Shown in pieces: positions 1-33,618 of a stretch of DNA of 33,618 bases. The notes beneath the pieces were generated by a model. That model had not been told where the DNA came from and did not search any database. It saw only the letters and a program-made list of their open reading frames with translations. A program made the position numbers and the translations under genes. The stretch is from the NCBI GenBank assembly GCA_026692905.1, contig JAPLNL010000059.1:1-33618 (forward strand), read 5' to 3'. The stretch's first letter is position 1, and each line of letters begins with the position of its first letter. This stretch comes from Planctomycetota bacterium (GTDB lineage Bacteria; Planctomycetota; Planctomycetia; Pirellulales; Pirellulaceae).

Positions 1-183
1 AGGAAGAAAACTCGTAGCGAAACTCGTCAAGAGTTTCGGTTTCTGAAGTTAGCTCGCATGAGCCGAAAGTCTTGACGACTTTCGCTACGATTTAGAAATA
101 TCCGACAATTACTTGCAACGATTTGACAGGTTGTTTGCTACCTAGTGCTGCTCAATTAAGGCTGTTTAGAGACCGCGGCTTGA
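1..183. repeat. REP/BIME + mini-RAYT repeat unit A
   Basis: First of four 183-bp units (starts at 1, 184, 1083 and 1266; the last is truncated). Bases 14-88 form a BIME: GTAG (14-17), then stem CGAAACTC / GAGTTTCG around loop GTCAA (18-38), a small palindrome GCTCGCATGAGC (52-63), and an inverted hairpin CGAAAGTC / GACTTTCG around TTGAC (64-84) closed by CTAC (85-88). The remaining ~95 bp resemble the 5' end of the transposase gene joined to part of its 3' end. In this copy the would-be ATG reads ATA and a stop interrupts the short frame, so it is decayed. The left edge may be cut by the window boundary. Confidence 0.9.
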
Positions 184-366
184 AGGAAGAAAACTCGTAG
201 CGAAACTCGTCAAGAGTTTCGGTTTCTGAAGTTAGCTCGCATGAGCCGAAAGTCTTGACGACTTTCGCTACGATTTAGAAATGTCCGACAATTACTCGCA
301 ACGATTTGACAGGTTGTTTACTACCTGGTGCTGCTCAATTAAGGCTGTTTAGAGACCGCGGCTTGA
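184..366. repeat. REP/BIME + mini-RAYT repeat unit B
   Basis: Second 183-bp unit, nearly identical to the first. The BIME lies at 197-271 (GTAG 197-200, CTAC 268-271). After it comes a 23-codon frame starting ATGTCCGAC at 281, matching the N-terminus of the RAYT family (M-S-D-N-Y-S-Q-R). It runs directly into DNA matching the gene's 3' part (CAGGTTGTTTACTACCTGG). It is therefore a miniature derivative lacking the catalytic core, and probably non-autonomous. Confidence 0.9.
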
Positions 367-379
367 AGGAAGAAAACTC

Positions 380-454
380 GTAGCGAAACTCGTCAAGAGT
401 TTCGGTTTCCGGAGTTAGCTCGCATGAGCCGAAAGTCTTGACGACTTTCGCTAC
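380..454. repeat. REP pair (BIME) directly upstream of the RAYT gene
   Basis: Third copy of the paired hairpin, in register with the array (the unit begins at 367). GTAG is at 380-383 and CTAC at 451-454. Only 9 bp separate CTAC from the ATG of the transposase at 464, so the structure lies in its 5' leader and could act both as the element end and in control of its expression. The latter is an inference. Confidence 0.9.
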
Positions 455-463
455 AATTTAGAA

Positions 464-1057
464 ATGTTTGAGAAGTACTCGCAACGATTGAAACGATTGC
501 CGCCCGAATGTTATCGAGGTTTCGCTTGGGTTCATTGGACGTTGGCAATCGAAGATCGAAAGACGGGATGGCTCGATGCGAGGTACCTCTACAAGTTTCG
601 CGAATTGCTAACCCACGCAATGTTTCGCTATCAATTGGCTTGCCCAATCTATTGCCTAATGCCCGACCATCTCCATTTGTTGTGGACTGGTGTCGCCGAA
701 TCGTCCGATCAGCTCGTGGCGATGAAATCATTTCGGAAGGACATGAACGACTGCCTGGGAAGAATTGGTTTTAAGCTCCAGATTCAAGCATACGATCACG
801 TGCTGAAGGAAATGGAATTGGAGCAAATCGAGCTTGAGACAATGGTCGAATACATTGCGAGAAACCCTGAGCGTAAAAAACGAATCCCTGTCGATACCTT
901 TGCAACGTATCCATTCACAGGTTGTTTACTACCTGGTGCTGCTCAATTAAGGCTGTTTCAGGAACGCGGATGGGATGAGATTTGGCGGACGCTCGCGTTT
1001 CTAAAACGGACAGAGTGCTTCCGACGTGAGGACCCGAAGTATGGAACATCGCTTTAG
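464..1057 (+). CDS. REP-associated tyrosine transposase (RAYT, IS200-like Y1_Tnp)
   Basis: A 197-aa HUH-superfamily single-strand transposase of the RAYT type. The HUH pair is H69-L-H71 in M-P-D-H-L-H-L-L-W. The likely catalytic Tyr110 sits in Q-A-Y-D-H-V-L, followed by the family's V-E-Y-I-A-R-N-P helix at about 128-135. Length and motif order fit an intact enzyme. Known RAYTs cut single-stranded REP hairpins next to a GTAG/GGAG tetranucleotide, and exactly such GTAG hairpins flank this gene on both sides. ATG 464 lies 9 bp after the upstream BIME and has only a weak purine stretch (TTTAGAA) as RBS, which suggests low translation. The C-terminal part (about 151-165) is the segment also present in the miniature copies. 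The resident N-terminus (M-F-E-K) differs from theirs (M-S-D-N), so they descend from a sister copy. Confidence 0.92.
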   Translation: MFEKYSQRLKRLPPECYRGFAWVHWTLAIEDRKTGWLDARYLYKFRELLTHAMFRYQLACPIYCLMPDHLHLLWTGVAESSDQLVAMKSFRKDMNDCLGRIGFKLQIQAYDHVLKEMELEQIELETMVEYIARNPERKKRIPVDTFATYPFTGCLLPGAAQLRLFQERGWDEIWRTLAFLKRTECFRREDPKYGTSL

Positions 1058-1082
1058 CACGTCTAATTTCATGGTGCCTTGA

Positions 1083-1265
1083 AGGACGGAAACTCGTAGC
1101 GAAACTCGTCAAGAGTTTCGGTATCTGGAGTTAGCTCGCATGAGCCGAAAGTCTTGACGACTTTCGCTACGATTTAGAAATGTCCGACAATTACTCGCAA
1201 CGACTTCACAGGTTGCTTACTACCTGGTGCTGCTCAATAAAGGCTGTTTAGACAGCGCGGCTTGA
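1083..1265. repeat. REP/BIME + mini-RAYT repeat unit D
   Basis: 183-bp unit downstream of the transposase. The BIME is at 1096-1170 (GTAG 1096-1099, CTAC 1167-1170). A mini-RAYT follows, with an open 23-codon frame from about 1180 (M-S-D-N-Y-S-Q-R-L-H-R-L-L ...). It differs from unit B by several substitutions, but the start, stop and length of the short frame are kept. Confidence 0.9.
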
Positions 1266-1353
1266 ATGACAAAAACTCGTAGCGAAACTCGTCAAGAGTT
1301 TCGGATTCTGGAGTTAGCTCGCATGAGCCGAAAGTCTTGACGACTTTCGCTAC
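1266..1353. repeat. REP pair (BIME) E, truncated unit abutting the oxidoreductase gene
   Basis: Last copy of the array. GTAG is at 1279-1282 and CTAC at 1350-1353. The repeat ends exactly at CTAC and unique DNA follows. On the minus strand, CTAC reads GTAG, and its TAG (1352-1350) is the stop codon of the neighbouring oxidoreductase gene. Confidence 0.9.
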
Positions 1354-3440
1354 GGCGCACTCGATACTTCGAGCCACTGAATCCCGTCGACGATTACGTG
1401 ACCATCGGTTCCTTTGTTGCTGATTTCGACGAAGCCTTTTTTCCCAGCTGCAAAACGAAAAGTACCGAGCGAGAATAGCGGACCATTTGCTGGTTTCTTT
1501 TTCTGGTCAACGACGATCGTTTTGTTCCCTTCTTCAGAATGGATTAAAACCGGGACGTTTGTCGCACGATTGTTGGCCGCTGAATACAACATCGATACGC
1601 GATACAAGCCAGCTTTGGGAATCTCCGGTGTAAACCTAGCCGTTTGCGAGCCTTTTTCTGTGTCTCCGTCATGGTGATAGCCAGACCCCAAGAATGGAGA
1701 AATGGAGCTGCCAAAGCTTTCGAAACCCGTTCGAACAGCATCCCCGTCGTCGAGCACTATCCCACCGAGTTGCTCTTTGGTCATCTGAACAGCACTCACA
1801 ACAGGCGGCGACTCGAAATCCAATACTTGCCCATCTTTGAGCAGTTGCTTCTTGAGCTTTTCCTGGTCGATGGATTGAACGCTTGACTCCTCGTAGATGG
1901 CATGGACTGCGGCTGTTGCAGCGCTCTGCCCCATGACCATGAACACAGGTTCCATACGAATGCTTCCATAGGAGATATGACTTGCGGCCAAGCAAACCGG
2001 TACGAGCAAATTGGTGCATTCCTCGGCTCTCGGTCGAATGCTTCGATAGCTGATTGGGTAGGGGCGTGTACCAATCTGGATGTCACCTTCGTTGCGAGCA
2101 AAGCCCTCCGCTGTAACGTATCGCTGCGTATTGTGGCTATCCATGTTGTAAGCTCCCATTCCAACGCTATCTGTGACTATTTCAAGTCGTTTGCAGTTCT
2201 TTTCGCTCATGACATACTCGGAGACCATACGTCGCGCTTCGCGTACGTACAACTGCCTAGGCCAATTGTCGTTGTCGACGAATTCATCCTTGGCCAACGC
2301 AAGTCGGTTGAACTCGTTTCGCACGACCTCTGGGACTCGAGGATGGTTGGCCAATGTCCACATCAGACCTTTCGTGTAGTGTTCGTGCTCCTTCCAGATT
2401 CGATCCCGAACCGCGTAATCACCGTCCGGATACTCGTAGTTCATGCCGATATTGTCGGTGCTGAAGGCGAAATTGTTGTTCGTATCGGTCTTTCTATTCG
2501 GCATCCAAATCGGGTGCCATGGAACACGTAGATCGCTAGCCTCGAAATTGCGCAGCAACAACTCGTAGCGAATCTCGTCGTATCCTTCCGGTTTCGGCCA
2601 AGCTCGTCGGTTCTCGGCTTTGTCTGTTGTACAGAGGCGGAAGTTGTAGGCTTGGATGCGATGATCGCCGTCGCCGTCTTTGCCTTCGGGCATCGCAGTC
2701 ACGCCAGGCAGCAGTCCGCTCGTTGAGTCACCTCGTTTGACGAACGGATCGACTTGTTTGACGAATTGATGATGCACGGTCCCTTTCATTTGAAGACCAT
2801 TGATCGTCTCTCCATATTTGTCGTTGGCTTCGCGACCGACATGGTAACTGACTCCCGCTTTCGCCATGAGGTCCCCCTCGTAGGTCGCATCGATGAATAC
2901 GCTCGCTTCCAAGGTCCGGCCGCTCTCCATCACAATTTGCGTTATACGTTTCCCATCTTTCTTAACGCCGTTTTTTAGGTCGAGCCGTTCACCAAATAGA
3001 ACCGGTACTTTGGCCTCAGCGATCATTTCATTGAAGACCTGGGTTGCGACCTTGGGCTCGAAGGTCCACATCGATTCTGCGTCGGTCGCTCGGCCTTTGA
3101 AATACACCTCGCGAGTCTCTTGCGTCCAACGATCTGAGTCCAAATAAGTGTTGTAGATCCGCTGATAGAACTCACGCGATAGTCCGCCAATCGCTCGCTT
3201 GTTCCCAATATCGGTCGCACCCAGACCACCGGTCGTCAAGCCGCCGAGGAACTGAGTTGGCTCGATCAACACCACCGTCTTTCCCATGCGCGAACATTGC
3301 ACGGCAGCGGTGACACCGCCGCTCGTCCCACCGTAGACAACGACATCGTATCGATCCGCCCCCACGGCGTGAGAATAGAAGAGAAGCACAATTACCGCGG
3401 ACAAGATGTTCGCTGCGGCCGAAGGGATCGCTTGTGTCAT
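1350..3440 (-). CDS. exported FAD-dependent oxidoreductase with golvesin-like C-terminal domain
   Basis: A protein of about 696 aa from the chosen ATG at 3440 (M-T-Q-A-I-P). A longer frame to 3539 would put charged, unconserved residues before the signal peptide. A hydrophobic signal segment ends near H-A-V-G-A. The FAD-binding Rossmann motif V-V-V-Y-G-G-T-S-G-G follows, with downstream L-I-E-P and G-G-L-T-T-G-G-L-G typical of the FAD_oxidored (PF12831-like) family common in planctomycetes. The last ~110 residues (A-R-F-T-P-E-I-P-K-A-G-L-Y onward, ending V-D-G-I-Q-W-L) resemble the golvesin/Xly carbohydrate-binding-like domain. The substrate is unknown and probably extracytoplasmic. Transcription is divergent from the Gfo/Idh/MocA-ThuA fusion. 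The stop codon lies inside a REP element. Confidence 0.88.
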   Translation of the reverse strand: MTQAIPSAAANILSAVIVLLFYSHAVGADRYDVVVYGGTSGGVTAAVQCSRMGKTVVLIEPTQFLGGLTTGGLGATDIGNKRAIGGLSREFYQRIYNTYLDSDRWTQETREVYFKGRATDAESMWTFEPKVATQVFNEMIAEAKVPVLFGERLDLKNGVKKDGKRITQIVMESGRTLEASVFIDATYEGDLMAKAGVSYHVGREANDKYGETINGLQMKGTVHHQFVKQVDPFVKRGDSTSGLLPGVTAMPEGKDGDGDHRIQAYNFRLCTTDKAENRRAWPKPEGYDEIRYELLLRNFEASDLRVPWHPIWMPNRKTDTNNNFAFSTDNIGMNYEYPDGDYAVRDRIWKEHEHYTKGLMWTLANHPRVPEVVRNEFNRLALAKDEFVDNDNWPRQLYVREARRMVSEYVMSEKNCKRLEIVTDSVGMGAYNMDSHNTQRYVTAEGFARNEGDIQIGTRPYPISYRSIRPRAEECTNLLVPVCLAASHISYGSIRMEPVFMVMGQSAATAAVHAIYEESSVQSIDQEKLKKQLLKDGQVLDFESPPVVSAVQMTKEQLGGIVLDDGDAVRTGFESFGSSISPFLGSGYHHDGDTEKGSQTARFTPEIPKAGLYRVSMLYSAANNRATNVPVLIHSEEGNKTIVVDQKKKPANGPLFSLGTFRFAAGKKGFVEISNKGTDGHVIVDGIQWLEVSSAP

Positions 3441-3629
3441 GTTGCTGGTTTTCGATAGCGTTGGAGAAGGAAACGACGGTTTGGAACCGCGTATTTTAAT
3501 CGAAAAGCAGGATGTTTGTCGGCGAACCTTCGACGGCATTTTGGCAAAAACGGCGACGCAGGGCGGTGGTGCCTTCTACGCACTGCTGTAAATACTTTCC
3601 CAACGATTTTAACTAAGCAATTCATTGCT

Positions 3630-3692
3630 CGGGAGGGTGAGGCTCCTGCCGAACCTTTGCATCGCTGGCTCGGCAGGAGCCTCGCCCTCCCG
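3630..3692. repeat. GC-rich hairpin repeat, family GGGAGGGTGAGGCTCCTGCC
   Basis: Inverted repeat with 23-bp arms at 3630-3652 and 3670-3692, one G-T wobble and a 17-nt loop. It lies in the intergenic region 3540-3835 between divergent genes. Related copies are at 17282-17340, 19697-19758 and 29393-29454. The 40 bp before it (about 3590-3629) also match the left flank of the 17282 copy, so the repeated unit is larger than the hairpin. No gene is seen in 3540-3835. Confidence 0.85.
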
Positions 3693-3835
3693 AATGTTTT
3701 TAAAGGGACTCGGCAGTACAAAGATGTTTGCAACGGCGCCTTCGGGGGGCCCCATTCTTGCTCGTGCTTGAGTATGATGTTATGAGTTAAGAATACTCTC
3801 CGTCTCCCCACCTTCACCGCCCCACGGTTTCCACG

Positions 3836-5827
3836 ATGACTCGATTAGTGCCGAACCATTGCCCCAATTTAGTGCGGAACAATTGCCCCAATTGTTTCCA
3901 TCCAGCGTCCCCATCCCGAAGTCGAAACGTTCGGCACATCTTCTGTGTTGCCCATTCGATCCTTGCCATGCTTTTTCTTGCGATTGCGACAACAAGTGTG
4001 CAGGCCCAAGATAGCGTTCTCAAAATTGGAATGATCGGCCTAGACACCTCCCACGCGCCGGCCTTTGCCAAACTCTGGAATTCGCCCGATGCAACTGGCC
4101 TGCTCGGCAAGCAGCAAGTCGTCGTTGCGTTCCCAGGCGGTAGCCCAGACATCGAGAGTAGCTATTCGCGTGTTCCCAAATACACCAAAGATTTGGAAGC
4201 TCTCGGCGTCAAGATGGTCGATTCCGTCGATGAGTTGATCGCTCAAGTGGACGCGGTTGTCATCACAAGCCTCGATGGTCGTCGCCATCTGGAGCAAGCA
4301 CTCCCAGTTTTCCGCGCCGGCAAACCGCTCTACATCGACAAGCCCCTCGCAGGCTCACTTGCCGATGCGATCGCCATTCAAAAACTTTCGGAGCATTTTA
4401 AAACAAAATGGTTCAGTAGCTCTTCCCTTCGGTTCAGCCCGAGCGTTTGGAAGTACCGATCGAATCCGCAACAGAAAGTCCTCGGCGCATTTTCATGGGG
4501 GCCGTGCTCGCTCGAACCAACGCATCCGGATTTGTATTGGTATGGTGTTCATGGATGCGAAACCCTCTACACCGCAATGGGCACTGGATGCACCCAAGTT
4601 ACACGTGTTACCACACCTACCACGGATTCGGCCATCGGAGTTTGGGATTCAGGGCGTATCGGCGAGTTTCGAGGATTGCGAGCAGGAAAAACAGACTATG
4701 GTCTGGTCGTCTTTGGCGATTCCAAAATTGAGATTGGAGGAGAATACAAAGGCTACGAACCCCTCGTCGATGAGATTAGCAAATTCTTCGCTGGAGGAGA
4801 ACTGCCAATTGCGCCCGAAGAAACCATTGAATTGTTTGCGTTCATGGAAGCTGCCGACGAATCGAAGAGACTCGGTGGCGCTCCTGTTGATATGGCCAAT
4901 GTCATTGCCAAAGCGACTGCCCAAGCGACCAAGATTGTTGCCACCAAACTAGCCATTACCGCAAGCGAACCAAAGCAGATTTCGAAGAAAATCGTTTTGA
5001 TCGCTGGCAAACCTTCGCACCCGCCTCGCATGCATGAGTTCAACGCGGGTGTGCAATTGCTCGCAAAATGCATGAAGGATGTTCCTGGCGTTAAGGTAGA
5101 GATGGTTCTCAACGGATGGCCAAAAGAGGAGAGCGTTTTTGAGGGTGCCGATGCAGTGGTCTTTTACATGGATGGTGGCGCTGGCCACGAAGCAGTCCAG
5201 GAGCAAGGTCGACGCCTCAAGATGATCGACGAGTGGGTAAAAAAAGGAGTTGGAATCGGTTGCATGCACTACGGTGTCGAAATTGTTCCGAATCAAGCCG
5301 GCGCGGAGTTCAAGCGTTGGATCGGTGGCCACTATGAAAACATGTTCTCATGCAATCCCATTTGGGAGCCTGAATTCAATCAGTTTCCTGACCATCCCAT
5401 CACCCGGGGCGTGAAACCCTTTCGCTCGAAAGACGAATGGTACTTCAACATGCGATTCGTTTCCGATGTACCCGGCAATGTTGCGGCCGATTTTGGAGGA
5501 ACGAAGTTTGTACCCATCTTGGTTGCATCCCCTTCGGATGATGTGCGCGACGGCCCCTACGTCTATCCCAAAGGTCCTTACCCGCACATCGAAGCGCAAA
5601 AAGGTCGGGCAGAGGCCATGATGTGGTCAGTCGAGCGAGCCGATGGCGGTCGCGGATTCGGATTCACCGGCGGGCATTTCCACGACAATTGGAGAAATGA
5701 TTCGTTTCGCAAAGTTGTCTTGAATGCGTTTTTGTGGCTTGCTCACGCAGAGATTCCAGCAAACGGAGTCGAGTCCGCCGTGACGGCTGACGAGATAGAA
5801 GCGAATCTCGACGTGAAGAGGAAGTAG
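3836..5827 (+). CDS. Gfo/Idh/MocA-type oxidoreductase fused to ThuA-like domain
   Basis: A 663-aa protein. Residues ~1-58 hold an odd Cys/Asn-rich leader with two 8-residue repeats, then a hydrophobic signal-like segment ending V-Q-A-Q. Residues ~61-375 look like an NAD(P)-binding Gfo/Idh/MocA domain (K-I-G-M-I-G-L, then Y-I-D-K-P in place of the usual E-K-P). Residues ~385-640 are a ThuA/trehalose-utilisation-like class I amidotransferase fold (K-I-V-L-I-A-G-K, G-C-M-H-Y-G, and the terminal F-T-G-G-H-F-H-D-N-W). The two activities are usually separate genes that co-occur in planctomycete sugar-degradation loci. The true start is uncertain: ATG 3836, GTG 3872 or ATG 3968, the last giving a very short n-region. 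The substrate is probably a carbohydrate, by family analogy only. Confidence 0.87.
   Translation: MTRLVPNHCPNLVRNNCPNCFHPASPSRSRNVRHIFCVAHSILAMLFLAIATTSVQAQDSVLKIGMIGLDTSHAPAFAKLWNSPDATGLLGKQQVVVAFPGGSPDIESSYSRVPKYTKDLEALGVKMVDSVDELIAQVDAVVITSLDGRRHLEQALPVFRAGKPLYIDKPLAGSLADAIAIQKLSEHFKTKWFSSSSLRFSPSVWKYRSNPQQKVLGAFSWGPCSLEPTHPDLYWYGVHGCETLYTAMGTGCTQVTRVTTPTTDSAIGVWDSGRIGEFRGLRAGKTDYGLVVFGDSKIEIGGEYKGYEPLVDEISKFFAGGELPIAPEETIELFAFMEAADESKRLGGAPVDMANVIAKATAQATKIVATKLAITASEPKQISKKIVLIAGKPSHPPRMHEFNAGVQLLAKCMKDVPGVKVEMVLNGWPKEESVFEGADAVVFYMDGGAGHEAVQEQGRRLKMIDEWVKKGVGIGCMHYGVEIVPNQAGAEFKRWIGGHYENMFSCNPIWEPEFNQFPDHPITRGVKPFRSKDEWYFNMRFVSDVPGNVAADFGGTKFVPILVASPSDDVRDGPYVYPKGPYPHIEAQKGRAEAMMWSVERADGGRGFGFTGGHFHDNWRNDSFRKVVLNAFLWLAHAEIPANGVESAVTADEIEANLDVKRK
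3845..3899. repeat. 24-bp direct repeat and palindrome in the leader of the fusion gene
   Basis: Two 24-bp direct repeats begin TTAGTGC at 3845 and 3869, giving the octapeptides L-V-P-N-H-C-P-N and L-V-R-N-N-C-P-N if translated. The second repeat contains the palindrome GGAACAATTG (3876-3885), spacer CCC, CAATTGTTTCC (3889-3899). A close relative lies at 22868-22888 in an intergenic site, so this is a dispersed repeat that may have invaded the start of the gene. Confidence 0.75.
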
Positions 5828-5892
5828 CTGCTCGGCAAGAAGAAGTTGCTCGGCAAGAAGAAGTTGCTCGGCAAAAGAAAGTTGCTAGGTAG
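5827..5892. repeat. 18-bp tandem repeat overlapping a stop codon
   Basis: Three and two-thirds copies of an 18-bp unit (GTTGCTCGGCAAGAAGAA) start at 5827, 5845, 5863 and 5881. The first base is the last base of the TAG stop of the upstream gene, and the last partial unit ends TAG. The array is purine-rich on the plus strand. It looks like slippage expansion. Confidence 0.85.
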
Positions 5893-5906
5893 ATCATCCG
5901 ATTTTG

Positions 5907-5952
5907 TTACCCTCCCTCTGGGAGGGTCGAGCGAAGCGAGGGGAGGGTGCAG
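5907..5952. repeat. Half-copy of GC-rich palindrome family (GGGAGGGTCGAGCGAAGCGAGG)
   Basis: Contains CCCTCCCTCTGGGAGGGTC and then GAGCGAAGCGAGGGGAGGGTG. This matches, in inverse orientation, the right half of the composite elements at 12950-13068 and 14264-14381. It sits just before the truncated GNAT reading frame and could also act as a terminator hairpin for the upstream gene. Confidence 0.7.
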
Positions 5953-5961
5953 CGAGAACTC

Positions 5962-6171
5962 ATGAATCTGATTCTGACTACCTCTCGACTGTTGTTGCGC
6001 GAATTCTCGCTTTCGGATGCCCCGTTTATCCGAACGTTATTCAACACTCCCGGCTGGCTTCAATTCATCGGCGATCGTGGGGTTGCGACCAACGGCGATG
6101 CCGAACAGTACTTGGCAAACGGACCGATGAAAAGCTATGTGACCAACGGTTTTGGTCTGCCGCTCGCCTAG
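5962..6171 (+). pseudogene. truncated GNAT (RimJ/RimL-type) acetyltransferase fragment
   Basis: The frame from ATG 5962 gives about 69 residues: N-L-I-L-T-T-S-R-L-L-L-R-E-F-S-L-S-D-A, then W-L-Q-F-I-G-D-R-G-V and N-G-F-G-L. This is the classic N-terminal third of RimJ/RimL-like N-acetyltransferases. The family is usually about 170 aa. Here the frame stops right after N-G-F-G-L-P-L-A, before the acetyl-CoA-binding motif, so the product cannot be an active enzyme. Its TAG (6169-6171) overlaps the reverse-strand TAG (6170-6168) of the DUF1501 gene inside the palindrome CCTAGG, so a rearrangement junction probably lies there. The frame may also begin at ATG 5947. Confidence 0.75.
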
Positions 6172-7466
6172 GAAAAGAGCTCTGCAATCGGTTGCCCCCG
6201 ATCTGTGATCGGCACTGGGCGGTCGCCATCGTACAGCTCTTCGCTTGGATTGATCCCTAACGCATGATGGATCGTAGCGTGGAAATCTGGGATCGAAACG
6301 GGACGGGACTCGATTTTGCGACCGAGCTCGTCCGTTGCCCCAATCGCTTGCCCAAGCTTCAAACCACCACCGGCCAACAAACCGCTAAACGCTTTGCCTT
6401 GGTGTCCGCGTCCCCCTCCGCCATCAAACTCGGGAGGTCGGCCGAACTCGGTTGCGACCACGACCAAAGTTCGATCCAATCGTTTTCTTGATTCGAGGTC
6501 TCGGATCAAGGCAGAAAGGGCTTGATCCAATTGGTCGATCATGACGTGTTGCTGCAGCTGTCCTTCGTTGTGCGTGTCCCAGCCTGTGCCATTGATGAAG
6601 TTTAAATTGAATGAGACTTCGACAAACCGAACACCCGACTCGACCAATCGGCGCGCCATCAGGCAGCGTTGACCAAACTCACCACCGTACTCTTGCCGCA
6701 GCGAGTCCGGCTCCGAACTGAGTTGGAAAACACTCATGAATTTGGGGCCAGCCAGCTTTGCCCCCACATCCGACGCAGCAACGTAATCTTGGATTCGCTC
6801 ATCCTCAATGTGCTTTTCGGAATAGCCTTGTCGCAGCTTGTTAACCAGTTGCTTTCGACGGTCAAACCGCTGGTCAGAAAGGCCTGTCGGTCGCCGAAGA
6901 CCAGCCGGGCCGAGTTCGGTATCGGTCAAATAGACGTAACTGTGCTTAGCCCCCAGAAATCCAGGTCCTCGCGATGCACTTGGGTAACCCGCTACGACAT
7001 ACGCGGGAACTCCATCGCCCACCGCACCTAGTTGATGCGATACGATCGAGCCGATGGACGGGTAGACGGTCGAGTCGGCTGGCGGTCGCCCCGTGTGAAC
7101 GCGATTCGTAGCGGCGGCATGTTCGTCAACCACATTATGATTGAGCGTTCGCACCACGGCGCAGCGATCGAGCAATTTGGCGGTTCGAGAAAGATGCTCG
7201 CAAAGCTGAACGCCGGGCACCGCGGTATCCACCGCTGGATAATACGAGCCCGGGTCCTTCTTTCCCCTGCTAACGCGTTTGGGATCGAATGTATCAATGT
7301 GACAAGCGCCACCTCCCAACCAAAGGAAAATGCAACTGTCGGCTGAACCTGCTCCAGGTAACGAAGCAGCGGAGCGAGCTTGTAGACTCGAAATGCTGGA
7401 GGTCGCGTCGAACCAACCTAGGGCAGCAGCGCCACCCATCCACTTCAGGTGTTCTCGTCTTTTCAT
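6168..7466 (-). CDS. DUF1501 domain-containing exported protein
   Basis: A 432-aa DUF1501 (sulfatase/alkaline-phosphatase-fold-like) protein. The N-terminus M-K-R-R-E-H-L-K-W-M-G-G-A-A-A-L-G is Tat-like, with an Arg pair before a hydrophobic Gly/Ala stretch. Family signatures include C-I-F-L-W-L-G-G-G-A-C-H-I-D-T-F-D-P-K, W-D-T-H near the middle, and V-V-A-T-E-F-G-R-P-P in the C-terminal half. It starts 12 bp after the stop of the DUF1549/DUF1553 gene on the same strand, the standard planctomycete two-gene unit, so the two are probably co-transcribed and act together outside the cytoplasm. The biochemical role of the family is not established. Confidence 0.93.
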   Translation of the reverse strand: MKRREHLKWMGGAAALGWFDATSSISSLQARSAASLPGAGSADSCIFLWLGGGACHIDTFDPKRVSRGKKDPGSYYPAVDTAVPGVQLCEHLSRTAKLLDRCAVVRTLNHNVVDEHAAATNRVHTGRPPADSTVYPSIGSIVSHQLGAVGDGVPAYVVAGYPSASRGPGFLGAKHSYVYLTDTELGPAGLRRPTGLSDQRFDRRKQLVNKLRQGYSEKHIEDERIQDYVAASDVGAKLAGPKFMSVFQLSSEPDSLRQEYGGEFGQRCLMARRLVESGVRFVEVSFNLNFINGTGWDTHNEGQLQQHVMIDQLDQALSALIRDLESRKRLDRTLVVVATEFGRPPEFDGGGGRGHQGKAFSGLLAGGGLKLGQAIGATDELGRKIESRPVSIPDFHATIHHALGINPSEELYDGDRPVPITDRGQPIAELFS

Positions 7467-7478
7467 TTTGCGGCCTCA

Positions 7479-10103
7479 CTACGGTACGAACATGAATTCA
7501 GGACTATTGATCAACGCCCAAGTGGCATCTTCCATGCGCTCTCGCCAATCTGTTTCAAGAAGTTTCGTGGGCGTATCACCTCGAAGAACCTCTTGTTCCA
7601 GCAAGAGCTTGATCCGAGTCGCTTCAGGAACCAAATGGTTCGCCCAAGATACGGCATTGCGTTTGTAAGAGCGTTCGGTGAGATCACTGCTATTCGCAGC
7701 TAGATTCCGCGATTCGAAACCTGGTTCCAATAGATTCGTGAAATCATCTCGCTCCGGATCGATTGGGTATCGGCCAAGGACGGTTAAGAACAAATGGTCG
7801 ACTAAGCCAGTTACACTTTTTGCATTACGAGCCATCTGCGTGAATCGGCTATCGTCCGACAGCCTAGCCAATTTCGTGGCCGTCAAACCATTGCCGAGAA
7901 TCAAGGATTGGAGTGGGCTCGCGGATTCATCGCGAACGGTCAAAGGAGCAGGCCTCGAATCTCGCCACCCTAACGAAACCATCAAGTCACAAACTTGTTG
8001 CACCGCTGGCAACATTAGGGCCGGTCGATCTCGATCGGTCGAGGTCGATGCCAATTGCCAAGCACGAGTTGGAAAACCCAAATGCAAAAACTGCTCGGGC
8101 GGCCGACGGCTTTCTGGATCGAGCGACATCGGTTCGACATCCATCGGCTTGCCCGCCACTGCGAACAAGGAGTCGACCATTTGCTCGGCTGTCAATCTTC
8201 GTCGAGCCGGGCCGTACGCCAACTGCTTGGCATTGAGGCATGCCGACAGCTCTTTTTGAGATAGCGGGCTGGCTTGATACACTTGGGAATTGAAAATCAA
8301 TTTCGCCGCTTTCTTTAAGTCGTAGCCGCTGAGAATAAATTCGCGTTCAAGCAAATCGAGAAGCTTGGGATCGCGAGTTTCGGAGGCCTCCCAGTTGTCG
8401 ACCGGATCGACAATCGCCCAGCCCATGTAACGGTGCCATAGCCGATTCATCATGACTCGGGCAAAACGTTGGTTGGATGGCGACGTCACGATCGCTGCAA
8501 ATCGCTCGCGGGAGTCGAGTTCGTTGCGAAGGAGACCTTCAGGCAATTCGATTTTCGGGAACGACGCCAAATGCCAGTCGGGCGCGAGCTTGTCCCCAGC
8601 CTTAAGCGAGATCGTGATCAACGGTTGGCGACCATCTGGGGTTACCGGTACGGTGCTCGAAACCGGTAGAGCCAGGGTGTCGCGCTGCAGCATGGCCGCT
8701 AGCGAGAAAAGCTCTTCTTGTTTGTAGGGACTGTTGGGCGAATCGTGGCAACGGGCACAAGACATCTCCAAACCCAAGAAAGCCTTGGTCAAGATTTGTG
8801 CTTTGGCAGCCATGGGGGCATCATTTTGAGAAGCCATGGCGAACCCACCGGGACCACCAAAGAATTTGCTCCCCTCCATGAGCGTGAGTTCGGTTGCAAA
8901 CCGATCAAAGGGCTTATTGTCCAAAAAGGACTCGTGAATCCACCATCGAAAAGGACCTGTATTGTTCTGCTCAGGTTTTACGATACCAGGGTTTTCAGCC
9001 AAGACATCCTGCCAGTAGCCAACCCAATGATCGGCCCAACGGTCATCGGCCAGCAAGCGATCGATGGCTTTTTCGCGTTTGTCGAGCGACGTGTCTACGG
9101 TGAAGGCTTCGACCTCCTCGCGACTGGGTACGATTCCGAGGGTGTCGAGAGTGATGCGACGCAAAAACGAAGCGTCGTCTGTGTCTGAAATCGCGTTGAT
9201 ATCGTGTCCCGAAGATGCAGAGCAAAGCTGGTCGATAAGCAGATTCGGTGCAACGGATTGTTCGGAAACTTTTTGACCCGCTCGGGATTTTGTCAGAACC
9301 AATTCTCTCGCTTGACGGTGCCTTTGATTCCAATACTGAAGTTCGGATTCGCTAGCGTCAAGTCGAAGGCGTTGGTTTAAGCCTTGCATTCGCTGTGCCT
9401 CGTCCGCTAGGAACTCTTTCCAACGCGGTGGGGTTGGAACCCAGGGTTCGATCGTTTCTGGCGTCAATGCGACGAATTCGCGATTATCGATTGAGATCGC
9501 AAGGCACAAATCGCCCATTTCAGGCCGGACGGTTTTGCCACCGACCATAGCGTCCAGTCGAAAAACATGCACGCCTTCGTTCAACTCGGTTTGAAAGATA
9601 TTCTCACGATGCCCCTGGGCGATTGGAACAAGGCGCGAGTTTGGCGGATCGGGCAAAGTTGGTACTTGCTCATGACCGTCACCATTGGTTGTTAGGAACG
9701 GTTGCGTGCCCACTTCGACGTTATCGATCCAAAGCCGTGTGGCGTTCTTGGATCGCAATAGGATCGAGTGTTTACCAGCGGGTAGAGTACGTTTGACGTG
9801 CAGTTGAGCCAACACGGGCAGTGGTCGGTCTTCGATCACGCCGCGTTGATTGTACTTCTTGGGGATCTGGCTGATGGCCATCGCCGGAATATCGAATTCG
9901 AGCGTTGGCTCAGAGAGCGTGAAATCCCAGGTGCGATCCGGAAGTCCCTCGAAGAGCCGAACCACGACACGATCTTCGGGCAGCTCGTTAGCGGCAATCC
10001 CATGTTGATTGGGGGCGGGTGCTGAGGGGGAAGGTTCCTGCGCTGCGACCCAATGGGACATGGTGACGAGGAGGAAAGCGCAAAAGGAGAATCGCTGTGG
10101 CAT
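7479..10103 (-). CDS. DUF1549/DUF1553 (PSD1-type) exported cytochrome-like protein
   Basis: About 874 aa from ATG 10103 (M-P-Q-R-F-S-F). The upstream in-frame extension to 10205 precedes the signal peptide and is rejected. The signal sequence ends H-W-V-A-A-Q. An N-terminal beta-rich region (L-P-A-G-K-H-S-I-L-L-R ... R-L-W-I-D) resembles PA14/carbohydrate-binding folds. DUF1549 follows (L-L-I-D-Q-L, then D-R-L-L-A-D-D-R-W-A-D-H-W) with the C-A-R-C-H motif at about residue 447, a single C-x-x-C-H that could bind heme c. DUF1553 fills the C-terminal third (R-F-A-R-V-M-M-N-R-L-W through the Y-D-L-K-K helix). First gene of an operon with the DUF1501 gene. Presumed function: surface polymer or carbohydrate handling, not proven. 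Confidence 0.92.
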   Translation of the reverse strand: MPQRFSFCAFLLVTMSHWVAAQEPSPSAPAPNQHGIAANELPEDRVVVRLFEGLPDRTWDFTLSEPTLEFDIPAMAISQIPKKYNQRGVIEDRPLPVLAQLHVKRTLPAGKHSILLRSKNATRLWIDNVEVGTQPFLTTNGDGHEQVPTLPDPPNSRLVPIAQGHRENIFQTELNEGVHVFRLDAMVGGKTVRPEMGDLCLAISIDNREFVALTPETIEPWVPTPPRWKEFLADEAQRMQGLNQRLRLDASESELQYWNQRHRQARELVLTKSRAGQKVSEQSVAPNLLIDQLCSASSGHDINAISDTDDASFLRRITLDTLGIVPSREEVEAFTVDTSLDKREKAIDRLLADDRWADHWVGYWQDVLAENPGIVKPEQNNTGPFRWWIHESFLDNKPFDRFATELTLMEGSKFFGGPGGFAMASQNDAPMAAKAQILTKAFLGLEMSCARCHDSPNSPYKQEELFSLAAMLQRDTLALPVSSTVPVTPDGRQPLITISLKAGDKLAPDWHLASFPKIELPEGLLRNELDSRERFAAIVTSPSNQRFARVMMNRLWHRYMGWAIVDPVDNWEASETRDPKLLDLLEREFILSGYDLKKAAKLIFNSQVYQASPLSQKELSACLNAKQLAYGPARRRLTAEQMVDSLFAVAGKPMDVEPMSLDPESRRPPEQFLHLGFPTRAWQLASTSTDRDRPALMLPAVQQVCDLMVSLGWRDSRPAPLTVRDESASPLQSLILGNGLTATKLARLSDDSRFTQMARNAKSVTGLVDHLFLTVLGRYPIDPERDDFTNLLEPGFESRNLAANSSDLTERSYKRNAVSWANHLVPEATRIKLLLEQEVLRGDTPTKLLETDWRERMEDATWALINSPEFMFVP

Positions 10104-10229
10104 AGCGGACTCTATCGTTGGCAGGTAGGAGGGGAAGGAATGGGGCTCGTGTTGCCGAGTGCGAATAGGCATAGTATAGCCCAATTGGAGGCCGATGAGT
10201 AGCAAACGAAAACGATGCGCGAAACTCAG

Positions 10230-10235
10230 TATAAT
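10230..10235 (+). promoter_or_regulatory. possible -10 box (TATAAT) before the racemase-like gene
   Basis: Exact TATAAT, 73 bp upstream of ATG 10309, in the short region between divergent genes. I see no convincing TTGACA-like box 16-18 bp upstream, so this is tentative. Confidence 0.35.
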
Positions 10236-10308
10236 AGGGATGCAATGGACTTAACGAGTAATTCTATAACTGGCCCCAACCGCTTTCTCCGATTTCCCCG
10301 ACCGAGCC

Positions 10309-11859
10309 ATGACCAAAGTGCCCCAATCTGCTTTTTACCGTCTTAAGTTCCTGTTCGGTGTCGTGTTCGTTCTGAGCATCTTGAGCGACATACCTCTTTT
10401 CGGACAAGAGCCGACAGCGGGTTGGGCAGCCAGCCAACTGGTCGAAACCGTCTTGGCGAAAAAAGGCGTTGGAGAAACTTTTTCGGTCGATTTCGGTAGC
10501 TACCGAAAAGAGCTCGTCCAACTCCCAATTGGCGTCTTCGACTCCGGTGTTGGCGGCTTAACTGTCTTGGAAACATTGCTAACGTACGACCAGCACAACA
10601 ACGGCAATGGGCAACCTGGCTCAGATGGCGTTCCTGATTTTCAAAACGAACGCTTTGTCTATCTCGGTGACCAAGCCAACATGCCCTATGGAAACTATTC
10701 GGCATCAGGCAAAGAAGATTATCTTCGCGAACTGATTATGAAGGACGCGATCTTCCTTTTGGGGAATCGCTACTGGCCAAGCTCAAGAGCCAAGTCTCCA
10801 TCGTTCGATAAGCCTCCGGTGAAGGCCATCGTTATAGCGTGCAATACAGCGACGGCGTACGGACTCGCAGATATTCGAGCGGCCGTTGAGCGATGGAAGT
10901 TGCCGGTATTGGTTGTTGGCGTGGTCGAGGCGGGGGCTGATGCATTTGTGCAGGAGCTTCCAGCCGATGGAGAACCTAGCTCGGTGGCTGTGATGGCAAC
11001 TTTGGGGACATGCAGCAGTGGCGCCTACCCAAAAGCGATTGTGCGTGCAGCGGGCTTGGCGGGTAAACGCAATCCACTGGTGTGGCAACAAGGAAGTCTT
11101 GGACTAGCCGGCGCGATTGAGGGGAACTCAGCTTTTCTCAATAACGATTCCAACTCCAAAGACAGTGTCGTCGGGGCCGCAACGACATCGAACAGGTCCG
11201 TTTATCAGGGGCCAGCGGTCAATAACACACGAGCCCCGATCGATGTTGCTCTCGCGAAAGTCTATGGCTTCGAAGCAAATGGGTTGCTTGGTGAACCCGA
11301 ACGTCCAGAAACTTGGCGATTGAACTCCGTCGAAAACTATGTGCGATACGATGTTGTCTCATTGGTCGAGGGATATCGCAAATCCGGGGCTATGCAGCCG
11401 TTGGGCAAAGTCATTCTTGGTTGTACGCATTTTCCCTACGAAGCCAATCGTATATCGCAATGCCTGTCGCGATTAAGAGACTATCGCGATGCCCAGGGGC
11501 AGCAACCTTATCGCGATTTGATCGCCGAGCAAGTCACCTTGATCGATCCAGGCCAACTCACTGCGAGACAACTTTATCGCCAATTGTTCATCAAACGTCA
11601 GTTGGTTCGAGGCGAGTCCAAGCGGCCACCTTACGTTGAACGGATATTTCTGTCGGTCCCAGCGCCTGACGTGGCTAAATCGGGCTTGGCGGCAGACGGT
11701 GGCTTGACGAGCGCGTTCAAGTATGGGCGACTGGCTGGGAAACCTGAACAAGAGGACACCCACTATGTCCCACTTACCATCGACCTGCTGCCGGAGAGTT
11801 TGGTCGATCTATTGAAGAACCATTGCTCCAACATCTGGAAAGCCGTTCCGGCCAAATAA
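10309..11859 (+). CDS. MurI-like glutamate/aspartate racemase with signal peptide
   Basis: A 516-aa protein. Residues 1-32 form a signal peptide or anchor (basic R-L-K, then a long hydrophobic run, P-L-F-G-Q). The rest carries the glutamate racemase signatures in order: V-F-D-S-G-V-G-G (76-83), Y-L-G-D-Q-A-N-M-P-Y-G (118-128), the first catalytic Cys in A-C-N-T-A-T-A (C178), and the second in G-C-T-H-F-P (C372). MurI is normally about 265 aa and cytosolic. This protein has an Asp/Asn/Gly-rich insert at ~93-112, a Ser/Asn-rich insert at ~272-335, and a C-terminal extension of about 100 aa. Both cysteines are kept, so activity is plausible, but an extracytoplasmic location would be unusual. Divergent from the DUF1549 gene. 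No partner gene is obvious. Confidence 0.82.
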   Translation: MTKVPQSAFYRLKFLFGVVFVLSILSDIPLFGQEPTAGWAASQLVETVLAKKGVGETFSVDFGSYRKELVQLPIGVFDSGVGGLTVLETLLTYDQHNNGNGQPGSDGVPDFQNERFVYLGDQANMPYGNYSASGKEDYLRELIMKDAIFLLGNRYWPSSRAKSPSFDKPPVKAIVIACNTATAYGLADIRAAVERWKLPVLVVGVVEAGADAFVQELPADGEPSSVAVMATLGTCSSGAYPKAIVRAAGLAGKRNPLVWQQGSLGLAGAIEGNSAFLNNDSNSKDSVVGAATTSNRSVYQGPAVNNTRAPIDVALAKVYGFEANGLLGEPERPETWRLNSVENYVRYDVVSLVEGYRKSGAMQPLGKVILGCTHFPYEANRISQCLSRLRDYRDAQGQQPYRDLIAEQVTLIDPGQLTARQLYRQLFIKRQLVRGESKRPPYVERIFLSVPAPDVAKSGLAADGGLTSAFKYGRLAGKPEQEDTHYVPLTIDLLPESLVDLLKNHCSNIWKAVPAK

Positions 11860-11879
11860 ACACATCGGCATGCGATTTC

Positions 11880-11924
11880 TCCCCCTCACCCCGATTCGGG
11901 GAGCGGGGGCCGGGGGGTGAGGGG
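11880..11924. repeat. GC-rich hairpin (CCCCTCACCCC ... GGGGTGAGGGG)
   Basis: Arms CCCCTCACCCC and GGGGTGAGGGG enclose a nested CCCCGATTCGGGG. It lies 21 bp after the racemase-like stop codon. It may serve as its terminator, although no T-run follows. Confidence 0.6.
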
Positions 11925-12036
11925 TAGAACCGTCCGCAATAATTCTCAGGTTCAATTACTTGTTCAAACCTATAAAGCAAGGCATGGCTTTGCAACCGAA
12001 ATCAAATTCCCAATCAAAACACTGTGCAAAACGCCA

Positions 12037-12067
12037 GCCCCTCTCCCCTAAAAGGGGCGAGGGGAGC
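12037..12067. repeat. GC-rich hairpin (CCCCTCTCCCC ... GGGGCGAGGGG)
   Basis: Short inverted repeat with loop TAAAA. It is one of three separate hairpins in the 474-bp gene-free stretch 11860-12333, where no coding region is supported. Confidence 0.6.
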
Positions 12068-12211
12068 AAAGTCAAAAAGACACGGCTAATGGCTCTGAAA
12101 ACGCATGTGGATCATAGAGTTTCTGCGATTTCGGGTAAGCAAGCGATTTGGCGGATTGGAAGGATGCAGCGTCCTTGATACCATTCTATTTCTCGTTATA
12201 GGTCGAGGAGT

Positions 12212-12281
12212 GAGCCGCGGGAGCTAGCCGGGTTACGGTTTCCCTCGCAAACACGGTTTTCGCGGCTAGCGCCCGCGGCTC
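12212..12281. repeat. inverted repeat GAGCCGCGGG(A/C)GCTAGCCG
   Basis: Nineteen-base arms at 12212-12230 and 12263-12281 differ at one base and enclose a 32-bp spacer. Related direct half-copies occur near 33434-33448 and 33482-33499. It is a dispersed intergenic family of this genome. Confidence 0.75.
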
Positions 12282-12333
12282 AAGTGGCTACGCAACCTTC
12301 ATTTCAAAATTGACATACTAGAGGATTTAACTG

Positions 12334-12939
12334 ATGGACGACGCTCCTGTTTCTGAGTTGTTTGAACTTAAGACCGCGATTCGCAAACAAGCTCATGAAA
12401 ATCGACGCGCCCAACTAGAAAAGGATTCGGTTTCCGAAAAAATCGTTCAGCGATTCATGGACCTGCCAGAATACCATGTGGCCAAAACCGTGATGTTCTA
12501 CGTGGACGTTCGAGATGAAGTGCGAACGCGACAGGCATTGCCTGCAGCTCTCGCTAGCGGCAAGCGTATCGTGGTCCCATACTGCGTGGACGGTGAGCTC
12601 GAGCTATTCTGGCTTGAGAACATGGGCGAATTGGAGCTTGGGATGTACCGCATTCTGGAGCCCAAAAACGAACTGCGAACCATCGAAAGCAAACGACTTC
12701 AGCCGCCCGATCTCGATTTGGTCATGGTGCCAGGAGTTGCGTTTGACCGAAATGGTGGTCGAACGGGACACGGCAAAGGTTATTACGACAAACTTCTGCA
12801 GCATGCACGACTCGATGCTCCGCTGATCGCATTGTCCTTTGAATGCCAAATGTTTGAAAAGATCCCTGCCGAGAGCCATGACATTTACATGGACAAGGTC
12901 GTGACAGAAGACGCGGTCTACACAGGCAAGGGGCGGTAG
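12334..12939 (+). CDS. 5-formyltetrahydrofolate cyclo-ligase
   Basis: A 201-aa protein of the MTHFS family. It converts 5-formyl-THF to 5,10-methenyl-THF with ATP in cytosolic one-carbon metabolism. The sequence shows the N-terminal K-T-A-I-R-K-Q helix, M-F-Y-V-D-V-R-D-E-V (54-63), V-P-Y-C (81-84), V-P-G-V-A-F-D (132-138), and the ATP/folate-binding loop G-G-R-T-G-H-G-K-G-Y-Y-D (141-152). Length is typical. AGAGGA about 10 bp before ATG 12334 is a good RBS. The gene begins a plus-strand run with the redoxin and ispF genes, but a 115-bp palindromic element separates it from them. Confidence 0.95.
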   Translation: MDDAPVSELFELKTAIRKQAHENRRAQLEKDSVSEKIVQRFMDLPEYHVAKTVMFYVDVRDEVRTRQALPAALASGKRIVVPYCVDGELELFWLENMGELELGMYRILEPKNELRTIESKRLQPPDLDLVMVPGVAFDRNGGRTGHGKGYYDKLLQHARLDAPLIALSFECQMFEKIPAESHDIYMDKVVTEDAVYTGKGR

Positions 12940-12949
12940 CTCCAATAAA

Positions 12950-13068
12950 GTCATCCTCCCTCCGGGAGGGTCGGCCAGAGGCCGGGGAGGGTGAACTGAT
13001 TCGTGCAATTGCCGTGGGCACTTCACCCTCCCCTCGCTTCGCTCGACCCTCCCAGCGGGAGGGTGACT
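12950..13068. repeat. composite palindromic element, copy 1
   Basis: About 119 bp. The left block is CCTCCCTCCGGGAGGGTC, then GGCC ... GGCCGGGGAGGGTGAA. The right block is TTCACCCTCCCCTCGC, then TTCGCTCGACCCTCCC, AGCGGGAGGGTGA. Each block is itself palindromic and the blocks are inverse to each other. A full second copy is at 14264-14381, so the redoxin-ispF pair is bracketed by direct copies. Half copy at 5907-5952. Confidence 0.85.
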
Positions 13069-13121
13069 GTACAGACTAAGCTCCCAACTCAAAACTCCCA
13101 ACTCAAACAAAAGAACTCCAA

Positions 13122-13715
13122 ATGGTTCGAACCGCCAGCACTATGCTCCCTCTTGGGACGCCAGCCCCCGATTTCTCGTTGATCAACATCGACGGCAAAA
13201 CCGTATCGCTATCCGACTTCCGAGACAAGAAAGCCTTGGTCGTAATCTTTATGTGCAACCATTGCCCGTACGTAAAGCATGTGGCATCGGAGCTGACTCG
13301 CGTTTCAAATGACTATATGCCCAAGGGGGTTGGCTTTGTCGGGATCAGCTCCAATGACATCGTAGCGCACCCAGACGATAGCCCTGCGATGATGAAGCTT
13401 GAGGCAGCTAAACAAGGCTATGCGTTTCCTTACCTTTACGACGCAGATCAATCGGTGGCGGTTGCCTATAAGGCCGCTTGCACACCGGATATCTTCGTTT
13501 TCGATTCGTCGCACCGTTTGGTCTACCGAGGACAATTGGACGATTCGCGACCTAAGACGGACAAGCCGTTGACTGGAAAAGATCTTCGTTCGGCGTTGGA
13601 TAGTCTATTGGCAGGCGGGTTGGTTGCCAGTGAGCAACGTCCCAGCATCGGTTGCAATATCAAATGGAAAAACGGCGGCGAACCAAAGTACTTTAACCCA
13701 GCTGGTTCTGCATAA
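13122..13715 (+). CDS. thioredoxin-fold redoxin (AhpC/TSA-like)
   Basis: A 197-aa cytosolic redoxin. G-T-P-A-P-D-F-S-L near residues 12-20 opens an AhpC/TSA-type fold. The active-site region F-M-C-N-H-C-P-Y-V has Cys45 and Cys48 as a thioredoxin-like C-x-x-C. The cis-Pro region is in A-C-T-P-D-I-F-V-F. This matches the 'thioredoxin family protein' common in planctomycetes and cyanobacteria, a probable peroxide or disulfide reductase of unknown substrate. There is no signal peptide. The start may be ATG 13122 or the Met at residue 8 (13143). Its TAA overlaps the ATG of ispF (TAATG), implying translational coupling. Confidence 0.9.
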   Translation: MVRTASTMLPLGTPAPDFSLINIDGKTVSLSDFRDKKALVVIFMCNHCPYVKHVASELTRVSNDYMPKGVGFVGISSNDIVAHPDDSPAMMKLEAAKQGYAFPYLYDADQSVAVAYKAACTPDIFVFDSSHRLVYRGQLDDSRPKTDKPLTGKDLRSALDSLLAGGLVASEQRPSIGCNIKWKNGGEPKYFNPAGSA

Positions 13716-14236
13716 TGGCAAGCCATAGCGGGCACAGTGGACATATCGCGGGACTGCGCATCGGATTGGGACTCGACTCACATCGGATCGCTGCGGGAGG
13801 GCCGATGATCTTGGGTGGCTTGAAGCTGGATGTCGATATGCATTTTGTCGGTCATTCGGACGCGGATGTTTTACTGCATGCGATCACCGACGCAGTTCTC
13901 AGTGCAGCTGGGTTGCCCGACATAGGTCAATTGTTCCCAAACACGGCTGAAGAAAACCGAGGCCGCGACTCGGCGAACATGCTGGCCATTGCGATGCGGT
14001 CGGTACGCGATGCTGGCTGGGCTCTCAATAATCTGGATTGCGTTGTGCAGTTGGAACGTCCCAAGTTATCCCCCTACAAAGAACAGATGAAAAAGCGAAT
14101 CGCGGAAATCCTCCAAGTCGAACCAGCGCAGATTGCGATCAAAGGAAAGACGGGGGAGGGAGTGGGAGAGATCGGCCGAGGGGAACTTTGCGAAGCGACT
14201 TGCGTGGCGCTTTTGGTAGCGAAAGCGGTAGGTTAG
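13715..14236 (+). CDS. ispF: 2-C-methyl-D-erythritol 2,4-cyclodiphosphate synthase
   Basis: A 173-aa protein. IspF cyclises CDP-methylerythritol 2-phosphate in the non-mevalonate isoprenoid pathway. Metal ligands are visible as D21-S-H23 and H55 in G-H-S-D-A-D-V-L-L-H. Further signatures are L-P-D-I-G-Q-L-F-P-N-T (68-78) and the C-terminal G-E-I-G-R-G-E. The first 13 residues are a His/Ser-rich extension over the usual start (R-I-G-L-G-L-D). The start codon overlaps the upstream stop by one base, which supports this start. The pathway supplies lipid carriers such as undecaprenyl phosphate. Confidence 0.97.
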   Translation: MASHSGHSGHIAGLRIGLGLDSHRIAAGGPMILGGLKLDVDMHFVGHSDADVLLHAITDAVLSAAGLPDIGQLFPNTAEENRGRDSANMLAIAMRSVRDAGWALNNLDCVVQLERPKLSPYKEQMKKRIAEILQVEPAQIAIKGKTGEGVGEIGRGELCEATCVALLVAKAVG

Positions 14237-14263
14237 CGGGTATTCGCAACCCGACGCGTAAGC

Positions 14264-14381
14264 GTCACCTTCCCTCGGGGAGGGTCGGCCTTTGGGCCGG
14301 GGAGGGTGAAGTGTCGGTGCAGACCGCGCTGGCACTTCACCCTCCCCTCGCTATGCTCGACCCTCCCAGCGGGAGGGTGAC
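14264..14381. repeat. composite palindromic element, copy 2
   Basis: About 118 bp, the same structure as 12950-13068, with paired differences in the inner hairpin (CTCGCTATGCTCGA here versus CTCGCTTCGCTCGA). It begins 27 bp after the ispF stop and fills most of the gap before the kinase gene. A terminator role is possible but not shown. Confidence 0.85.
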
Positions 14382-14543
14382 TAAACCGGGCGGATTATTC
14401 CGATAGATCCGATTTCAACGGTTTTTTTGAACTCTCGGCTGCTCTTTTGGTGAGCGGCGTTGGAACCTCACTCGCGGGTCGTCTAGGCTAGAATAGGAAA
14501 GGTTTCTGCCGCGTCGGCTTTTTGCAACCATTGACGGGTCTCC

Positions 14544-17108
14544 ATGTCCAGTTCCATCGACTCCACTTTCGAAAGCTTGCCTGACCGCAATCACGGGCCA
14601 GAGTTCGCCTCGTTGGATCCAGAGAAGACCGTCATTCGACAGGACGAGTTGCTTGAGGTTCCTGGACAGCTGATCGATCCTGACAAACCGTTTTCGATGG
14701 TTGGTTTTCGCCAGTCGGCCTCGCAACTTCTCGGCCAGCAATTAGATCATTTCTTGATCGAGTCCTTGGTCGGCACCGGTGGAATGGGCGCCGTATTCCG
14801 CGGCCGAGACATGAAGCTGGATCGCGAGGTTGCGATCAAAGTGGTTCCGATCGCTGACCGCGGCGCGGATGGCATGCGGCGATTTCGCGTTGAAGCCCAA
14901 AGCGCTGCCAAACTTGACCACCCAAATATTGCTCGCGTCTATTACGTCGGCGAGACCGTACATTGGAGCTATATCGTATTTGAGTTTGTCGAAGGAACAA
15001 ACCTTCGCGAACTCGTCATCAAGAAAGGACTGCTTTCAATCGATGATGCCGTGTGCCTGACCCGCCAGGTTGCCGAAGCATTGCAGCATGCACACGAAAG
15101 AAAAGTAGTCCATCGCGACATCAAGCCGTCCAACATCTTGGTAACACAATTGGGCCAGGCCAAGTTGGTCGACATGGGTTTGGCCAGAACCACCGAGCTC
15201 GACAAGTCGACCAACGACCTAACGGCCAGCGGAGTCACGCTTGGGACGTTCGACTACATATCGCCGGAACAAGCTCACGACCCTCGGCAAGCCGATGTTC
15301 GCAGCGACATTTATTCGCTAGGTTGCACCCTCTATTTTTTGCTGACCGGCCAACCTCCGTTTCCTGAGGGGACGGCGTTGCAAAAGCTATTAATGCACGG
15401 AACCAAGATGCCGGAGGACCCACGGGTGTTTCGCTCGGACATCAGCGATTCGATGATTTCTATCCTCCGCAAGATGATGGCCAAGAAACCAGCGGACCGA
15501 TACCAAATCCCAATCGATCTCATTCACGATTTGCGAACGCTAGCAGAGCTGGAGGGTTTGGTCTGGGCCAGCGAGTCGGACACCACTACCAATCTCCCTG
15601 CGGTGGTTTCTCGCACATGGATTGAAGCGTTCCTCCCGTTCCTCATCTCGCTTGGAACCATTTTTGGAATCACGCTTTGGTTGCAAAGCAGCAGTTACTT
15701 GAGCGCGACGTTTCCGATCCCGCGTGTTGAGTACCCTGACGTGATCGTTGCCTCTGCCGAGGTAGAGGCCACCCGTTCTCCTTCGGTGCTCAGTGGAGTT
15801 AAGCCCGATCCGTTGGTTGAGCCTGGTACGCGTTCTGCGAGTACGACTGAGGCGACTGCCCCTGTTGTGCCAGAGGCGACGGATCCAGAGAGCCCGCGAG
15901 ACAAGGTCCGAGATACTGTCGTCGTCGATTCCGAAGCGACCGATCGCGACCGCGGAAATTTGATGGTCCGATCGCTTGAGCAAGCTTTTGAGATCATCGC
16001 AAGCCAGTCTCAGATCAACAAAATCTTCATCAGATCAGCTGCGGTCTCGACGTCCGTATCCGCTCTCAGGGCAACCATTTCGATCCATTCGAACCTGACT
16101 ATCCAAAGCGAGGAAGGTCATCGTTGCAAGTGGAATATCGAAGGCTCCGAGACGACTTCGGATTCAACATCATCCCTCGCCTGGATTGAGTGCCATACCA
16201 AGGAGCTAGTGCTCCAAGACATGGACATCGTTTGGCGTGCGGGTTCGTTGTCCCGTCGTCGCTCGTTGTTTTCGGTTCGATCGAACGCTTCGCTCCAGTT
16301 CAAAAACTGTTCCCTAACGGTTCAGTACGATCCCAATCCCTTTAGCACCGCTCCGTTGGAACTGACATCCACGCAGACCGTGGCGTTGCCTTCGGTGATC
16401 GTCGTTGACTCTGGCGTTCAAGATAGCTTTGGAGAGTCGACTAGTGGCACAGGCAAGCTTCCGGCACGCATCGTTTGCAATCAGACTTCGGTGCGTGGAC
16501 AATGCGATTGGTTGCGAATGCCGAGCCCCATACGAACCGAAGTGCAAATGAGCAATTGCTGGTTAGCCATTGTCGGATCGATGTTTGAGCTCAATGGCGG
16601 CCGGAATGCAGTGCGATCCGGCATGCCGTTGAGGATGGATTTCCGAAATGTAACGGCCTATTCTCAGCGAGCGTGGATGCGAGTCAACATGAGCAACTCG
16701 CAGCCTTTTCCCGTTCCATTTGTGCGAACGGCCAAAGAATGCATCTTTTCGGGGAGCAGGTCGTACATCGACTGGAATGCATCGGAATGCGATGAGTGGG
16801 AAGTATGGAGTCAAAGCGACGAAGGCAAAGAGCTCTCGCGATGGATTGATCTCAGAGGAAGGGATAATGTTTATGATGCGACAACCCTTACCGACTACTT
16901 GATGGTCAAGCTAAGCAATGGAACGCGCGAGACGATTGGACTTGGAGCGAACGCAAATTTGGTTGGCGAAGAGCTCGGTCTTGAAACGGCGGCATCATGG
17001 AAAAAACGGCCTGTGATCGAGCCGAGCCGTATTCACGAAGCGACTTTCGAAAGCTTGGAGTGGAACCGAGGCCTCTTTCACCCAGGCTTTCAATCGGACC
17101 CTGAATAG
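14544..17108 (+). CDS. membrane Ser/Thr protein kinase with large C-terminal sensor-like domain
   Basis: An 854-aa protein. The Hanks-type kinase domain spans about 68-335: glycine loop G-T-G-G-M-G-A-V-F (77-85), Lys99 in V-A-I-K-V-V, catalytic H-R-D (190-192) with K194 and N197, the Mg loop as D-M-G (210-212) rather than D-F-G, and S-P-E (240-242) for A-P-E. Catalytic residues are intact. One hydrophobic helix at about 360-382 (F-L-P-F-L-I-S-L-G-T-I-F-G) is followed by a Ser/Thr/Glu/Pro-rich linker. The ~370-residue C-terminal region has repeated short beta-strand patterns reminiscent of right-handed beta-helix proteins (my inference). It probably senses an extracytoplasmic or paryphoplasmic signal. 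Monocistronic, with no obvious substrate nearby. Confidence 0.92.
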   Translation: MSSSIDSTFESLPDRNHGPEFASLDPEKTVIRQDELLEVPGQLIDPDKPFSMVGFRQSASQLLGQQLDHFLIESLVGTGGMGAVFRGRDMKLDREVAIKVVPIADRGADGMRRFRVEAQSAAKLDHPNIARVYYVGETVHWSYIVFEFVEGTNLRELVIKKGLLSIDDAVCLTRQVAEALQHAHERKVVHRDIKPSNILVTQLGQAKLVDMGLARTTELDKSTNDLTASGVTLGTFDYISPEQAHDPRQADVRSDIYSLGCTLYFLLTGQPPFPEGTALQKLLMHGTKMPEDPRVFRSDISDSMISILRKMMAKKPADRYQIPIDLIHDLRTLAELEGLVWASESDTTTNLPAVVSRTWIEAFLPFLISLGTIFGITLWLQSSSYLSATFPIPRVEYPDVIVASAEVEATRSPSVLSGVKPDPLVEPGTRSASTTEATAPVVPEATDPESPRDKVRDTVVVDSEATDRDRGNLMVRSLEQAFEIIASQSQINKIFIRSAAVSTSVSALRATISIHSNLTIQSEEGHRCKWNIEGSETTSDSTSSLAWIECHTKELVLQDMDIVWRAGSLSRRRSLFSVRSNASLQFKNCSLTVQYDPNPFSTAPLELTSTQTVALPSVIVVDSGVQDSFGESTSGTGKLPARIVCNQTSVRGQCDWLRMPSPIRTEVQMSNCWLAIVGSMFELNGGRNAVRSGMPLRMDFRNVTAYSQRAWMRVNMSNSQPFPVPFVRTAKECIFSGSRSYIDWNASECDEWEVWSQSDEGKELSRWIDLRGRDNVYDATTLTDYLMVKLSNGTRETIGLGANANLVGEELGLETAASWKKRPVIEPSRIHEATFESLEWNRGLFHPGFQSDPE

Positions 17109-17172
17109 GAAACGCACCGAAGCGTATTTAGCAGGTTTCGCGAGAAATCTGCGTTGTAAGCAGGCCGGTAGC

Positions 17173-17388
17173 TAGGAAGCCGTCTCACTTTCGTTTTTGG
17201 AATTGCTTGCAATTTCAACGGGAGGGCGAGGCCACCGCGGTAAACATGTTTCCAACGAGTTTACCTAAGTCATTCATTGCTCGGGAGGGTGAGGCTCCTG
17301 CCGAACCTTTGCACCGTTGGCTCGGCATCCTCGCCCTCCCAATTTCCACCAAGCGTTTTGTTGGGTTCAAAAGTAAGACGCCCTCCTA
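17173..17388. mobile_element. MITE-like element with terminal inverted repeats, copy 1
   Basis: 216 bp with ends TAGGAAGCCGTCTCACTTTC and (inverted) TAGGAGGGCGTCTTACTTTT, agreeing at most positions. The inside matches the element at 29347-29501 at both flanks (GGAATTGCTTGCAATTTCAA on the left, CCAAGCGTTTTGTTGGGTTC on the right). An extra ~60 bp is related to the flank of the 3630 repeat, and a GC-rich hairpin lies at 17282-17340. No coding capacity. It fills the gap 17109-17431, where nothing else is seen. Confidence 0.7.
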
Positions 17389-17431
17389 CTAGCGCCCACC
17401 GGCTAAATGACCGATAAAGCCCTCACGCGAT

Positions 17432-18262
17432 TTAAACACGGCCGTGCTGCCGAAGCACTTCGAACAAAATAATAGAAGTACTCACCGACGCGTTAAGCGA
17501 GTCGATAGCACCATGCATTGGAATACGCACAGCGGTCACATCTTGCTTTACCCAGTTTTCACCGAGGCCATCGCTTTCGCTTCCCACGACGATGCTGACG
17601 GCCTTTTCATACTTGGGGGCAGTGTGGGGCAAAGTACCATCCACTCTGGCTGCGTAAATCGCGATCGAGCGTTCGGTTAACCAAGCCTGGATTTGTTTTG
17701 CGGAACCGACGGCCATGGGAACTCGGAACAATGCACCCAGGCTGGCGCGAATGGCGTTCGGGTTCCACATTTCGCTGACAGGGTCGCTTAGCAATACGGC
17801 GGACACGCCGGCCGCATCTGCCGTCCGCATAACGGCCCCTAGATTGCCAGGCTTCTCCATTCGGTCGAGAACCAAAAAGCACTTGGCATCGGTATCTTTT
17901 TTCGTGGGGGCAATTCGTTCGTCCAAAGTTTCCAAAGCCAGGCTAGGCTGACGGGCGACGGCAATCAGTCCAACATCGCGGTCGCCATATTGCAGTTTGG
18001 CCATGGCTGGCTTGGAGATGAGATTGATTCGAATCCCGGGGACCAGCGTTTGCCAGTCGGAGACCAAAAGGCGATGGGATTCCTCGGAGGTTTCCAAAAC
18101 AAAGAGCTCGGTGCATTCGATCCCGCCAGCATGAGCATGCCTTGCGATCGAATCCCCATCGATAATCATGAGGCCGCTATCGCGTCGTTCACGCGGATCG
18201 CGAAGAGAATTGGCGGCTTTGATCCGCTGGTTGCTAGGGCTAGAAATCGATTCGACAGTCAC
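17432..18262 (-). CDS. SpoU/TrmH-family RNA 2'-O-ribose methyltransferase
   Basis: About 276 aa from GTG 18262. The SPOUT motifs are clear: motif 1 N-L-G-A-V-M-R-T-A-D-A-A-G, motif 2 V-V-G-S-E-S-D-G-L-G, motif 3 I-P-M-H-G-A-I-D-S-L-N-A-S-V-S-T. The N-terminal substrate-binding domain opens with S-P-S-N-Q-R-I-K-A-A-N-S-L, the usual family start, so I prefer GTG 18262. The frame does run to ATG 18349, but the extra 29 residues are encoded by a repeated sequence also found next to tRNA-Leu. It methylates a ribose in rRNA or tRNA using SAM; the exact target cannot be told. Confidence 0.92.
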   Translation of the reverse strand: MTVESISSPSNQRIKAANSLRDPRERRDSGLMIIDGDSIARHAHAGGIECTELFVLETSEESHRLLVSDWQTLVPGIRINLISKPAMAKLQYGDRDVGLIAVARQPSLALETLDERIAPTKKDTDAKCFLVLDRMEKPGNLGAVMRTADAAGVSAVLLSDPVSEMWNPNAIRASLGALFRVPMAVGSAKQIQAWLTERSIAIYAARVDGTLPHTAPKYEKAVSIVVGSESDGLGENWVKQDVTAVRIPMHGAIDSLNASVSTSIILFEVLRQHGRV

Positions 18263-18314
18263 AGAACCCGACTTTCCAACGATGGTTGGACGAAAGAAAA
18301 ACCCTAGTTTACTT
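18226..18314. repeat. ~85-bp direct repeat R1 over the methyltransferase start
   Basis: Aligns with 19362-19446 over its whole length, with a few substitutions and one small gap. The core CGACTTTCCAACGATGGTTG is identical. R1 covers the first ~13 codons of the methyltransferase and its leader. The two copies have the same orientation and bracket the HNH gene pair. Confidence 0.8.
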
Positions 18315-18605
18315 GGGGGTTGCCTTGAAGCAACCTGAGTTGCCAACAAAAACGAGCTTGAAATTCGCTATCGAGTGAGCTCAGTGGGTCGCATCTGCCG
18401 AATGTAATCCACCAGAAAAAAAGGAAAAGTACGGAATTCGCAACGCATCACCTACGCAAAGTCCGGTTGTGCATTTGTCGACGGGCTAACGGCCAGTAGC
18501 TCTAATCTAAGTCTCCGATGACAACTCGCTGTCCAAGCGCGAGATGGCTGGCTTGTTCAAATCAAAAGTGCTGTCCACATCCACCCAATTGCGACCGCCG
18601 AGTAA

Positions 18606-19018
18606 CTACTTGATCGGATAGTCATGTTTCTTTAGAGCAATTATTGCCGCTCGCAATTCAACGCGGCGTACGTCATTCATATCAAGAACATACGCAGTCG
18701 TGCGACCGATCGCTGACTTCCCGACAATCTCGCCGCTGTGTACCTCTTGAAAATGTTCAGACCAATCATCGATTCTTGGATTGAATAGTCGAATAGCACG
18801 TTACTCAACGGATCGATCCCAGCTAAGTTCGGCCCCTTATGTAAATTACATCTCGAACATGCGATGGCCAGATTCGACTTAACGGTCAATCCTCGATGTT
18901 GGCGAGCAACGATATGTTCAATCTGAAAGAGCTCGGTGAAAAATCGCTGCGGAATCTGGCAATACTCACAGTGACCTGCCGACCTTTCGACGACAAAGGA
19001 TCTTAGGGACGCATCCAT
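18606..19018 (-). pseudogene. HNH endonuclease, frameshifted by an 8-bp duplication
   Basis: The frame from ATG 19018 has a zinc-type HNH core: C17-E-Y-C20, E34-H35 in I-E-H-I-V-A-R, N49, and C54-S-R-C57-N-L-H60. After V74-L-F the frame leaves the family pattern and ends at 18677. In a shifted frame the expected C-terminus continues (N-P-R-I-D-D-W-S-E-H-F, then I-G-R-T-T-A, D-M-N-D-V-R-R-V-E-L-R-A-A-I-I-A-L) to a stop at 18606. The shift is explained by an imperfect tandem 8-mer at 18781-18796 (TTGAATAG TCGAATAG on the plus strand). Removing one copy restores about 135 codons in one frame. The catalytic core is still encoded, so partial activity cannot be excluded; a sequencing error is the alternative. 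Confidence 0.85.
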
Positions 19019-19029
19019 GCAAAACGGTC

Positions 19030-19281
19030 CTACTTTGTGCGTGAAAGAACCTTGACTCGTAACAATGCGATTACGTCCATCCCCTCGATGTAAGTGTCGT
19101 ACTCTCGCCGTTCTTCATCGCTCAAGGCTCCTTCGTTTGCAAGGCTTCCCAATTCGTCCAGACGCTGTTGGAACTCTGGATCTGCAGGCAATTTCACAAA
19201 GTGCTCCGCTAGCTCTGGGGTCAGCGTCTCCGTGAAATGAAGTAAAAATTTATGCAAACTGGCGGAATCAAGCACGGTCAT
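19030..19281 (-). CDS. 83-aa acidic partner protein of the HNH nuclease
   Basis: A small acidic helical protein: L-T-P-E-L-A-E-H-F near residue 21, then R-L-D-E-L-G, A-N-E-G-A-L-S-D-E-E-R-R-E-Y-D-T-Y-I, and a terminal I-A-L-L-R-V-K. This type often lies directly before an HNH endonuclease gene in planctomycetes and cyanobacteria. The spacing of 11 bp to the HNH start supports an operon. An immunity or antitoxin role is only an inference. There is no signal peptide or DNA-binding motif. Confidence 0.8.
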   Translation of the reverse strand: MTVLDSASLHKFLLHFTETLTPELAEHFVKLPADPEFQQRLDELGSLANEGALSDEERREYDTYIEGMDVIALLRVKVLSRTK

Positions 19282-19361
19282 TCTTCGATCTCTTTTCGAG
19301 AGGATTTTCCAAATATTCTACTGGATTCGAAGGCGATGGAGCAACTAAACCCCGTCAGATT

Positions 19362-19446
19362 GCTGGCTGCTTGGGCTAGCAATCGATCGGTTACAGAAAC
19401 CGACTTTCCAACGATGGTTGGACAAAAGAAAAATCTTAGTTTACTT
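19362..19446. repeat. ~85-bp direct repeat R2 beside tRNA-Leu
   Basis: Second copy of the sequence at 18226-18314. It ends 2 bp from the 3' end of the tRNA gene. On the minus strand it still reads like a decayed start of the methyltransferase (S-I-A-S-P-S-S-Q-Q in one frame against S-I-S-S-P-S-N-Q-R). Confidence 0.8.
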
Positions 19447-19448
19447 AG

Positions 19449-19530
19449 TGGCCGCTCGGGGAGTTGAACCCCGACGCCTCTCGGCACCAGATCCTAAGTC
19501 TGGCGTGTCTGCCAATTTCACCAAGCGGCC
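19449..19530 (-). tRNA. tRNA-Leu (anticodon UAG)
   Basis: The reverse strand folds as a class II tRNA. Acceptor arms are GGCCGCT (19530-19524) and AGCGGCC, with discriminator A at 19449. The D arm contains TTGGCAGAC. The anticodon stem CCAGA / TCTGG encloses loop CTTAGGA, giving anticodon TAG. A variable arm follows (TGCCGAGAGGCG), then the T arm CGGGG-TTCAACT-CCCCG. The long variable arm fits leucine. No CCA is encoded. Decodes CUN, mainly CUA. Confidence 0.95.
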
Positions 19531-19696
19531 GGAAGTTTTGAGCGGGATCGCTCCCTGCTCAAATCAATCTAAAACGTAGTCTAGTCTTAAATCGCTCGTC
19601 GTGCGACACCTGTTTTGTGTACTTCGCAAATCAATCGATCGATTTCCCTCTTCAATAAGCATGATTTTATCGACTTAACGCAGCCAAATTGTTGTT

Positions 19697-19758
19697 CGGG
19701 AGGGTGAGGCTCCTGCCGAACCGTTGCGTCCCCAGCTCGGCAGGAGCCTCGCTCTCCC
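19697..19758. repeat. GC-rich hairpin repeat (GGGAGGGTGAGGCTCCTGCC family), copy 3
   Basis: Arms at 19697-19719 and 19737-19758 pair almost fully. It lies in the gap between tRNA-Leu and the rhodanese gene (19531-19816). The rest of that gap shows no gene. Confidence 0.8.
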
Positions 19759-19816
19759 CATTGTTTTTCCTTCGAAAAAACAAATCGGATGGTTTCCAAC
19801 CAGTTGCAAATCTCCG

Positions 19817-20191
19817 CTATTTTTCCGTTGGATAATTGGCTTCTGTCCAGCTTCTCCAACCGCCGTCCACGCTGACCACGTTTTTGTAGCCCATTCGCTG
19901 TAGGTTTTCCGCCGAAAGGGCCGATCGAAACCCGCCGCCACAATACAGCAAGATCTCCTTGTTCGGGTCAGGCACCACCGTTTCGATGTCTCGCTCGATA
20001 ACTCCTTTGCTAAGGTGAATCGCGCCGGGAATGTGCCCAGCCGAGAATTCGCTCTCTTCGCGGACGTCGACAAGCAGCAGCGGTTCTCCTTGGTCCATGC
20101 GTATCTTGAGATCCTCAATCGTGCATTCGAGAACGCGAGCTTTGGCTTCCGCCGAGATGGCGAGGAACCTGGGTGAATGTTGTTTGGCCAT
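19817..20191 (-). CDS. single-domain rhodanese-like sulfurtransferase
   Basis: A 124-aa cytosolic protein. The rhodanese fold is shown by L-L-V-D-V-R-E-E-S-E-F (39-49), G-H-I-P-G-A-I-H-L (52-60), the active-site loop L-L-Y-C84-G-G-G-F-R-S, and the closing G-Y-K-N-V-V-S-V-D-G-G-W. Catalytic Cys84 is present, and the six-residue loop fits a sulfur-transferring enzyme rather than a phosphatase. A short N-terminal extension (residues 1-22) precedes the domain. It starts at ATG 20191, and nothing nearby indicates a specific sulfur pathway. Confidence 0.93.
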   Translation of the reverse strand: MAKQHSPRFLAISAEAKARVLECTIEDLKIRMDQGEPLLLVDVREESEFSAGHIPGAIHLSKGVIERDIETVVPDPNKEILLYCGGGFRSALSAENLQRMGYKNVVSVDGGWRSWTEANYPTEK

Positions 20192-20269
20192 TATTTGTGA
20201 CGCGATTTTGTGAAGCTAGGGTAGTTTGGTAAAAGTTGCTCCAGGTATTCGAAAACAACTTGAATTATT

Positions 20270-20683
20270 TTGCAACAGGGTGAAGAAACGGACCTTCCGC
20301 TGCCGATAGTACTTTCGACGGGAAGTACCGACCGACTCGAACCACTATCGCTTGGGTCGATAAGCACGACCCGTCAACGTTCCGCTGGGGGAAACCCTGG
20401 CTCGCACCGTTTGAAAACCCCGAACCCAGTGAGCAATTCGTTGGGACGTTTATTTGCAGCATCCTTTGGTTGCATCGCTCTCTCGACCACGATCCTTCTT
20501 GGTCTTTTAAGCGACGAAATACCGGAATCCATCTTAACTCATTCGCTAGCGACGACCGTGGTTTTTGCCATCATCGGACTAGGAATAGGACAAGTTGCAG
20601 ATTCGGTGGTTCGCCAAAGTGTTGAAATGAACTATCGTGCCAAGTTTGAAAAACTGCGAGAGAGACTCAAAGAAGCCGCTTGA
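20270..20683 (+). CDS. small membrane protein upstream of the FliA-type sigma factor
   Basis: A 137-aa frame starting with TTG at 20270, with no ATG near the front. Residues ~1-55 are polar and Ser/Thr/Pro-rich. Two hydrophobic segments follow (about 61-79, F-A-A-S-F-G-C-I-A-L-S-T-T-I-L-L-G-L-L, and about 91-108, A-T-T-V-V-F-A-I-I-G-L-G-I-G-Q), then a basic/acidic C-terminal helix (Y-R-A-K-F-E-K-L-R-E-R-L-K-E-A-A). The family is not recognised. Its position before fliA suggests a flagellar-cluster relic. The start codon is uncertain. Confidence 0.65.
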   Translation: MQQGEETDLPLPIVLSTGSTDRLEPLSLGSISTTRQRSAGGNPGSHRLKTPNPVSNSLGRLFAASFGCIALSTTILLGLLSDEIPESILTHSLATTVVFAIIGLGIGQVADSVVRQSVEMNYRAKFEKLRERLKEAA

Positions 20684-21012
20684 TCAGGTTCAGAAAGCAC
20701 TCTTCAAAACTTTCCAGGCCCAAAAGCCGGAAGCTTGAAGAACTAGGCAATCTGGAAAAGCCCGACCCCAAACGGAAAAGTTCTTTGCTCAATTGATGTG
20801 GAATTAACAGTTCCAACTCGGTAGAGTTCGCGTCCCAGAACGGATTCCTCGCCGCGGATTGTGATGATCTGCGTCGAGAACCATGTGTTGCCAAATGGAA
20901 TGGGTACACACAAGTTCGCTTCGTTCGCGGAGCAACACCAGAATACACGACCGTTTGATCCCAGTCACCGCTGGAGATCAATCCCCTTGCCATGTCAATC
21001 ACGGAGGTTCGG
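20684..21012 (+). promoter_or_regulatory. fliA leader with hairpin and strong RBS
   Basis: About 330 bp without a supported gene. A possible hairpin lies at about 20703-20741 (CTTCAA ... CTTTCC against GGAAG ... TTGAAG), just past the stop of the upstream frame. A clear GGAGG at 21003-21007 stands 5 bp before ATG 21013, which decides the sigma factor start. The minus-strand frame through this region lacks family features. Confidence 0.5.
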
Positions 21013-21798
21013 ATGGCGACAACTGTAGCATCGAGCATCGACATATTTGATGTTTGGACTAGATACAAAGCAGACCTTTCCAACGTCGATTTGAGAAATA
21101 TTCTCATCGAACGCTACATGCCTCTTGTTCGCTTCAACGGCGAACGACTCAGAGCAAAATTGCCAGAAGGTGTCGAACTAGACGACCTGATCAGCGCAGG
21201 TATCTTTGGTTTGATGGATGCCATCGACGCCTTCGATATGGAACGCGGAGTCAAATTCGAAACCTACTGCGTCCCCAGAATTCGCGGAGCGATGCTCGAC
21301 GAACTGAGAACAATGGACTGGGTGCCGCGACTCGTTCGTAGCAAAGCTAGCAAACTCAACGAAGCGACCAAACTGCTCGAGGCCAAGTATGGTCGAGCAC
21401 CTACCACTCACGAACTCTGTTCGTACATGGGCATTTCGATCGATGAAGTCGAGAAGATGAAAAGCGATGCGTCGGCCGTCGGCTTGGTTTCGCTCAATAA
21501 GAAATGGTACGAAACCGACAGCTACAAAGACGTGCGTGAAATCGACGTTCTCGAAGACAAACGCAGCGAAGATCCAACGCGTCGCGTCAACAAAAGCGAC
21601 CTCATGCGATTGGTTACCAAAGGTCTGAATCGCAACGAACGCTTGATCATCATTCTTTATTATTATGAAGAACTGACGATGAAGGAAATCGGAGCGACGC
21701 TCGATCTGAGCGAAAGCCGCGTTAGCCAAATGCATACGAGCATTGTTGTTCGTCTCCAAGAACAACTCGGTCGCCGCCGCCCAGAATTCGGAACCTAG
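21013..21798 (+). CDS. fliA: RNA polymerase sigma factor, FliA/WhiG (sigma-28) type
   Basis: 261 aa from ATG 21013, chosen for its GGAGG; an upstream ATG at 20992 is also in frame. Region 2 is clear: Y-M-P-L-V-R, then G-V-E-L-D-D-L-I-S-A-G-I-F-G-L-M-D-A-I-D-A-F-D, and F-E-T-Y-C-V-P-R-I-R-G-A-M-L-D-E-L-R. The latter is diagnostic for the FliA/WhiG/SigB branch. Region 3 follows (G-R-A-P-T-T-H-E-L). Region 4 is L-N-R-N-E-R-L-I-I-I-L-Y-Y-Y-E-E-L-T-M-K-E-I-G with the helix-turn-helix L-D-L-S-E-S-R-V-S-Q-M-H. It probably directs flagellar or developmental genes of the motile swarmer stage, though no flagellar structural genes are in this window. Confidence 0.9.
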   Translation: MATTVASSIDIFDVWTRYKADLSNVDLRNILIERYMPLVRFNGERLRAKLPEGVELDDLISAGIFGLMDAIDAFDMERGVKFETYCVPRIRGAMLDELRTMDWVPRLVRSKASKLNEATKLLEAKYGRAPTTHELCSYMGISIDEVEKMKSDASAVGLVSLNKKWYETDSYKDVREIDVLEDKRSEDPTRRVNKSDLMRLVTKGLNRNERLIIILYYYEELTMKEIGATLDLSESRVSQMHTSIVVRLQEQLGRRRPEFGT

Positions 21799-21907
21799 GA
21801 GGCATACGCTGTGTGTCTTGATCTTGGTATCCTGACACATGCGCGAGTATGTGGCCCCATCGGGCAACGCTGTGAAGCATTTTCCTATGCTGAAAACCGG
21901 CTTTTCT

Positions 21908-21976
21908 GTAGCGAAAGTCGTCAAGACTTTCGGCTGCAGTGCGCAAACCACCGAAACTCTTGAAGAGTTTCGCTAC
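21908..21976. repeat. REP pair (BIME) F, inverted orientation
   Basis: GTAG 21908-21911, stem CGAAAGTC / GACTTTCG around GTCAA (21912-21932), then stem CGAAACTC / GAGTTTCG around TTGAA (21952-21972) and CTAC (21973-21976). Same family as the RAYT-flanking array, but with the arm types in the opposite order. It lies in the sigma factor-birA gap. The birA reading frame stays open through it to ATG 21839. Confidence 0.9.
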
Positions 21977-22009
21977 AAAGTGCTTCACAGCGTTCCCCTT
22001 CGGGCCGAC

Positions 22010-22861
22010 ATGAACCCTATCTTTACTATCAAGCGACGCTACGCGCTCGACGAGATCGAAGGGCTCGGGTACTTCAAGTCGGTCGAATGGGTTGAATCCA
22101 TCGACTCGACCAACAAACAGCTAGCCCAATCGGTGCGTGAAAGATCGAAGCACTTGCCGGCACTCCTAGTTGCGGATCGACAAAGCTCTGGCGTCGGTCG
22201 CGGTAGCCATCAATGGTGGTCACCAGATGGCTGCCTCATGTTCTCGATGGCTATCCCGATGGAAAGCTCGGAGCCATCCGCGGCCAACACATCGACCGAA
22301 ACAATGGTTAGTTCGGCTTTGCTCCCTCTTCGAGTCGGTTGCACCGTTGCTGAGTGTTTAGAACACCTTTCCTCTGCGAAACCAATGGTCAAATGGCCCA
22401 ATGACGTCTACCTTTCAGGCAGAAAAGTCTGTGGTGTTTTGATCGAAGTTATTCCGAAACAATCGCTTGCACCTTCGGTCGCTATCATCGGCATTGGGAT
22501 CAATTGCGCAGTCGATTTCAAAGCCGCTCCCGTTGACGTTCAAGCAAACGCGACAAGCCTGCACGAATGGCCTAGGCCAGGAGCTATAGACCCGGCAAGC
22601 ACCGAAGATGTGCTTGTGCAGTTCGTCCATCATTGGATATCGCTGGATCAACGCCAGCGAGAGAATCCTCGCTGGTTACTGGAAGACTGGCCAGAGCGAA
22701 GCTTGCTCGACGGACAATGGGTAGAAGTCAAGCATCCAGCTGGCCTCGCAAAGGGTCTCTGCCTCGGCATTAACGAAGCTGGAGCAATTCTTATTCAAAA
22801 CGAACGGCTCGAAGTGACAGAAGTGTTAGCTGGAACAATCCAATCGTATCGAATGCTTTAG
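22010..22861 (+). CDS. birA: biotin--[acetyl-CoA-carboxylase] ligase
   Basis: About 283 aa from ATG 22010. The frame could start at 21839, but those 57 residues are encoded by a REP pair and are unlikely to be native. The protein forms biotinyl-AMP and transfers biotin to the carboxylase carrier domain. Signatures are S-I-D-S-T-N-K-Q (30-37), the biotin-binding loop D-R-Q-S-S-G-V-G-R-G-S-H-Q-W (a variant of G-R-G-R-x-G-R-x-W), V-K-W-P-N-D-V-Y, K-V-C-G-V-L-I-E, and G-I-G-I-N-C. The C-terminal SH3-like domain is present (A-K-G-L-C-L-G-I). There is no N-terminal helix-turn-helix, so it is an enzyme only, not a repressor. Confidence 0.93.
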   Translation: MNPIFTIKRRYALDEIEGLGYFKSVEWVESIDSTNKQLAQSVRERSKHLPALLVADRQSSGVGRGSHQWWSPDGCLMFSMAIPMESSEPSAANTSTETMVSSALLPLRVGCTVAECLEHLSSAKPMVKWPNDVYLSGRKVCGVLIEVIPKQSLAPSVAIIGIGINCAVDFKAAPVDVQANATSLHEWPRPGAIDPASTEDVLVQFVHHWISLDQRQRENPRWLLEDWPERSLLDGQWVEVKHPAGLAKGLCLGINEAGAILIQNERLEVTEVLAGTIQSYRML

Positions 22862-22867
22862 AGTGTC

Positions 22868-22888
22868 GAACAATTGTCCCAATTGTTC
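22868..22888. repeat. palindrome GAACAATTG-TCC-CAATTGTTC after birA
   Basis: Perfect 9-bp arms with a 3-base spacer, 6 bp past the birA stop. It matches the palindrome at 3876-3899, so it is a dispersed repeat. It could form a transcript-end hairpin, but without a T-run. Confidence 0.7.
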
Positions 22889-22940
22889 TTGAGCACATTG
22901 GAAACCCCAAGCGTAAGCGAGGAGCCATCTGCAATCCCTC

Positions 22941-23000
22941 GTAGCCAAGAGTTTCGGTCGTTTTGACGAGGTAGCCGAAAGTCTTAACGACTTTCGCTAC
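22941..23000. repeat. REP pair (BIME) G, left arm damaged
   Basis: GTAG at 22941-22944 is followed by only the distal half of the left hairpin (CAAGAGTTTCGG). The right hairpin CGAAAGTC / GACTTTCG around TTAAC (22976-22996) and CTAC (22997-23000) is intact. With copy F it brackets birA. Confidence 0.85.
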
Positions 23001-23017
23001 AGAAAATACTTGGCTAC

Positions 23018-23034
23018 GGCACACGGAGTGTGCC
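23018..23034. terminator. hairpin GGCACAC-GGA-GTGTGCC at the helicase 3' end
   Basis: Perfect 7-bp stem with a 3-base loop, 8 bp beyond the stop of the minus-strand helicase gene. It has no clear T-run. It may be a dispersed repeat used as a terminator between convergent genes. Confidence 0.45.
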
Positions 23035-23041
23035 TGCTACT

Positions 23042-24346
23042 TTAACGCCTGCGTCGCGCACTGATCTTGCGCCGCATTGGATTCAAGCTTCGCTTCTTCT
23101 CTTCGACGACCGGATTGGCTTCGGATACGGAACCTTCTACGGTATCTGCCCCGGGCAATCTTGAAATCACCTTCTTCGCAAGCCCGAAGTCTTGCGCCAG
23201 CGGGTCGGCAACCAACTGACGATTGATTCGCTGCTCGATTTCGGTCAAGCAATCCCCTTGGCCCTTGAACATGAAAGTGAATGCGATCCCATCTCGTCCC
23301 ATGCGTCCGGTCCGTCCAACTCGGTGAACGTAGTCGTCCACGTCGTCCGGCAAGTCATAATTCACGATGTGGGAAATGGTCGTCACATCAATACCTCGAC
23401 CAACCACATCGGTAGCAACCAGAATCTGGACCGAGCCACTTCGTAGCGATTTGAACACCGAATCACGTTGGGTCTGGTTCATGTTGCCGTGGATCGTACT
23501 GAGCCTCATGTCGCAGAGCTCAGGGATTCGGGGCAGCACTTTTTCAAGCTGATTGTGCAGCTTGGCCGTGCCCAGTTTGGTTCGGCAGAAGATGATCGTT
23601 TGCGGTGGTTTCTCGCGAGTCAGCAACTCAACCAGCACGTCAAACTTTCGATCGGGCGAGACCGTCAAATAACGTTGCTCGATCGTGTCGACCGAGACGT
23701 CTTTTTGCGAACAGTCGACCCGAACGGGTTCGAATAGGTACTTTTCCGCCAACCTTTTGACTTCGTCGTCCAACGTGGCGCTCAAAAGCAAAGTCTGTCG
23801 ATTTTCAGGGCAGCGACGCAAGATACGTTCGATATCGGGTCGGAAGCCGATGTCGAGCATTCGGTCGGCTTCGTCGAGCACGACGCACCAAATGTTGTTC
23901 AGCTTCAGCGACCCACGATTGATGTGGTCGATGACACGGCCTGGAGTTCCGACGACAACTTGCACGTTGCCTTCGAAGGCTCGCAGTTGCTTGGTCATGT
24001 GCTTTCCGCCGGCGACTTCCAAAACCTCGGTGGGGCAGCCATATGCGAGCTTGACGAATTCTCCATGAACTTGGGCGGCAAGTTCCCGGGTTGGAACCAA
24101 AACCAGGGCTTGTGGGTAGCGCGAGGTTCGAAGCGGATCGAGCTGCTCTAGAATGGGGATGGCAAAAGACGCTGTTTTCCCGGTTCCAGTCCGTGCTTGG
24201 CCGATCACGTCGTACCCTTGCAGGGCCCAGGGAATAACTTTCGCCTGGATTGGGCTGGGTTTTTCGTACCCGAGTCGCTTGATTGCCCGCTGCGTAATGG
24301 CGGAAAGTTTGAGTTCGTCGAATGTTTCTGGCGTTTTGGTTTCCAT
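23042..24346 (-). CDS. DEAD-box ATP-dependent RNA helicase
   Basis: A 434-aa cytosolic helicase with all core motifs: Q motif region (Y-E-K-P-S-P-I-Q), motif I A-R-T-G-T-G-K-T, Ia P-T-R-E-L-A, Ib T-P-G-R, II L-D-E-A-D, III S-A-T, IV I-I-F-C-R-T-K, V A-T-D-V-V-G-R-G-I-D, VI H-R-V-G-R-T-G-R-M-G. The basic C-terminal tail (K-K-R-S-L-N-P-M-R-R-K-I-S-A-R-R-R-R) probably binds RNA. It belongs with the RhlE/CshA-like group acting in RNA decay or ribosome assembly; which one cannot be told. Divergent from the HEAT-like gene, with 134 bp between them. Confidence 0.95.
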   Translation of the reverse strand: METKTPETFDELKLSAITQRAIKRLGYEKPSPIQAKVIPWALQGYDVIGQARTGTGKTASFAIPILEQLDPLRTSRYPQALVLVPTRELAAQVHGEFVKLAYGCPTEVLEVAGGKHMTKQLRAFEGNVQVVVGTPGRVIDHINRGSLKLNNIWCVVLDEADRMLDIGFRPDIERILRRCPENRQTLLLSATLDDEVKRLAEKYLFEPVRVDCSQKDVSVDTIEQRYLTVSPDRKFDVLVELLTREKPPQTIIFCRTKLGTAKLHNQLEKVLPRIPELCDMRLSTIHGNMNQTQRDSVFKSLRSGSVQILVATDVVGRGIDVTTISHIVNYDLPDDVDDYVHRVGRTGRMGRDGIAFTFMFKGQGDCLTEIEQRINRQLVADPLAQDFGLAKKVISRLPGADTVEGSVSEANPVVEEKKRSLNPMRRKISARRRR

Positions 24347-24480
24347 GGTCCGGTCGATGGATGGTGTTCAGGCCAAGTGCAAGCCGTGGCCATCTCTTTC
24401 GTTACTCGATCAAACAAGCATTCTACGATACAGTTTGAGTACTGATTAGTTCAAAACACCCTAACGCACTTAATTGTTTC

Positions 24481-26091
24481 ATGGATACCATCCCGTTCGA
24501 CCTCCCCGACTCCGCCTACGCTTGGGCTGACCTCTCCGAAGCTATTTTGGAGGCCGGTTTCGATGAATCCGCCGGCCCAAGCCGCACTTTAATCGATCAG
24601 TGGGAGGAGCCAGACGACCCGATTTGGTCCGTCTTGAGCGCCAATTGGCTGTGTGAAAACGCGGAGTCCATTCGCGAGCAAATCGACGGAGTGACCCGAA
24701 ACCGAGCGAGGCTTGAGCAGTTTTTAACCTGCCTCATCCGGAATTTCCGACAAGCAATCGCTGTGAAAAACGGGTATTCTGACATGGAACAGCTTCAAAG
24801 GCTGGTTCTCGTTCAGCACGTTGCGGAGCTGTACAGCAAGCTCCATGGCTGGGGACTTCAGCGATGCGAAGGGAGCCTTCTCCAGGTCCTTTTTGCCAGC
24901 GGCCACTCGACAGCCATCCACCTCGGAGTCGAATTGCTCCTGGCCAAACCGCCGATCGATTGGGCCGATGTTTCACTGTCCCTGGCCCCGCTGATGCAGT
25001 CCAAGACATGGAATGTGGAGGACGTTTTTCCGAAATTGCTTCAAAGCACAACCCCTGCCGTCCTGTCTCCAGCGCTCGATGTTGCGAATTTCGTGGTTCG
25101 AAGCCGCTCCATGTCCGAACACCCAGCCGCCGGCGAACTGGCCGTTTTGCTCCGGTTAATGGGCGGACTGGTCAACCAATTAGGAATGCTCGAGGAAAAT
25201 CCGGCTCAATTCGGAAGCTCCGTGGCCGAAATCCAAAAGATCCTTTTCGACTCGGTTTCACTTTGCGTTTCCCTATGCGACACGCTCGGCTTGATCGGCA
25301 GCCAAGAGGCTGTTGGCAAACTTACTCAAGCGACCAAATTGAGCCATCGCCGTATCCGAACCGAAGCGGCATTTGCATTGGCAAAACTTGGAGAGAAGAA
25401 AGGCGAGGAGTTACTCATCGAATTGGCGGCCGATTTTTCAAGCCGGCAACGCGCGGTGGCCTACGCCGAAGAACTTGGGATCGAAGACCGCATCGATGAA
25501 CGCTGGACCAACTCGGCCGCGATCGCAGAATCCAGGCTCGCGAATTGGCTCGCCCAAAACGAACAAATGGGCATTTCGCCAAGTCGTATGGAATTGCTCG
25601 ATCAGCGAACCTTGAGCTGGCCTGGTTTCGAACAACAACAAGAATGCTTCCTGTTTCGGTTCGAATACGACATGAAAGATTCGGTGTACAGCAACGTGGG
25701 CTTCTCCGGCCCAACCTGCCATACCTTCTCACAAGATCTCGCGGACATTTCACTCGATGATACTTATGCCATTTTCGTAGGCTGGGATATCGACCACCCC
25801 GATGCATTTGAGGTCGCGCCTAATTCCTTGGATGCTCGAATCCAAGATCGCATGAACCGACTGTTGGGCTCCCTTCCGGAAAATTTGGAATTGATTGAGA
25901 CCTTGCTCTGCTTATGCTTCTTCGAACACTTCGGAATTCTAGCTCGAGTGCTCATCAACGACGAAGTCCGAATCGCCGTCATCGCCCAAGACGATCGTGT
26001 CACCTGCGAACCGTTCACGACGAAGAATAAAGCGGACCCAATGCTCACGTACTGGCTGTGGCGAGGCCGAACCTTTTTTGAATCGGTTTGA
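24481..26091 (+). CDS. HEAT-repeat-like cytosolic protein of unknown function
   Basis: 536 aa, no signal peptide, rich in Leu, Glu and Trp. The middle is alpha-helical, with HEAT-like pairs most visible at about 275-340 (L-G-L-I-G-S-Q-E-A-V-G-K-L, then I-R-T-E-A-A-F-A-L-A-K-L-G-E-K-K-G). The C-terminal ~150 residues look like a mixed alpha/beta domain (C-F-L-F-R-F-E-Y, then T-Y-A-I-F-V-G-W). Proteins of this kind occur in planctomycetes without known function. Its start at ATG 24481 follows a short AT-rich intergenic region. Possible role: protein-protein scaffold. Confidence 0.8.
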   Translation: MDTIPFDLPDSAYAWADLSEAILEAGFDESAGPSRTLIDQWEEPDDPIWSVLSANWLCENAESIREQIDGVTRNRARLEQFLTCLIRNFRQAIAVKNGYSDMEQLQRLVLVQHVAELYSKLHGWGLQRCEGSLLQVLFASGHSTAIHLGVELLLAKPPIDWADVSLSLAPLMQSKTWNVEDVFPKLLQSTTPAVLSPALDVANFVVRSRSMSEHPAAGELAVLLRLMGGLVNQLGMLEENPAQFGSSVAEIQKILFDSVSLCVSLCDTLGLIGSQEAVGKLTQATKLSHRRIRTEAAFALAKLGEKKGEELLIELAADFSSRQRAVAYAEELGIEDRIDERWTNSAAIAESRLANWLAQNEQMGISPSRMELLDQRTLSWPGFEQQQECFLFRFEYDMKDSVYSNVGFSGPTCHTFSQDLADISLDDTYAIFVGWDIDHPDAFEVAPNSLDARIQDRMNRLLGSLPENLELIETLLCLCFFEHFGILARVLINDEVRIAVIAQDDRVTCEPFTTKNKADPMLTYWLWRGRTFFESV

Positions 26092-26273
26092 TCCTCCGTA
26101 TTGCATTCCACCACTTAAACAAGCCAAATGGGCGATGCGAATGCTATCCATTCGATTTAGACCCGTTGAAGATTTCCGGTTGTTATGACTGTATCGAAGG
26201 CACCGTTCTCGCCGATAGCCAATGAGGGTTGTCAGGACTTGGATAGATTCGCGTAAATTGGTGCCAGGAAACT

Positions 26274-28193
26274 ATGCTGCTGCGGTTTCGTCGACATTGC
26301 GTTGCCTGCTTTACTTTGCTTGCATTTGAAACAGCCGTCACGAACAGTGGGTTGTTTGCACAAGAGGTTTCTCCAGACAACCAACGAAATACGCTTCGCC
26401 TGGGAGGGCCAGCTGGAACAGCCAAGTCCGCGATCCAGGCTAGCCAAAACGTCCCGACCGGTCCATCTCAAGTAGATGTTGTCTCGAAGGATACAGATGA
26501 CCAGGCCATGGACGAGATCAAACTCGTTTCGCCGTTGGTCATGAAAATTGCGACGGCGACGATGTCGCACGTTTCCCCGTTCTTTTGGTTTATGGCAGGA
26601 CCAACGAGCGACCTAGAAATCGATTCAGCAGAAGTGCTGAAAGGAATTGTCGAAGAGATAGCTGACGAACCCATCGTGGACAGTCAACCGATAGATCAAG
26701 TTCCCGGAGAACCGCTCCCAAAATTGGCGGAACGAAAACTCGCTGTCGTTGAAAACGAGCCGCCTCGTATGACGGTCCAGGAAGAGCCTGTTTTGGATTT
26801 GTCGCTTAGCGACGAAATGGCCACAGACGAATCAGATGAAGAGGATGAAGTCGCTGTTGAGGAGCCTAAAAAAGTGACGGTCGAGTCAGCTCCCCGCAAA
26901 CCCGCACCACGCCCCATCCGCATTCCTTTCGATAATGTGGAGGAGGAAAAACCGAGTCCGAAAAACTTAGCGACACAAAAGCAAGGAACACCGCGAGACA
27001 AGGATTCTCAACAAGACCAAGAAGAACCACAATTGGATCCTCGAAACAATCGAAGTGGGCGGGAAGATCAAGGAATCGATGCCCTCAAAGCTTCGAAGCC
27101 GATTTCCGATCGCCGCGAAATACGAATCGACGATCCGAAAAACGAAGGGATTCAAGTTGCGCCGATCGTTCAAAGCAAACCTTCGGATCCTGTCCTGGCA
27201 AACCGATTGCAACGGACGGAAGCTTGCCTCGCGTTTTACCTTGACCATCCCGAGTCGACCTCTGTTCGTTCACCATGGGCCGTCATGCATGCCCTGCTGG
27301 CCTTCGGCGGTGACTATGAAATGGTCCACGGACAAGGCCGAGTGAACGCCATCGGCTGGATGTGTCACAACGGAACTTGTCGGACACAGCGCATGTTCAC
27401 TCCGACTACCGCTGGCTTCAAACCTAATGTAGGTGACGGCGTCCAAGGACACGAAGGACAATTTTTAGCGATCCTCGCACAGTCCAATGTCCCCTTGAAC
27501 TATCCCATCCAGATTGGCTCGTCGAAGTATACGGTCGAGGACTTGGTTCGGTATGAGATGGCGACGTGCAAAGAAAAATCAGAACTCACCTTCAAACTCA
27601 TTGGTCTGTCGTACTATTTGGACTCGAACAAACAATGGCGAGCCAACGACGGAAAAATTTGGAGCATTTCGAAACTGATTCAAGAAGAATTGTCTCAGCC
27701 GATTATCGGCGCAGCGTGCGGTGGAGTCCATCGTCTCATGGGATTTTCGTTCTCTGTCCGTCAGCGTCAGTTGCAAGGCTTGCAAGTTAACGGCCAATAT
27801 GCACGGGCCGCAAAGTTCGTAAAAGAATATATCGATTACACTTGGCAATTGCAGAATCCAGATGGCAGCTTCAGTACGAGTTGGTACGAAGGTCGCGCCA
27901 ATGAACCGAACGAAGAACGAAAAGTACAGACTACTGGCCATATGCTGGAGTGGTTGATGTACACCTTGTCTGATGAAGAGATCAAGAGTCCACGGGTAGG
28001 TAAGTCAATCGATTTCTTGCTTTCGAAAATCCTTGATAAACGCGACCACAAATGGCCTATCGGCCCTCGTGGGCACGCGACTCGAGCCGTAGCTCTCTAC
28101 CACGCTCGTACAAAAGAAACCCTGGGTCAGCCCAGCCGAAGCTTACCGGTCAACTCAGCAGTCAAAACCGGCCCTGCCCCGATTCGGAAATAA
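26274..28193 (+). CDS. exported protein with acidic linker and alpha/alpha-toroid-like C-terminal domain
   Basis: 639 aa. Residues 1-30 are a signal peptide (R-F-R-R-H, hydrophobic core, G-L-F-A-Q). Residues ~95-300 are a disordered Glu/Asp/Pro/Lys-rich stretch. Residues ~305-620 form repeating helices resembling the terpenoid-cyclase / prenyltransferase alpha/alpha-toroid fold: H-A-L-L-A-F-G-G, G-H-E-G-Q-F-L-A-I-L-A-Q, W-Q-L-Q-N-P-D-G-S-F-S-T-S-W-Y and L-E-W-L-M-Y-T-L. The Q-N-P-D-G-S-F stretch recalls the QW-type repeats of that superfamily. No catalytic D-x-D-D motif is seen, so it is more likely a binding domain than a cyclase. Function unknown. Confidence 0.8.
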   Translation: MLLRFRRHCVACFTLLAFETAVTNSGLFAQEVSPDNQRNTLRLGGPAGTAKSAIQASQNVPTGPSQVDVVSKDTDDQAMDEIKLVSPLVMKIATATMSHVSPFFWFMAGPTSDLEIDSAEVLKGIVEEIADEPIVDSQPIDQVPGEPLPKLAERKLAVVENEPPRMTVQEEPVLDLSLSDEMATDESDEEDEVAVEEPKKVTVESAPRKPAPRPIRIPFDNVEEEKPSPKNLATQKQGTPRDKDSQQDQEEPQLDPRNNRSGREDQGIDALKASKPISDRREIRIDDPKNEGIQVAPIVQSKPSDPVLANRLQRTEACLAFYLDHPESTSVRSPWAVMHALLAFGGDYEMVHGQGRVNAIGWMCHNGTCRTQRMFTPTTAGFKPNVGDGVQGHEGQFLAILAQSNVPLNYPIQIGSSKYTVEDLVRYEMATCKEKSELTFKLIGLSYYLDSNKQWRANDGKIWSISKLIQEELSQPIIGAACGGVHRLMGFSFSVRQRQLQGLQVNGQYARAAKFVKEYIDYTWQLQNPDGSFSTSWYEGRANEPNEERKVQTTGHMLEWLMYTLSDEEIKSPRVGKSIDFLLSKILDKRDHKWPIGPRGHATRAVALYHARTKETLGQPSRSLPVNSAVKTGPAPIRK

Positions 28194-28201
28194 ACGAAGT
28201 G

Positions 28202-28224
28202 GGTCACTCTTGCCGAGAGTGACC
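28202..28224. terminator. perfect 9-bp hairpin GGTCACTCT / AGAGTGACC
   Basis: Loop TGCCG, 8 bp after the stop of the toroid-like gene and between convergent genes. It has no T-run, so a terminator role is plausible but unproven. Confidence 0.5.
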
Positions 28225-28239
28225 GTAGGCGTACCGCAG

Positions 28240-28285
28240 CTGGATTCGCCAGAATTCAGAACGTACTGAATTCTGGGGAATCCAG
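28240..28285. terminator. long hairpin CTGGATTC-CCAGAATTCAG between convergent genes
   Basis: Outer arms CTGGATTC / GAATCCAG and inner arms CCAGAATTCAG / CTGAATTCTGG pair perfectly apart from one unpaired G on each side, with loop AACGTA. It could end transcription from both sides. Confidence 0.55.
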
Positions 28286-28328
28286 TTACGATTCATGGTA
28301 TGTTCTTCCCGCCGCTCGCCTAGCTCCA

Positions 28329-29231
28329 TCAAAACAATCGAAGTTGCTTCATCGGTTGCTCAACTTCCAACTTCGGTAACTCGATCAGCTCGGGCAACTG
28401 AATTTGGATCATCTCGTGAAGTAATCTTGCAAGCCCGGGGGCGTACGTATCGTCGGGAGCATGTGTGAAGATCCAGGGCTCGTACCCATCGCGAATCCAG
28501 CTCGCAATTTGAACGGACCATTTCTCCCAATGGTCCGCAACCTCAGCAGCATTGTTTCGCCCAATCAATCGAAGCATCGGACGACGGCCCGTTGCTGTCA
28601 CTCGAAATGGACTTTTGGGTTTTCGTTTTTGCGATGTCGATTCAAGCTCATCTGCTGCGTCCATTGAATTAAGCGGACTGGAGTCGAACAAGACGCGATC
28701 CATCCCAAGCGATTGGAGCAAATCGTCGAGCCGTGACTCTTTATCCCCTTCATCGAACCAATCCAAGTGTCGCACTTCGACGGCCCATGGCCAGTCGCTG
28801 GGTAGTTTTCTTAAGAACGATTCAAGCTGCGGGAAGTAGCGGAACGAAAAGGATGGCGCAAGCTGAAGAAACGTCGGTCCAAGTCGACCGCCATCGTGCA
28901 GAATCGCAAGCCGCTCTAACCATTGCTGCAACTCTGTATCGCAACGTGCTAGCTTCAAGTCATGCGAGATGCGTCGTGGAAATTTGAAGCTAAACTTGAA
29001 TGTCGCAGCCGACGTGTCTCGCCATTTTTGAAATGTATCTGACGGTGGAACCGCATAGAACGTGCTGTTCCCTTCGACCGTAGGAAACATGCTGCTGTAC
29101 CAGGCAAGATACTCGCTAGATGGAGTACCTGTTGGATAGATTTGGTCACCCCAAGTGCGACAGCCCCAAACTGGACAGCCGATGCGATACAACCATTTGT
29201 CCCATTGTGGATTTTCGTTCGGCGACGTCAT
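28329..29231 (-). CDS. DUF72 (YecE-like) family protein
   Basis: 300 aa from ATG 29231 (M-T-S-P-N-E-N-P). The frame opens further to 29300, but those residues come from a dispersed hairpin repeat. DUF72 TIM-barrel signatures are Y-R-I-G-C-P-V-W-G, V-E-G-N-S-T-F-Y (the family's E-x-N-x-T-F-Y), F-K-F-S-F-K-F-P, L-G-P-T-F-L-Q-L-A-P-S-F, and A-V-E-V-R-H-L-D-W-F. Length is slightly above the usual 240-280 aa because of a Lys/Ser-rich insert near residue 200. Cytosolic; the activity of the family is not firmly established. Confidence 0.92.
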   Translation of the reverse strand: MTSPNENPQWDKWLYRIGCPVWGCRTWGDQIYPTGTPSSEYLAWYSSMFPTVEGNSTFYAVPPSDTFQKWRDTSAATFKFSFKFPRRISHDLKLARCDTELQQWLERLAILHDGGRLGPTFLQLAPSFSFRYFPQLESFLRKLPSDWPWAVEVRHLDWFDEGDKESRLDDLLQSLGMDRVLFDSSPLNSMDAADELESTSQKRKPKSPFRVTATGRRPMLRLIGRNNAAEVADHWEKWSVQIASWIRDGYEPWIFTHAPDDTYAPGLARLLHEMIQIQLPELIELPKLEVEQPMKQLRLF

Positions 29232-29245
29232 TGCTTTCCTGCACT

Positions 29246-29294
29246 CGTTCCCTGGCTCCGCCTGGGAACGCACTGCTCCCGAGGCTCTGCCTCG
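29246..29294. repeat. dispersed hairpins CGTTCCC...GGGAACG and GAGGCTCTGCCTC
   Basis: Two adjacent palindromes directly upstream of the DUF72 start: 29246-29270 with 10-base arms (CGTTCCCTGG-like) and 29281-29293. A related hairpin GGTTCCAAGG ... CCTGGAACC is at 29506-29530, beside the MITE-like element. Confidence 0.7.
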
Positions 29295-29346
29295 AAACAA
29301 ATTCAGAGTCGCGAGCGAGCATCGTGATAGGACGGTAGGCGAAGAT

Positions 29347-29501
29347 TAGGAGGCCGTATCACTTTCTTTTTGGAATTGCTTGCAATTTCAACGGGAGAGC
29401 GAGGCTCCTGCCGAGCTTGATTTGTAAATGGCTCGGCAGGAGCCTCGCCCTCCCAATTCCCCCAAGCGTTTTGTTGGGTTCAAAAGTCAGACTGCCTCAT
29501 A
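29347..29501. mobile_element. MITE-like element with terminal inverted repeats, copy 2
   Basis: 155 bp. Left end TAGGAGGCCGTATCACTTTC, right end (inverted) TATGAGGCAGTCTGACTTTT. The inside is GGAATTGCTTGCAATTTCAA, then the GC-rich hairpin 29393-29454 (arms GGGAGAGCGAGGCTCCTGCC / GGCAGGAGCCTCGCCCTCCC), then CCAAGCGTTTTGTTGGGTTC. It is homologous along its full length to 17173-17388, which carries extra internal DNA. It contains no ORF. The gap from here to 29617 holds only one further hairpin. Confidence 0.7.
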
Positions 29502-29617
29502 GGTGGGTTCCAAGGCAGAGCCCTGGAACCAGTTCCTTTAGGCGATCTTGCGATTGATCTAAGTTCCGAGCGGTTGAGGACAACGTTGAGGACAACCGCT
29601 CTACTCTGGGTTAGCCG

Positions 29618-31129
29618 CTACTTCTTTGTTGAGATGCAATACAAGTTCTTGTTCGAACGAATAAAGATCTCACCGTTGCTGACTGCCGGAGTCGCGCTGA
29701 ACTCTTCGGTATCGTTGGTGACACGATTGACCGCCAGCTGATTGAATTCTTTGCCAGCAGCAAATACGTACGTCTCACCGTTTCTAGCCGTGAAATAGAT
29801 CTTGCCGTCAGCAAGGACAGGCGAACCGTAGTCGATACTGCCGAAGCCTCCGCCACGACCACCGCGTACGCCACCTGGAGGTCCAACAGCACCTTGACGT
29901 CCACCGCCGCCGCCTGGAGGTCCACCAGCGCCCGGGCCTGCACCACCACCAGGAGGTCCACCCGCTCCGCCAGGTCTTCCACCACCGCCAAATCCACCAC
30001 CGCCAAATCCACCTTGTTCGGGTGCCATCTCACCCTTACTGTCCTTCATGCGTCCCTCAAAGATTTTCTCCTGAGTGGTCGCGTCGATGCAAGTCAGTTT
30101 GCGGCCCGAGACATTGTAGAGTCGACCTTCGTAGACAATCGGCGAAGCAAATCGTCCGCTGTCTCTACCTTTCCAGACAGTCTTCGTGTCGGTGACGTCA
30201 TCCTTTCCGCCCCCTTTTACCGCGACCGATCCGCCCCCTCGTCCTTCGATCGCATAGACGGTTTCCCCATCCACAACGACACTTGAGCTAAACTGATCGC
30301 CGTTGTCGAGATACATGCAGAACCACCCAAACTTGCCGGTCTTGGGATCCATGCCCCAAATCTCGCCAGGCGCCCCGATCACCAATTCGGTCTCCGATCC
30401 CACGTTCGCGATCGCGGGGGTCCCCCATACGTTGCCTAATTTTTCGGAACGCAATTGCCAAAGTTCTTTGCCTGAATTTTTATCGAGTCCAATCAGTGCT
30501 CGGCCTTCTGGACCGGCCGGAACGATCAGCACATTCTCATGAACGATAGGGCTGGAGGAAGAACCCCACTGGCGACCATCGGAGCCGGTTCCCACACTGA
30601 CTTTCCACAATTCCTTGCCATCCAGATCAAATGCAAGGACCCCGCTTTTGCCGAAGAAGACATAGACATTCTTCCCATCGGAGGTCGGCGTATGCGATGC
30701 GTAACCGTGCTGCGGTACACCCATTCCTTGATACGGATCCTCGGGGGTAGTCGAAGGCAATGCTTTCTGCCAAAGAATCTTTCCATTCACCCGATCGACG
30801 CAAACGAGATGGCGTACCAAGTCTTTTTCGTTGCCCGGCTCTTCTTGATTGAGACCATAGCCTGAATAGCAAGTTACAAAAACTTTATTTCCAACCACGA
30901 TTGGGCAGGAGACCCCGGCACCAGGCATTGGAACCTTCCACTTGAGATTCTCCGATTCGCTCCATGTTGTTGGCGTCGGCTCCTTGTCCTCAGCGATCCC
31001 AGAGCCATTGGGCCCGCGGAATCGTGTCCAGTCAGAAAAACCGTATGAGGAACTTTCCCAACTGAATTGAGCCGCTGAGACAACCAAACCTAGAGCCGCA
31101 AGTCGCGACCCGCGTGAACGAACCATCAT
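29618..31129 (-). CDS. exported PQQ/BamB-like beta-propeller with Gly/Pro-rich insert
   Basis: 503 aa with a signal peptide (R-S-R-G-S-R-L-A-A-L-G-L-V-V-S-A-A). The first motif W-T-R-F-R-G-P-N-G-S-G-I is the hallmark of planctomycete PQQ-like propellers. Blade motifs recur, such as G-K-I-L-W-Q, G-K-E-L-W-K, G-K-E-L-W-Q and T-Q-E-K-I-F-E-G. Between the later blades, at about residues 368-427, lies a low-complexity run made almost only of Gly, Pro and Arg (repeats of G-G-P-P-G-G-G). The propeller resumes with G-S-I-D-Y-G-S-P-V-L-A-D-G-K. Probably an extracytoplasmic binding or scaffold protein. No quinone-enzyme active site can be assigned. Confidence 0.9.
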   Translation of the reverse strand: MMVRSRGSRLAALGLVVSAAQFSWESSSYGFSDWTRFRGPNGSGIAEDKEPTPTTWSESENLKWKVPMPGAGVSCPIVVGNKVFVTCYSGYGLNQEEPGNEKDLVRHLVCVDRVNGKILWQKALPSTTPEDPYQGMGVPQHGYASHTPTSDGKNVYVFFGKSGVLAFDLDGKELWKVSVGTGSDGRQWGSSSSPIVHENVLIVPAGPEGRALIGLDKNSGKELWQLRSEKLGNVWGTPAIANVGSETELVIGAPGEIWGMDPKTGKFGWFCMYLDNGDQFSSSVVVDGETVYAIEGRGGGSVAVKGGGKDDVTDTKTVWKGRDSGRFASPIVYEGRLYNVSGRKLTCIDATTQEKIFEGRMKDSKGEMAPEQGGFGGGGFGGGGRPGGAGGPPGGGAGPGAGGPPGGGGGRQGAVGPPGGVRGGRGGGFGSIDYGSPVLADGKIYFTARNGETYVFAAGKEFNQLAVNRVTNDTEEFSATPAVSNGEIFIRSNKNLYCISTKK

Positions 31130-31338
31130 TTTACCTGTCCTTTACCCTGGATACTCGAAATCGTACCGCCTCGTATGAGCCCGATCTTAACGTATTTTCG
31201 AACTCACTCGATCTCTAAACCCAGACTTCGACGATTGTTCCGTTTGGGATTCCGACGCGAACTTGGGCCCAAGTTTCGCAACATGCTTGGTGTGCTAAAA
31301 AGATCAGAACGAATCCAGCTGCGAATCGTCGTTGAGAC
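31130..31338. other. intergenic region between propeller and penicillin-binding fusion genes
   Basis: Both flanking genes are on the minus strand. I see no conserved ORF, RNA or strong hairpin. It presumably holds the promoter for the propeller gene. Confidence 0.5.
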
Positions 31339-33405
31339 CTAACGCAATCCAGCCCCTTTTCGCCAACCGTACGCGTGCAAATTGCGAGCATCGACATATC
31401 GGGCGTCCGAGTTCGCTGAATTGAGTAACACGACGACCAACTCGCGATCACCTCGCCGACTGCATGAAACCAAACAGGCTCCAGCCGCGTCTGTCGTGCC
31501 CGTCTTGAGCCCCGTGTACCCTTCGATCCCTAGGAGTCGATTCGTGTTCTCCCACTTCAAATTGCGTTTGTAGCCGCCAGGACCGGAGACTTCACACCCA
31601 TGCTGCCGACAAGTGACATAATCGCGAAATCGCGGTACTCCCAAAGCTGCTATCGCAAGCTTCGCCAAGTCGTCAGCCGTCGACAAGTGATTTTTGTCCG
31701 TCAAGCCATGCGGGTTCACGAAATGAGTCTGCAGCATATTCAACTCGCGGGCTGTCGCGTTCATCTGCTCAATGAAACGATCATACGATTTCGCATCATC
31801 GAGGCTCTCCTCCGCCTTGGCAAACTTCCGCCCGAAGTGTTCTGCCAAAGCGACCGATGCATCATTACCTGATGGAAGCAGGAGCCCATACATCAACTCG
31901 CCTACCGTCAAACTTTCGCCAGCCCGAACTCCCGCCGTCGAACCGACCGTGTCATCCGCTCGCTTCGAAAACGCAATCACCTCATTGAGGACCTCTGGAT
32001 TGGAAGTTGCCATCTTGAGGACAACACAAGCGGTCATGATCTTGGTCGTGCTCGCGATGTGCATCGGAAAGTCGGATTTAGTTCCGGCGATCGACACGCC
32101 AGTGGATCGATCCGCAATCGTCCAAGCTGTACAGGTGACTTGCGGTGGGCCGAAGGGATCATCGGAGGCTTGCTTATCGAGCTTTTCTGAATTGACGATC
32201 TCCGGTGCAGGCCATGGTTTTTCTTGATCGATTAACGGTCCAAGGGCTTTCCATGTCGCTGCATCGACAACTCCTGTTACTTCGATCTTTTCTTGTTTCT
32301 GAAATGCTTTCACGGCACCTTCTGTGGCTGGCCCAAAATCACCGTCAACGGAAATAGCATTTGGTGGCGACAACTTGGCCTTCAATGTCCGCTGTAGGGC
32401 CTCCACGAGATCTCCCGTCGCGCCGATTCGCATCGCTTTGGCTTGATCTGTCGTTGGGGTCTTATCAACAGACTTGGGTGCCAGCAGTTCATACACGCTC
32501 TTTGCGATGTCCGCGCTCAGTTTGTTTCCTGCGTTATCGTCGGTCCAACGAATGTCTTTGTTGTTGTCGGTCAAAACACAAAGTGCGATCGTGCATCCGG
32601 GTGCCATGAGCAAGCCTGCATCGGTTCGTACACGAGTGACCGAACCTGTCTTGTGCGCCACTTTGACGGTGCTCGGCAATAGCAACGGGAACCGCGACTT
32701 GTCATCGCAATTCACCAAATGATCCAACATCGCTGCGGTCGCTTCGGGACCTGCCAACTCACCACGCTTGAGCCGTGTAACCAGATTCACCATGTCGATC
32801 GCGGTCGTGCTACCCAGCCCATACTTTTCACTGCGCTGAGGAGCGATCGAAACATCGCGCCGAAAAACTTTGGAATGAAGCTGCGTCTCTGGATAGCCCA
32901 ATTCCTTCATCGCCGCCGTGGTAGAGGGCAATCCGATTGCATCGACCACCAAGTTGGTTGCCGTGTTGTCGGAGTAGACGATCATCAAACGAATCGCATC
33001 TCGCAAGCTAATGGTCGTCCCCGGCGAAAAGTGGCTCGTCAGAATTCCTGAACCTTGGACCATGTCCTCTTTTTTGAGTTCGATTCGCTGGTCCAGCTTG
33101 ACCTTGCCCGCTGCCACCTGCCGATAAGCTTCCACCATGACCGGCAATTTGATGAGGCTAGCCGTGGGCATCACGACATCGCCTTGAATCGACCAATGAC
33201 TATCGCTTTCCAGATGATAGACCGCTACCGCCACATCCCCTTGATAGTCTTTCAAAAGTGGCAGGACCGCTTCTGAAATCGAATTCGATATCGAAGTCTG
33301 GGCTAGTGATGCAGTCGACGCAACGCACATGAAAATCAAAGACAATGCGCTACCAACAAGTGGATAGCGAAGGGGCTTAAAGCTTTGGATTAACGCGAAC
33401 TGCAT
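31339..33405 (-). CDS. fusion: class-A beta-lactamase fold + peptidoglycan-binding domain + S11 DD-carboxypeptidase
   Basis: 688 aa from ATG 33405, chosen because AGAGAGAA precedes it and the signal peptide starts there; the frame opens to 33480 through a repeat. Counting from 33480, domain 1 (~65-335) has the class A signatures S108-L-I-K111, Y-S170-D-N and K277-T-G. The Omega-loop E-x-x-L-N is not recognisable (R-D-V-S-I-A instead), so it may be a DD-peptidase-like hydrolase rather than a true beta-lactamase. Domain 2 (~350-415) is a PG_binding_1 repeat (D-G-D-F-G-P-A-T-E-G-A-V-K-A-F-Q). Domain 3 (~445-700) is a peptidase S11/PBP5-like enzyme: S477-T-T-K480, S537-G-N and K659-T-G. Both penicillin-binding sites appear complete. 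Exported; it acts on peptidoglycan by inference. Confidence 0.9.
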   Translation of the reverse strand: MQFALIQSFKPLRYPLVGSALSLIFMCVASTASLAQTSISNSISEAVLPLLKDYQGDVAVAVYHLESDSHWSIQGDVVMPTASLIKLPVMVEAYRQVAAGKVKLDQRIELKKEDMVQGSGILTSHFSPGTTISLRDAIRLMIVYSDNTATNLVVDAIGLPSTTAAMKELGYPETQLHSKVFRRDVSIAPQRSEKYGLGSTTAIDMVNLVTRLKRGELAGPEATAAMLDHLVNCDDKSRFPLLLPSTVKVAHKTGSVTRVRTDAGLLMAPGCTIALCVLTDNNKDIRWTDDNAGNKLSADIAKSVYELLAPKSVDKTPTTDQAKAMRIGATGDLVEALQRTLKAKLSPPNAISVDGDFGPATEGAVKAFQKQEKIEVTGVVDAATWKALGPLIDQEKPWPAPEIVNSEKLDKQASDDPFGPPQVTCTAWTIADRSTGVSIAGTKSDFPMHIASTTKIMTACVVLKMATSNPEVLNEVIAFSKRADDTVGSTAGVRAGESLTVGELMYGLLLPSGNDASVALAEHFGRKFAKAEESLDDAKSYDRFIEQMNATARELNMLQTHFVNPHGLTDKNHLSTADDLAKLAIAALGVPRFRDYVTCRQHGCEVSGPGGYKRNLKWENTNRLLGIEGYTGLKTGTTDAAGACLVSCSRRGDRELVVVLLNSANSDARYVDARNLHAYGWRKGAGLR

Positions 33406-33433
33406 CGATTGGTTCTCTCTTTCAATTCCCACT

Positions 33434-33499
33434 GAGCCGCGGGCGCTACTAAGCAAACCCGCATGTGTTTTACGTATCAATTAGCCGTTGGGCGCTAGC
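33434..33499. repeat. half-copies of the GAGCCGCGGGCGCTAGC repeat family
   Basis: Direct partial copies GAGCCGCGGGCGCTA (33434-33448) and TAGCCGTTGGGCGCTAGCC (from about 33482), related to the inverted repeat at 12212-12281. They explain the open but probably untranslated extension before the fusion gene's start. Confidence 0.5.
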
Positions 33500-33553
33500 C
33501 AAATGGCACTCTCTTTGAGATTCTAGTCATTTTTCGCAGGGACCCCAGGCCCT

Positions 33554-33570
33554 TTGGCACGATATTTGCG
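33554..33570 (+). promoter_or_regulatory. sigma-54 (RpoN) promoter
   Basis: TGGCACGATATTTGCG at 33555-33570 matches the -24/-12 consensus TGGCACG-N4-TTGC in every fixed position, with the required spacing. It lies about 43 bp before an ATG with a good RBS at 33613, so the expected start site near 33580 gives a short leader. Any enhancer-binding-protein sites would lie in 33406-33550 or further upstream. Confidence 0.85.
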
Positions 33571-33612
33571 CCGCTGTTTTGGTTTTCTTTTTACTGCCAA
33601 GAGAGAACCAGC

Positions 33613-33618
33613 ATGGCC
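33613..33618 (+). CDS. start of a sigma-54-controlled gene (cut by window end)
   Basis: ATG GCC preceded by GAGAGAACCAGC, nearly the same RBS as the divergent fusion gene. Only two codons are visible, so no product can be named. Support comes from the RBS and the sigma-54 promoter at 33554-33570. Confidence 0.55.

Follow-up and report, generated by a model that had tools for sequence, protein, structure and literature searches.

The left end of the window, by which we mean the whole 33,618-nt stretch of planctomycete DNA analysed here, very probably carries a REP/RAYT system, or REPtron, in which a RAYT (REP-associated tyrosine transposase) of the HUH-Tyr type recognises its own REP and spreads REPINs, the inverted pairs of that REP, in trans, with the array around the gene having grown locally. 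An earlier note on this DNA had read the locus as a REP/RAYT system with a cognate REP, and that reading is supported by the copy number of the repeat, by the tree and the fold of the protein, and by the co-divergence of REP and RAYT. We describe these here from direct comparison, together with the anatomy of the locus, the genome-wide copies and the kinship of the protein; the mobility of REPINs we infer for the window RAYT, as has been done for other RAYTs. A REP/RAYT locus as such is of a known kind, and the less expected part of this one is that the spacers between its REPINs hold relics of the RAYT gene itself.

Anatomy of the array

Five inverted pairs of GTAG hairpins (REPINs) occupy window positions 14-1353. 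The REP is 25 nt long and consists of a GTAG foot followed by a perfect 8-bp stem and the 5-nt loop GTCAA; the plus arm of each array REPIN is a C-type REP, GTAG-CGAAACTC-GTCAA-GAGTTTCG, and the minus arm is a G-type REP, GTAG-CGAAAGTC-GTCAA-GACTTTCG, with ten exact REPs in all around the RAYT gene. The features of the array, and the dispersed REPIN of the same family further along the window, are as follows:

14-88, unstranded: REPIN 1, C-type plus at 14-38 and G-type minus at 64-88, with a 25-nt spacer
89-196, plus strand: segment with mini-RAYT relic 1, the RAYT 5' end fused to a 3' segment
197-271, unstranded: REPIN 2, C-type plus and G-type minus
272-379, plus strand: segment with mini-RAYT relic 2
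380-454, unstranded: REPIN 3, C-type plus and G-type minus; the RAYT start codon lies 9 nt on
464-1057, plus strand: RAYT, 197 aa, with HUH H69/H71, Tyr130 and Asn134
1096-1170, unstranded: REPIN 4, C-type plus and G-type minus, 38 nt past the RAYT stop codon
1171-1278, plus strand: segment with mini-RAYT relic 3, the most diverged among the three relics
1279-1353, unstranded: REPIN 5, C-type plus and G-type minus, at the right edge of the array
21908-21976, unstranded: dispersed REPIN of the window's own family; REPIN-region copies at 21902-21962 and 22946-23006, inverted, flank a biotin-ligase-like ORF (function judged by eye)

The five paired GTAG hairpins, which had been reported beforehand with an intact HUH/Tyr RAYT among them, were confirmed, and the gene lies between REPINs 3 and 4. 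Folded as DNA, a single REP gives -7.7 kcal/mol and three whole REPIN pairs gave -24.1 to -28.1 kcal/mol, while the REPIN 1 region (10-93) reaches -27.6 kcal/mol with a z of -7.1. The array is probably longer than the window shows, because the window, which is the whole of contig C59 in a draft genome of 5.96 Mb, begins inside the array, and the end of contig C5 carries the same repeat as one unit plus the start of another, overlapping the start of C59 with one mismatch.

The REP population of the source genome

Absence of the hairpin from the rest of the genome had been named at the outset as something that would tell against the reading; a whole-genome search found the REP pattern, allowing up to 3 mismatches, at 307 places (150 on the plus and 157 on the minus strand, a few near-palindromic places possibly being scored on both), and a reversed-pattern control found none. 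High-copy dispersal and flanking GTAG hairpins, two marks of a REPtron, are both present in this genome. Pairs are the rule among exact REP copies: there are 65 exact REPINs, and the arms are unlike (C-type with G-type) in 49 of the 50 listed, the remaining one being C/C as counted by hand; outside the array this is true of 44 of 45 listed (binomial p 2.6e-12). A sample of 30 exact REPs that lacked an exact partner, drawn from the exact places listed on contigs C3-C78 with diverged copies falling outside it, comprised 19 with a diverged inverted partner 39-45 nt off, start to start, and 11 solitary ones, one of these at a contig end.

The spacer is 19 nt long in 25 of 28 dispersed REPINs, mostly with one consensus, and 18 nt in the other three, whereas it is 25 nt in all five array REPINs, with a sequence unlike that of the dispersed spacers. 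Given this difference the array does not look like the recent source of the dispersed REPINs, which seem to have been spread as whole REPINs. Positions -4 to -1 beside dispersed REPs are T-rich; a conserved CT dinucleotide that could mark cleavage next to the REP did not stand out, its count at any one position never exceeding 30 of the 85 dispersed sites compared. We also considered the REPIN spacer as a further-deleted RAYT, an idea that found no support, since shuffled sequences aligned to the gene as well as the real one in 653 of 1000 trials with the dispersed 19-nt consensus and in 54 of 1000 with the array spacer.

Family, tree and fold of the RAYT protein

Residues H69, H71, Q106, Y130 and N134 are invariant across 28 sequences, and the protein has the catalytic set of RAYT or TnpA-REP (class 2 of TnpA-Y1), namely HUH, one Tyr and Asn at Tyr+4, the latter matching N119 of E. 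coli (PMC6006769). Class 3 TnpA-Y1, which the available text of that paper places mainly in Planctomycetes, Acidobacteria and Proteobacteria, has a Y----Q signature and a CnGA foot, in place of which the window has Asn at Tyr+4 and a GTAG foot. Against Pfam the protein gave no match at E 0.001, its score with Y1_Tnp (E 0.061, 13.9 bits) lying below the gathering score of 23. It matched the NCBIfam model NF047646 (REP_Tyr_transpos) with E 1.7e-8 and 34.5 bits; the curated cut-off is 80, an annotation threshold and not a biological definition, and none of the 15 matches in the source genome reached it. Each of the 13 sequences in alignment A1, that of the window among them (L098 of G019 and fragments L107-L110 being excluded from it), matched the same model, and all 13 also gave a weak match to Y1_Tnp, with a best E of 3e-4. 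Given that the window protein is sub-threshold in the NCBI family, comparable genes may go unnamed.

The possibility, raised beforehand, that the protein might group with IS200/IS605 transposases was not borne out by the NF047646 match, sub-cut-off as it is, by the tree or by the fold. In a 60-row tree, 40 RAYT-side rows, among them the window, separated with 100/100 support from 20 IS200-like/Y1 rows. On the RAYT side stood E. coli RayT, four other proteins of the source genome and 35 RAYTs from planctomycetes and further PVC bacteria, these last chosen from 85 rows; the Y1 side was a choice of 20 from 30 loci, and L112, L266, L273 and L274 had no HUH-Tyr stretch detected in the search for tree rows. 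The bootstrap had not converged, and the placement of E. coli RayT, on a long branch, is unsure (84/20). The predicted structure (mean pLDDT 93.9) has as its best PDB match 4er8, E. coli TnpA-REP on its REP hairpin (E 7e-8, 16% identity), followed by the ISDra2 and IS608 transposases.

The nearest tree rows, CA13 and NAT61, are about 73-74% identical to the window RAYT. Full-length RAYTs from same-genus genomes are only 50-56% identical to it, so that on these sequence comparisons either transfer or old paralogy is likely. The source genome (G000) has five matches to the window RAYT, one intact and four relic fragments, and hence the single intact RAYT expected for a REP family.

Pairing of REP and RAYT across genomes

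The REP was surveyed in 99 genomes, source genome included, and at least one copy of the window REP was found in 22 of them. Three have a RAYT at least 66% identical to that of the window, with 307 (G000), 505 (G038) and 5 (G060) REPs. Counts of at least 20 occur in two of these three genomes vs four of the 96 without a close RAYT, and the highest count of all belongs to one of the latter. A further doubt voiced in the earlier note, that the hairpin might be equally common where the RAYT is lacking, is therefore answered only in part: 77 of the 96 have no copy at all, but G021 has 663, G041 has 91, G032 has 51 and G049 has 21. G021 is a draft of 620 contigs whose REPs, at the five loci inspected, are of the 19-nt spacer type of the source genome, and its only strong RAYT homologue is about 50% identical and has a different hairpin; an assembly gap could possibly hide a matching RAYT there. 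G032, a single contig, has its 51 REPs without a close RAYT. That a RAYT may be lost while its REPs persist has been proposed elsewhere (PMC3686654, in its accessible text).

The close RAYT of G038 lies inside an array of at least 20 REPs with unlike arms in each pair, while the pair right after the RAYT of G060 is C/C, so that unlike arms are not universal. Elsewhere in G038, two loci (L156, L157) consist of large REPIN arrays, repeated in tandem every 109-111 nt or so, mostly C-type with G-type and containing no RAYT fragments; six stretches of other G038 REP arrays, compared as possible RAYT fragments, gave no match.

The window REP is absent from seven same-genus genomes whose RAYTs are more distant (G002, G005, G010, G016, G019, G020, G025), and in all of these but G020 a RAYT is flanked by other GTAG hairpins. 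With a widened REP pattern, six more genomes whose RAYT is 60-73% identical gave 44, 177, 4, 58, 334 and 69 copies, and two same-genus control genomes gave none; RAYT relatives at 60-74% identity come with the window REP or near variants. More generally, at least two near-identical GT[AG]G hairpins lie within 900 nt at 62 of 85 RAYT loci, as against 0 of 85 after mononucleotide shuffling, and distances between RAYTs are correlated with those between their REPs (Mantel r 0.52, p 1e-4) over the 57 of 85 loci with at least two hairpins, no inner stop and more than 150 aa. Such co-divergence could also stem from shared descent alone. The clade of planctomycete and Verrucomicrobia RAYTs offers many RAYT/REP pairs with gradually changing hairpins, and hence material for recognition mapping.

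Mini-RAYT relics between the REPINs

The array has a unit period of 183 nt, and its RAYT-bearing unit measures 716 nt. Each 183-nt unit is an internally deleted copy of the 716-nt REPIN-RAYT unit: it contains a REPIN, the first 26-30 nt or so of the RAYT, a stretch of about 56 nt close to the gene's 3' end (bases 451-506) and the border downstream of it, while about 420 and about 110 nt are missing, the second figure by difference. The 5' match to the RAYT in the window relics is 20-26 nt long and 83-85% identical. No RAYT is made from relic 2, because its retained RAYT start hits a stop after 23 codons. One deleted copy has probably been multiplied, since the three window mini units and one on C5 align with one another free of gaps; the same alignment misplaced the 3' parts against the long unit, and it is separate comparisons of gene and segments that support their match to the 3' part of the gene. 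Mini units were found in the genome only on C59 and at the C5 end (40 of 187 candidates scored in one search, 10 of 10 in another), which points to local tandem growth, not dispersal.

A relative with a RAYT 66% identical (L171) has a REPIN, then a RAYT relic in which bases 1-54 run straight into 548-597 at a CAG common to both, another REPIN and an intact RAYT; the two relic segments are 98% and 96% identical to its own gene, and the deletion ends differ from those of the window relics. Both gene ends in order beside a RAYT occur at 2 of 81 loci, the window and L171, and in 0 of 300 mismatched gene/flank pairs. RAYT self-fragments of any kind occur at 14 of the 81, most of them 3' pieces and some merely REP overlap. 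These searches covered 81 of 85 RAYT loci, with L174, L192, L196 and L221 excluded for inner stops. In the literature searched, mostly without subscription papers, we found no description of RAYTs with both ends but no middle.

One proposal traces REPINs to REPs on either side of an ancestral IS200-like element (PMC3116915, in its accessible text). Deleted RAYT units beside an intact RAYT, in two species and with different ends, are intermediates of the kind expected from that idea, and may show how hairpin families arise. A bolder extension, which we regard as quite doubtful, is that the REPIN-RAYT unit sheds its gene as an autonomous transposon does, with microhomology-type deletions repeatedly yielding minis that multiply, the relics being surviving intermediates on the way from an IS200-like element to free REPINs.

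Alternative readings and proposed mechanism

The alternative that deserves most attention, although we hold it to be rather unlikely, is that the window RAYT is idle or domesticated and that some other transposase, or one since lost, spread the dispersed REPINs, which would then be an older population, by now passively inherited. The unlike spacers of array and dispersed REPINs agree with it, as does G021, where the same REP family occurs without a closely matching RAYT, and the genome has other RAYT-like proteins, five of which outscore that of the window with NF047646. One such gene, on C99 (L161, 1775-2467), even has a window-family REPIN (1677-1745) about 30 nt past its stop codon; however, its protein, despite an HWH motif, has by eye a Phe at the position of the catalytic Tyr, and we think it an unlikely mover of REPINs. 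The RAYT-like loci on C126, C54, C124 and C88 lack the window REP within the 2.5-3.3 kb examined, whereas ten exact REPs surround the window RAYT, and the REPs that accompany RAYTs 60-74% identical to it are the same or near variants.

It is far less credible that the locus is an insertion sequence of the IS200/IS605 type with ends that are REP-like by coincidence. The enzyme superfamily is the same, and the weak Y1_Tnp matches of the 13 A1 members fit it, but tree and fold favour a RAYT, there is one intact copy with relic fragments where several intact copies would be expected, and there are hundreds of the hairpins, most of them in inverted pairs distant from the gene. Hardly more plausible is a reading of the spacer segments as some other repeat, resembling the RAYT by chance or recruited into the gene: the shortness and modest identity of the retained 5' part leave room for it, but the gene-order arrangement of both ends in the window and L171, unmatched in the mismatched pairs, and the near-identity of the L171 segments to their gene speak against it.

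Under the REP/RAYT reading, the RAYT would be a single-strand DNA nuclease-ligase of the HUH-Tyr type, recognising the GTAG foot and the 8-bp hairpin; other RAYTs bind single-stranded REP via GTAG and hairpin and cut at nearby dinucleotides (PMC8266576, accessible text). By analogy with these, it would spread REPINs to new sites in trans. The array itself may have begun with a tandem duplication of the 716-nt REPIN+RAYT unit, after which two internal deletions would have stripped most of the RAYT from one copy, and the resulting 183-nt unit would have multiplied; this order of events is our reconstruction, as is recombination or slippage (duplication between REPINs) as their presumed cause.

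RAYT stop codons in GTAG feet

Of 80 complete RAYTs, 22 use as their stop codon the TAG in a hairpin's GTAG foot, vs 19 of 578 other open frames at these loci (Fisher p 1.8e-11, with related sequences and with control frames that are not all genes); L095, L168, L184, L204 and L212 are among the loci where the RAYT stops in the foot of the next REP. Another 14 of the 80 have a terminal GTAG that lacks a clean hairpin (60 of 578 control frames), the stop lies inside a REP in three (4 of 578), and 41, the window's own RAYT included, have neither pattern. The 80 are what remains of 85 after exclusion of L174, L192, L196 and L221, which have inner stops, and of L214, with no stop within its contig. 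That REPs lie just after RAYT stops, and that GTAG serves neighbouring ORFs as a stop-codon source, has already been published (PMC2817692 and PMC3733652, accessible texts).

Comparison with known systems

The window locus resembles E. coli TnpA-REP in having a single RAYT gene with adjoining inverted GTAG-footed hairpins, in HUH, Tyr and the Asn at Tyr+4, and in fold, and differs from it in its perfect 8-bp stems, its 5-nt loop and the RAYT relics between pairs; E. coli rayT differs also in its stop codon, TAA. In Pseudomonas fluorescens SBW25 (PMC3116915) the dispersed unit is likewise an inverted REP pair and the RAYT is single-copy, whereas in the window genome array and dispersed REPINs have unlike spacers. 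Nunvar and colleagues described four BIMEs with the 3' end of a rayt gene (PMC2817692); these likewise trap RAYT gene sequence between REPs, but hold the 3' end and the sequence to the next REP, where the window relics keep both ends and no middle.

From the same phylum comes Rhodopirellula baltica, whose GTAG repeats and repeat-flanked tyrosine transposases were described in 2013 (PMC3733652); its RAYT (L186) is about 54% identical to that of the window and has another REP, GTAGTGGATCTTG.... The hint in the earlier note of an unusual planctomycete system accordingly stands as to the presence of a REP/RAYT system and is weakened, as to its being unusual, by what is accessible of the R. baltica report.

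Other repeats and genes

Another RAYT-like gene of the source genome (L114, on C124) has an identical hairpin of a different kind, GTAGAGCGATTGTCTCAATCGCT, on each side (1111-1133 and 1976-1998, same strand). The window also holds a second palindromic repeat family, GGGAGGGTGAGGCTCCTGCCGA with its complement, at 3629-3693, 17194-17388, 19695-19758 and 29367-29501, the copies at 17194 and 29367 having longer flanks in common, like a miniature element, and a third family, CACCCTCCCCTCGC...GGGAGGGTGAC, at 5898-5952, 12946-13071 and 14264-14389. Rfam at gathering scores and ARAGORN found in the window only a tRNA-Leu (19448-19530), which is adjoined by 62-nt direct repeats, 89% identical (18258-18319 and 19390-19451), enclosing two small ORFs, one HNH-like by eye. 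At 10309-11859 lies a glutamate-racemase-like ORF of 516 aa with, by eye, an apparent N-terminal signal sequence.
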